Assembly: GCA_961205875.1 (NCBI GenBank)
Contig: OY540816.1
Coordinates: 15,138,701 to 15,202,700 of the forward strand
Direction: 5' to 3'
Source: Sialis fuliginosa
Taxonomy: Eukaryota > Arthropoda > Insecta > Megaloptera > Sialidae
Length of the DNA stretch: 64,000 nucleotides
Shown: positions 1-64,000 of the stretch, one piece after another
Layout: each line of letters opens with the position of its first letter
Position numbering within the stretch: the stretch's first letter is position 1
Made by a program: the position numbers and the translations under genes
Notes under the pieces: generated by a model
Databases searched by the model: none
Told to the model about the DNA's origin: nothing
Seen by the model: only the letters and a program-made list of their open reading frames with translations

Positions 1-802
1 CTCTGTTTCTAGTGGAATTTGTATGTGAATAATTCTCGATTTAACAGACACTTGTGCTATTTAATATAGTAAACATTAACAAAGTAAACCAATCTTAGAA
101 TTTTATTATTATTTTTCATTCAGTAATTTTTCCAGACTCCTTTCTAAACAAACATAATTTTTCTACAACATGAAGTAAATAACACGATATGGCAAATATA
201 AAATAATTAATCTCAACACTAACTAATAATTAACTTTTAATAATTTGTGTGTATACCCCCCTCCCCCACCACTGTATAGTTGCCACAGGATGTGTCAATG
301 TATATTTGAACGATGTGTTGGAAATTTATGTACATATAATTAAGTTTAGCTTATGCATGCATGTTACTGTAGTAATTAGACACCACAAGAAAGTAATAGC
401 TCAGGTGCCCCGGTTGTAATAGATTGTCAGGTGGCGCGACACTATGTAAAATGTTTAATTACGATTATTAAATTATGCAAATAATAAATATTCCTAACGA
501 TATTGCTATGACGTTGTTATATCGAATTTTAGAGAACATTGTTATAAAATTTAAGGGTTTAACAAAATCTATTAGATGGTAATATTGACGTGATCTTATG
601 ATGACCTAAAAAGGTCTCGTTAAGGTAATTTTTTTTTAAACAAAAAACTATATATTTTATAACGGTATCTTAATCTACGAAAACAAAAGAAACTGTTGTC
701 TGAAATAATTTGATATCTTAATTTTTATACATTTAACAGAACAACTAGAGTTTTTAAAACTTTTTTATACGGTCGTTTTCGAGATCATTTACTAAAGACA
801 GA
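1..802. other. AT-rich intergenic DNA
   Basis: No coding frame with credible composition is visible. There is a short C-rich run near 257-270. A segment at about 656-755 is shared, diverged, with 42687-42785, so part of this interval is an unnamed interspersed repeat. Confidence 0.6.
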
Positions 803-1368
803 TAAGATACAGGCACCAGTATTGGATATTATTACCCCAGTAATGTCTATTTTTAAATTAAATGTACCGAATTAGAAATATTTTTTGATATTTGATTACT
901 ACCATTTCTGAATATTAATCAACATACATACATTAACTATCTTACAGCGTGATTTGATGACATTCAGCTGGTAGGTGTTAAAATGGTGGACATTTAAACT
1001 AATTATTAGTATAATTTATTATTAATTATTATAATATTATAGCAACTGCTTTACGTTGTTTCAAATTTGACGATTCTTTCTTTTACATCTTTTGTGTCGT
1101 AGTACTTATCATTTTGTAATCATTTGCAAGTGTCCATCATCACTGGTTTTACTTTATCCATTACTGGATAAAAAACATAAACAAAATAAAAGGATATAAT
1201 TTAAAAAACAAACTATATTTGGTGACTTTGGTAATTAAATTGATTAAATAAAAAGTGACTTTATTTTATAAGTAACATGAGTTCATGAGAATTACAAGAA
1301 AGAGCCTGCCAATCACAAAAATAGTAAACCTTGCTCTTATAGTGGCCATAACTGGTGCCAGTACCTTA
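803..1368 (+). mobile_element. Family A terminal-inverted-repeat element, full-length copy
   Basis: The element is about 566 bp. It runs from TAAGATACAGGCACCAG on the left to CTGGTGCCAGTACCTTA on the right, which are inverted repeats of one another. The outer TA on each side fits a TA target duplication, as in Tc1/mariner relatives. It has no coding capacity and would need a transposase from elsewhere. The interior recurs at 5625-5815, 44363-44900, 49000-50929, 52875-53255 and 53323-53420, with a 33-bp scrap at 26952-26984. Superfamily is inferred only from the TA. Confidence 0.75.
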
Positions 1369-2194
1369 GACATTGCAAAATTTTCTATCAAACCTCTTTT
1401 TCATATATTAAAGGTCTAAAAAGGCAAATATTCATCAAAAATCACTTGATGAAAAGTAATTCAATCATTAACTTAAACATTATACTTTGTCATAAAAATA
1501 ATATATTGTTCAATAATGTAATACATTTTCAAAAATATTTAATTAATTAATTTTCATATAAAAACACCCATCTTTTAGAAACTATTATAAGTAGGTATAA
1601 CGGCATTCAACTTTGATATTAAAACCGTATATGAATTAATATCTTCTCAAGATCTTGAAATTCAATTATAAAAGTTCGAAACCCCCTATTAGAATATTAA
1701 TATTTTTGTGTAAATAAATCCACCGTTTAATATATCCGATGAAAGTAAACGTGTACACACAAAAAACTTATTTGCATTCTAAATTAGTTGACTTGTACTC
1801 ATATACAAACATCTAAGCTCGCTGACAAGTTTTGAAAGCAGCGATCTTTAATGGAGTCTGAAAATGGAAAGGAAATTAAAAACTTTTTAATTTACGTAAG
1901 CATTACCTTTAGATAAATGCATTGACTTTTCGTTTTTTGAAAATTGAATTTTATTCATGGCATGTTTTTTTTAGTATTTTAATCTATTTTTATGTAAATA
2001 ATGCTAATATGAACATAAATGTTTCACAAATTTAAAAATCAAAGTGTCACCAGATTTCACCAGCATATAAAATGATTTTTAAGAAATGTTTAGCCAAAAT
2101 AATAATGCTTCACCACTTTAGTTGGGAATCTTGGTTTTAAGAGATAGTCAATATTTAGTATTATATATCAATTTTGAGACCCTCCACAGGCCAT
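1369..2194. other. AT-rich intergenic DNA
   Basis: No gene, RNA gene or clear inverted repeat seen. A B-box-like string near 1673-1683 has no matching A box upstream. Confidence 0.55.
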
Positions 2195-2502
2195 GATAAT
2201 TTTTTTTACCAAATCTAATGAATTAATTTTGTAGATCAGACTTTTCTCTTCAATTTACTTTTTTTTTGTATCGCTGTATGACCATTTGTGACTGAGTTAT
2301 TTGGAATCAATTTAATCGTCCATAACTAGGGCATAACTAAACAACTAGAACTATCGTAAAAATTCCAAAGGCAGATTTGGAAAGCTGAACTAACTCGGTC
2401 AAAAATGATTGTACAACGATTAAAAAAAATTGCAAATTGAATATAAGTCTGATCCACAAATGTCATTTATTAGATTTAGTAAAAAAAATAATTAAATATC
2501 CA
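2195..2502. repeat. Fold-back repeat with ~100-bp arms
   Basis: The left arm (about 2195-2300, containing ACCAAATCTAATGAATT and GATCAGACTT) is matched in reverse complement by the right arm (about 2395-2502, containing AAGTCTGATC and TTAGATTTAGT). The arms are about 75-80% alike by eye. There is no coding content, and the outer ends are blurred, so no target duplication was found. It is probably an old non-autonomous DNA transposon. Confidence 0.6.
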
Positions 2503-5333
2503 AATATACGTAAGATAAACATAGACCGGTTAAAAATACAAGACTTTTTTAAAATTAATTACAGAAAATGGGACTGGCGGTATAAAATAAGGTCTTAATC
2601 TGAAAGCTTTAAATTATACATTGTAATTATGTTAAGAAAACAAAACTCTTAATTTTCAGTATTATCTATGTATAATAGACTCAGCAGTCGTCTCGTCTGC
2701 CACCCTAAAGGTCAGAATCGCTTACAACAGATTCAAAAATATTAAGACAAACATCATCGGTTATCTTTTTCTAGGGCGGAATGTCAAATATTTATTGCCA
2801 CAAAATTTACTTATACAATTTTAAGCACATAAATATATATTAGTACTTTAAACGAATAGTAGATACTTTTTTATCTAGCAAATGAGTTTCAAATATATTT
2901 TTTTATTTGGTATATGGAGAAATGATTTAAATATTATAATAATCAAACGAGATGAGCCTTAAGTTTATGTGACTCTACCTCATATCCATAATAATAATAT
3001 TAAATGAACACTACATAAATATTTAGTTTATATTTTAACGCACATCTATTTTTAATGTTTAGTCAGTTTATTAATTTTATGAAACTTTAGCGTAATTTCC
3101 TGTTGGAGAAATATTGTCAAAGTTTTCCACGTTACAGTTGCGGTATTAGCATAAAATTTAATTAATATTTACGACAGCAAGAATACTGAACTTTTATTAG
3201 TATTTTCGATTCATAAATAACAGATATTAGGAGAATTTAATTTTCATTACAGGCAGTTGTATACTTTTATTAGGATGAACGCACCTATTTCTATCACAAA
3301 TAAAGATATTTTGGCAATTTAAATACTATATTAATGGTATTTATGTCAATGAATTCCTTAGAGTTTGTAGATTAAAATGAATTAGCTCAACATAAAAAAT
3401 AACTATTAATTGCAAGATTAATAAAAATATTTCTTTTAAAGCACACTGCTCGTAATAAATTTAGCAAATAAAATAATAAAAAGAATAAAATACTCATTAA
3501 AACGTCCATAATTTTATGAATAATTCATTTAATAAATAACTATTGAAAATAAATAGAAAAAATATTTACTGTATAGTATTTCAATTTATTCTATAATGCT
3601 AATATACTATACGTATTCTCTACGTTTGACAGAAACCAAAAACTATTTATTTTTGCCGCTTGATGGCGCTATGAGTATTGCTATACTGTTGAACGATGCG
3701 AGGGGAAATAAACTAACAGCCAGAGAGAAAATAATGAGTGTATGTTAACTTTATTTTACCTGCCTTAACGGCACACCTGATTTTTTTGTGCACATGTTCT
3801 TTTTGGTCGAATGTAATTATATTTATAATGTCAATAATAATAATATAATAGTAGTGACGTTAAAATATTCACTTTAAATCTACATCGTGAGTTCCGGCCG
3901 GAATTCCGATACACCTCTAGTAATAATATATAGACTGTATATCTATATAAAAGTTATATTGCGTGTTATAGTTTTCAGATTTGTTTCAATCCAATAGAAA
4001 CTTCAGATTTTAATTAATACTGTTTGGATGTATGCTAATTGGAGTTCGCCAAAGCACCTAAAAATACTAAAAAGATAAAAAGAAGTATAATTACGGTAAT
4101 CATAAAAAAATTCTGTTTTCTGTTAAAAACTCATCTGTGTCAGTGAACATGTGGAACAAAACAGGAAAAGAGGGAAATTGCTTAATTTGTGTTCGGTGGA
4201 GCTAACTCCGTTAAAAACTTGGAGAATCGATTTATGTCAGTGGCAGTAAACTTTAGCTCTGAGTCGTTATTACGTACTGTGTTTAGTCCGATTATGACCG
4301 AGTCTTTTTGCCAGATTTAATAACATTGTTGCCAACGCTATAACCATATATTTTTTTCAAATTACCTTTTTTATGTTTAGTTGTTACTTGTTTATAATAA
4401 AAAGATCGGATAAAGATCTCTGAGTAAATGAAAGCTTTTTAGATTAGGATGCACAAAAAAATTCTGTATAAAAACATTAAAAAACTAAAATAAAAGTTGT
4501 TTTCACTAGAAGTTTGGTTCTTTGTACATAATATAACAATATTATTTGAGATAAATTGTCATATATTATATCTAAAAAAAAACATTAAATTTAAATTTTA
4601 TCATAGTCTTCTTTGGCAGGATTACTGACAGTATGTGGGTTTGAAAGAATCAGAAACTCACTTAAATTACATTTTCATTTTACTCTAAAAACAACATTAA
4701 AACAATTTTATTAATGTATACCTATGTGTATTATTCGGGCAGTATTTATAAATTTATCTTCTTCCATTATGACATTTTCTGTATCAGTGCCTATTTCCAA
4801 TAATATAATTTAATATTAAATTTAATGTAATTGATATTTTCAAGAATCATATGTCAAACCCATGTCCTAAATCTACAATAATATCTGAAACATCAATAAT
4901 ACGAATAGCTTTTTAGAAAGACATAAATTCTTGAATACAATAAATAACATATTCTAACGTGTATTTTAAAAGACAAGCTTTGCGTTTGCACAATCTAATG
5001 GTTACACAAATGTTCATTTATTTTGTACAGTCATGTACATTCTAATGTTTGATAAAAGCTAATATAATATGACATTATATACACATAATACATGAAATTG
5101 CACTTTTGCTACAGTTTGATATTGGTAAAAATAAAATATAATAGTACGTTTTGACTATGAAGAACCGAGCAAAAAACATCGTTGCACTCGCCCTGTTCTT
5201 TCAATTATTTTGAGTTTAAAAATGAATTTGAGCTGATATTTTTAAGTATTATATAAAAAGTGATCAAATCATATTCACAATTTTTGAAGACAATACTTTT
5301 AGTCCTCAGTACGTCGACCCTTTTGTAAATTTA
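2503..5333. other. AT-rich intergenic DNA, no gene seen
   Basis: Nothing codes convincingly. A GGCCGGAATTCC-rich patch near 3893-3906 and a GGAGCTAACTCC hairpin near 4197-4210 are isolated. A short AT segment ending in GTAGTGACGTT near 3836-3862 recurs at 8790-8818. Confidence 0.5.
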
Positions 5334-5490
5334 TTACCATATTTCTGAAACTTCGCGAATGGCTTCTTTTTGTCGAGTCTTAACTGTTTTATTTGCGAAA
5401 ATTCTTAAAAATTGGGCATTCTCGAACGTGCAGCCGCGGAATATTCCGGGTGACGAACTGGAAAAACGGCCCATTTGTCGGACAAAATGA
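5334..5490. other. GC-richer patch with open frames on both strands, unrecognised
   Basis: Unlike its AT-rich surroundings, this patch has balanced composition. On the minus strand a 46-codon frame runs from ATG at 5474 to TAA at 5334. It has a serine run near its start and a charged end (KTRQKEAIREVSEIW). On the plus strand a 43-codon frame runs from 5359 to 5490. Both could be a fragment of an exon or of a repeat. I do not recognise either product, and no splice context settles it. The neighbouring family A fragment suggests transposon debris. Confidence 0.3.
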
Positions 5491-5624
5491 TCAGTGGTTT
5501 GTAAGTAATATAATATGCTGAGAAAATTGAAAAAACAAATTTTCGGAAAATAATAGTTGGCCGATCACCTAGTTTGCCACCTCCAATATGTCAAAATAAC
5601 GAGGTTATTATAGTTTATTACATT

Positions 5625-5815
5625 ATCCATTACTGGAAAAAAACACGAACAAAATAAAAGGCTATAATTTAAAAAACAAACTATATTTGCGAGACTTTGG
5701 TAATTAAATTGATTAAATAAAGACTTACTTGTTTTAGTAGTAACATGAGTTCATGAGAATTACAAAAAAAGCCCGTAAATCACAAAAATAGGCCATAACT
5801 GGTGCCAGTACCTTA
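5625..5815 (+). mobile_element. Family A element, 5'-truncated copy
   Basis: This matches the right-hand third of the copy at 803-1368, from TTATCCATTACTGG to the terminal CTGGTGCCAGTACCTTA. The left part is missing, so the element cannot be mobile. Confidence 0.75.
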
Positions 5816-6685
5816 TTTTACTATAAAAATAAAATAAATATAATTTACAATTTCTTCTGAAGTGGTTGACATCATATTCTATATCACAATAATTAATACA
5901 ATATTCTATGGAAGCATATATATAATGTGTAATATATAATATACATATATATTATCTACATATGCATTTATTGATTACAAGACCAGGTCACAGACAATGA
6001 AGGTTACATTGACCCCAGCATTTTGATTTTATCTCATTCGGTTACAAACGTGAGCACAATTATCTAAGTCAGCACAATCCGGACGTGTGACATTTATAAA
6101 TGGCTGCAGAGTCTCGCTCCGGAGCTACTCATGGATGTCTATCGGTGATTTATTTCAAATAAAAATATGTTCCTATACTGAATTACAATACCTTGAGTGC
6201 ATAGCTTGAAGGTCTGTTTGTCACGTCATGCTTGTTTATTTTCTGTCAGATGCACTATCTGAAAATAATGCATAACAGCTCCTTTTCAAAGAGTAACCTT
6301 TGAACTTTTCAGAAATGTATATTGCATAATTTAATGTTTGAAAAGTTACATTGTGTATTGGTCATGAATTCTAGGAAGGTACTTCTAACACAGGGCTGGC
6401 CATCTCGCAGCCGCGATGCTCTTATGTGCGGCCCGCGACTACGTATAAACTAATTATGTTTATATAATGTTTATTTTAATTATCAGGTGTTTCACAATGA
6501 TTGAGGTTGGTTTTAATTTCCCGTTGTTTTCTTTAAAATATTGTTATATTTATGTGACTTAACTACTTATAAATTTATTTAATTGATAATTTTGTTTTAT
6601 AACATAATAAAAAATTAGAATTTTAAGTATTTTTGTGAATAAATAAAACCATTATTTATTAGTATCTATAAATATTGTAAATATA
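5816..6685. other. AT-rich DNA with an isolated hAT-like end
   Basis: No gene seen. At about 6392-6430, CAGGGCTGGCCATCTCGCAG followed by GC-rich sequence looks like one end of a hAT-type element. No partner end was found downstream, so it is at best a broken copy. Confidence 0.45.
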
Positions 6686-7221
6686 TGTCGGAGCGTGTAA
6701 AATTATTACATAAGATGGTGGCATCGCCACGTCTCACGCACTGTCACTAATATGCTCTCCTTTCGTCGTTCATCAATAAAACAAACACAAATCAACAATA
6801 TTGTCCTTTTATCAACATTAATCATTAAGTTACAATTACAAAATCACACATTGCCTTTTCATTAACTTCACAAGATCTTTAAATTATAGAAAATAACACT
6901 AATCGAATGTTTTTATAACAATTATAAATACACAGAATATTATGTGACTGCCAAACACTGTAATTGCAGTTCAGGTGTGACATAACACATTTCAAGTGTG
7001 TCGTAACACGTTTAAAGACACGATAACGTAGGCCGCTGAGCCAGAACTGGTTGACTGCCGTCTCTCCAAATTGACGGTCTCTTCTCTGCCCCTTCCAATC
7101 GACCTCCCACTTAGCGTGTCTCCTGATCTGCTGACTGGTTATTGGTGCTAACTTCTGATGGTCTGCGTCACTTCTACAGATTTAGCGCCAATTTGAAATA
7201 AATAATTTCCGCGCGCCGACA
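6686..7221. mobile_element. Probable solo LTR of a retrotransposon
   Basis: A 536-bp block begins TGTCGGAGCG and ends GCGCCGACA, the TG...CA form and short inverted ends of an LTR. It is much less AT-rich than its flanks (notably 7020-7220) and has an AATAAA near 6775. TATA stands on both sides and could be a 4-bp target duplication, but the flanks are simple TA sequence, so this is weak support. No gag or pol frame is adjacent, which fits a solo LTR left by recombination between the two LTRs. Gypsy or BEL type cannot be told. Confidence 0.55.
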
Positions 7222-7298
7222 TATATATAGAGTTAATATAGACTTTTTGTTTTATAAGCATTGATTTTTTTATTTCTATAAATTATTACAAAAATTAA

Positions 7299-7577
7299 TA
7301 ACAAAAAAATACTTGATAAAAATCGGCGAGCCTATTGGCTGCATACTGCATACATCCCTGGTCTAAATTATTATTGTTTGATATTGGAAATCGATAACAG
7401 TTATTAATAATAAACCTGTTATAAAAATTTATAACTGTATCACAGTAAGTTCATTAAATATTAAATAAACACTAATTTTGGGTAAAATTTTTGGAATGCT
7501 GTAGCTACCTCACAAAAAGTTTCCTTATACATGTTCATATGAAGTTTTATTCTTAGTTGTAAATCAGCCTGTGTAAC
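7299..7577 (+). repeat. Family C interspersed repeat, copy 1 (partial)
   Basis: The copy shares an ordered series of motifs with 26367-26820 and 32837-33220: ACTTGATAAAAATCGGCG, ATAACTGTATCACA, TTAAATAAACACTAATTTT and a terminal TGTAAATCAGCCTGTGTA. It has no coding content. The left part present in the other two copies is missing here. Confidence 0.65.
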
Positions 7578-7977
7578 AACACAATTATCTATAGAATAAT
7601 TAAATAGTTTCATGTTTCTAATCTTAACATTGATTGTAAAACAACTACAAACATATATATAGAAACAGTAATAACCCTGCAGTCATAGGCATTAATTTGC
7701 TTTCATCAATTCAAATGGCTTCCTGTTTCAACATACGTTAATTACAAGGTCCTTCAGGAGTATTACCAACTGAGCGGGTATACACATATGTGTATTTACT
7801 CTATTTGTGTTGTTGTTGGGGCTTATCTTAATATGGTGTTAGTTCTAATAAGAATTTTGTACTAAAATAAAGAACGAAATAAAGAAACAAGTTTTAACTA
7901 TTTTAAAAATAAAAAATATTATTTTTATTGTTTCAATTATTTGAATGATGTTTTCGAATATATATAAATCAAAACAT
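7578..7977. other. AT-rich intergenic DNA
   Basis: No gene seen. The minus-strand frame starting near 8057 is low-complexity Phe/Ile/Lys sequence and is not called. Confidence 0.5.
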
Positions 7978-8271
7978 AGCCAAGTAAATGCACAGTACTT
8001 CCTCGTGTTAAATTCACCAGTTGACAATTTTAATCTAAATCTAAATACAAACGTCAAAATGCTATTTTGACCTTTGCATAATTTAGAATTAGATTTAAAT
8101 CGTCAAAAAAATTAAAATATACGAAAAAATTATCTTATGAAAAAATTCGAACTAATATTTTTTAGTAAAATTGTATAAAAATTAAATTGTTATAACACTA
8201 TCAGTTTTTATTTAAATTGTTGAATAATTGGCGAATTTAGCACGAGGAAGCACTGTGCATTTACTTGGCAG
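7978..8271. mobile_element. Inverted-repeat element sharing the family B terminus
   Basis: The left arm GCCAAGTAAATGCACAG...CTTCCTCGTG (7978-8015) is the reverse complement of the right arm CACGAGGAAGCACTGTGCAT...ACTTGGC (8234-8271). The right arm and its inner flank match the right end of the family B copy at 39280-39665. The central part (about 8057-8125) matches 57808-57875. It has no coding content, so it is a short non-autonomous element. Confidence 0.65.
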
Positions 8272-8762
8272 ATATTTTTTGTATTTAGTTTATATTTTAA
8301 AGTATGGATAGTAAAAAATATAACAGTAAATCACTGCCCTTAATACGCACCTGATATCAGCTGAACGAATTTATTACATTTGTACAATAACAAAAATATT
8401 CATAAGTGGAGTATTAAAAAAACCACAATATGAAATTCAAGTCTATAGATAGGTACCTGTATATACATATATGATAAATCTATATTTATTCATGCATGAA
8501 TGGATTGAATTCTAATAATAAGACGTGAATAAAATCTGCTGTAAATTTCATGAAAAAAGTTCAATAAAAATTTGATATATCCGTTTGGCTGAAACGATTT
8601 GTCGTGGAATTAAATTTTGAAATAAAAAAATCGATTTTATGCGAGACGATTTTATGTCACATCTATCATTTGACTTGTAATGTAACAACCTTAAATTTAA
8701 ATTAACGCAAAAAAAACTTTCGAAGAAATGTTATAAAAGTTTTATTTGAATTGTTTGTATGT
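8272..8762. other. AT-rich intergenic DNA
   Basis: No gene or repeat structure recognised. Confidence 0.5.
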
Positions 8763-9138
8763 CAGGGCCGGTTTTAGTTATAGATATTATTATTAATAAT
8801 ATAATAGTAGTGACGTTCGAAATATAATTAATAACAGCTTAATTGTGTAGGCATCAGATTTTTTTTAAAAGGTATATTTCAGAATTTTTAATTTAAAATA
8901 TCAATATTTTTACATTATATTATTATATTTTTAGCCTAAGGATGATTCTATGATTCGAAAAGCTTGCTATTACTTTTTTTTAAATAAATTTCTGTCGTCT
9001 ACACAATTAAGCTGTTATTATTGATATTATTATAATATATTATATTCTAATAATTAAGCTGTTTTTTCATGTAGTTGTCTGCCACTCTTCCTTGGCCTGG
9101 CATCTCAGGTGGTCACCCCCCCTTTAAAGCTGGTACTG
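8763..9138. mobile_element. Candidate hAT-type relic containing a second inverted repeat
   Basis: The left end CAGGGCCGGTTTTAG and the right end AAAGCTGGTACTG are imperfect inverted repeats. No target duplication is seen, so the outer element is tentative. Inside it, TAACAGCTTAATTGTGTAG (about 8829-8849) and its reverse complement CTACACAATTAAGCTGTTA (about 8999-9018) bound an internal inverted-repeat unit. Confidence 0.4.
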
Positions 9139-9630
9139 ATTCTGGTATACGAGATAATATAATTAACGACATAACGAATTTATTGATTTTTAAGCCTAGA
9201 TGCTGCAATCTCATTAAAGTTTCGTACAAAAACATAAAAACTTTAGTAATAGCTGTAAATTTACTATTTTTGTTCACAATAAATAATAAAACGATTAAAG
9301 AAAAACTTCGTAAGACATTATTAATCCATGCATTTTACTTTAAAATTCTCAGAAATTATTTACTAAATTTAAAAATAACTTTAATAATCTATTAAAACAT
9401 TAGTCTCTTATTTTTTATTCTGTTTACTATGAAAGTTTTCTTACCTTCTGCATGATTTAGCTTTTGAATATTCTATAATGAAAACTTTTGTCCATGTTGA
9501 AAATACGTCTAATCTCTAAATACATAAAATAGTTATAGTAGAATTTGAATAATATAAAGTATAATGCTGCGATAAACGAAAAACTCTACATTGTTGAAAA
9601 TAGTACTTGTTTCTTTGATTTTTCACTAGG
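9139..9630. other. AT-rich intergenic DNA
   Basis: No gene seen. A 106-codon frame at 9075-9395 starts inside the preceding relic, is rich in Leu/Ile/Lys/Asn and is judged chance. Confidence 0.5.
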
Positions 9631-10316
9631 TAGGGGAGAGTGGGGTAGTTACGAACACGTAAGGAAAAATCATATAAATTAAAACTTGAGTAAGAAACCA
9701 ATAGATGCATTATGTATTACAATCAATTTTAGTAAAATATAAGAACAAAATAAACATTAAAGAATATAACAAAACCTAAGGTGTTCGTGTTTACCCGACT
9801 AGTATGGGGTAAACACGAACAGTGAGATAATTAAACCTAATTGATACAAACGTCGAAGCGAAAGCCTCTGAATGTACTTTGACCATTGTCACATTTATCA
9901 TGTGCCCATAAATATTTCACTTGTAGCACAGTACCTAGTCTTCAACAGGAGGATATTTGTCATCATAACAAAAATAATTATTTTCTTTATCAACTCTTTT
10001 TTTTTTGCTTGGTACTTCACAGGGCCGTAACTAGAGGTTCGAGGGCTTTTTTCGTAGTCAACTTTGATTTTACACTTATTACTTATTTTAATGACCTTTT
10101 CCCCTCAATCGCAATTAATCAATACTCACCCTAATTTTTACACTGTTGTGGGGGGGGGGGGGCAGGGCACGGTTACGGCCCTGGCACTTCATTAGTTTTA
10201 TTCATTTGGTTATTCTTTTTAAAATTACTACGATTCCTTATACTTTTTCTATAGTTCTAGTTTTCATCAGTATTATTTTATAAAGAGAACATTTGCGATT
10301 ACCCCACTCTCTCCTA
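9631..10316. mobile_element. GGGGAGAGTGGGGTA inverted-repeat element
   Basis: The left end TAGGGGAGAGTGGGGTA (9631) and right end TTACCCCACTCTCTCCTA (to 10316) are inverted repeats with TA at the outer edge. Near the left side is a hairpin whose arms read GTGTTCGTGTTTACCC and GGGGTAAACACGAACA (about 9780-9822). The element has no coding content. It is interrupted by a hAT-type insertion at 10020-10183, so it is the older of the two. Confidence 0.65.
10020..10183. mobile_element. hAT-type short element nested in the 9631-10316 element
   Basis: The ends CAGGGCCGTAAC and GTTACGGCCCTG are perfect 12-bp inverted repeats. They are flanked by GTACTTCA and GCACTTCA, an 8-bp target duplication with one mismatch, which is the hAT hallmark. 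The interior is non-coding and includes a run of 13 G near 10150-10162. An 82-codon frame that crosses this element (9886-10134) is a chance frame. Confidence 0.75.
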
Positions 10317-11965
10317 CATAAGTTTATTCCAAACAGATCAATTCTATAGAATCCTTTTTGAGCTATAATACCGATAGGAATGTTGAAATAAGTTAGCTAA
10401 GGCCATGTTTTTATATTTTTAGTGCCATTTTTTGTGGCGTGCCATCACAAGCCACTGTTACAGTGGTAACTAACCCTCGTCTCTTTGATAGTTTGCGGTT
10501 GTTGAAATCGAACAATAATCGATAATAATAATTCCACTGATTTGGTTATACATTTTAACGGTAATAATTTGTATAAACAAATTTATTTTGTCTTGCTTTA
10601 GCCCCTTCGCGCCCCCTCTGAAAAAAATGTGTACATATTTTATTAGAAGACATCTTTTTACATAATCAGTAAAAATTTCAAGTTTCTAGCTTATTTACCA
10701 TACGAGATATTTTGCTCAGACTGAAAAGGACGGACGGACGACAAAGTGAGATTAACATGGTTCCTTCGGAACCTTAAAAATAAATTCTTTGGTAAAGTTA
10801 AACAAAATAATGGAATGAAATTAGAAATAAAGTAATGACAATTTTTGTTACGTTGGCACTTTTGGCATTTTCTAATTAAATAATTGACCACGCTACTATT
10901 ATAATAATAGTTCACCATTGAATACATATATGTATAATAGTAACTATCAATTCTTGTCCCATACAATATTAAAAATTGACCATTCAGAGGATTTTTTAGC
11001 GTGCTATTCAAAATTCAAGTGCCACCAGATGGTACGAAAGTTAAATGCTTTATTGCATATAAACTAAAATGAGAATCTCATATGGTAATGCCTTTTCACT
11101 ATTCGCTTACTAAGTCAATAACGTTATAAAATATGTTGTTAATGCAGATTTGTTCATGAGGTGATAAAGATCATTTGTGCATGTAAGAAACGTTGCACAA
11201 ATTGTTTAAACAATGACCAAAAAAGTTTCAAGAATAGCATTATTTATTTTTCACCACCATGTAGCGAAAATGAAGCTAGATACAATAAAATGACCCAGAA
11301 GAATTTTTTTTTTGTTTAGACGTGAAAATAACTATTTTTTGCACTAGAGAATTTTATGCTCTACAAAATATGTTCTGAGGCATTTTATCATAGCTTGCTT
11401 AGTTTTCGGAACATAGGCGGTGAAAGGTATAGAAATGCTATTCCTGAATATTATTTTTTTTTTAATCAATATGCGCAATGTTTCTTAAATATATTCACAA
11501 ATGTTCTTTATCCCCTAATAAACAAATCCGCATCAATAAAATATTTATATTTTACTATTATAAATAATAATACAACTGATTTTCGTAATTGCATTGTAAT
11601 ATATTAATTTAAAAAACTTTGTTTACTATTTTTGTTTTATAACTCTTTCATTAGATAGATAAAAACATCGCACTCATTATTTGCCACTGGATTAAATGTG
11701 CCACAAACATAAACACTCATTTATCTAATCATACTGTTATCTGTGAAAAACTCTCCATACAATGCCTAGACAGTTCGTGACGTAAGTGCATTTTTTAGAG
11801 AGAAGTAACTCTCACGAGTGGTATGTAAATAGATAGGTATTGCTACCGATATGTTTCTAATCATGTTTACAATCTCAAACTGGCTGCAGGAATTTTGAAT
11901 ATGATCATTATTGATCATATGGTATGTTTTTATTAGAAAATTTTGTTTTTTGCCCTACTTTTAAT
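10317..11965. other. AT-rich intergenic DNA
   Basis: No gene recognised. Frames at 10691-11011 (minus) and 11356-11607 (plus) have chance composition and no domain features. A GCCCCTTCGCGCCCCCTC patch near 10602-10619 stands alone. Confidence 0.5.
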
Positions 11966-12302
11966 CAGTGGCGTATTTACGTTAAGTGCCGCCCTGGGCA
12001 AAAAAAATTGGCGCCCCTCTACCAAGGAAAAAATATAATTTATTTTTTGATAGAAGTCAGAATTACTATATGAACTGAAAAGTGATAACTGTTTTTATAA
12101 GTGATGTAGAACAAAATTTTTTTATTAAACAAAAAGTTTGGATTACATAAAAACCTTTTTTTTAGGCGCACTACTAATTTTGTGTCTTCCTATTTTTTTT
12201 AATATTCTGTATTAAACTGAAAGAAACTAAATAATCTGCCGCCCCTCTCAGCCTTCCGCCCTAGGCCATGGTCCCCATGGCCCCATGGTAAATACGCCAC
12301 TG
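11966..12302. mobile_element. hAT-type short element with perfect target duplication
   Basis: The ends CAGTGGCGTATTTAC and GTAAATACGCCACTG are perfect 15-bp inverted repeats. The flanking octamer CTTTTAAT is identical on both sides (11958-11965 and 12303-12310). This identifies a hAT-superfamily insertion. At 337 bp with no open frame it is non-autonomous. The GC-rich subterminal stretches (GCCGCCCTGGG and GCCGCCCCTCTC) also mirror each other. Confidence 0.85.
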
Positions 12303-13453
12303 CTTTTAATGACAGATATGAATATTTTTGTGACGTTTAACATAAGCAGGGATAAATTTTCAATTTGTAGATATTTTTACACAAATTATAATTTATTACG
12401 TTTTTTTAAGTATCGGGTTATTTAAAAAGCCTGAAACTGGTTTAATTTTCCCATTGTTTTGTTTAAAATAACATTTTAAATATTGTTTTATTTATGTATT
12501 ATAGCTTAACTAAAAGTTTTAATTGTTAAAATTATTTTTATAATACAAATTAAAATTTAAAGTATTTTTTATCGAATGGGACCAATTACAACCCTTTATC
12601 TGTGACTGGAGGTGAAATATTGAAGGTTCAAAATCGTATGATAATTTGCTTTTTTATGCTAATATACTTAAAGATTGACGCATGGAAGGTTAAAACTCAT
12701 ATTATAAATCTATTGGCGTTTTTATATGTATTTTTGTATGATTATTAGTTCCGGGGATACAAGTTTTCAAAAGGAGATACATATATTTTCTTTGCATTTA
12801 TTGTTCCCGAGGTTACCGGGTTTATAAGTAAGTACTTAGTTCTAGCTTAAACCAGTTATCTAATTTATAAACCGTTGTCCTAATTGTTAATTGCTTTCTT
12901 TATTTTAGAAAGGTATAATGCAACTATGAAAATTTATGTTTGGATAAGATTTTCAATTCAATTAACTAAAGATCTATTTCTCCAACCGTTCTTGAACTAC
13001 GCTGTAAATTTTATTTATTTCTTTTTGTATTGTCACTTGTCACAACATAAATAAATTTAATCGGTGAGAAAAATAACTTAATTTTAAATTTATTATTATA
13101 ATAAACATCGGCTACGCAGGGCCGTGTGTGGTGCACACCCTACAACCCCCTAAAACTGATCCTGAATAAAATACATCAATTTTGTAATTTAATTTGACAT
13201 AAATTGGCTAGCATTGATAGACATCTGTGTATAGACAATGGCAGAAATACCGCACACTGAAAGATTCCGTAAGTGTCACTTTTACACAGTGCTTTTAACA
13301 AGTCCTTTGCTTCAACAATTGCATTAGATTTAAATGTTAATGGTACTTTACGAAATTTCAAAGCAGTTTCTTCATAGAAGCATGCTACTGTACTAGGTAC
13401 TTGGTTTAAATTCGTTTTATCTTTTTATTTAATACAATTATAGTAGAATAATA
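12303..13453. other. AT-rich intergenic DNA
   Basis: No gene recognised. The minus-strand frame 13176-13361 has no domain or splice support. Confidence 0.5.
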
Positions 13454-13498
13454 CAGTGGTGGAGGTAATAATTTTTTTTTTCTGTGGTAAAGTTGTAG

Positions 13499-13531
13499 TT
13501 TAGGTTAGGTTAGGTACGGTTAGGTTAGGTG
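13499..13531 (+). repeat. Interstitial TTAGG-type repeat
   Basis: Five TTAGG pentamers occur within this interval, in two short runs separated by TACGG. TTAGG is the usual insect telomeric unit. Such a short internal run is common in insect genomes and does not imply a telomere. Confidence 0.6.
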
Positions 13532-13671
13532 CTTCCCTTACTTTATGGGTAAATTAATACAAATCTGTATTCAGTTAATAAATAATTTAAAAATATTATT
13601 AGAATATTCATCTTTATGCGCAACTCAAACATTTTGACCAAAAATCAAAAATAGCATTTAATATTAATTTA

Positions 13672-14425
13672 CACTCTACGTCTTATTTTCTTGTATTTTT
13701 CGTCTATATTTGTATGACGAAATGAAATTCACTGCAGGAAATTTCACTAAAATTTTTTGAATTTTTGATTTCGTTAAAAGTATGTTTATTGTATAGAAAA
13801 TGACGTGAAAAGTTGAAATTTTCAAACCGCAGGCATGTATCTCGAACCGTTTTCGAGATATAGCCTCTCAAAGTTTTAGTTTTTTCAAATTTTTGGAGAA
13901 AAAAGGCCATAACTTTTAAACGAGTGGTCGGAATTGATTTTAGTTGACGGATTTGGAATCAGCGTGTCAAAATCTATATAACGACATGTATAATACCTTA
14001 AAACTCGAAAAAAAAAAATTCGCGAAAAATCGAAAAAATTCAAAGGGGTATACCTTAAAAAAATGTCGATTTTTGGCCAAAATTTTTTTGTCAAATTTTA
14101 AAGTATTATACATGTCATTATATAGATTTTGACACGCTGATTTCAAATCCGTCGACTAAAATCAATTCCGACAACGCGTTCAAAAGTTATGGCCTTTTTT
14201 CTCCAAAAATTTGAAAAACCTAAAACTTTGAGAGGCTATATCTCGAGAACGGTTCGAGATACAGACCTGCGGTTTGAAAATTTCAACTTTTCACGTCATT
14301 TTCTATACAATAAACATACTTTTAACGAAATCAAAAATTCGAAAGTTTTTTGTGAAATTTCCTACAGTGAACTTCAATTCGTCATACAAATATCGACTAA
14401 AATACAAGAAAATAAGACGTAGAAT
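13672..14425. repeat. Large near-perfect palindrome (~375-bp arms)
   Basis: The left arm (about 13672-14045) and the right arm (about 14052-14425) are reverse complements over almost their full length. They begin CTCTACGTCTTATTTTCTTG and end CAAGAAAATAAGACGTAGA. Long runs are conserved, for example GAGAAAAAAGGCCATAACTT on one side and its complement on the other. The spacer is only a few bases. Open frames on both strands here are mirror images of one another and are not genes. The high arm identity points to a recent fold-back element. Confidence 0.85.
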
Positions 14426-14573
14426 CATTTAGTTACTATATAAATATATAGGGATTTATTTAAAAACGTAAAACGTTGAACTTAAGGTGTTTAATAACTA
14501 ATTTTTTGATGATACGAGGGGGAGGATTGACAAAATATGCTTCCCTTATTAAAATTTTCACGCCTCGCCACTG

Positions 14574-15645
14574 AGTGTATATTATTAGATAATCAACTCT
14601 AGTCTGTATTAGAAATCACATATATTCTACTATTTGAGTACCGTTCACCGTACACCCAAATAACGTAGTACTAACAAACAAAAATATGAAATCTATGTAT
14701 GTGTACGTGTTAAACTAAAGTTTCGCCTAAATATATTTTAAAGCTTGTACCAAGCAATTTTATTTGATAGTTAAAATCAGTTTAACATCATAGTACAGCT
14801 TTGCCCACGACGATTTAGCATTGTCGACAATACCCTCTTAAAACCGGGCCAAGTTAGTTAATTAACCATCCTTTGCCCAGCAGCGATTGATATATTAGAT
14901 TAATTTTATAATTCCAAACGATGGATTTTATTTTTTTAAGATACCAATAATATAATACGCCATTGACTTTACGGAGCATTTTTTGCGGAGCACTTTGGTA
15001 ACAATGTTAGGCAGCGTTGTTTTTCTTTGTCTAAGGGTTTATAACATCAGATATTTATAAGTCATGAATTGATAATATAATTTAAGAAATCATAAATTTA
15101 GACTATAAACAAACACAGACTCGAGATCAGAAACACACAATGTCATGAATAATTTACATTTTGGGGTATTGCAATACAAACCCTAATATATTATTAAATA
15201 TATATTCAATATACAGTTTAACAAAGAGAACATTGCTTTCTTGTATAAAAAAAAAACAAAACATTTTTTTTGCTGAAAAATCAATCACATATTTTTTCAC
15301 TGTTACAATAACATTGTTTAGGTATTATTGTTTACCGCAAACATTAAACGGTATTGTAAATATTATATTATTTATATTATTCGAGAATTCATAACATTTT
15401 GTAATACCATACGTATATAAATATCAAATATATGTTTTTGATGTTCAGAACTTAAAATACTTCATTTCTTCTATATTTTCTCATTTTAGTATCTGATTAC
15501 ACGTACATGTAAAGAAATTCAGAAAACCAAAAAGTGCAGGATATTTAATATATTTACGTTTTATCATATATAAATCAATAGATAGACGCCCCCCCCCTTT
15601 ATTTCAGCTCTTTCAGTTCAGGAAGACCATGTATACATATATACA
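14574..15645. other. AT-rich intergenic DNA
   Basis: No gene or repeat recognised. A C-rich run precedes the next element near 15590. Confidence 0.5.
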
Positions 15646-16394
15646 TAGGGTGGGCCAATTTTCCAACCGACCTCGGCTACCCCCCTACGCAGGGGTGTGC
15701 TGCCAACCGGCTCGCTATATAAAAAAAAACATACCCTACGAAAATAGAAACCGGAAACTTGCATATCTGCAATAGTGGGGAATACAATGCACTAGTACCG
15801 AAAATTAAAAAATAATAAAATAAATGCACTTTTAGACCCCTTATTTAGACATTAGCAGTGAGACTATCGCGTACATTAATTTTATATTGTTTTATAGATA
15901 AATCGCAAAACCTATATACATTGGCGATTTAGCAGTGGGTCTTTCGCGTACTGTGCGATTCAACAGCGCGGCTAAAGCTGAATCGCTGCAAGCTATTTTT
16001 TTATTCTTAAATTTTTAGGAATACAAATTTAAAAACGATTGGCAGAACTGAGGAAAAGAGTAAATAGAGCGTAGAGCCGAACCGAAACCAACAGATATCG
16101 CGTGAAAACGAAAATAAAAAAATGGCGTGAACTTTTACGTACCCAAAAACCCTTGGGTTGGTGTTTTGCTTAAAAAAATCAATGAAAAATTGTAAATTTT
16201 CATGTATATTAATATACATACGTATTGAATTCAAGGGACTCAAACTTAAAATTTTGAATCAAAAATGCGCCGAACTAAAGTTGAATGTAGAGGTATAGTT
16301 CCATAGGCGTTTTTTTCATAGAATTGTGAGTAATTTCACGTAGGAGGGTAGCCGAGGTCGGTAAAATTCCTTCCATACAATTTGGCCCACCCTA
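15646..16394. mobile_element. 749-bp inverted-repeat element with 5-bp target duplication
   Basis: The ends TAGGGTGGGCCAA and TTGGCCCACCCTA are inverted repeats. The similarity extends inward: CCGACCTCGGCTACCC on the left answers GGGTAGCCGAGGTCGG on the right. ATACA flanks both ends and fits a 5-bp target duplication. The interior contains a repeated phrase (TTTAGCAGTGGGTCTTTCGCG, with AGCAGTGAGACTATCGCG earlier) and no convincing gene. The frame 16007-16243 (minus) is not called. Superfamily unassigned. Confidence 0.75.
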
Positions 16395-17450
16395 ATACAT
16401 TCTTATGTTTCTTAACATATTATCATGACTACAAAGTAGCATAACGATATCTACCAGTTTATCGATTCTTTTAAAAATGCATGGAAATAAAAAATATTAA
16501 AAAGTTCACCGACATATAATGAGGCATGAAATACAACGACTCAGCAAGCTCCCCTTTCTTGGCAATATGCACCACGTTCACACTTAATCTTTCTTTTGTA
16601 CTCCGCGTATCTCGTAAAACACCGCCCGCGCTGTAGCTCCTTCTCTGGCTTTTTACAGCAATGATTTAAGACGTATTTTTATATTTTTTGAGTAAGATAT
16701 TTTACGCACGCACATTACTTATAACCTTACATTATCATTTTATGTTAAAATGTACAGTTTTTATTTCTATTTTCGTATTTAGATACACAGATTGTATCTA
16801 TTAATATTTTATTTTTTGAGATGTACCAGTACTACATGAAGAAAAAATAAAATAATATCTTCGTGTATGATTAAATTTAAATAACTAATTAATACACTTT
16901 TATTTAGTGAAAATCAAATAAAGTACAACCCAGAAATCTAAGATTTAATTTACAATATCATAATTGATAGTTTGACTTCATTTAATCATCTTAAATTTTC
17001 GACAAATTGATGCCAGCCTCTCAGGACGCTAGATATAAGATGGCTGACAAAATTGTAGAATGAGGTTAACGGTTAATCAACTTAGAATATACTGTATAGC
17101 AACAAAAATTAAGCATTGTAAATATTTTATCTAACATAAGTAAGTACCATGTCTGTCAAAGTAACTATAAGAAGTTTATAAGTCAAACTAGTTGGAGAGT
17201 TATCAACAAGTTTCATTCCACATAGTTTTACTGAAATGTGGAACTTTGTACTACGTCCAACATGTATCTACTTAAAACTTTTGTAACATAGGTACCTACT
17301 TTATAGATATTTTGCTTCCTTGTGAATGTTCTGGTGTAAAATATGGTGACAAGTACATTGTACATTATTGTACATGTACATACTCGTATATGACTCCAAG
17401 AATATTATATATTAAAACCAATTCTATTACAAAAATAGTACATATCCAAT
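16395..17450. other. AT-rich intergenic DNA
   Basis: No gene or repeat structure recognised. Confidence 0.5.
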
Positions 17451-17885
17451 CACGGCCGTATTTAGGATCTGAAGACCCCTAGGCTAAAGCTGTGGTGCGG
17501 GCCCTACCGTGGGGGGGGGGGTGAAATTTAAAGCAATTTTCTAACTAAAAACCTAAAACATATGAAGTTTATTTTGAATTGATGAGATAATAAAAATGGA
17601 AAAATTGATAATCATAAAAGTATTTTATTTAACACGATTTATTAACATTGCTATTAACAACTAGCCTAGTCTAGTTAGCCTTATATTTGAATTATCTCTT
17701 CTGTCAATAACCTAAGTTTCATAGTCTAAAATATTATTATTTGTTCATTTAACAATCAGTTATAGTTACGTACCACAAAAACAATATTGTTTTAAATTGT
17801 TGAAAATAATTTTTTTTAAACAGTTTTTTGTGGTGCGTCCCCATTAGTCTGCAGTTTAGGTAGCTTGTGCGCAAATACGACCCTG
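17451..17885. mobile_element. hAT-type short element, diverged
   Basis: CACGGCCGTATTT at the left and AAATACGACCCTG at the right are inverted repeats with mismatches. Flanks TATCCAAT and CATTCAAT agree at six of eight positions, consistent with an old 8-bp duplication. A G-run (17511-17521) lies near the left end. There is no coding content. Confidence 0.6.
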
Positions 17886-18302
17886 CATTCAATGCTCGTA
17901 TCTACATAAACGTATGTTTTATTTATACTAATGTGTTTGAGTTGTTTAAAAAACACTTAGAACTTTTCAAAGCTTTTCACTTATTTACCAATTATTGTAG
18001 ATCAGTTTTGAATATCAAACATTACTTCCTAAAAGCTTGCTAATACAAAAATCAATTTTCACTGTTTGTTTTGTGGAGCTTTGGATTTTGCAAAGCTCAA
18101 TTACCATAATTGCAAAATATATTTCCATTATTAAATAAGTCACTCTGCTGCCAATGTGACTAACTGTATTTACACGTTTTGTTGATTTGCAAATTTGAAT
18201 ACCAGAATATATGTGTATGATATGTAATAATTGTTTAATAATTAAATTTGAGTTTGAATTTTGAGCTTAGGTTGAATTTTTCCAAAAAATGGGTGGGAGG
18301 GA
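17886..18302. other. AT-rich intergenic DNA
   Basis: No gene or repeat recognised. Confidence 0.5.
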
Positions 18303-18531
18303 GGTACACAAAAAAGCGACCTATATAGCATTGTAGTGTCGAAATCCAAATTTTTGGAATTTTTTACTTACCAGTTGTTTTTGGGCTTGAATTTTGGGAT
18401 TCAAGCTCAAATAAAAAAAAACTGATAAGTAAAAAATTTCAAAAATTTGGATTTCGACTATGCTCGACCAATACTACAATGCTATATAGATCACTTTTTT
18501 GGCTCCGCTCTTTTTTTTGTGTAGCTGTGTA
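18303..18531. mobile_element. Family E hairpin element, copy 1
   Basis: The left arm (CACAAAAAAGCGACC, then TATATAGCATTGTAGT, then GAAATCCAAATTTTTGGAA) is mirrored by the right arm (AAATTTGGATTTCGAC, ACTACAATGCTATATAG, TTTTTTGGCTCCGC, ending GTGTAGCTGTGTA). The loop carries a second short inverted phrase around GAATTTTGGGATTC. Copies 2 and 3 lie at 56653-56859 and 60708-60985. It is non-coding. Confidence 0.75.
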
Positions 18532-21500
18532 TAATCATAAAATAACCCATAACTTTTGTTGGAATAATCTCATCTTATCGAAACTACCAACACTTTATCG
18601 CATTATGTTACCATAAATTCATATTATTTAAGACCATAAGCACTGTTATAAAGTGCTAGATGTGAACATTTGAATCATAGTCACGAACTATACTAAAACT
18701 AAAAAAAAAATGTATTCGAAATCAGGGCAATCCTAGTGTCTAGTGTGGAGTCTTACTATCACGTATTCCAATAAAATGTTTATATCCGTTCTTTATACCA
18801 TTTATCCATATCTTCCGCATATGTGCGCCCGTAACTGGTCAAAAGCTCTGAAAGTAGGGTATCACGTAAGATTTAAAATGATCGCATTTTTATTTCACGT
18901 TTTAGTAATAGGGTTGCACATGAGACGAGAGTTAGGTAAGTCTTGTCTCGTCTCGAGTTTTGCAAATAAAATCTCATCTTGGCCTTAAACTTTTCAACTG
19001 ACGGTGTCGTCTCTTAAGGGACTATTCTACTTCTTCGGGTCAATAAAATTAACTTTTTTTCATTTTTCTTTCGAAAACTACTGCATGTTACAAGAAAAAA
19101 TGACGCCCTGAAGGCCACCATCATGACCAACATGGACAAGATGGAGATAAAACTCGCATGTTCTCGGTTTCGGTCCAAGCTTGAGCAGGTAGCTTAAGTT
19201 AACCCATTAACGCCCGCTATACACACTTGTGTATACCCAATTTTATAACTCATGTTGCTTTCTATGGATATTAATTCACAATATTTCCCTAAAAATCAAA
19301 TGCTAGTAATGCAACAAACAAAATCTGTTAACGTTATTACTTTCATGAGTGTTTAAACGTGTTTTAATTGCTGTAAATTATTTGTATATGAATAGAGGCA
19401 TGTAATATGCTAATATATTTTATCCAACTGAAGTATGTGATTTCGAATTTTGTTTAAAGCATATGGAATAACTTAAATGTACATATAACTTGATTTTTAA
19501 ATGTAATTTATCTAAAAAAGCAGTCTCACACAAAATAGGCTTCATATCTGCGAAATTTACTCGCACAACTGCAAACTTATTTTTTTTCTAGATTAAAAAA
19601 ACAGTTTTTGTTGTAATATTTAGTCAAATATATTATATGTGTACTTAATTTCATTTTTTAAAATCGTTTGCATGTTTTTGTTTTTTTTTGGGAATTCATG
19701 GGTTAATATAGGTTATATTGAAAATAATTTTAATATCTGACATATTATTATGGACTTACTATACTTGTACCAAAATAATCATGAGTATCAATATGTTTTA
19801 TTTTATAATGAATTTTCCGGATTTACCTCGACAATACTGTACATAGGAAAACTCGTTCTATTTTGTAGTAGGAATACATTACACACTTTTAAGGCATTTT
19901 GTAAGTTCATTTAAACGCATAGGATTTCAATAAAGTTCTTTGTTATTAACCTAATTAGTTTTTCTTTATATTGTTAGCTTCCTCTGAAGAAAAATAAGAA
20001 CTTTTCCATATATTGAAAAATCAATAAAAGAAATACGTATCATTTCTATAGAACTGTTTCATACCAGTGTTCTATTGTTACTGATATTATCTTAGTTTTG
20101 CTCGTGTTTTGTTTGGGAACATTAAAAATAAATGAATGGCAGATATGAATAGGTTGTAAAAAAAGTATGATTCTTACAAAAAAAACTGCTATAAATCACG
20201 GCGTTTTATTAGTAATTCTTAACTTCAAAGAAATAAATATAGAAAACTCATACTTTTACGATTGCGGATTTTTATTTATTGCGCTATTGGTTTATAATGC
20301 AATATTAATAATATTAATAACGCCATTATCCGCCGTAACACGGCATCATCCTAATGTCGTGTTTAGACCAAAAAGACAAAACAGCAACCCGGGACTTTTA
20401 AAAATATTTTGAATTTAAAAAATGTATAGGTTTTGTTACAACCTAAATAAGTAGGTTGCATAATCTTATTTTTCAAATATGTACCTACTTGTAATATTTT
20501 ATACAATCGAGGCAGAATTTATTGTTCTAAAATTTTAAAAGGTTTCTTAAAATATAGAAAAATAAAAAAAAATCATGTGAGACCGAAAATAAATTCGTCA
20601 AATTCCTGCCACCTTACTATACAATGTGTCCCTTCAACACAGCATGAAAATCTAAAGGCTAATAACATTTTCCCTTCTTATAGCGTACCTAGTACCTTAT
20701 ATAATACAATTAGTACATAGGATTGAACTTTATCACTCACCCAAGTGTGTCCAATTTAGCGTGAGACTACGTGACGTCACCAGGTTCATTGGCTCGTGTT
20801 GCATTCTGACATCATTATACAGGCAGATCGCGTACTCGCTTCCTTCAATTGTTATGAGAACTTTTCTGGATTTATGTAGGTCAATCTACTTTCGGAGATC
20901 AGATATTGTATGAGGTATTTTAGTATACTGAACTTCAGGGATGTTTTTTTTAGAAGACAAAAGTAACATTCCTTTTGTTGGCGTTCGCATTCAAGTTTTT
21001 AATTTTAAAACTATTATGAAATGGCGGAATAAGAGAGGTTGGGGCCAGGGCGGAATATTAGTTATGCCCCTTTCCTAAAACGTTTTATTTTTAAATTGTG
21101 TGAAGATATATTACTTATAATCAGAAAATATTCGTATATGAACATTTTATGATATCAAAACAATAGTTTTTATTTCAACCATCACTGCAGTTATCTCCTA
21201 CATAAATGTAGATTTCTGGCTATAGCTATAAAATTTAAGTGCAGCGATTTAGATTATACGTATAACGAGTTTGAAACATTGCTGTTAACTTTTGTTGTGT
21301 AAACACGACAAGTTCGCGAGATCTTTCAGCGTGTTAGTTTGAATTGTTCTTGTGTAAATACGCATATATACATAGTTTAAAAACAATTTACATTACTTAG
21401 TTCATCTTTAAGTATTAGTGCAATTAGGTAGATATTTTGAAGTGTTTTTTAAAATACTTACAGTAAATTTTGAAATGTATAAAACTTCTTCTTTAATATA

Positions 21501-23222
21501 ATAAAAATATATAGATACTGTTTTGTGATAAAAGATTCCGAAGAGCAGTTTTAACGCACTTCAATTAAAAAAATATATCGTTTTTTTTTAAGTTTTCCGA
21601 AAGATTTAAAGTAAAATTAGAAAATGAGTTTTTAAATATTTTTATGTTCATCTACAATTATTCGATGACCTTTCGGAATACGTATATAGAAAAGTGCTAC
21701 GAACTTTTAGAACACTCAAAATAATCATAAAACATATTATATCTATATAAATTAGAAATTAAAATACTAATATTTTATGTACCTACTTTTCAGGAGAGCA
21801 ATTTTAAACTTAAAAAAAAATAAGTAAATCTGATGCAGAATTAAGTAAAACTAATTATTTTTAAAACTCACTCAATATAAATTGTTTTACCTTCAGTAGC
21901 ATACCATATAAATGAGTTCAGCTATTTTGATACTGGGATTATATATATTCAAATACAGTCGACTTACGATGATTTAATATTAGGACACATATATAATTAT
22001 GCAGAGTTTTCTGAAAATATATTCTTGTTCATTCTAGAAAAATATGAAAACCCCTGAATAACGTAAGATATAAATTAATATACACGAACAGCTATTAATC
22101 TAATAATTAAAAATAAACAACATAAAACGGTAGAATGAAAAAGAAAATATTACGAAATTAGTTGAGAATTTCTTATGATAAATTACACGTTAATTGTAAA
22201 AAATAAAATCCAAACAGTGTAAAAACAAAAGCAATAAAAAACCGTTGGATATAATTTATGTGACAATACATTTAAAGTATTACTTACCTATATATACGTA
22301 TATTTAGTATGTTATTGTTGGTTATAGTATTCAAGAGCGAATTATTTTTAGGGTTTGGTACATAAAAATTAAAAAAACGAAACCCTGACAGTTTAACTTT
22401 TATTGCACCATATTTTTTTTATTGTGTCGTCGTAAGGGTTAATTGCACAGTATTTTTTAGTTTACTGTTCTGAGCGGTCCCGTACGCACGGAAACTTACA
22501 TAGCTAGGTCCTTGAAAAGATGTTCGTGAGTGTATAATGGCCTTTTTTCAATCATTAATTAACGAACTTTCGTTTTGCAAAATCAACAGCACAGCTGCAG
22601 CCAAATTTTGATAATCATACATGTTGCTCCCACGGAAATATTGACGCGAATAGTTCGAGACTCAATATAATTGAACGTATGTTTCAATAAAATTGTGCAA
22701 TAATAACATTGCACAATTATATTGTAGGTCTATGGGGTGCCTAACACAGGTACGAGTATATATATGTACATAGTAGAAATGTATAATATATTCTTCAATG
22801 GAAAAATCAGGGAGTATGAAATTGGATATGTCTTGAAAAATCACAATCTATCAAAATATCTTTTTGATCTTATGTGACGTTAGCAAAGGAATAAATGTAA
22901 AAACAAACATTTTTCGCCTTTCTCTGATAATATATTATCAAAAAAAACTCCGTTGCTGGGATTGCTTTCTAAAAAAATTATTTGCATTTACATCGATATT
23001 ATTAATCATATTGGATTTATTTATAACTGGCCTTAAATTATAAAATCATATATCTATTGATAATATCAAAAGAGGGATTGTAGGAAACTGTAAAAATATT
23101 GAACCATTTCCTCGACAATTATTTTACAATCTTTAGAAAAGTCCTTTTCTAAAATTAAGTGAAATATTATGTTTAATTGAGAGTAAAAAAATCCTGTGAT
23201 CGTTATTAAATATAAATAAAAT
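18532..23222. other. Long AT-rich interval without a recognised gene
   Basis: No coding exon could be supported in 4.7 kb. Visible details are an isolated hAT-like end at about 18909-18930 (TAGGGTTGCACATGAGACG) with no partner, and a GC-richer patch at 20745-20840 with a CRE octamer TGACGTCA and an ATTGG box. That patch could be a promoter, but no downstream gene was found. Another short patch near 21037-21066 (GGTTGGGGCCAGGGCGGAAT) recurs at 23240-23277. Confidence 0.5.
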
Positions 23223-23290
23223 TTGCAGTAGCGGACTAAGGAAGGTTGGGGCCCGAAGCGGAATGTTAGTTATGCCCCTACTTCTCCTAT
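23223..23290 (+). repeat. Repeat end shared with 21037-21066
   Basis: GCAGTAGCGGACTAAGGAAG leads into GGTTGGGGCCCGAAGCGGAA and TTAGTTATGCCCCT. The second part matches 21037-21070. The CAGTAGCGG start resembles a hAT end, but no partner end or target duplication was identified. Confidence 0.4.
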
Positions 23291-24118
23291 TTTTTTATAT
23301 TTTGAATTTGAAGAACCAAAAAAATCTAACTAAAAGAAAAGATCCTTTTAACTAAAATTTTTGAAGAGCAGAAATATAAGGTCTTCAATGTGTAAAATTA
23401 AAAAAAAAATTATATTTTTACCTTGCCTCCACCTCCCCTCAACCCGCAACTAAAAAATTGAATAAATATACAACAGTAGGTATATGTAAATATTTGAAAT
23501 TCAAATCTTTTTATTGATACAGAAATAAAACATCTTTTAAATGTTTATTTTATTATTCTATACATTGTTTATACAGTTTAAATACAAATTTTAAACATAC
23601 ATAAATCTTAAGTATTTAATAATATATTATTCTGATAAATTTAATATTCCAGATGTAGTAATTTATAATATTCGAATACGCAACAAAATTAAAAATAACT
23701 TTATGTTAATGTGGGTATACATACATACACCATAAGCTCAAGTATCACATTAAATTTGATTTAAAATTTTTACAAGTTACTTTTTACGAATTATGTTGAT
23801 TAGGCTTTTATGAATGTATATTTTCTATATTTGACTATAAATTAATGCATTAGCTGTAGTTTTTTAATAAATAAAAAAACATGTTCTGCATATTTTTATC
23901 GTTTGTTTAAAGACCTTAATGATTCAGTAAGATAGTGCTCCGTATTTTTTGTACAATCAAGTGTTCCGTGACTTTGAACAGGTTAAGAACCACTGAGTAT
24001 AATTTAGAGGGGGCGTTCATATGTTTGTGAATGCTTTATAAAATTACTTTTTCGTTTTTGGTCATAAAAATTGTATTAATTTATGATTTACTAAATAAGT
24101 TTTCTCTTCACAGATATA
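23291..24118. other. 3' flank of the zinc-finger gene
   Basis: This is AT-rich and non-coding. Read on the minus strand it lies just downstream of the zinc-finger stop codon and should contain the 3' untranslated region. Candidate poly(A) signals on that strand are ATTAAA at about 23867-23872 and AATAAA at about 23544-23549. Neither can be chosen from sequence alone. Confidence 0.4.
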
Positions 24119-26182
24119 TTAACATTGATCAGTTTTAGTATCCCTTATGTTAGTATGTGTTAATTTATTAACTATAAAAGAACTATTATATGCATAATTA
24201 TGATCCCATTGATCACATGTAAAAGGTCGTGTGTTACTATTGCATGCATAATTATGATCCCATTGTTCGTAATTAGAAGACCCAACGTTATTATTTGTTA
24301 ATTTATGATTTACAAATTCACATTTTTCGTTATTTAAAGTTTGTTTTTTAATATGTATTAATCTATGTTCATCTAAATTACTTTTCCATGGAGACTTGTA
24401 TTCACATAGGTCGCATTTAAAAGTTAGTGTATGTGTTAATTTATGACTTGCCAAATTACATTTAAACTTAGTGCTATATTTACATTGATTGCACTTAAAA
24501 GGTGGTGCGCCAATGTGTCCTAATTTATGATTTACTAAATTATATAATAATGTGCAACTATATTCACATTGGTCGCATTTAAACGGTCGTTCGTTAGTGT
24601 GATGTGTTAATTTATGTATTTCCAAAGACTTTTTCATTATATAGCTATATTTACATTGGTCGCACTTAAAGGGTCGTACGTCAGCATGTATTAATTTATG
24701 TCTTTCTAAAGATTGTTTCTGTGTGCAGCTAAATTCACAGTGTTCGCACTTGAAGGGTCGTACGTCAGCATGTGTTAGTTTATGTCTTTCTAAAGATTGT
24801 TTCTGTGTGCAGCTAAATTCACAGTGTTCGCACTTGAAGGGTCGTACGTCAGCATGTGTTAGTTTATGTCTTTCTAAAGATTGTTTCTGTGTGCAGCTAA
24901 ATTCACAGTGTTCGCACTTGAAGGGTCGTACGTCAGCATGTGTTAGTTTATGTCTTTCTAAAGATTGTTTCTGTGTGCAGCTAAATTCACAGTGTTCGCA
25001 CTTGAAGGGTCGTACGTCAGCATGTGTTAGTTTATGTCTTTCTAAAGATTGTTTCTGTGTGCAGCTAAATTCACAGTGTTTGCACTTGAAGGGTCGTACG
25101 TCAGCATGTGTTAATTTATGTCTTTTTAAAGATTGTTTCTGTGTGCAGCTATATTTACAGTGTTTGCACTTGAAGGGTCGTACGTCAGCATGTGTTAATT
25201 TATGTCTTTTTAAAGATTGTTTCTGTATGCAGCTAAATTCACAGTGTTCGCACTTGAAGAGTCGTACGTCAGTATGTGTTAGTTTATGTCTTTCTAAAAA
25301 TTGTTTCTGTGTGCAGCTATATTCACAGTGTTCGCACTTGAAGGGTCGTACGTCAGTATGTATTAATTTATGTGTTTCTAAAGACTGTTTCTGCGTACAG
25401 CTATATTTACAGTGTTCGCACTTAAATGGTCGCACGTCAGCATGTATTAATTTACGTTTTACATAATCACTTTTTGTTTTATACATATGTTTGTATACAT
25501 ATTGGTTACACTTAGAAGGTCGTTCGTCAGCATGTTTTTTTTTATGTCTTTCTAACGACTGTTTATGTGTAAAGGTACCTTCACAGTGTTCGCACTTAAA
25601 ATGTCGCACGTTAGTATGTCTTAATTGATGTTTTACTAAATACCTTTTTGTTTTACAGCTATATTCACATTGGTTACACTTAAAAGATCGTACATTAGCA
25701 TGTATTAATTTATGTTCTGCTAAATTTCCTTTTAGTTTGCAGCTATATTTACATTGATCGCACTTAAAAGGTCGTGAGTTAGTATGTGTTAATTTATGTA
25801 CTCTTAAATTTCCTTTTAGTTTGCAACTATATTTACATTGATCGCACTTAAAAGGTCGTGAGTTTGTATGTGTTAATTTATGTCTTACTAAATACGTTTC
25901 TTTTTTACAGATATATTCACATTTATCGCACTTAAAAGTTACGTTAGTTTGTATACATTTATGCCAATCTAAATAACATTTTCGTATACAACTAAATTCA
26001 CAATGCTCACATTTAAATTTTTTTAAATAACTTTGTTTAGTGAAATTGGACTTATTAGTAACTATTTTATTATCAAACTCTGTTTTTAATTCATTGTTTA
26101 TTATTGTGTTAGTGCATTTAGTTTCTTCATTTTGTTCTTGTGTATTTAACAGTTGGTTGTCTTCCTTACCAACCAAATCTTC
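24119..26182 (-). CDS. Multi-C2H2 zinc-finger protein, coding exon 2
   Basis: The exon begins after a clear acceptor (TGTTTTTCAG|GAAGAT) and ends at TAA (24121-24119). It supplies residues 83-769 of a predicted 769-residue nuclear DNA-binding protein. Twenty C2H2-type units run from about residue 138 to 692, spaced 28 residues with ADVRP/TNSRP-type linkers. Unit 1 has Gln for the last His. Unit 7 lacks one Cys and one His. The other 18 keep all ligands. The usual Phe of the finger core is often Cys (FSCTQ). In units 12-16 the helix contact residues are the same (Gln -1, Gln 2, Ser 3, Arg 6). After unit 20 the array decays into fragments, including a duplicated QWDHNYA phrase. The frame has no ATG near its start and depends on exon 1. 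Its target and function are unknown; a transcriptional or chromatin role is inferred from the family. Confidence 0.9.
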   Translation of the reverse strand, partial: EDLVGKEDNQLLNTQEQNEETKCTNTIINNELKTEFDNKIVTNKSNFTKQSYLKKFKCEHCEFSCIRKCYLDWHKCIQTNVTFKCDKCEYICKKETYLVRHKLTHTNSRPFKCDQCKYSCKLKGNLRVHKLTHTNSRPFKCDQCKYSCKLKGNLAEHKLIHANVRSFKCNQCEYSCKTKRYLVKHQLRHTNVRHFKCEHCEGTFTHKQSLERHKKKHADERPSKCNQYVYKHMYKTKSDYVKRKLIHADVRPFKCEHCKYSCTQKQSLETHKLIHTDVRPFKCEHCEYSCTQKQFLERHKLTHTDVRLFKCEHCEFSCIQKQSLKRHKLTHADVRPFKCKHCKYSCTQKQSLKRHKLTHADVRPFKCKHCEFSCTQKQSLERHKLTHADVRPFKCEHCEFSCTQKQSLERHKLTHADVRPFKCEHCEFSCTQKQSLERHKLTHADVRPFKCEHCEFSCTQKQSLERHKLTHADVRPFKCEHCEFSCTQKQSLERHKLIHADVRPFKCDQCKYSYIMKKSLEIHKLTHHTNERPFKCDQCEYSCTLLYNLVNHKLGHIGAPPFKCNQCKYSTKFKCNLASHKLTHTLTFKCDLCEYKSPWKSNLDEHRLIHIKKQTLNNEKCEFVNHKLTNNNVGSSNYEQWDHNYACNSNTRPFTCDQWDHNYAYNSSFIVNKLTHTNIRDTKTDQC
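24701..25080 (-). repeat. 84-bp tandem repeat inside the finger array, base-identical units
   Basis: Four complete 84-bp units (24701-24784, 24785-24868, 24869-24952, 24953-25036) and the first 44 bp of a fifth are identical at every base, silent positions included. Each codes for one finger plus linker. Flanking units on both sides differ by several bases. This is the pattern left by very recent unequal crossing-over or gene conversion. An assembly artefact in copy number cannot be ruled out. Confidence 0.9.
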
Positions 26183-26366
26183 CTGAAAAACAATAATTAA
26201 TTACTCACGATAAAAAGTTATTATAAATATGCCTCCAAAACTGCATAAATAGTCATTTATAGTGTCGTTTTTAGTCATTTTAGTAAAGTACGTGTAACAA
26301 TAATACAACTATGATGACAAGTACTAGAAGGTATATTTATATTAACTTTTAATCTTATTTTTAATT

Positions 26367-26820
26367 ATAGAACAATAATATAAACTTATTTTGTATAATT
26401 TGAATCATCCGTATTAATATTTCTCGAAAACGGTTGTTCTTATGATAAATGAACAAAGTATATTTTTGTTATTTTGTGCCATTAAATCTTTTATAAGTGC
26501 CCAACTCAGGAAAAAATTAAAGAACAAAAAAATATTTGATAAAAATTGGCGGGCCTATTGGCCCCATACACCCCTGGAGTAAATTATGATTGTTTGATAT
26601 TGGAAATCGAGAATACTTATTAATACTAAAGCCTGTATCAATCTTATAACTGTATCACAATGGGTTCTCTAGATATTAAATAAACGCTAATTTTTGGCAG
26701 TAGCTCCCTCTCGAAGAATTTCCGGACACAGTTTACATAAAGTTTTTTTGCTTAAAAATATATCCTCGATCTACTGTTAAATTTTTTTACACTAGTTGTA
26801 AATCATTCTGTTTATTTAGG
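26367..26820 (+). repeat. Family C interspersed repeat, copy 2
   Basis: The same motif order as copies 1 and 3 is seen: ATTTCTCGAAAACGGTT, TTGATAAAAATTGGCGGG, ATAACTGTATCACAATGGG, TAGATATTAAATAAACG and TTTACACTAGTTG near the right end. It lies in the zinc-finger intron. Confidence 0.7.
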
Positions 26821-27007
26821 ATTATACTATAGTATACTTTTCAGTGGTTTTTCGGTTTTTTTTTAAGTGTTTTTTTTTTAGTCAAGTGTCTATAGATTAT
26901 GATTCATTAATTAACGCTTTTGTACATTTAATTAAACAAGAGTCCAAAACTGGGGTATGATCCAAAACGGGTGCCAGTACCTTACCAACATCTGTATTGT
27001 ATATTTA

Positions 27008-27139
27008 AGGCCTCTATACACCACCTAATCTGCAGGGCCGATATGTCGGGAGGTAGAGTTGGGGGTACTGCAGATTGCAGTACCCCCACTCTACCTCCCA
27101 ACAAATCGGCTCTGCAGACTGGGTAGTGTATAGAGGCCT
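27008..27139. mobile_element. 132-bp hairpin MITE, Harbinger-like
   Basis: The two halves are near-perfect reverse complements along the entire 132 bp, beginning AGGCCTCTATACACCACC and ending GGGTAGTGTATAGAGGCCT. TTA stands on both sides (27005-27007 and 27140-27142), matching the 3-bp target duplication typical of PIF/Harbinger elements. It is GC-richer than its surroundings and sits in the zinc-finger intron. Transcribed, it would fold into one long hairpin. Confidence 0.8.
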
Positions 27140-27192
27140 TTAGATGGAAAAAAACAAAGTCAAATCATTACCATCACATAATTATATGGTTA

Positions 27193-27535
27193 ATACGGAG
27201 AGTCTGGGGGTCTCCTCTGTCAAAAACTCTGAAAATCACGTGTTGATGTGTTAGAATAGAGTAGAGTATGTTGTATCTATGTTAATATATTATTTAGTGC
27301 AATTAATAAACCTAACCTAACCCTACCAGAAAGGGAACCAAATCTACCTGGACTACTCTAACTTAAACTAAATAATTAAATATAACACAGCTAAACGTGG
27401 CCAGTCGTTTTATAAAATGCGTGATTTATAAGTTGTTAACACTGATCTAGTCACGCATGCGCGTCAACCCTATTCTGAATAACTATATACGGGATTTTTC
27501 ACAAATCTGACAGAGGACCCTCAGACTCTCCGTAT
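27193..27535. mobile_element. 343-bp inverted-repeat element in the zinc-finger intron
   Basis: The left end ATACGGAGAGTCTGGGGGTC and the right end GACCCTCAGACTCTCCGTAT are inverted repeats, and the match continues through TCTGTCA/TGACAGA. TA flanks both ends, which would fit a mariner-type target. Inside the left end is the reverse complement of a phrase also present at 27817-27860 and 52372-52416. Confidence 0.7.
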
Positions 27536-27816
27536 TAGCCAATTATATTTTTAAATGTTAAATACAGAATTCTATAATTTACGGTTTAAATATTTTATTA
27601 ATTTAGGTCACTATGATCACGTCTCTTTCAAATATTTTGTTGAACAATTAGATGATTTTTGACACATGTTAACAATTAAATATTTTGAAATATATTGATT
27701 GAAAATTGAAATATAAAGAAATATTTCACCATGTGGTGATTCAATCTCCGCCACAACTGTTTTTAAATAAATAATTTTTTCAAATAAAAATTCTTAATGT
27801 TATTATAGATACAGCA

Positions 27817-27870
27817 CATTCTACTCTATTCTAACACATCAACAAGTGATTTTTGATAGTTGTGACATCA
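27817..27870 (+). repeat. Short dispersed repeat next to exon 1
   Basis: CTATTCTAACACATCAACA followed by AGTGATTTTTGATAGTTGTG is shared with 52372-52416 and, reversed, with 27234-27270. If intron 1 is not spliced, the reading frame of exon 1 would run into this repeat and stop inside it (stop near 27831). Confidence 0.6.
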
Positions 27871-27974
27871 TTCCACCCATGTTCTCCGTATTTACTAAAA
27901 ATTACTGCCCAAATTTTATGTTTTTGGCGCGTTTTTAGGGGGACAAATAAATTATCAAAAAAAAATTTACTTAC

Positions 27975-28220
27975 CCTATACTCTTGTTTGATGAATGCTG
28001 AAAATTCATCGAAGATTTCTATATCCTGGAGATCAATATCTTCCTGTTTCACGTTAAATATTTCACAGTTTTCAGCTTCACGAAGAGGGTCTGTTTCTTC
28101 TATTTCTTCTTTTGGAACTTCTTGTTCCAAGTAGACTATTTCGAAACAGTTTTCAGCATCTTGAAGTGGATAGTTTTCTTCTATTTCTTCTTTGGTATCT
28201 TCCTGTTTCACGTGAAACAT
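27975..28220 (-). CDS. Multi-C2H2 zinc-finger protein, coding exon 1
   Basis: This encodes residues 1-82, from ATG at 28220 to an AGG codon followed directly by GTAAGT (phase 0). The segment is acidic and internally duplicated: KEEIEE-x2-PL-x2-AENC occurs twice. It has three psi-K-x-E motifs, VKQE at residues 4-7 and 57-60 and IKQE at 77-80, which match the SUMO-attachment consensus; such acidic VKQE leaders are common in insect C2H2 proteins. No ZAD or BTB domain is present. The ATG is preceded by TTTAAA and stop codons lie upstream. If the donor is skipped, the frame stays open for 47 more residues to a stop at 27831, giving a short protein without fingers. Confidence 0.8.
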
Positions 28221-28289
28221 TTTAAATATATCTCGATACGTAATTTTACAATATAATTAACTGCAAATATTGTTTACAAAAAATAAGCG

Positions 28290-28350
28290 TTGACTGACAT
28301 ACACATGTCACAAATAACATGGCTACTATTTTACGTTCTGCGCATGCTCT
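28290..28350 (-). promoter_or_regulatory. Predicted core promoter of the zinc-finger gene
   Basis: Reading the minus strand, an initiator-like TCAGT lies at 28297-28293, about 75 bp before the ATG. Some 45 bp further upstream is GCATGCGCA (28347-28339), which matches the core of the NRF-1/Ewg recognition sequence. There is no TATA box at the expected spacing. This placement is inference from motifs. Confidence 0.3.
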
Positions 28351-30175
28351 CCGTTGTATGAGTGAACTAAAGCAGTGATACCCAACATTTTTTTACTTGT
28401 TTCATTTCGGTTTTGATTTTATTAAAATTTAATTTATTATGTAATTTTAGAATATACACTATTAACATTAAGAATGTATAATAATAATAATAATAATATC
28501 ATACAATAGAGAAAAAATACTTTTCAGTAAAAAGGATTAAAATAAAACAGAATTTGTAATATATTTATTTTTTATTACCAATTATTATACACTGAAGATT
28601 ACATTAAACATGGTCCCCACATCTTATCGCGGGCTTCCAGGTTAGAATTTTCAGCGGGCCCATAGACTCGGACCCCGAGGTTAGAGCCCTGTTACCCCCC
28701 CCCACACCTCTTTGTTGGGGCCATGGCGGAGATGTAATGACGAGAAAAGTATAATATAGTCATTTTAAAATAGTTTTTAGGATTCCGTAAAACTAGGAAC
28801 CTTTATAATTTTGCTCCGTCCATCCGTCCGTCTGTCTATATAAATTATATACCGATTAAGACAAAATTTGGTGTACGGACGTAGATTGATAACCCAAAAA
28901 CAGAAATGATCATAAGTATTTAAAAATATATATATATATTTTGGACCCCCTTCCCATCGACTGAAAATTATTACTTTACTAAGGTCATTCCATAATGTCA
29001 ATATTTAGTCCCTTCGAAACCATGAAACTTTTGTCTGAAAATTCGTTATTTTGGAAATAATCCGCTGGAAGTCTTTAAAAAAACACTCGGTATAATTATA
29101 TTTTATTGTACTTTCTATAATTACCTATATTTCATTTATTAAGGAGTATAAATTTATATAGATAGAAAAAGCACTTATGCACCATAAAGTGTACCTGCGT
29201 TTTAGAATCAATGGTTAACTAACTGTAAGAAAAAATCTACCGAGCTCATTACCTTGATGTCCCCTAATTTACCCAGTTAGTATCATTTAATCCAGAACTG
29301 TAGCCGTAATACGAGTAACCTTTGCAGTTATTCGTGTCCACTACATAATTTTTACAATTAACCCAATTTTATTTTTCTCTCTAGTTCAGAAAATAAAACG
29401 ACTGATACCCTAAAATAAACAATTTATTTTTAACAAGATAAGAGATATCAGAATAAAGTTATACAGTTCATGATTATTGAAATATCGAGCAAAGAAAAAC
29501 AAAAAATGAAATATTCTACTCACATTTCATTGTATAAATATTTTCTTCCAGTTTTACCACCAGAGATTCGTTATCGCAGACGGAACAGTTTAACCTACGC
29601 ACTTATGTCAATGATTAGTTGTTACAGAGAGATTGTTAAAGATGTATATGTTCACAAATCGACAAGCCATATAAATGCATATTCCTGAAATTTGTTTTAT
29701 TCTAAAGTTTGTTCCATAATTTGTTAGATATCTGGCTTTACAAGAAATTTCGTACTTATTGAATATTTTTCTGATCATTTTAATTTCTAGAATGGCTAAA
29801 TCATTAAGCATAGAAGGCCAAAAAACAATCTTGAAATAAAACTACATTTCCCCGGCACACGGTAACTTTGGGAGCACGAATGTAAAGAAAATATGTCACC
29901 TTTTGAAAGCTTAAACCTCCAAAACTAATAATATAATAAGAGTTTTGATTTCTTCTATCTATGTTACCAGTTTATTTGTGTTGATAGCTTAGTATACATC
30001 TGTTAAATAGCAATTGCCGGGTTCTGATTGGTCCATTTGGAGATTTATTTGAAGAAATCGGTCGGGACCTATTACATATATGTATATATAGAACAAGTGC
30101 GACGGCCATTATATATTATTATTTTGACGCCTCGAGTCTCAAAAAGTCCAAGTATGGACTTAAATATATAACTTA
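28351..30175. other. Intergenic DNA upstream of the zinc-finger gene
   Basis: No gene recognised. It contains an AATAAT microsatellite at about 28483-28503 and a GC-rich patch at 28610-28735 (including GCGGGCCCATAGACTCGGAC and a C-run) that may be debris of a hAT-type element. Also present is a TA run at 28923-28940. Confidence 0.5.
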
Positions 30176-30250
30176 CTATAGCTGTTACCCACGACTTTGT
30201 TCGCCTGAAATCTAGGTTGGTTTTTATGATAGATTAGAATTTATCGAAAA
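30176..30250 (-). mobile_element. Helitron-like 3' end, fragment
   Basis: On the minus strand the segment reads GCGAACAAAGTCGTGGGTAA then CAGCTATAG. This resembles the GC-rich terminal sequence ending in CTAG/CTAA found at 51648 (minus) and 55043 (plus). Only the end is recognisable. The Helitron label is inferred from the terminal CTRR form and recalled similarity to lepidopteran elements. Confidence 0.35.
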
Positions 30251-30399
30251 AAACAGCTGAAATCTATTGATACAGTAACAGTGTCCGTTTTTGTTTAGTG
30301 CCAGCGCTAAAATGTTTGAAACTGATTACCAGTTAGTCAATTTGTCTTTTTACAGCATTAATGTCTTGATTAAAGTTATTTTTCGTGATTTGCAAACGT

Positions 30400-30620
30400 T
30401 TTTCAATGACCGCAACGCAAGTAGTGTACGTAAATTACAAATCGATATCTGTAGCCGTAATGTACGCACACACGGCCTATTTTCCGCGTCGGGTGTTCGC
30501 AAGACGTATCTCTCTCCGGGGGGTTGCCACGCGAGAGATTTATCTGATACCGTGCAATTACGCGCGACATGTTTATGATGAGATGAAAGACAAGGCGGCT
30601 TGTGTGTGAGGAACAATGGT
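30400..30620. other. GC-rich, CpG-containing island of unknown origin
   Basis: The stretch stands out from the AT-rich surroundings by many CG dinucleotides. Overlapping frames of 74-95 codons are open on both strands (plus 30385-30609 and 30291-30578; minus 30350-30616 and 30403-30648). In the plus frame ending at 30609 the last residues read CNYARHVYDEMKDKAACV, which has the composition of real coding sequence. I do not recognise a domain. It may be a fragment of a conserved repeat or an old exon. Confidence 0.3.
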
Positions 30621-31253
30621 TTTCGTACTTTTGTGTCAGGTTGCGCAAATTTTTGTTACTTACAGTTTATATCTAATACTGTTTGGTAATTATTGGTTTT
30701 AGCAACCAGATCTCTAAACTGACTCGAAAAAAATATGTTTGTAAAGTAAATAAAATTTGTCTGTTTGGACACCTTAAAGATACTCCATTTATAATAATAA
30801 TACTAATATTTCACAAAACATCTACACATTTTAAGATTATATTATATTTATTCGACAAGGAAAGAGATAGGATTCATACTATAATTACTTGAAATTGACA
30901 TAGTTTAGCTCCGAAAAAGCGCTCCGAAATGACAGCAATTTCGAGTCTTAGAAAAATATAAAATGCTAAGAATGATAAAATTAATTAATAATAATTGTTT
31001 TATATTGTCTTTAAATACCTCACAAACCGTTTATTTGCAGTGACAGTTAACGCCGAGAGTGCGATTTTGAAGCGTTTTTATTCGCTGGAAATATAAAACG
31101 CGTTCGACAGCGTTTAAATCGCTGCCGCGCTTGTTTGAAGACCGAAAAATGTAATATAATAATATATAATACTATAATAATATAACCATAATTTCATTTG
31201 AATATTGTATCGTAGATCTGTGGGAGCCTTTAACATTTTTTATTAATTATTAC

Positions 31254-31560
31254 AGATTCATTAAGACCCTATGAGAATAGTTAATTACTAACATTATCAG
31301 TGGTGGAACGGATGAAAATATACAGAACAATGCCCCCCTCCTCCTAATAGACTGTTAAATTTTAAATTAAAGTTATTTAAAGCCGAAATATTGAACATAA
31401 AAATAAGAAGTAGTAAACATTAATTATTACAGATTTATTAAGACTATTTAAGGCCCTAAGAGTAGTTAAATTTATAACTTTATCATGGGTGGAACAGATG
31501 GGAATATAGAGGACAGTGCCCCCCTAATAAACTGTTAAATTTTAAATTAAAATTACTCAA
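31254..31560 (+). repeat. Imperfect direct duplication, ~180-bp period
   Basis: 31254-31390 and 31430-31560 share, in order, ACAGATT(C/T)ATTAAGAC, a GGTGGAAC(G/A)GATG phrase, a CAnTGCCCCCCT run, and ACTGTTAAATTTTAAATTAAA. CAGTGGTGGAACGGAT at 31303 and ATCCGTCACTG at about 31594-31604 could be inverted ends of a hAT relic spanning both copies, but flanking octamers do not match. Confidence 0.55.
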
Positions 31561-31604
31561 AATAAGAATAAAGTCAGTGGGAAATTTTTTGATAATCCGT
31601 CACT

Positions 31605-32527
31605 GCTTTCAGATCCAAATAGAGCCTCATGGTTGTTAAGAACAGTGTTATTTCTTACACGCTAGTCAGAGCCATTTCCGGAGGAGATATTTGCTCTGCG
31701 AATGTTTTTGTTCCTGTGTGTAATTTGCGGTTTCATCTTGGTCTTTTTAGACACGTACAAGAGATTTTTTTTATCTTGTAATTCTTGCGATCCTAGATAA
31801 GAAATTAACTCAAAACATATTTTTTTAAATTAAATTAAATAGCGTTTATTAATTAAATGTTATTATGTACAGAAATTATAATTTAGCGAAATTATTTTTG
31901 AAAAATAATTTGGTAAAATTAGTATTAAATTTCTTGTCAAAATATAATTTTTACTTTTACGTTATACTTCTAACATATAAATTTCTTTATATGACATATT
32001 TCATACTGTATGAACCACAGAACCTTTATAACGAACAGTCTATACGAAATAAAAAATCTATCTATCTATCTATCTATAAATTCTGTTCAGAAACAAAAAT
32101 GATACGTAGTTGTTTGTTTGCACTATCATTAATTTAAATTTTCCAAATGTAACGTGCATAGATGACCTATAAAGTTATTATAATTAAATTGTTTTTAATG
32201 CTTATTGAGTGAAATGAACACAAATTCATTTAAAATTAATCATTAATTGGATGTTAAATTGTTTAATAACATTTGTAATATCAATAAAACATTATATACA
32301 TAATTAATAATTACTGAGAATTTCAAGAATATAATAATTAATTGTATAATTTATTATGAAGTAAGGTAAACCACAGATATTCATAGTACCTAATTGATTG
32401 ATTTTGGTAATTAATTATATAGTGAAACTCATATTTATAAATTTTTAATTAGATAATGTATGAGTTAAACTTGTGTTATGTATAAACTATGTTCTCTTGA
32501 TCATGGGGAATATACATAGGTATTAAA
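31605..32527. other. AT-rich DNA with a TCTA microsatellite
   Basis: No gene supported. A (TCTA)n run lies at about 32058-32077. The 90-codon frame at 31865-32137 translates that microsatellite and low-complexity sequence and is not called. Confidence 0.5.
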
Positions 32528-32695
32528 GCTGGGCGCGTGAGTAATTTTTACTCACGATCACGCACGCTCACGAGAGAAAAAAAATTTAGTCACGCCTGTT
32601 CACTCACGGTTAAAAAAAACGTTTTCATGATCACGCACACTCACAAATCCTATTTTTTCCGATCACGCACGGCTGGTCACGCTCGTGACACGATT
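32528..32695. mobile_element. Transposon end with clustered TCACGCAC/ACTCAC subterminal repeats
   Basis: AAAGCTGGGCGCGTGAGTAA is followed by about nine copies of short motifs related to GATCACGCAC, CTCACG and their complements in 165 bp. Clusters of short subterminal motifs are typical transposase-binding ends of hAT elements. No opposite end was found, so this is either a single terminal fragment or an unrelated regulatory-type array. Confidence 0.45.
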
Positions 32696-32836
32696 TAATG
32701 TAATTGTTGTAAATTAAATTTTATATTTTATATTCATATTATTTCTTCTAAACTGCATTTTTAGTACAAGTAATAGCAAACTAAACAATAAGAAAATAAA
32801 GCTACAATGCATTTTTAAATCTTTTTTGGTGATCCG

Positions 32837-33220
32837 ATAGAACAAGAATATAAGCTTATTTTGTGTTATTTGAAGCATCCGAATTAATACAAATTCTGTA
32901 CTACTTTCTTTTTTTCGATATTTCTCGAAAACGGTTAATCCTATGACATAAAAAACGAAGTATATTTTTGTATTTCGTGTCATATAATCTTCTACAAAAA
33001 CCAAAAAGTACTTGATAAAAATCAGCAGGCCCACTAGCCACATAACCCCCTGGTCTAAATTAATAGATAATATAATTTTGATAACACTTATTAATAATAA
33101 ACCGGTTATGAAATTTCATAACTGTATCACAATGGGTTCTCTAGAACTCTAGATATTAAGTAAACACTAATTTTGATTTACTGTAACATTTTTTTACACT
33201 AGTTTTAAATCATCCTGTAT
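32837..33220 (+). repeat. Family C interspersed repeat, copy 3
   Basis: Motif order is as in the intron copy: ATTTCTCGAAAACGGTTAAT, ACTTGATAAAAATCAGC, CATAACTGTATCACAATGGG, AACACTAATTTTGA and TTTTAAATCATCCTGTATA at the right end. The overlapping minus-strand 109-codon frame is not a gene. Confidence 0.7.
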
Positions 33221-33555
33221 AGGTAAAATAGAATAAAACGTCATTCACTTGAATCGTCTAACTGAAAATAAGAAATCTGGACTGAAGATTGGAAAAGTGG
33301 CTCTGTTTTCCTTTCAGCTCCAGATGACGTCCGATCCGCTTTCTAGAAAGTGTTATTTTCTCTCACGACGTCATTTCCGGTGTAGTGGATGTTTACTTTC
33401 AAGAAATGTTTTCGTGGCAAGTTTGCACGGATTTACTCGTTTAGTTTTATTACAAATCTAGGAGGTGTTGAATTATATAAAAAAAATAAAAAACTACTTA
33501 CATCCTTATTTTGAAATAAGTGTAAACATATATTTCACTGGCTCTAAATGTAGTA

Positions 33556-34091
33556 CAGTAAAAGCTCCTTATTCGCGCTTCCTACATTCGCGTTTTCACT
33601 ATTCGCGGATTAAAAAAATGCGACCCAATTCCTATATTCGCGGCTAAAGATTTCTTTATTCGCGGATCTAATCAGGAAACGTGACATTTAATTTGAAAAA
33701 TCTTAGTGAAGGTTTAAGAATGGCAAATGAGCTTTGTGATTTCTTTATGAAAATTGATCCGTCTATGCAACGAAGTCTTATTTTTAAGAGGCAAATTGCT
33801 AATGCCACTGCTGAATATCAGTCTGAATTGAAGGAGCTTTTAAAAGCTGCCAAGCAAGAAAAATTACAAAATTCTTTAAACCATTGCCTAAGCCTGAAGA
33901 TAATAATTAATCAATATGGTCAAAAACTTCAATTAAATTGATTTTTTTATTATATTGTATTTGTTTATTTATTTTGTCACCTAGGAACGTAACCCCTATA
34001 ATCCCATATAAATTACCATTCGGTATTCACGGTTTCTGTATTCGCGGCATATTTATGGAACATATACCCCGCGAATAAAGAGCTTTTACTG
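33556..34091 (+). mobile_element. pogo/Tigger-type element, internally deleted
   Basis: The ends CAGTAAAAGCTCCTTATTCG and CGCGAATAAAGAGCTTTTACTG are inverted repeats. TA flanks both sides (33554-33555 and 34092-34093), as in pogo/Tigger elements. Subterminal TTCGCGG-type motifs occur repeatedly near both ends. At 536 bp most of the transposase gene is gone and only its 3' end remains (33690-33910). It therefore derives directly from an autonomous element. Confidence 0.85.
33690..33910 (+). pseudogene. 3' remnant of a Tigger/pogo transposase gene, frameshifted
   Basis: The remnant encodes the C-terminal region of a pogo/Tigger transposase, with the phrase LSEGLRMANELCDFF followed by KIDPSMQRS, as in Tigger-derived proteins (a small acidic-helical segment after the DDE domain). 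The N-terminal DNA-binding and DDE catalytic parts are deleted. An A-run at 33859-33863 appears to be one base short. In the shifted frame after it the sequence continues TKFFKPLPKPEDNN to TAA at 33908-33910. Across that break the motif Q-x-x-I-x-x-F-F would form, the PCNA-binding (PIP) box known from pogo transposase. The fragment has no start codon of its own and is not expected to be functional. Confidence 0.75.
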
Positions 34092-34476
34092 TATATATAT
34101 TTCGAATTACCATTAGTTTTGGAGACATGGGAATAGGAGTATAATAGGACAAAACATTTTTATGATTTTTTTGAAAATTTGTTAAAATAAAAGTTTAATA
34201 ATAACAAAACGTTTACATATTTAAATTCCTTGAATTGCCAACTTTCATTTGATACCGGGATTGATACAAAAATTTTTTGGTAACCTTTTTACCTTCTTTA
34301 AAAAGCGCAAAATATGTTGTTTTGTCCCTCATTTAATAATCTCAAGTTAAACGGTTCAATAGCTAGAAGGCTGTGACAGACAGACATACATATGGTATAT
34401 ACAATGTTGATTCCATAATAATATAAAATGTTATATAAACTCTTTTACACATTGTAAAGGTTACTATGGACTACAG

Positions 34477-34742
34477 CAGGGGTCACCAAATTTTTCGAGA
34501 AACGGGCCGGATCGAATTTTTTTTAAACATGGGGGGCCGGACGAAAAATATTCTTGTTGGAATCCTATTAGAACATTTATTTACATGTGCAATTAGCTAT
34601 GTAAATAGAGTATATATCGAAAATAATGGAAAATATCTATTCAAATATAAAATTAATATTTCTTTTATGTATAAAAAAAATGTATATATAAAAATCAGGG
34701 ACCGGATGAAAAATTTGGAGGGCCGTAGTTTCGTGACCGCTG
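34477..34742. mobile_element. hAT-type short element (CAGGGGTCACCAAA ends)
   Basis: The left end CAGGGGTCACCAAATTTTTC and right end TTTCGTGACCGCTG are imperfect inverted repeats. GGGCCGGA phrases are mirrored near both ends. Flanks GACTACAG and AACTACAG form an 8-bp duplication with one mismatch. Length is 266 bp and it is non-coding. The 119-codon frame crossing it (34466-34825) is a chance frame. Confidence 0.8.
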
Positions 34743-36489
34743 AACTACAGAGAACTTCTTTCTATCAATTGGTTTATTTCAAATGTACACATCCAATAAA
34801 TCCATTGTTCGTATTTTTCAATTAACATTTCATCAAAAGCATCAATATGAAAATTATAGTTGTTTAGAGATGTATCAAACACAGAGTTGGTTAATCAAGT
34901 TCTATTTATTAAATTGTGGTAAATTTGACGAGAACTGAACAAATGTGTCTAACCATTAAATGTTTACTGTAACTATTTGTGTGGGTCTGATGGAAATTAA
35001 TTTTTTTTTATTGGGACTGGTAAATTGAACCAGTTAACTGGCGTGTTATCATTAGTTATTAGTTTTTTATTATTATTTATAAATGTTCATTTTATCTAGC
35101 ATATGGTAAAATAAATCAAGAACAATTTTATAGTAAAGTTTGATGCACTAGCGAAGTTTTCTAAGAGAAAATGAAGATACAGTTAGTTAGATAAATATTA
35201 ATAAAATTTTATTTTCAGATTTAATAAAATATAATATAAGTAAATATATCGTTACTATAGATAACATAATGAATAGAGTTCTATGGCGGGTTAAGGGACC
35301 GCCAACATAATATATATACAGCCCTTTTAACAGGGTTGTTTAGAAGTTTTATTAGTAAAATATGCATTTATAAAAAGTACCTACTGTTAGTGTTAGTAAG
35401 TACTGTAGTATAACATATGTATTTATACCTAGAATTTATAAAGTAAAAAATATAAAGTGTGTTTCTATATACATATATAATGCATTCGTTATTTTCACGT
35501 AAGTATAGCGTTCTCATTAAAAAATATAGAATAGTAGAAAAGATTTTTTTTAACAAAACGAAAGGTTTTCATTGCATAGAAAATTGAAGAGAAAAATAAA
35601 CTTTTTGCATACATAGCAAATAGCACGTATTACAATAATTATAATTCTTACTTTATTTACATAGCGCGATTATAACAATATAGGAATTACATTTTATGAA
35701 TACGTATTATTTAAGAATAAGTATTCCTCATAGTTTTTACTCGACTAACAATAAAGTGCAGCGAGGAAAAAGGAGGGTTATGTGGTTAGCTCTCTTTATA
35801 TTTTTGTTCTTGAAGTCGCGAAGTTTGAAAAAAAAAATTTTAAATCGGAAATTTTCAGATTAAAGTAGAGGAAAGTGAGGCAGTGATATATTCATAAATA
35901 TATTAAACATATATTTGGCTACTTGATACCAAAATATAACGATCGAAAATAAAAAATGCTACCCATATTTCCTCTACAGAAAAACCCCATTATCAGATGT
36001 CCGTTACAGCTTTATCTTGAATGGGTACGACAGGTGTGGAAATGTGATGTAATTTATTCCATACGTAAAAAATAACATTTGTGGGGTAAAAAGTGTCAGT
36101 GCTATCTATTGTGAGCTACAAAGGATATTTTGTAACTTTTATATTGGTTCATCATTTTTGTAAAATGATAAATTGTAGGCGAGATTGTTTAAAATGTATC
36201 TGATGAAAAACGGATTAAAAAAAAAAACTTCTGCCAAGTAATTGTACATCTTTCCCGTACTTAAATTCTTTAAAGGTAGTTAATTACTGAATATTTTAAT
36301 AAATAATGATTAATTATTTAAATGAACTAGGTAATAGTTTTATTAAAAAAAAATAATTTTGAAGTTTTCTTGGTACGTGCCTGATTATTTATTTATATTA
36401 TTATATTTTTTAAATTTTAGGTTCATAACAAATTCAATTTTAATTAAAATTTTGTTATACATACGTCAAAATGATATTTAATATGATAA
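34743..36489. other. AT-rich intergenic DNA
   Basis: No gene recognised. A short GGCGGGTTAAGGGACCGCC hairpin lies near 35285-35303. Confidence 0.5.
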
Positions 36490-36700
36490 TATAACAAAAA
36501 AAGTACTTTTTGATGATTTTTATTAGGGTTCAGTGGTTCTTGAGTTATGTGCGTGACAAAGATTCAGGGGACAGACAGACAGACATACGGAACGAAAAGT
36601 GGTTGTTTTAATCTGAAACGGAAAAATCAATTAGAAATTAAATCGGAAAGTATTTTTTTTGTTTTCAGAAATATCCACAGCTTCGACGAGGAAGCAAAAA
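36490..36700 (-). repeat. Family B repeat, partial copy, reverse orientation
   Basis: Its reverse complement follows the 39280-39665 copy: GCTTCCTCGTCGAAG, then GATTTAATTTCTAATTGATT, CCGTTTCAGATTAAAAC, ACTTTTCGTTCCGTATGTC with a GACA microsatellite, and CATAACTCAAGAACCACTGA. The frame at 36547-36729 is derived from it and is not a gene. Confidence 0.65.
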
Positions 36701-39104
36701 TATATATTATTATCCAATATAATAATTAATATTGGTTAAAAAAATATTACATTGTTTATATTAAATATTATGAAATTACCTACCAATCTTGTTTATCTGA
36801 CCTGTGATATTATTAAAATCAATCAATAATGTAAATATACTGTTTTAAAATGATATATAGACCTACATATAATGTTTAATTTGTTTATATGATAATAATT
36901 TATTTACATTGTAATAATTAATAACATAGGTACTTGCTTTAAACACTAACAGAATGTAGGTATTATCAAAGACATGATAAATGCCTCATGGCTCTTACTG
37001 AAAGAATATTTTTGTATTTACGAATATAACATTAAAGGAAATTTTACTCGAAACATTATTTAAAATAAAATAATAAATATAAAGAACGTAAATGAATAAA
37101 GCTGGAAACCATAGAGTTATACTTTTTTACATTAATATACACATAAATGAATAATTTTCACCATTTTCAAATTCTGCTGAATGTTACTGTTATTTATTTG
37201 ACAAGGAAGATAAATATTGTCGGTATGTTTTAAATATTGTATCTTTTATCCAGCGAGAAAATTATTAGATTATTTATTGCTTCCTTTACCTTGTTCACAT
37301 TTTAATAATTTTGATGTTTTTGTGAATTTATGTTCTCATGAAAAGAAATGTATTAGTTAAAACGATTTTAAATTTCTCCAAATATTAATGAAATAAAAAA
37401 TGTACGTAAATTAACATTTTTTATTTAAATACATAACTAATATTTTTTCATCGAATTCTACATTTACATACACATAAATAAATTTCGTGTATAAAAAATA
37501 TTTAAGTATTTCAAATATCTTGACTTCTAAGATCAAATGGTTAATTAAAAAGAATAATTTTTAACATAGTCTGGGTATTGAATTTTACAATTAACAGTCT
37601 CGTCTCGTAAAAATTAAAGCCATATTGTCTCAGTTTTGTGTCGTACACGTGTCTGAGACCGCATGTGAACTTTTTCCGAAAAAATATTTTGTTCACTTCT
37701 TTTTTAATAGGGGAATTGCGGCAAATGTGGCGCACCTAAAAATATTATTAAATAAAAAATGTAATATGGAAACAATTTGAAATTTTTTTCAGTAGTTTGA
37801 ATATTTGCAATATAACTCATAATTTGACAATATTTGTTTTGTACTTTTTGTTAATTTAATATATTAATTAATCACAAAAAAGTAGTCATCCTCCCACTGC
37901 CCTTCCCCCCCCTCCGTCTCCGGCATCGCTGTAGTTATGAATTATATAACGTTTATATAATAATATTAATCATCGACGAACAATAAATACCATCATATCA
38001 CATAGAATATTACAATAATGAAAAAGCCTCGAATAATCCATAACTAATTTGAAAACAATTAGTTTGCAATTTCTACACAATCTGTTCTTGAACTGTGGCT
38101 ATAAATAGGTATCAGTGTCCGTACCAGGATCACTTTAATTAAGGTGATAACGACAAATTAATAACGTAACAGACGTGTGACTGTCCCGGTCAGTCGCTTG
38201 TTGAGTTCGTTGCATAATAATTATAAATTTGAATGCAATTATTTTGTAGAATAGCTATCAACCTATTATTATTTACAGTACATTTAGATAGCAGAATATG
38301 AACAAATAGAAATTGAATTTAATAACGTATAAAGTTAAATGAGCCATTTAAAATCTAAAGCAATTATAGTAAATGCAAAATGGACTATCTAGTAATAGTA
38401 AATCAATATTTTTTTTATAAACATAACTATATTTTAGGTTGTCTATTCTAACCTAACGAAAACTAACCAACCCAAAACTAATTAACTCGATTTCGCCCCA
38501 CTAGATTGCCCTAACTAAGGACAGTTAACTTGTATTTTATTAGAACATCAACTCTATACGATATATAAAATATTATATAAATACATGATATATTGCTCAT
38601 TTAGTACAAATCTCACCAACTTAAATGATTAGCCATTTTAATTCTTAACGCTAGTTTATATTAAGTACCTATTGCTAAAACACAAAAAATACTGTTAAAT
38701 ATTGTTTACAAATGCTATAATAGTTTATTAAGTGTTAAAATAGTTTATTTAATGCTCTTCACTATTTCTCATTTCATTTAAAATAGTGCGCGTTTATTTT
38801 GTTCCCAATTACAAAAAGCCAACCCTAATAACCCAATATTGCAAACATCAAGTAGTTTCAAACTTAATTATACATTTAAACAAATATAATTCGCACACTA
38901 TATTGATTGAAACAGAACACAATAGAACGCACTATTGTTTCATTTTCAAACAAATCAGTAAACCACCTATAATAGATGATATGTATTGTTTGACTGTGAC
39001 TATATTTATTATTCTGTGACTGTGACAAATACATGAAGGTAAAATAAACACAAGGCGAAACATGTGTCAAACTTGGGGTAGATACATACAGTTCCAGCCT
39101 TAGT
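36701..39104. other. AT-rich intergenic DNA
   Basis: No gene supported. Patches of note: a C-run region at 37889-37935 (CCTTCCCCCCCCTCCG), and 38095-38200, where TATAAATAGG precedes TCAGTGTCCG. The latter is promoter-like but has the wrong spacing and no downstream reading frame. Confidence 0.5.
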
Positions 39105-39145
39105 AATGCTGGCGCCCCGGGCGAGATTTAAAGCAAAACGTATTT
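39105..39145 (+). mobile_element. Isolated hAT-like terminus
   Basis: CAGCCTTAGTAATGCTGGCG followed by CCCCGGGCGAG resembles one end of a hAT relic. A similar end in reverse orientation is at about 48650-48714 (AAGCCGGCATTGCTG). Too far apart to be one element here. Confidence 0.35.
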
Positions 39146-39279
39146 TTCATCTCAACAACAAAAATTCCCTAAAGAATTACCCAAAATAAAATGATCGTAT
39201 TTTTCATGATTTCTCTGCCATGAGTTAAATTTTGATATTAGTCGTTTTGTTCAACATCCTTCAGAAAAAGAACAACACA

Positions 39280-39665
39280 ATTTATGATTTGTTTTCAAAC
39301 CTATTGCTGCCTCGCAATATTAAAGATACGAGTAGTTTTGTGATCGTTTTAGAATGAGACAAAAAATTGGTCTCCGATTTCAAAATTTTAAATTGATCTT
39401 TCCATTTCAGGTCAAGACAAACACTTTTCGCTCCGTGTCTATCTGTATGTATGTGTGTGCGTGTGTCTGTCCCATGAATACTTGTCACACACATAACTCA
39501 TGAACCACTGAACCAATATTAATGAAACTCTGGCTTGAGGATGGTTTCATTTCAAAATCTTTCAATATCTGAGCACTTTATCGTTTTTTATTTAAACTGT
39601 TCAATAATTAACTACTTTTAATGAATTCAGCACGAGGAAGCACTGTGCATTTACTTGATAGATGC
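39280..39665 (+). repeat. Family B repeat, longest copy
   Basis: From a CTGCCTCGCAATATTAAAG start the repeat runs through ACGAGTAGTTTTGTGATCG, CCATTTCAGGTCAAGAC, a GT/TCTG-rich microsatellite, CATAACTCATGAACCACTGA and TGGCTTGAGGATGGT. It ends with CACGAGGAAGCACTGTGCAT and TTACTTG. Partial copies lie at 36490-36700 (reverse), 48925-48998 and 57354-57610, and its right terminus is found on the 7978-8271 element. It has no coding content. Confidence 0.7.
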
Positions 39666-40315
39666 TTTTTTGTTTAATTTTAGTACTAATTAAAGTACTT
39701 GATTAATATGTCAGAATAAATGTTTAATATTTTATTTATTGATTAATAGCATACAATTTATTATTCCATAAACTAAACTATTTCGATTTTTGTTTTGTAG
39801 AACATATTATTTTAACTTCTATTCGATTTATCAATGATATTATGTATGATATAATTAATTGATAATAGTTCTATTTGCTACGTTATAAAGAAGTTTATTT
39901 ACATTTATCTTAATTACTGTTTGTATTAATTTTAAATTGTGTTTATATTCTTAATTACAATCGTGGCGTGTTTATCTAAGAAATTATAATATAAACAAAA
40001 TATAGGTATAATTAATAAAACGCGCCAGCAAGAATGCGTCGTACACTTGAAGTTTACTGTGAGTTAATATTGTATAAAAGAGATTTTTTTACATTTTGAT
40101 AATAAATGTATTTCTTTGCTTATGTAAGTAAACATATTGTTTTCAATTTGTGATGGAAGTTGAGGTCAGGAGTTTTCTGGATTGTCTTTTTGTTAAATTT
40201 TTCTTAGAAAACAAGATCCGATGTAATATGATTTTTTTCTTCATATAGTCTCCAAATTATAAATGGTTATAAAAATGAAAATAACACTGGTGAAGGGGTG
40301 GATCGCCAGTTAATA
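39666..40315. other. AT-rich intergenic DNA
   Basis: No gene or repeat recognised. Confidence 0.5.
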
Positions 40316-40671
40316 TATACAAAATGTCCCGTAACGATACCAACAAACTTTCAGGAGTTGTCGAGGATATTTGTTAATAAACCTATGTCCGCAAACGAAT
40401 GGTTTTAGCAGTAGAACAAAAAAAAAGACCTTGCACTTGTTTTTATTTTTATCTCCTAAACGATTCACTTTTAGAAATATTTGTAAAGGATAAAAAGAGT
40501 TTTAAATTAGTCATTGAATACAAAAAAATATACTTTTTGGTGACATTTTTTTGTTTTTTGGTTTGGTAGTTTTTAATAAAATGAATAAATCTTATAAAAA
40601 ATTTCGTTTGTGGACATGGGTTTATTAATGGTCTCGACGTTTGTCGGTATGTTTACGAGACACCCTGTATA
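40316..40671. mobile_element. TATACA-ended inverted-repeat MITE
   Basis: The left end TATACAAAATGTCCCGTAAC continues into GATACCAACAAAC and AATAAACCTATGTCCGCAAA. All of this is answered in reverse complement at the right (TTTGTGGACATGGGTTTATT, CGTTTGTCGGTATGTTTACG, AGACACCCTGTATA). The arms are about 85 bp. The terminal TATACA/TGTATA form allows a TA target duplication. Non-coding, 356 bp. Confidence 0.75.
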
Positions 40672-42521
40672 ATTGTAATATAAATAAAACAAACTTTGAA
40701 GAATATAAGTTTCGAAATTCAAACGTGAAAATACGAGTACTGTAGGAAAAATACTCTACACAATTTCATCATACCGAAAGTAAAATGCACTTTTGCGAAA
40801 ACTGCAGATACTATCGTTCTGTTTTTTTACGTTATAAAGTAATAAAGAAGCGAAAAGTTCTGATTCTGAATTTAGTTGGTAACAAAAAATTGAAGAAAAA
40901 CTTAAAATAAACTTTACTTTCTTACGATGAAAATTTTTACATAATGAATAAAACTGTAAGATATTACATCTAGATGTATATTTTTGTTATAATATATGTA
41001 TTTTGTAAAATAAAAATATCAGCATTTTTTCTTTGTTTAACATACCAAATTTAACTAGAAGAAAGGATATTTTATACCAGGGTTTACCAATTAGTTTTTT
41101 CTGTTACAAGTGTTTGTGTATTTGTACAATTAAATAACAAACTTAAAGTTAGTTTTTTTTTACTTTCTTATACTCATGTATATGAAATATAAGTAAGTAT
41201 AAAATAGTGAAGCCGATTTTTTTCGAAATCCGGATTTTGATGGAATTATCCATTTTGATCTCCCCTGAAAAATATTTTCTGACTAAATGTTGGATAAAAT
41301 ATGTGGGGGAAAATTATAGATAATAACATACTCGATATTTTTTATCTAAAACATTTTTTTTTATTTCAAAAATAATTCGAAAATTCAAAAATTGACAGGA
41401 GAAAAAATGTTTAAAAAAAATTCATTTGATAGGTACATAATGTAGAGAATAATATTATCTATAGTTTATGTCTCATTCATTTTATTTTATATTTTATTAG
41501 TTTGTGTTTTAATAAATTAAAAATCACGTACACAGTTCACTATCAGGATTACGTATAAGAAAGTCCCGTGACTGCCATGGCAGATATTTTTAAATTAGTA
41601 AAATATTTTTGCATTAACAATGTAATGTCATCGATACGAATATCTTTATTTATCATCATAAAATTCGTATATGTAACTGTTATTAATTTTAATTTTTTTC
41701 TTCACCAAAAATGTAGCTCTTTAAATTCAGAAACAATGGGTTATGTCACTGTTTGTTTTTATACCTTGTTTATGTAAAAAATTACATTAGTCTTGGGGTC
41801 GTGGTCGACCATAATCCGTTTGTGAAAGACTAACAGAAATAAAAGAATGCGATTTAAACTCATCCGGCTTGGGGTGAAGAAAATACGATTTTTCACAATA
41901 CGTCTCGAATAAAATTCTATACTCTGAGCACGTTAATAGTACCTAGCGAGTAAATCTAGTTTTAAAAGTTATTTTTATACTATATATTATTATCTGTGTA
42001 CTTTTTTAAATTTTAGAATACACATAAAATAATTTTTTGTTTATTAAAAAAATAACTACGATTCATCTATTTGGAAACCATGATTAAAAATTAATTTAAA
42101 TTAAATTTATTTAATATGGGTAATAATGTTAGACATTTCTTCAACAATGTTTTGTGAAATCTAGAATATTATAAATGATAAATATTGTTGTTTATACTAT
42201 AGTTTCGTGTTATTTATATTGTAAATTGGTAATAAACTTATATTTAGGTGATAAATTATCTTTATAAATTATCTTAATGTTTTGTAAATGGATGTTTTGG
42301 GTAATAAAATGAAGAAATCTATATAATAGTTAAGATGGGTGTTTTTAAATGTAACCTAGCTTATATCAAATAAATAAAGATTTCTATTGTGTACATATAT
42401 ATAATGATAAAACTCTGTTTCGTCTTTATCATAGTAATTTATAACATTGATAAATAATGGTTTGTAATAAAAAACGAGATTATATTTGTGTGGGTAATTG
42501 TGTAAAATGTATTAATATCAT
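40672..42521. other. AT-rich intergenic DNA
   Basis: No gene recognised. The 69-codon frame at 41568-41777 has no supporting feature. Confidence 0.5.
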
Positions 42522-42689
42522 ATAGTGTGTCCCAATAGTCAAGTATCTTAAAAGTTTCTGGTAAAAATATTTTATAGATAATTTCAGGGTTTAAAAAAAA
42601 CCCGAATTTGACGTTGAAATGACTTTAATGTTAAATTTTATTTTTTAATACACCTCTTATTACATCTATCCTGGGACACACTGTATTTT
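42522..42689. mobile_element. Short inverted-repeat element, TGTGTCCCA ends
   Basis: ATAGTGTGTCCCAATAG at the left and CTATCCTGGGACACACTGTAT at the right are inverted repeats around a 130-bp interior. A small hairpin GGGTTTAAAAAAAACCC lies inside. The adjoining 42687-42785 segment matches 656-755, so the element abuts or interrupts another repeat. Confidence 0.6.
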
Positions 42690-43217
42690 TATTACGATAT
42701 CTCAATCTACGAAAAATAATAACTTTTTGGTCTGACTTCAATTTTTCAACACATTTAACAAAATAATTGGATATTTTTGGATTTTCTAGAATTTTTTAGT
42801 TGGAAAGATACAATAGGAGAGAAAAGGTAGAAGGAACAAAAAAAATATTTTGATTTAATAAAACTAAAATATTATAAAGTTGTATAATATACAATTTTGA
42901 TACAAATTTGAATACATTTTATCTGCCCGTTTTCATCTCGGTGCATTCCTATTTATTTATACATTTGTGTATGTATTTCGCAAAATGTGTATCCTCAAAC
43001 AGTTGTGACAAATGGCATGCGGGTTTCAGCGTGTGATGAAACTGCTAATGTTAGACAAAATCAACATCTAGGCTTGTAGACGAAATATGTTTTAGTTTTT
43101 CAAGGTTTTTCATAAAAGATTAATCCAGAAATAGTGGTTCTATTTTTAATTGCTATTATTAATATACAATATACATTATATACAATAAACATACATTATA
43201 ACAATTTAATACAATAA
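42690..43217. other. AT-rich intergenic DNA
   Basis: Apart from the repeat segment to 42785 shared with 656-755, nothing is recognised. Confidence 0.5.
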
Positions 43218-43521
43218 TGTCCGGTATTATAAAGGAGCTAACAAATTTGCAAGCTTGCGAGCACTTTTAAATGTGGTATTAATTCTGTGATAGTATCAAC
43301 TATTCAACTTATTATAGCACAGTTGGCGATCCTGGCCATATAAAATAATGTTCATAATATCACCACTTTTTTAATATTGTTGGTATTTATTTACCACGTG
43401 GGCGCGAAACTTGTCAAACACTTCATTATACTTCTAGGGAACTGTCAAATAGGTTTGAAACCTCATTTGAAAGTACTTGTAAGCTTAAAATTTTTTGTTA
43501 ACTCGTTTTTAATACAGGATA
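43218..43521. mobile_element. Family D inverted-repeat element, copy 1
   Basis: The left end TGTCCGGTATTATAAAGGAG continues into CTAACAAATTTGCAAGCTTG. It is mirrored at the right by GTAAGCTTAAAATTTTTTGT, TAACTCGTTTTTAATACAGG and ATA. Arms are about 45 bp. Internal sequence is partly shared with the copy at 47509-47841 (for example CAAACTTGTCAAA-type and TCACCAC phrases). Frame 43377-43586 lies inside it and is not a gene. Confidence 0.65.
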
Positions 43522-44362
43522 TCATTTATTTCTTTATAGTACATAGCTTATTTTGTAATAATAACTGTAGGAATTGTTTAAATTAAAAATATTCTATAAA
43601 ACATAAGTATATAGTAGGTACCTACAGTAAATCACTGATAAATAAAATTTCAAAAAATTTCTAAATTTTGTAGAAAAAAACTCAATATTGAAAATATATC
43701 GATAAGAACTGAAAATCGTTTATTTTTTTTTTAATTTAACTAACTTACTCCTCCCAATTACTTATACGTTCCTACTTGTAATAACGATAACATTTTTATA
43801 TTTGGTATAAATGAAATAATTACATCAATATACATAACAGAATTGAGAATCACGGTAATCTAATTAGAACTGAAAAAAAAAAACACATACAAAAGCTCGT
43901 TATAACCCCATTCAACAAAATATCAACATAGGAATTCACGGGGCTATAATCTGTGTAATTATCACCATTATTCTTTTCGCACGGATAGTAGTACGCGACC
44001 AATATGAATTTTTTTAGAGTTACGTAGAAAAACAAACTAGGGCTATCAAATTTAACTATATTTTTCAAAAATCCTAAACAATAATCCCGTAGTCTTTTAT
44101 TTTTATGAAAAACCTTTGCTTCTATTTTTACGAATTATCCATTAAATATAATTTGTTTTATTTAATATTCCACAATTTTACAAAATCAATAGTTACTTTA
44201 AACAAACAGAGTTCTATTTGTTGCTGGAATAAAAATAAATGGTTTGTTCATAATAAATAACAACATAAATAAATAAAAATATATAATTATTAATTTCTAT
44301 GCGATTTCGAACCTTTTTTGTAGAGTTAAAATTATTCTAGTTCATTAAAAACTACTATCTTA
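43522..44362. other. AT-rich intergenic DNA
   Basis: No gene or repeat recognised. Confidence 0.5.
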
Positions 44363-44900
44363 TAAGATACTGACACCAGTTATGGCCGCTATAAGAGCAA
44401 GGTTTACTGTTTTTGTGATTGACGGGTTTCTTTTTTGTAATTCTTATGTTACTAATAAAACAATGTACAAGTAACTGTTTATTTAATCAATTTAATTACC
44501 AAAGTCCGCAAATATAGTTTGTTTTTTTAAATTATAACCTTTTATTTTGTTTATGTTTTTTCTTCAGTAATGGATAAAGTAAAACCAGTAATGAGCACGT
44601 AGTGATAGACACTTACTAATGATTACAAAATGATAAATACTACGACACAAAAGATATAAAAGAAAGAATCGTCAAATTTGAAACAATGTAAAGCAGTTGC
44701 TAATAAATAAATTACACTATTAATTAGTTTAAATGCCCACCTATTGGCTGATTACCATCAAATCACGCTGTAAGACACTTAAATGTATATAGATTAATAT
44801 TCAGAAATGGTAGTAATCAAATATCAACAAATATTTCTCATTCAATATATTTAATTACAAAATAGCCATTACTGGGGTCATATCCAAGACTGACTTTAGG
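44363..44900 (-). mobile_element. Family A element, near full-length copy, reverse orientation
   Basis: Starting TAAGATACTGACACCAGTTA and GGCCGCTATAAGAGCAAGG, it follows the reverse complement of the 803-1368 copy through ACCAAAGTCCGCAAATATAG, ACGACACAAAAGATATAAAA and AAATCACGCTGTAAGAC to GGGGTCATATCCAAGACTG. The last terminal bases (GCACCAGTACC) are lost. Confidence 0.75.
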
Positions 44901-47179
44901 GATAGTTTTGAAACCACTGATCTATGGTATTTAAATATTCCAGTGTTGGATTCTATTTAAGAATATTTTAAAACAATTATTATTTTATATATGTAGGTAT
45001 GTATAATGTATATATACTTACATGGTACAAATTATTACTTAAGTGGATTAAAAGACATTCACAACACAAAATTTTGGCAAATCTCCACAACGTGCTTATA
45101 ATAGCATTAAGTTTTCTCTTCTCCAAGTAAATTTGTTGAAGAGTTGTTTGTTCAACATACGCAACTTTTAGCTTCGCAAATCGTTTGCCTTTTGTTTATA
45201 TTATGCATATAATCTATAGTCTGTTTTTTGAGTATCTAATTAACTGTAGCTGTATTTGTTTTTGCATAAGTCTCTTATTTGTCGATGTTGTTTATTGTGT
45301 GGAATTAATCCAATGGTGGAGAAGTTAAGAAGATTAATATGTGTAAATAAACATATGCAGTGACGGAGTTGGGTAAAATGGGGCCCAGAATTTAAAATTA
45401 ATAATTTAATTTTGACAGAGCTAGTAGATTGGAATGACCTCGACAGATTTTAAAGTGAAACGTTAATAAGGAAAGTGTGGCATATGCGTGAGTAGATGTA
45501 TAAAAGAAAGATGGATGAATAGCGCATGCGTACAAGTCACTTTACGTCGGTTATGCGTGAGAGAGAGAAGATTAGATGTATGTATAAGAGAAAGATGGAT
45601 GAGAAGCGCATACGTAAGTTTACATTGATGTGAAATTACGTGTTTTGTGTTCAAATAACAAAAGAAGTTTCACTTCAACCGTACGATTATGTGGGCGAGA
45701 CACAAACCACTTTTTTTTCGTCACGGCACATTTATCAATTTATAAAATTTGCATGGTATACTGAAGAATTTTTATAAATATTAAATAGCTTGGAGTAAGG
45801 TATCTTTTAGGTCATTTTTTCCGTCTCTAAAACTATTTTATGCATTAGAAAAGTGAAAAACACAAAAGATAAAGGGGAGTCCGAGGTAATATCCTAGACA
45901 GATTTTTAAATAACGGTATCTATTTAAAATAATTTACATAATTTTTTATTCCTAGCTGGATTTAATCTATTCGGTACAGAAAGTCATCTCTGCAATTATC
46001 GTCTAAAACATGAATAATTTTTACTTTAACTTTGTAATACATAGAACTTTGATTAATACTTGAAATTACTCAATTTTTTTTCGAGATATCGATATCGGAT
46101 ACAAAGCACTATCTTTCCTATTAAATCCGAAAATTTCAATTTGAAATTCAAAAACATCAACTTTAAAATATAATATAACCTATTTTATTTATTTTAATTT
46201 TAGGAAGTTTATAAACGAGGGGAGAAGTTATAGTGTTTTATACATCAAAATTTAGCAATTTATCGAAAAAATGTACTAGAGAATTTTTTTCTAGCTAAAT
46301 CTCCTGAAGACTGGACTTGAATTACCAGAACTCGCATATTCGCGAATTTCATCTATTCATTATTCTACATAACTTTAAATAATAAAAAATACTTTTTTTT
46401 GCAATATTCGTATAAATATGTATATGTAAATAAAATTTAATCAACTAAAAAACTAAAACTAAATAAATAATATTTTCGTAAATAAATAAATAAACAAAAC
46501 GTTCCACATATGTATTAAATAACTCTCTTAAATATTTGTACGTCTATTTGTGCCAGTGATGATGCACATTACGTCTCTATTTGCACATATGTGTAAATGT
46601 AAATACCAACGATTCAATTTTAGAACTGGGAAAAGAGATCGATGGATATGAGAATATTATTGACTGACTGGCGCGGTTTCAAGAGGGTGATTGTATTTTT
46701 ATATATCTGGTGTAAACGATGACACGATAAACTCGTCACAAATAATGATTCGATATCATTTTGAGCTTTGAAAGCCGAAAGGGCTAAAGTGTTAAAATAA
46801 AACAGACAATGATGAATGTGTGTGTTATAGACGTAATAAAATTTATGAGCTTTTGTTTTATTTATATATTCGGTACTTAAAGCAAATAAATTATGTATGT
46901 ATATGTGCGTATATATAATATGCTAATTCTAGATTTGAATTCGTCAATAAACCAGTACTCTGTCTTTTCTTGTCAGTTTATTTTTATTGAATTTTATATT
47001 ATAGAGCTTAAAGGTCGATCCAGACTATAGAGCGGTCTCGCTTCAATCAAATATAAATAAACAATAAATAATGAAATCATTCACACTATAGGTATTGCTC
47101 AGGTCTCAGTCCAATCACGCTCCGATACAGTAAAAGGGTCAATATTTATTGCTCTCAAATTGCTCCGATATGTTCTCTA
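44901..47179. other. AT-rich intergenic DNA
   Basis: No gene supported. Included are a hAT-like end at about 45360-45395 (CAGTGACGGAGTTGGG) without partner, the duplication at 45484-45620, and runs of AAATAAATAAAT near 46460-46500. Confidence 0.5.
45484..45620 (+). repeat. Imperfect direct duplication
   Basis: Two copies of a phrase, ATGCGTGAG...AGATGTAT(GT)A(A/T)AAGAGAAAGATGGATGA then AGCGCAT(G/A)CGTA, start at about 45484 and 45554. It is a local tandem duplication with small indels. Confidence 0.6.
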
Positions 47180-48567
47180 CATGGGCGTAGCCAGGGTGGG
47201 GCAGGGGGGGGGGGGGCACTTGCCCCCCCCTAGCTTGTGGACAAAAAGTAATAAGTAAATCAGTATTATTGTCAGTATGATGTCCATTGGAATTTTGAAC
47301 GTAAATTTATATTTTGAGTCCAGAAAATCAAATATCAAAGTTTTTTTTAATCACAATCCTTTATTTTTACATGTAAACTAAAATATCAGGGAAAATAAAA
47401 TAAAAACACCTAAAGGAAAAGGTCGCAGTGTTGGCAAGAGTGAAAACTGTGTTTTGTGTTAAAATAACTACCCACAAAGCTTACCCCTCCCCCTAGCTCG
47501 TGAACTAATGTCCAGTATCATAAAGGACCTAACAAATTTGTTAGCTAACAAACACTTTCAACTGAGATATCAAATTTATATGACAGTTCTTTTGGAGTTT
47601 GTTGATGACTTTGACAAGTTTCGCGCACGCGTTGAAGATAAATACAAACGATATTAAAACAGTGGTGATGTTATGAAAATTATTTTGTACGGTCAAAGAT
47701 GCCAACTGTGTTACAATTAGTTGAAGTGTCACTGCTCTAAATTCCATAACTAATCCATAGATACTAGTACAGAATTAATACCCCATTTGAATGTAATTGC
47801 TAGCTAACAAATTTTGTTAGGTCCTTTATAATACCGGGCATAAGAGTAACACATGAATCAGTTCATTGGCTAAATATTGACATTTTTAGATTTGAAAATT
47901 TAAATATCATTGTTTTTTTATTGCAATCTCTTGTTATAGCGGGTAAACTAATCATGGCATTGCCTTTTTATCTTTTTTATACAAAAAAAAGTTTTTTTGA
48001 TATTTCAACTATACATGTGTATTATCAATTCAAATTAGATCGATTTTTTACAATAAATAAAAAAATTATAAATAAAAAAAAAACACCAAAATAGCAACGT
48101 AGAGTACATTTTTGTATAGGATTTTGTCTTCAAAAAGATATGCATATACATATAAAGAAAAAAATGTGGCGAAAATAAAAGAAGAAATGAAAAAAAGAAT
48201 GACTTTTCATTGTTACTTTTTGCGCACCTATCTAGAGATATAATAAATAATGAAAATGTTAATTTTGCAACGAAACGAAAGAATTTAATTTAAGAAAAAA
48301 AGGATTTACCAAATTTTGTTTACATTAATGGCCATTTATCAGAGTCATTCTTACACATTTCGAGGTCCCAGACGCTAAAAATTTGAGGCCTATTGAAAAT
48401 ATTTTTATTAAAAAAAAATTTTTTAAAACTTTTTAGGTAAGGTTACTATAATAATGCGAGAGCTTTTTTTGCTTACCCCTCTCTCATTACCTCGGGGTCC
48501 TAGGCAAAACACGCCGACCAAAAAAAATTTTTGCCCCCCCCTGAACAAAATCCTGGCTACGCCCATG
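47180..48567. mobile_element. 1.39-kb hAT-type element with clean 8-bp target duplication
   Basis: The ends CATGGGCGTAGCCAGG and CCTGGCTACGCCCATG are perfect 16-bp inverted repeats. GTTCTCTA flanks both sides (47172-47179 and 48568-48575). Next to each end are long G or C runs (a 12-G run at left and GCCCCCCCCTG at right). There is no long reading frame, so it is non-autonomous. A family D element (47509-47841) has inserted inside it. Confidence 0.85.
47509..47841. mobile_element. Family D inverted-repeat element, copy 2, nested in the hAT element
   Basis: The left end TGTCCAGTATCATAAAGGAC then CTAACAAATTTGTTAGCTA is mirrored by TAGCTAACAAATTTTGTTAG then GTCCTTTATAATACCGGGCA at the right. 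Arms of about 45 bp are near-perfect. The minus-strand frame 47541-47747 lies inside and is not a gene. Confidence 0.75.
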
Positions 48568-48999
48568 GTTCTCTACATACTTATTCGAAATTATTAATTT
48601 TTCTTCCTCGTCATATCGAAAATACGACAAGTTTTGTGGCCGTCCACCGCCCCTTCTGAATTGACACCCCAGGCAATCGCTCAGTCTCCCTCCCTAAAGC
48701 CGGCATTGCTGTGTTGTTATATTAACAAAATAAGCAACGAATTTTAATAAATATAAAAATTTCAAACATCAACCATTCTTTTTTCCAAAGCTTACTTGAC
48801 TTGAATTTAATATTGTACTAGAGTGATTGTTGTAATTTCGACTAACAAACATATTTTAGTTTTCCATGGCAATTGTGATTTTTATTCAATAAAGAATAAA
48901 ATGCGTTGTAGGTATCTTTGCTATGAGTTGTTTTTTTATCGAAGATACGAGAAGCTTTGCGATCGTTTTTTAAAGAAAAATTGTTCTCCGATTCCAACT
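48568..48999. repeat. Repeat fragments, including family B copy (48925-48998)
   Basis: 48650-48714 contains a hAT-like end in reverse (AAGCCGGCATTGCTG). 48925-48998 matches the start of family B (ATCGAAGATACGAGAAGC, TTTGCGATCGTTTTTTAAAG, TTGTTCTCCGATTCC). No gene. Confidence 0.55.
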
Positions 49000-49173
49000 C
49001 TTTATTTAATCAATTTAATTACCAAAGACCGCAAATATAGTTTGTTTTTTAAATTATAGCCTTTTATTTTGTTTATGTTTTTTCTCCAGTAATATTGTAG
49101 ATAAAGTAGAACCAGTAATGAGCACGCAGTGATGGACACTTGTTAATGATTACAAAATGATAAGTACTACGAC

Positions 49174-50632
49174 TAGGGTTTGCAATCCCGCAATGCGGGA
49201 TCCCGCATTCCCGCGGGATCCCGCACGTTTTGGAGATCTGCGGATCCCGCACTAAAAGTGCGGGATCCGCGCGGAATTATTTTAACATTGAATTTGTATG
49301 TCGCATGCGTTTTGAATACTTGTATAGCGTAAATATGAATAAAAAAAGGTAACAATTTTGAAAAAAAAATTAAGGTTGAGATGACTGAATATGAAAATAG
49401 TGAAGTAAATTATATCTCTTGTTCACGATTAGTTAAGTGGTTACACTGAGTGCGACTCAGGCGACGAAAGAAGCTCGAACAGCCCCCAGATTACAAAAAA
49501 AAACATAAAAAATACAAAAATTTAGAAGAAGAATAGCAGATTAAATGAAAGTTAACCACAAAAATGTAATACACAAAATTCGACACGATATTTTTTTAAC
49601 AGTATTGTCCCTAAAATACAACCGTAAATAATGATATTTAGTGGTTTAGTTTTACGTGACATACCGTATATACTAGGGTGTTTTTTAATTTTTTTTTCGG
49701 TCCCGCGAGCCTATGTTTTAGCTTTGGATCAAAAGTTAATTGTCCCAAAATTTCAGACTCATAGATCAAACCTGTGGACGGCGCAAACCGAGTCATTTTC
49801 CCATTTGATTAACATGGGAAAAATTACTCTTTTACTTATGCGTGAATATCTCGTTGAAAAATTTATTTATTTTAATTTTTTACAGTAGCATATCATAGAG
49901 AATTAAATTTCTTACAAAAAAGATCCCAAGTGCTCAAATCATAGATCGAATATTTTAAAAGATATGTTCGTTTAAACATTATCATAAAAAGTAAAATCCA
50001 ATTTTTATGATAATTTTTAAACAAACATTTCTTAAAATTTATTGGATTTATGAATTGAGCACTTAATTCTCTACAAAATATTCCCCTGAGAAATTTTCAA
50101 AAAAAATTGTTTTCAACGAGATATTCACGCGAAAGTAAAAAAGTAATTTTTCCCATGTTAATCAAATGGGAAAAAGACTCGGTTTGCGCCGTCCACAGGT
50201 TTGATCAATGAGTTTGAAATTTTGGGAAAATTAACTTTTAATTCAAATCTAAAACAGGCCTGCGGGAAACAAGGGCTAATTTATACGCAACGAAGGAGTT
50301 AAAAAAATTGAAATGGATAATCGAACAAAAAGACAAAAGTAGTTAGAAGCATCTTGTTCTTGTATCTAACATATTAGACAACCTCCTATTTACAGGTGTA
50401 TTTTATGGATTTTACATCGGTCTATACGGTACGAGTTACGTTTACGTATCATATGTTACCACTATGAAAATATTTTTCATGTTAATTGTCATGTTAACTA
50501 AATAATAGTAACATTAAGTATGAATAACAAAATTTTTGGAAAAACTGCGGGATCCCGCGGGATCCCGCGGGATTTGAGAATTTCCCGCAAAAATCCCGCG
50601 GGAAAAAAAAGTCTGCGGGATTGCAAACCCTA
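49174..50632. mobile_element. 1.46-kb hAT-type element inserted in family A
   Basis: The ends TAGGGTTTGCAATCCCGC and GCGGGATTGCAAACCCTA are perfect 18-bp inverted repeats, flanked by ACTACGAC on each side (49166-49173 and 50633-50640). The uninterrupted family A copy at 44363-44900 has this octamer once, which proves the duplication. Subterminal DNA is packed with GCGGGATCCCGC-type palindromes on both sides. It has no transposase frame and holds a palindrome (49698-50271). Confidence 0.9.
49698..50271. repeat. Palindromic element inside the hAT element
   Basis: Arms of about 285 bp meet near 49990. GGTCCCGCGAGCCTATGTTT at the left answers AAAACAGGCCTGCGGGAAAC at the right. GGACGGCGCAAACCGAGTC and GACTCGGTTTGCGCCGTCC are exact complements, as are CCCATTTGATTAACATGGG and CCCATGTTAATCAAATGGG. 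The 85-codon plus-strand frame at 49631-49888 is part of one arm and not a gene. Confidence 0.8.
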
Positions 50633-50929
50633 ACTACGACACAAAAGATATAAAAGAAAGAATTGTCTTTGAAACAATGTAAAGCAATTGCTATGACAAT
50701 ATAATAATTAATAAATAAATTATACTAATAATTAGTTTAAATGTCTATCATTTTGACACCTATTGTCCGATTGTCATCAAATCACGTTGTAAGATAATTA
50801 AATGTAGGTATATAGATTAATATTAAGAAATGGTAGTAATCAAAAACCAACAAATATTTATAATTCAGTATATTGAATTAAAGAATAGCCATTACTGGGG
50901 TCATATCCAAGAATGGTGCCAGTACCTTA

Positions 50930-51647
50930 TAATACTTTGATAAAAAATTAAGTTGATGGTTTTATTTTATCTGAAAGGCCATATATAATATCCGTTTTAA
51001 CACAATAAACAAGCAAATATAAACAGACATTTGCAAATTAAATTAATACGAGCACGACATTGTTGAATACATATAGCGTCCATATATAACAAAATTTAAA
51101 ATGCCGGTCTTGTTGTTCATTACGTTCGAAGGAAATATTGCGTAACAATGAATTCAAGTAGGGTTGAAAAACAGACGCTCGTTTCGCGCCGTTAAACACA
51201 CAAGAGGAAGGCCTCGCGGACAAAAAACATTTCCACCAGGCGCGCATCAGTTTATGGAGTACTGGGATCTTGTTCTCATCAATCCAATTATGGTGATAAT
51301 ATTTATTTTTAGGTTTAAATTCAATTTGAGTCATATAGGTAAACGGATTTTTTTACTGAATAAAACAATCGCTCCCTACAGCAATTTTACGGTTTTAAAA
51401 TGTTCTAGGGATCAAGAGAAGTTTATAATTGAGTTTGTGGATTAATCCGTTTTCCGCGCGGTACTTTTTTCACGATTTTTCTGGAAAATCATCACTTTTT
51501 CCTTTTTTTTGCGAATATCTCGGCTTCTACTATATATATTTCGACAAAAAAATAACTTTACTTGCAAGGAACCTCTTATAGATCTGTGGGGTGCGGGATA
51601 TTACTACTACACTAGAATTTTTAATTTTAACTGGAATTTGTAAATAA
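50930..51647. other. Intergenic DNA with a mixed-composition open patch
   Basis: Frames of 98 codons (minus, 51038-51334) and 93 codons (plus, 51164-51445) overlap at a GC-richer stretch (51180-51260). The minus frame contains LMRAWWKCFLSARPSSC, which does not look random. No domain or splice site was recognised, so no gene is called. Confidence 0.4.
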
Positions 51648-51832
51648 TTAGCAGCTATCCGCGACTTTGTTCGGGTTGATTTTTTTTATCTAATGAATTT
51701 TTTGGGATACAAATTAGTCTATGTCCTTCTTCAGGATGCAAGCTATCTACCTGCCAAATTTCATCAAGATCGGTTCAGCGGTTTAGTCGTGAAAAGATAA
51801 CAAACGAATAGACAGACATTTATAAAATTGTT
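51648..51832 (-). mobile_element. Helitron-like 3' portion
   Basis: On the minus strand the segment reads GTTATCTTTTCACGACTAAA, CCGCTGAACCGATCTTGATG, AAATTTGGCAGGTAGATAGC, TTGCATCCTGAAGAAGGAC, and ends GCGGATAGCTGCTAA before TT. The CTAA end fits the Helitron CTRR|T rule. No long terminal inverted repeats or target duplication are seen. Assignment is by resemblance to repeats common in insects, especially Lepidoptera. Confidence 0.5.
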
Positions 51833-52874
51833 AAGCACCTCATTAGAGAAATACTAGATACTCGCTTGGTGATAGTTGCTGTTTTTTTTCATGATTAGAA
51901 AAAACTGGTCGACTTTAAAATGATCCTTGAGTTGTAAAACTCGCTAGGAAGTAATGGTGTTATGTACTTTTGGAATTAATTTTTATCTTTACGATGCTGT
52001 TGTGTTACATATTGCTTTTTTATTTTTGTATTATTCGTTTGTTTGTGTTTGTAATTATGAATGTCACTTGTTATTGTTTACAATCATCACTCTATTGTGT
52101 TTTTGTATTTTTCCAGGACAATTTTATTGGAACTCGATGAAAAAAAGTTTTTTATTTTAAATTGAGTCTTGAATTATAAGATAATTATTTATTAAATCCT
52201 ATAAAATTATTATGACTTATTACTTAACCGATACCAATGCGGTTTTTACCAATAGTTAGATAGTTTTTCTGTGCAGTATCGTGGCTACTAATATTTTATG
52301 AAAACCTAAATTTAACATCAAAAGACTAAAAAAATCTTTATCAAGTCGTGTTTTGTTTCCATAATTTCAGGTCTATTCTAACACATCAACACGTGATATT
52401 TGATAGTTGTGACGTTGGTAAAGGTATATTCTTCAGATTTACCTTATTTTATTTGGTAGAGGGAGGATAATGGAATATCCTACATTATATTTAATGCTCA
52501 AAGTATATAAAATATTGCGCGCTTAAATACTACCCTTTAAATATTTTTGTAGTCGTATTAAAATGGACGATTCCAAAGCAACTCTTTATTAGGTACTTCA
52601 CAGATGGAAGCGCTTAATAAATATGAAAAAATAACATTGGTGGTACAACAAGAAGTATTTGATCGCAATTCATTAGTTAAAAACAATTCAGCACAAATTA
52701 CATTCTTCTACTAACTAAATTAAACTGTTTTATTTGGTTGCCTGGTCTCATTTGCGACAGGCTAATAAAATATCTAGGGAATGAAAATCTGGTTTCCGAC
52801 ATCACATTATGTAAATTAGAGTAACGATATCAAGGAAAGCCTGTTACGTATTTTTCTCTCAGTTGAAATATATT
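51833..52874. other. AT-rich intergenic DNA
   Basis: No gene recognised. 52372-52416 carries the dispersed phrase CTATTCTAACACATCAACA plus CGTGATATTTGATAGTTGTG also seen beside and inside the zinc-finger intron. Confidence 0.5.
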
Positions 52875-53255
52875 TAAGGTACTGGCACCAGTCTTGGATA
52901 TGATTAATTTTTTAATTCAATGTACTGAACTAGAAATATGTGTTGATATTTGATTACTACCATTTCTGAATATTAATTTATATACATTTAACTGTCTTAC
53001 AGCATGGTTTGATGACAATCGGCCTATAGGTGTCAAAATGGTGGACATTTAAACTAATTATTAGTATAATTTATTTATTAATTATTATATTATCATGTTT
53101 TACTTTATCCATTGCTGGAATAAAAATATAAAAAAGGCTCATAATTTAAAAAAATAATTATATTTGCGGACTTTGGTAATTAAATTGATTAAATAAAGAG
53201 TAAACAAGCCCATTAATAAAATAAACAACAAACACTTGACCATAACTGGTGGCTT
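52875..53255 (+). mobile_element. Family A element, copy with altered right end
   Basis: It begins TAAGGTACTGGCACCAGT and follows family A through TTACTACCATTTCTGAATAT, AAAATGGTGGACATTTAAAC and GCGGACTTTGGTAATTAAAT, ending at GACCATAACTGGTGG. The last bases (CCAGTACC) are missing and about 70 bp of the middle is deleted. Confidence 0.75.
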
Positions 53256-53322
53256 TACTTTATTTGTATCATAAAGATATAAAAAAATACTCATTTATAA
53301 ATAAACGAGAGTACGTTATTAG

Positions 53323-53420
53323 CAAGTGTCCATTACTGGTTTTTCTTTATCCATTACTGAAGAAAAAACATAAACAAAATAAAAGGCTATAATTTAAAAT
53401 ACAAACTATATTTTGCGGAA
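53323..53420 (+). mobile_element. Family A fragment
   Basis: GCAAGTGTCCATTACTGG to AAACTATATTTTGCGGA matches the middle of family A, including the segment deleted from the preceding copy. It is a separate broken copy about 70 bp downstream. Confidence 0.7.
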
Positions 53421-54814
53421 AAAATTCTCATCTCGGCGAACAACCCTAATTTAGTTGTTTTTTTTAAACATAACTGCAATAACTATAATGACCTGTATTT
53501 TTTTAATGAAATTACTTATTCACTTGAATAAGTACATAGTAGGTATGTATAGTGTATACATAAGTAATAACAATAAGTAAATATTTACTATTTATACAAT
53601 AAAAGATAATTTTGTTTGCGTATTGATATAATAGCTGCCATATAAATATACGTAATATCTATGTATAAATTATTTTTGGCATGTACTTGAACTTGAAATA
53701 TTATGTGAACTTAAAATATTCTTAAAGCTTTTAGAATGGATTGATATCTCGCATCTTTGAGTAGCCTGGGTTATAACTAAGTTTCCTCAGGCTCTGTGTA
53801 TAGATAATTCATTTATATTTTGTCGTAAGAGATTATTTTGACGAAATAATTTAATTATCTTCTTAAAACAATGACTTTATTTTCAAACAAATTCACATTT
53901 CTCTTTTTAATATTGTTTTACTCTCTAATGTAAACGTCTTAATCGATAAATAAATAAATTCTGATGGCGTTTGTCTCCTTTACAAAGATAAATTGAAAAG
54001 CAGCCAGTGAAAATAATAAAGCGTAAATATAATAAATAACGATCACCGAAAGCTTTATGTTTTTATCTTTAATCGTATTAACACACTAAACGGTTTATAT
54101 TTGTAATATAATTTGTATGTAATTGAATTTTATCGATCAGATTTTATATGTATTTATTCATCAGAAGTTATCAAGTTATTTGAATATCATTATTGCACAC
54201 AGAGGTGTATTTTTATAGAAAAGTACTTTTAAATTATTGAGAGTATCAAATATTTTCGGTGATAGTTTTATTAATTTTGGTAAATATGAAAATTTAATAA
54301 AATTTAGTTATTTTAGTGTGCATTTGTAGCTTTTTTGTGTAGCTTTGAAATTGAATTGTGCAGTGCTTAAAAAAGAACATCATTTAAGAGACCATTCTGC
54401 GACATTTTCATGTTTTTTTAAAACAAAAATCGATTATCTTAATACGATAAAATGTTTAATTTTTCTATATGAGTTTTCAAGCACAATAAAACCTTAACCA
54501 AGATATTATTCTCTTCTTTCTGGTAGTAATAGATATAAAATGAACCAAGAATAATTAAGAAAACAAGTTCTTAGAATTCATTATTAAAACATTAAGAATC
54601 GACCAAATATTTACATTACAATCCAAGTGTATTTAAAAATAAATATAATAAAGTTAATTATAAAACAAATAGCTACTTAAGTGTACATGTTTATACTATA
54701 ATAACAGTTTAAGGCCACTCGAAGTATTGTATACGTTTTTTGTTTCTATGTATCTTTAAAAATAAGTACCTAATGAATAAAAAATAAAAATATAAAGAAT
54801 AATTAAATATTTCA
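53421..54814. other. AT-rich intergenic DNA
   Basis: No gene or repeat structure recognised. Confidence 0.5.
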
Positions 54815-55043
54815 TCCCATGTATGGAGGCTTATAATTAGTTTCATTCGATCCGACGGAAAATTACTTCGGGGAGGGGGTTTCAATGGGAAATTAACATC
54901 CTATCTCGCATAAGATTTTGTATAATGAATAAAAAACAAAACAAAAATAATTTAATATTTCATCCCCTGTCTTAAAATATTAGTTGTGCTGCCAACTTAA
55001 AGAAATTATACAATGCGAGCAAAGCCGCGGGCAGATCTGCTAG
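54815..55043 (+). mobile_element. Helitron-like 3' portion with CTAG end
   Basis: The segment contains TTCGGGGAGGGGGTTTCAAT, CATCCTATCTCGCATAAG and the terminal GCGAGCAAAGCCGCGGGCAG followed by ATCTGCTAG, then T. GCAGATCTGC is a short palindrome just before the end. The left boundary is uncertain. A TTTAATATTTCATCCC phrase occurs twice about 150 bp apart (54803 and 54953). Confidence 0.5.
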
Positions 55044-55701
55044 TAAAATATATTTACATTGCACATAGATTGGTAACGCGGGTAACGCCCCTGCCCTGTC
55101 GTGAAAATATAAATTTTTCATATAAAATCAGTATGCATGTGTAGTTTAATTGAATAAATATGTATACTTATCTTAAAATATGTAATTTAATCAAAGCAGT
55201 AACATTTCCTTGTGATATGTTAGTAGTTTCAATCATATTTATGTATCTTATATTCTTCTAGTTTAAATAAATCATTTATATACGTTTGCTTTGACCACTA
55301 AGTATTTAAATGAATAAATAAATCACATTTATTTCAGTAGCATATTACAGTATTCAATCAGGCACATGAAACCTTAATGAATTTAGGGGAAGTAGCACTA
55401 ATGTATGTACATACATATATTGGATTTAATATTTCTGTTCAAGCAACACTACACAAATATTAATGGAATTAATTAATTTTGATAAATGAAACAATAAATA
55501 TCACGGCTGTTAAATTAATATTAGGAAATGATATAAATTACCTACATATTATTATCAGAGGTGGGTAAAGTTATTTGCCACCTTTATACCCTTTAATGTT
55601 CGATGTTCATTTAATAAAAATTCATTGATATGTTGTCTTTTTCAGAATTTGTTTGTTATAACAAAAAAATTGCTATTGATTTAATAAAATTAAACGTTGA
55701 C
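55044..55701. other. AT-rich intergenic DNA
   Basis: No gene recognised. Confidence 0.5.
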
Positions 55702-56196
55702 AATAGGCATGATGCCTAATTTTTAAAAACTATTTTATAATGATCTTACGTGTCTCTTATTTCCAAAAAAATACTTATTTCTGCAAAAAAGAAAGGTTTA
55801 ATCACAAAAATTGACTCTTTTAAAACTAATTTTAAATTTGACGCCAAAACACTCGCAGGTGTCATGGCGCATTTTTGACGTCACGGCTATGTAAACACTC
55901 CTTGTCAACAATAATAAATCCTTGCAAATTGATAATTTAAAATTACAAAATAATTTATAAACAGTGCAGATATTAATGAAACAAAAATTATGTTTACTTA
56001 GCCGTGACGTAATCCACTCTGACTGGTGTTTTATTTAACATGGCGGATTGCTGTATTTTGTGTTTTTATTTTTACAAAAATCATATTAATCTCGCTTTTA
56101 TTATAAAAATAAATACATTTTTGAGAATTTTTTTAACCTATTTCATTATTTAAAATCATAATTTCAGTGATACTTTGTTACTGGCATCATGCCTAT
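55702..56196. mobile_element. 495-bp inverted-repeat element carrying a CRE motif
   Basis: The ends AATAGGCATGATGCC and GGCATCATGCCTATT are perfect 15-bp inverted repeats. A second inverted pair lies inside: TGACGTCACGGCTATGTAAAC (about 55877) and GTTTACTTAGCCGTGACGT (about 55991), with CATGGCGCA and ACATGGCGGA nearby. TGACGTCA is the canonical CRE octamer. No clear target duplication. Non-coding. Confidence 0.65.
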
Positions 56197-56652
56197 TATA
56201 TTATAATATTATATTATATTTTGGATTCTACATGTGGAAAAAAATACAAATACAACAGTGTTGAATTTTATTCAGGTATGCCTAAAAATAAAAGGTGCCA
56301 CAACCTATTCAATTGTTTTAATATATTCAACATACACTCGTGGTTTTTAATTGAGTTGAAATTTTGTTATTGTGAAAACTCGACTAATGTAAATGATGTC
56401 AGCAAAACGTGTGCTGAGCGTTGCGGCACTTTTTACTTAGGATCTTAAAAGCAAACATATTAAAAACTCCCACACCATTGAACCCAGTAACGGAAAGCGT
56501 TCAGTGGCGTACATAGTTGTAGAGAACTATGTTTAGGGTGTGCCAAAGAAAATATTTTGCTGTCGTTAATTTTTGACCTAAAATAAATCTTCGCCGAAGG
56601 ATTATCCTGTAGTTCAATTTTAAAAGGTGCCGTAAAGGAGGAGGGGGGGGGG
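56197..56652. other. AT-rich DNA with one hAT-like end
   Basis: CAGTGGCGTACATAG at about 56500 resembles a hAT end with no partner. A run of 12 G lies at 56643-56654, just before the family E copy. The frame 56167-56448 is not supported. Confidence 0.45.
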
Positions 56653-56859
56653 GCTTGAATTTTGGGCTTAGGTTGAATTTTTCCAAAAAAGGGGGTGTGG
56701 TGCAAAAAGGAAACTTATATGGCATTGTAATATTGCTCGAGGATAGTCGAAATCAAAATTTTTAAAATTTGGATTTCGACTATGCTCGATCAATACTACA
56801 ATGCTATATAGTAGGTCGCTTTTTTGGCTCCGCATTTATTTTTTTGTGTGTAGTTGTAT
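56653..56859. mobile_element. Family E hairpin element, copy 2
   Basis: GCTTGAATTTTGGGCTTAGG and TTGAATTTTTCC lead into the TATGGCATTGTAATATTGCTCG arm (as two short matches), mirrored by GCTCGATCAATACTACAATG and GCTATATAG, then TTTTTTGGCTCCGCA and GTGTAGTTGTA. It is more compact than copy 1. Confidence 0.65.
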
Positions 56860-57353
56860 TATTATCTAATCTTTTTAAACCGAAATTCTCGGCGAGGCTT
56901 TTAAATAAGGTTGATATCATTTCCGTCTTATCTCTTCAAAATAAAAATAAATTTTTCGTCTCGATGAGCAGATCAGCGATTTTTTTTTAAACTATGGAAA
57001 GCACAGCACACTGATTTTATCCAGAGTAAGTACTAGGTTTCCTAAATAAGAGTAAAAATAATTGTTTCATTATTTACTATTATAACTTGGACGCTACTGA
57101 TAATAATGTATCCTTCCACGTCATTTATCCGCATCACGTTAGAAAACATAAATCTATTTCGAAACCGAAAACACAATGTAAAAGCAATGAATAGAATTAT
57201 TGGTTTACAGTGTGTTAAATTTTATTGCAGCGTCTTCGTGCCTTCTATGATGTACATTCATTAAAAATTACTAGATAATTTTATGTATCAACATTATTGT
57301 TTATTTGAAATTTTATTAATGAAATATAGGATTATTTTACACGGACATTTTTG
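56860..57353. other. AT-rich intergenic DNA
   Basis: No gene recognised. Confidence 0.5.
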
Positions 57354-57875
57354 CTTCCCCGCAATATCGAAGATACGAGAAGCTTTGTGATCGTTTTAGA
57401 ATGAGACAAAAATTTTGAAAATTTTTAATTGATCTTTCCGTTTCAGGTCAAGATAAACACTTTTCGTTCTGTGTCTGTCTGTCTGTGTGTCTTTGCCCTA
57501 AATACTTGTCACAGGTATAACTCATGAACTAATAAACCGATATTAATTAAACTTTGTTGAAAAGTTGGGTCTGGCTTGAGGACGGTCCCATTTCAAAATC
57601 ATCAAAATCGTGTTTAAGGGAGAGGGGTGACATCCCAAAATATTTATTTTTTCAAGATTATATGTTACGTATAAATTTTATAGGATCTTTTTGTAGAGCA
57701 TTAAATTTCTTATAATATAGGTCCACAATGTTTGTTCTAAAATATTCCCTTTATCTCAATTTTGCTTTAAAAAAATCGTGTTTTATTTTTTTAAATTGAT
57801 TAGATGTCATTTTGACGTTTGCATAAATTTAGATTTAGATTTAAACTGCCAAAAAATTAAAAATATACGAAAAAG
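57354..57875 (+). repeat. Family B repeat copy with adjoining shared segment
   Basis: 57354-57610 follows the 39280-39665 copy closely (GAAGATACGAGAAGCTTTGT, CCGTTTCAGGTCAAGATAAA, GGCTTGAGGACGGTCCC). 57808-57875 matches the centre of the 7978-8271 element (TTTAGATTTAGATTTAAAC, AAAAATATACGAAAAA). This indicates that the two belong to one larger repeat. Confidence 0.65.
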
Positions 57876-58697
57876 GCACGTCACACTTTGTAAACCCCCA
57901 GCCTCCCCTTTAATATGTGTCGTAATTTACGGATAATCCCTTAGGTATAATTATAAATATTATCATTACTTTGTTTCTGGAGTTACTCAGTTTTGCTCTT
58001 GAACAACAATAGGTATATACAAAATATATATTTTGTAACATTAAAAAATTCCATAAAACCATAAATATTTCATATGTTATAAAAATCCGAAGTTTCCATA
58101 TATATTTTACAAACACATTACACATGTACTCGAACACGAGTCAGAAATACCAACTACATCGTGTTATGAAACTTTTTATGCAAAAACTTCAGCGGTGTAA
58201 AAAACGTAAAATTCCCAGACCACCCGTAGCGTATCCGAGAAGTACGTTCTTAAAGAAAAATGAAAATATATAATCCCATTTTCGATTTGGCTGAACATAT
58301 ATCACTTATTGGAGGAAACCGAATGAAGTTGTAGATCATACGTGGGAGGAATTATTCGGAAGTTTTAGTTAAAAGGATTCGAAAGTTATGAATACAATTT
58401 TATTTTCAATTACCTTTGGTATTTGTTTGATTTATTCATCTGTTAAATCGTATTGTCATATATACGTATGGTTTATACATTTTCAACAACGAAAAATGTA
58501 TGCTAACATATTTGATAAGTGAAGTATTTTTCAAATTACAAACAATTACACCAATATTAAATTAAAATTTATTAATCGTATTTTTTTTTGTATTTTATAT
58601 TATTAATGCTTCATTGATTTAACTCACAAGGGAACTACCAGACGTCGCACCAATTTGTTTAAAAAAAATTAGGGTTGTAGTAGTGGCATAGACAAAC
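57876..58697. other. AT-rich intergenic DNA
   Basis: No gene recognised. Confidence 0.5.
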
Positions 58698-58980
58698 CTA
58701 CACACCAAGCCGTTTGACGAAAAACTCATAAACAAACGAGAAAAAAATTATGAAATTCCTCTGAAAATTTGCTTAAACATATGTACCTATCCAACACTAG
58801 CTGTGGCTCGGTCGTTAGCGCTACGGGCTAACAAACGTAAATAGCCGGGTTCGATCCTCGGTACGATCAATTTTTTTTTTATTTTATTAGGTACATATGT
58901 TTAAGCGAATTTACAGAGGAATTTCATAACTTTTTTTCTCGTTTGTTTATGAGTTTTCCGTAAAACAACTTGGTGTGTAG
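58698..58980. mobile_element. Fold-back element with a tRNA-like unit in its loop
   Basis: Arms of about 91 bp (58698-58788 and 58889-58980) are near-complementary: CTACACACCAAG/CTTGGTGTGTAG, AAACTCATAAACAAACGAG/CTCGTTTGTTTATGAGTTTT and AAACATATGTACCT/AGGTACATATGTTT. The 100-bp loop between them is filled by a tRNA-like RNA polymerase III unit. No target duplication was recognised. Non-coding for protein. Confidence 0.8.
58799..58880 (+). ncRNA. tRNA-like RNA polymerase III unit (A box, B box, T10)
   Basis: TGGCTCGGTCGTTAGCGC fits the tRNA D-arm and A box. 33 bp further, GGGTTCGATCCTCGG fits the T-arm and B box, with CCGGG/CTCGG able to pair as the T stem. A run of ten T follows 10 bp later (58871-58880), a pol III terminator. 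The anticodon arm and acceptor stem do not fold as a standard tRNA, so it is a tRNA-derived or SINE-head sequence rather than a decoding tRNA. Transcription is inferred from the promoter boxes only. Confidence 0.6.
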
Positions 58981-60707
58981 AATTGTCAGTAAAGGACATA
59001 ATTAAAAATCTAATATTTCTAGGTTAAACGGTTCAGTAGATATAAGACTGTGACAGACAGAAAGACAGTGTTGATTTTATCATCACAGTGTTAAATTCAT
59101 TGTTTTCGGATTTCGATACGAAACACTAAAAAAAATGGAATAACATTTTTTTTTTCAAATTAACATAATTTAAATAAATAAATAAACTCATACAATATTG
59201 ATTTAAATTGCATTAAATATTCTAAATATAAAAGCTAAATACGTGCCTGATCAAAAGTTACATCGAATTCTATCTTCAATCGACAAAAAGTTACAAAACC
59301 AAATACAAAAAAAATCCTCTTCATTGCATTAAAAAGCCATAAATATAAAGAAAAATAACTGTTCTATATATTGATTCGTATATGTTTTCCAATACACAAA
59401 ATAAATATTATCTCAAGCATTTAAATCCGCAAGATTTTCGACGATCTATCCGTGACTGCTTTTGTATACTTTTTACATTCGAGTGTTTGGTTTTTTACAG
59501 ACAACAGAAAAACTGTTTTAACATTTTATTCTCTTTCATGGATTATTTCCATGTTTTCTTGCTACTCTTGCAGAATTCTGGATATTTTTTATTCGTCGAT
59601 TACGTTCTTTATGTTTATTTTCTTTTTATATACGTAAAAATAATATTTACATAATTTAAAATAATTTGCAGTTCAGTTATTTAGATAACTTTCAATGTTG
59701 TTTTCTATAAAAAAATTGACGTAATTTCATTGGTCTGATAAAAAATATCTTCCATTAGTACCACCGGACTTTCTTATACGTAATACTGAAAGTGTACGTA
59801 CGTATATATTTATATAAAACAAATATTTCTGGCTAACTGATACAAAATATAATAAAATTTCATAAAACATCAGTTATACAAAATAACCTTCTCTTCAGAT
59901 AGACAGACCGACACACATACAAGACATACATCATGGCAAAAATAGTTAGAAAATATTCAAGTGAGGTCAAAATTTCCATCAATATCTCTATGAAAAAAAA
60001 ATCAGATTAACAATACTTTCTTATACTCCCATATGTATGTATATTTCAAAGAAAGAAGTTAATGTTAGTTTCAGTTACTTTTTGCAAATTAGCATTTCTA
60101 AACTTTCTAAACATGCAATTATATTTTACATACATACAATATTTGCATACTTCTTGGAAGTAAAAGTTATTCAGAACCATAACCACGATCTTATACTGAA
60201 TTTAACCTTAAAAATCTAAACAAATATTACAACGGAAGTCTCAAACAAAACATGAAGAGGAAATAAGACATTTCAATACATGACAAGTTGAATTTTACTT
60301 ATATCAATTTTGTTTTATGTTCAGACTTGTTGGTTTGTGTCGTCGCAAGTTTGGTGAACATAAAAACACCAATATACGAATAATGTTGGACTTGCGAGAC
60401 ACATTCACACACACACACACACACACTATACTCGTATGTAATACGATATATGTATAGATAACATTGATACCAACATACACGGAAAGAATATGTGAAATTT
60501 ATTCTTTTGTGATCGCAACCATACACAAGGAAATAAATATTGTATTATGGATAACAATCGTCGTTGTCACAAACTTCTACCTCCCCGTATGTATGTACAT
60601 ATGCCAATGATGGCAAATAGGAGACACGCGGAGTGCCATATCGTATGTACTAATATGAAAGATTTTCGGCGACGTGACTTGTTTCCAATGTGTGTTAAAA
60701 TTTTTGG
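58981..60707. other. AT-rich intergenic DNA
   Basis: No gene supported; the frames at 59382-59654 are Phe/Leu/Tyr-rich chance frames. A (CA)n microsatellite lies at about 60404-60426. Confidence 0.5.
60404..60426 (+). repeat. (CA)n microsatellite
   Basis: About eleven consecutive CA units following CATTCA. Confidence 0.9.
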
Positions 60708-60985
60708 AATTTTTCCAAAAAAACATTGTAGTATTGGTCGAGCATAGTCGAAATCCAAATTTTTGGAATTTTCTGCTTATCAGTTTTTTATTTTTTATTT
60801 GAGCTTGAATTTTGGATTTAGGTTGAATTTTTCCAAGTTAGCTAAACCAAAAATTGAAGCCTAAATAAAAAAAAACTGGTAAACAGAAAATTCAAAAAAT
60901 TTAGATTTAGACTATGCTCGACTAATACTACAATGCTATATAGGCCGCTTTTTTGGCTCCGCACTTTTTTTTGTGTAGCTGTGTA
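60708..60985. mobile_element. Family E hairpin element, copy 3
   Basis: The left arm CATTGTAGTATTGGTCGAGC and ATAGTCGAAATCCAAATTTT is mirrored by ATTTAGATTTAGACTATGC, TCGACTAATACTACAATG and CTATATAGGCCGC. It then has TTTTTTGGCTCCGCAC and GTGTAGCTGTGTA at the right. Its loop keeps the GCTTGAATTTTGGATTTAGG phrase of copy 2. Confidence 0.75.
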
Positions 60986-61874
60986 TTGAATTTACTAATT
61001 TACTATTTACTATGTTTATCTGAATTCCAACTGATATGAACCTAGCAAATCGTATGTAAAATGCAAAATTTGGTTCACAAAAGTGAAGATAGAGATATAA
61101 CCCCCGACAATAATCTTTTTACACTCATGTTTAAATAAAAGACCCTGATTATGTTCTATCGTTTGTTTTACATAGAGTCCATGCTCTGTCTATAGACTGG
61201 ATACATTTTTCATCCAAGTTTTTTTATCCTAGATTAAATTATTATATCCGGTAAGATTTCTAGTAACTCATGTGGACAAAAGCCGTAAATTTATGTTTGA
61301 CAGTTTCAAATCCATAGATAACATAAGACAATTATCTACTTCATAATTTTGATCGTATTTTTACGTTTTATTTTATGTCAAACTTGTGTCATTAACATCA
61401 ATGATTTATTTAATCTAAAATAGAAATCAGTAGATGGTCTTAGGTCATAACATGGCAACTGATATTTTGTCAATTTGTTAACGGTGTATGTAAATTTAAG
61501 AAGTACGTTAACATAAATACTATTCTTTATTGATATCTGAAAAATACAGGTACACATTTAACTTTCAAATCGCTCTCCTGAGAAATCACATTTTTGCAGT
61601 TATCTATGATTTAAGACTATCGACGTGTATCTCACGACATACCGTTCGATCAAGATTGAAAAACGACAAAAAAAGACTACCGAAGTCAATCTATTATACT
61701 ATCTAGTCTGAACTGTCCCTAGTGTATTACTCGTATACATAGTTATAGTGTTCTACTATCTTTGTAAACAGAAATATCCACGTAATAAGATTTAAAACTG
61801 TATTTTTTCTATACACTCAACCATAGAGCATTTGTTATGGGTACAATCAATGCAGAAAAATGAGAAAATACTTA
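60986..61874. other. AT-rich intergenic DNA
   Basis: No gene or repeat recognised. Confidence 0.5.
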
Positions 61875-62223
61875 TGTCTGGTATTACAAAGAATTTGCTT
61901 GAATGTAAAAGCAAAATAAGCTTCCAGCTAACGCTATCTGCTAGACACTGAATATAAATGACAACACACTCACAGATGTAGTGAATGAAATCGTACATAT
62001 CATAACTTTGACGCATGCGTGATAAGTACAATCAGCGACTTAAAATAAGTGCTGCCAAGTGTTCCTCATAAAATGTATAGCATTTACATTATTGTACATT
62101 TATTATCACTGCTTTAAAATATCGAACAATTAAAAATTTCATAACAATTTGACACCTAGCAGATAGCTTTAGCTGGAAGCTCATTTATTTTTGCATTCAA
62201 GAAAATTCTTTATAGTATCGGAT
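61875..62223. mobile_element. Family D-related inverted-repeat element, copy 3
   Basis: The left arm TGTCTGGTATTACAAAGAAT, TTGCTTGAATGTAAAAGC, AAGCTTCCAGCTAACGCTAT and CTGCTAG is mirrored by CTAGCAGATAGCTTTAGCTG, GAAGCTCATTTATTTTTGC, ATTCAAGAAAATTCTTTATA and GTATCGGATA. Arms of about 75 bp. The outer 25 bp resemble copies 1 and 2, while the inner sequence differs. The minus frame 61792-62031 overlaps it and is not a gene. Confidence 0.7.
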
Positions 62224-63132
62224 ATTAGTAATTTAAATTATTTATTTTAAAGAAAAATTATAAATTGATTGTATTGATATAATGGTACCTACTACAAATA
62301 GTTTTATAAGAAATATGCATAAAATAGATGTTTTGTTCTCAATATAGAGAGTAATAGACATAAAAAGTTTTCAAAACAATATTTCATCATATGATTGACG
62401 TTCGTTTTTAGTATGTAATAGTCTAGTTTAGTTTGGCGTTACTTGAATTTGATCTATAGACTTCTCGTTGCACAGTATATATAGTAACGTAACTAATAAT
62501 ATTGATTCACCAGTGGCGTAGGCAAGAGTAAAAAAACCGAATTAAAGACGAGATTCATAAGAAATATTTTGTCTTTATTAAAATCAAAAGAAGAATATCT
62601 ACTATTTATATGTATTGTAATGTGTGCTTCACCTTTCGTTTTGCCTTCTCCATTGTAAAGTGTTATTAAAATTGGGTTTAAGTTAATTTATCTTTACAAG
62701 TTTCAGTCATTTTTCAAGGCTTACTTGGTTAAGTTGTAATTAATGTGATCTGAGGGTTGTATGAAAAAAAGTAAGATCTATTCATAAAATCAATAAAAAA
62801 AAGATTGTTGTTACTTAAAAAAATAGAGTTGGATACCATAGCACCATTTTTTTAAGATTAGCATTACATAGGAAATAATTTTTCTAAAAACTTTTACTAA
62901 AACATTTTTTTTAATTCAGAAAAAAAATCGGAAGCAAAAATAGTGACATACATGCGCCATGTTTTTTTTTTTAAAAACTACTAGAAATGCTCATACATAC
63001 TCGTATACAAGTTTGTAGGTATGTATAGGCATCGAAAATAAAATAAAAATAGTGTAAGTATAATAATATACTGTATTTTTTATTATAATCTACTCAAGAG
63101 TATCTTAACTGGAAATGTACTTACATATAACT
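62224..63132. other. AT-rich DNA with one hAT-like end
   Basis: CAGTGGCGTAGGCAAGAG at about 62513 resembles a hAT end without partner. No gene recognised. Confidence 0.5.
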
Positions 63133-63561
63133 TAAGGTGATCAGAATTATAAAAATAAAAAATAAGACAAAATAGGGGTACCCTCCCTACCATTCAGAAA
63201 ACTCCTCGGAAAAAGGTCACTTTATTTTTGGACCTCGAAAAATTATTTTTTTTAAACTGAATTGATACGTTTTTCTTGCAAATAATATGTACCCGTATGT
63301 ATTGTACAATATACAAAAACAGAATTATAAATAACTTTTATAAATTAAAATAAAATTATAAATTTTAATTCAGTTTTATTTTTTCAATTCCAGTCAGTTA
63401 TGACATACATATTTTTATAATTTTATGGATAATATATTTATTTTACCAAATAACAAAAAAAAAAGTTTCGAAAACTAAAAAAAGAGGACAAGTTTTCTAT
63501 AGAAGACAGTTGGCTAAAATAGAGGACTGTCCTCTTCAAAAGAGGACGGATGGTCACCTTA
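63133..63561. mobile_element. hAT-type short element (TAAGGTGA ends)
   Basis: TAAGGTGATCAGA at the left and GGATGGTCACCTTA at the right are inverted ends with mismatches. TATAACT flanks both sides (63126-63132 and 63562-63568), and an 8-bp reading is possible if one end base is shared. GAGGACTGTCCTC is a subterminal palindrome near the right end. Length 429 bp, non-coding. Confidence 0.7.
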
Positions 63562-64000
63562 TATAACTTCATGGTTTTGCAATTACGATACGGTTTAATT
63601 CCACGTTAACGATGCGAGAGAATACACGTAGAATGGGCGTAGAGGTCGAGGGAGGGAGTGTTTGTCGATTGTAAAATAGTGAGACGGGCTGTAAACATTT
63701 CTCGCTCCAGATCGCAACACTTGGGGCGAATCACTTATAAAACCGGATGGTGGATCTATATTGTCTTTTTTCCTAGCTCGCGGTGTTCCCATTGGAGATA
63801 GTAAATAAACGGATTAAGGGATTACGAGAATATCGTGTTGGCAACACTGACGAGCTCTCTTCACAGATGTGCTAACGTTACAGCAGCGATAAACATTTTT
63901 ATTGGTTCCGAATTGTTATGAAAAAATGATGAGGTTTTTTCTTTCTTTAAAAAATCTTCTTTTAAGTAATTATATTTTCTTAAGCGGTCTTTTGTATGAA
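63562..64000. other. Intergenic DNA, slightly GC-richer
   Basis: A 65-codon minus frame at 63595-63792 has mixed composition but no recognisable domain, and is not called. No RNA gene seen. Confidence 0.45.

Follow-up and report, generated by a model that had tools for sequence, protein, structure and literature searches.

A decayed copy of a small cut-and-paste transposon family with a tRNA-like stretch between mirror-image arms in Sialis fuliginosa

Structure of the element and its surroundings

The window, that is, the whole analysed stretch of 64,000 nucleotides of the Sialis fuliginosa genome (C8:15138701-15202700), contains an element comprising two inverted arms and a loop, with the following parts:

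58623..58626, no strand assigned: left target half-site CTCA, which fits C|TNA (the family pattern being C|TNA|G) and adjoins the left end
58627..58791, plus strand: left arm, a terminal inverted repeat that starts with CAAGGGAACTACCAG; its blastn alignment with the consensus arm spans 169 positions at 93% identity
58792..58887, plus strand: loop with the tRNA-like unit, delimited by blastn with the consensus and by the alignment of copies
58804..58814, plus strand: A box, TGGCTCGGTCG
58848..58857, plus strand: B box, GGTTCGATCC
58871..58880, plus strand: run of ten T, candidate pol III terminator
58888..59021, minus strand: right arm, clear up to approximately 58987 and weak up to 59021

The original prediction had placed the arms and the loop at 58698-58980, with an A box, a B box and a T10 run in the loop. 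Both arms and loop are present, and the boxes and the T-run could be located at the positions listed above, but the interval was too narrow: the left end lies at 58627, and the right arm can be followed to approximately 58987, and weakly to 59021. The same extent, approximately 58627-59021, is given by blastn with the family consensus described below. In a mechanical search for arm pairing, 58691-58747 was found to pair with 58931-58987 (57 nt, 89% complementary), and 58741-58789 with 58888-58936 (49 nt, 94%). The loop segment 58792-58880 corresponds to positions 17-105 of the consensus loop (92%, blastn), the initial 16 loop positions being absent from this copy. The outer portion of the right arm is also missing and is gone past 59021 at the latest; since the outermost 38 consensus positions of this arm are unaligned, the window copy has no readable right end or target site duplication. 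The element is a single decayed copy from a family of small cut-and-paste transposons, in which a tRNA-like stretch lies between mirror-image arms.

The region covered by the window is rich in fold-back units. There is a near-palindrome at 13697-14402, with 350-bp arms (91% complementary) separated by a 6-nt spacer, which is a fold-back without the CAAGGG start, and a fold-back at 49714-50256 with 166-bp arms (89%), in which a second inverted repeat is nested at 49928-50064. Further inverted-repeat pairs of 44-83 bp are found at 7979-8269, 8821-9028, 18338-18458, 27007-27140, 56716-56810 and 60715-60944. The minus strand also has an open frame for a 693-aa C2H2 zinc-finger protein (24119-26200), under which lies an 84-bp tandem array of approximately 16 copies (24551-25936).

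The repeat family and its consensus

A search of the S. fuliginosa genome (392 Mb, 20 contigs) with the 283-bp sequence of the original prediction yielded 330 candidates, of which 40 were scored. The first copy set (n = 40), consisting of the window copy (L001) and loci L009-L047, was aligned together with the flanks, and the similarity extends outward past the 283-bp unit. The majority consensus is 443 bp long and consists of a left arm of 169 bp, a loop of 105 bp and a right arm of 169 bp; it is based on 64 rows, representing 63 distinct copies (L060 and L074 are the same copy), with the insertion-bearing loci L068-L070 excluded. The consensus arms, each derived separately, are inverted repeats complementary at 169 of 169 positions, while the majority is weaker at some individual columns in the outer part of the right arm. 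The end of the consensus element reads CAAGGGGACCACCAGACCCTTGTCGCACC. The terminal 36-mer, with at most three mismatches allowed, occurs at 164 places in the genome, compared to none for the reversed control. The arms and the loop are one repeated mobile unit. This agrees with the suggestion, made from the window alone, of a single many-copy unit, given the 40 copies scored among the 330 candidates; the opposite possibility, that only one armed copy exists, is ruled out, as many genomic copies carry arms.

Insertion site and target duplication

The flanks were surveyed in 80 loci, L002-L008 being excluded as repeats of L009-L015. Two scorable ends were available in 39 of the 80 loci, and 28 of these 39 have a 3-bp flanking duplication, whereas duplications of at least 4 bp were observed in none of the 39. 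After removal of the duplicate row (L060 = L074), the 3-bp duplication is present in 27 of 38 distinct copies. In the 28 copies with TNA flanking both sides, the middle base agrees in 26 cases, while 8.8 are expected from shuffling, and the value of 26 was reached in none of 20,000 shuffles. Among the 38 distinct copies, the outer C is found in 27, the outer G in 30, and both in 20. The C and G flanks together with the TNA duplication therefore define the target site as C|TNA|G, and the family inserts at this site, duplicating TNA.

The 3-bp TNA duplication initially made PIF/Harbinger a candidate, which was ranked behind Tc4/Tc5, as the site is that of Tc4 and a relative with the Tc5 transposase domain was found (see below). 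C|TNA|G is described as the Tc4 target, of which only TNA is duplicated (PMC11071193). This site and the long arms thus point to a non-autonomous DNA transposon of the Tc4/Tc5 type. Our preferred explanation, to which we assign a probability of approximately 0.75, is a non-autonomous Tc4/Tc5-type long-arm fold-back MITE with a tRNA-derived interior, which would be the head of a SINE or else a tRNA gene that is broken but accompanied by its terminator.

A Tc5-type relative and the search for an autonomous partner

The Tc5 transposase C-terminal domain (Transp_Tc5_C, PF04236) has three matches in the same genome, at L112, L113 and L114, all of which are decayed loci. L113 (C7:202300-207900) is an element holding this domain, with inverted arms of 253 aligned bp (75%). 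Its left end, CTTA|CAAGGGAACC, lies 28 bp outside these arms, and the outer 28 bases of the two ends show no alignment to each other. By eye, an end on the right side together with a TTA duplication becomes legible only if the tip is assumed to have lost its first base, and this assignment is tentative. The likeness between the arm of L113 and that of the family is confined to approximately ten terminal bases, and beyond these the arms are unaligned. At the two other loci bearing the domain, L112 and L114, no end like that of L113 was found. The left end of L113 may be taken as some support for the membership of the 443-bp family in the Tc4/Tc5 group.

The same composite could instead be moved by a NuwaII-type transposase of the PHIS group, which is related to PIF/Harbinger. 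NuwaII is reported to use C|TNA|G as well, so that in target site, by which the two are compared here, it matches the present family, while its transposase family differs from that of Tc4/Tc5 (PMC4482050). Against this, the element carrying the Tc5 domain in the same genome shows the left end CTTA|CAAGGGAACC, and the arms of PIF/Harbinger elements, according to the same source, usually begin with A or G (PMC4482050). We consider a NuwaII-type mover unlikely; because the right end of L113 is doubtful, the Tc4/Tc5 reading is held with less confidence, and the NuwaII one with more, than would otherwise be the case.

The hunt for an autonomous partner covered 33 loci of 5.0-5.2 kb (L075-L107), taken at ends among the matches listed; 64 of the 164 places of the terminal 36-mer lie outside these matches, and any partner whose ends have diverged would escape. 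No Tc4/Tc5 transposase was recognised by eye in the open frames of 20 of the 33 loci, this set taking in L075-L087 and 13 loci that have no loop sequence or are one-armed. The loci in which the similarity ends early look like truncations, because mostly the arm is the only part common to them.

Four loci bearing a DDE_1 domain (L108-L111) were also considered, and no matching pair of ends was found at these. In two of the four a Cys/His tail was seen by eye, which we take to be PHD-like; L108, one DDE_1 locus that was read, terminates in such a presumably PHD-like Cys/His stretch. DDE_1 transposases at C1:22914816, C4:30665337, C12:3314351 and other places have the same scores and the same open-frame lengths, and these repeated loci are apparently young pogo-like families.

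Association of the loop with the arms

Fifteen of the best 40 loop matches in the genome were already among the first 40 copies, and 20 of the remaining 25 were examined, all 20 having arm sequence. In 336,103 bases, comprising the fetched loci and the window, there are 85 loop matches (one copy, L060 = L074, being counted double), and in 83 of them an arm match lies at most 120 bp away; this sample was picked around the element, and armless copies are possible elsewhere. The two matches that look armless are situated at locus ends: L063 turned out to be armed once the locus was extended, and L014 is cut by the end of the locus. In this sample, the loop travels with the arms. The idea of a tRNA-like head fused with a DNA transposon, put forward in the original prediction, is borne out by the behaviour of the unit.

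Divergence of the loop and the arms

If the loop were functional for the element, it would be an active pol III unit or an insulator under selection and not a passenger. Measured over the first copy set, the tRNA-like part and the inner left arm differ from the consensus equally, at 6.8% each; the values are 7.6% for the loop part ahead of the tRNA-like part and 9.7% for the inner right arm. The outer arms of these copies diverge more (12.4% and 23.0%), probably as a result of truncation and of misalignment of the flanks. This set shows no sign of selection on the loop, its tRNA-like part having diverged to the same degree as the inner left arm. The four copies chosen by their ends also argue against function, with 8.2% in the tRNA-like part versus 4.3% in the inner left arm.

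A functional loop would be favoured by the divergence pooled over 64 rows with CpG left out, which is 5.6% for the tRNA-like part, 6.5% for the inner left arm and 14.2% for the inner right arm, but this pool takes in 20 copies chosen by their loop, in which the tRNA-like part is only 4.4% diverged, lower as such a choice predicts. On the same side, the B-box pattern persists in 43 of 64 rows (it is missing in 21), and, of 33 loci selected by a single listed end, 18 retain loop sequence, while the remaining 15 include 12 in which an arm is seen on one strand only. The T-run could be parsed in 52 rows and has at least five T in 42 of them. Conversely, derivatives without a loop exist (L082 and L093), and a unit that moves by cut-and-paste retains its middle without selection. 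We regard a functional loop as improbable.

Since the loop is as diverged as the inner left arm in the first copy set, nothing shows that the promoter is important. The divergence pattern fits neutral decay of a passenger loop, and a weak effect is possible. It is highly improbable that the loop is a live pol III unit, with the element bearing a promoter of its own at the apex of a palindrome able to form a cruciform; if this were true, pol III factors bound at the apex would affect how the element is excised, which target it enters or how it is silenced, and the tRNA mimic would be a part of the transposition machinery.

Homogenisation of the two arms within a copy was not seen: at 214 positions both arms of a copy depart from the consensus, at 101 of these in the same way, and when arms of different copies are paired the expected numbers are 218.6 and 100.8.

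The tRNA-like character of the loop

The A and B boxes of the consensus are 44 nt apart, which is the spacing in tRNAs. When the consensus loop was shuffled 200,000 times with its dinucleotides preserved and either strand was scanned with loosely written box patterns, an A and B pair at tRNA-like spacing turned up 298 times; the box pair is more than a product of chance. When the consensus loop is folded as a tRNA, the T stem pairs at 5 of 5 positions, the anticodon stem at 4 of 4 and the D stem at 3 of 4, with an anticodon loop of 8 nt, and just 1 of 7 positions is paired in the acceptor stem. The would-be acceptor strands (consensus positions 191-197 and 256-262) are unpaired, and the 3' strand read backwards resembles the 5' strand (CTAGCGG, TGCGATC); this near-repeat is probably a coincidence.

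ARAGORN called no tRNA in the window and none in 60 loci. In the Rfam search of 58600-59100 there was no tRNA at E <= 1, the sole match in this stretch being TeloSII_ncR33 (16.4 bits, compared to the gathering score of 105), which is weak and unrelated; Rfam also gave no matches in 16 loci and none in a piece of L011. Judged from these searches, the loop is not a tRNA gene, and the possibility raised against the original prediction, namely an intact captured tRNA gene, does not apply by either program. A degenerate loop pattern had no matches in viral contigs.

The lack of calls by ARAGORN in the 60 loci and by Rfam in the 16 loci, the piece of L011 and, as to tRNA, the window, together with the acceptor pairing of 1 of 7, would be expected if the boxes were chance matches within an unrelated spacer. 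Such a coincidence is very unlikely in view of the rarity of the box pair in the shuffles, the pairing of the three other stems, the 44-nt spacing and the T-run close behind. The loop in all likelihood derives from a tRNA, judging by its boxes and stems, and resembles a SINE head, or else a tRNA gene that has lost the 5' acceptor strand and kept a terminator.

Mode of transposition

For the preferred Tc4/Tc5-type MITE, we suggest that a transposase of this type acting in trans would recognise the CAAGGG(A/G)ACC ends, excise the element and reinsert it elsewhere. The tRNA-like part would have been captured once, in the founder, and copied along as a passenger thereafter. In principle, initiation by pol III close to the A box, with termination at the T-run, could yield an RNA of approximately 80 nt; because the T-run lies inside the loop, such an RNA would consist of loop sequence only, and no hairpin RNA of the arms would be formed.

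The boxes at tRNA spacing and the T-run would suit a SINE as the mover, with the tRNA-like head driving pol III and the entire fold-back copied via RNA, but this is extremely unlikely, as the transcript would exclude the left arm and end in the loop before the right one, the 3-bp duplications at C|TNA|G are unlike the long variable ones of retroposition, the consensus has precise inverted repeats at both ends and no A-rich tail, and retroposition marks (long variable duplications, an A-rich or LINE-like tail) are absent from the ends of the unit in both the survey of flanks and the consensus.

Relation to known elements and significance

DNA transposons of the Tc4/Tc5 type (TcMar-Tc4) were first described from C. 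elegans, and Tc4, to go by the title of Yuan et al. 1991, was reportedly noted for an unusual fold-back structure. The present family resembles this type in its long inverted arms and fold-back form, and differs in being 443 bp long and non-coding, with a tRNA-like unit in the loop. The C|TNA|G target with duplication of TNA only is also shared (PMC11071193).

A comparable composite has been reported from Heliconius, where subfamily 3 of the tRNA-derived SINE Metulj is embedded in the non-autonomous Mariner element nMar-16_Hm; the latter has 7,770 copies, and in the authors' account this carrier likely spread the subfamily (PMC4016481). In both cases a tRNA-derived pol III unit resides within a non-autonomous DNA transposon (PMC4016481). 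The carrier in Heliconius is a Mariner, whereas that of the present family is most likely of the Tc4/Tc5 type, and Metulj 3, as described there, is a SINE with a non-tRNA tail, whereas the present loop is head-like and terminates in a T-run. The original prediction also considered that the small mobile unit might be of a new type; this does not hold, since the arms are terminal inverted repeats, most likely of the Tc4/Tc5 type, and a SINE-in-transposon composite is already published (PMC4016481). Thus, SINE-in-MITE composites are known, and the present family is of the same kind, most likely with a Tc4/Tc5-type carrier. In our literature search, which was mostly at the level of listings, a MITE of the Tc4 type whose loop is tRNA-like did not come up. 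References on Tc4-type elements are few, by the account of PMC11071193, and a numerous family with the C|TNA|G signature is therefore a useful added example.

The family illustrates that a cut-and-paste transposon can disperse a tRNA-like pol III unit across a genome without retroposition. Annotation of SINEs and pseudo-tRNAs can be misled by tRNA-like units spread in this way, and, if the loop is transcribed, the family would have scattered pol III sites over the genome.
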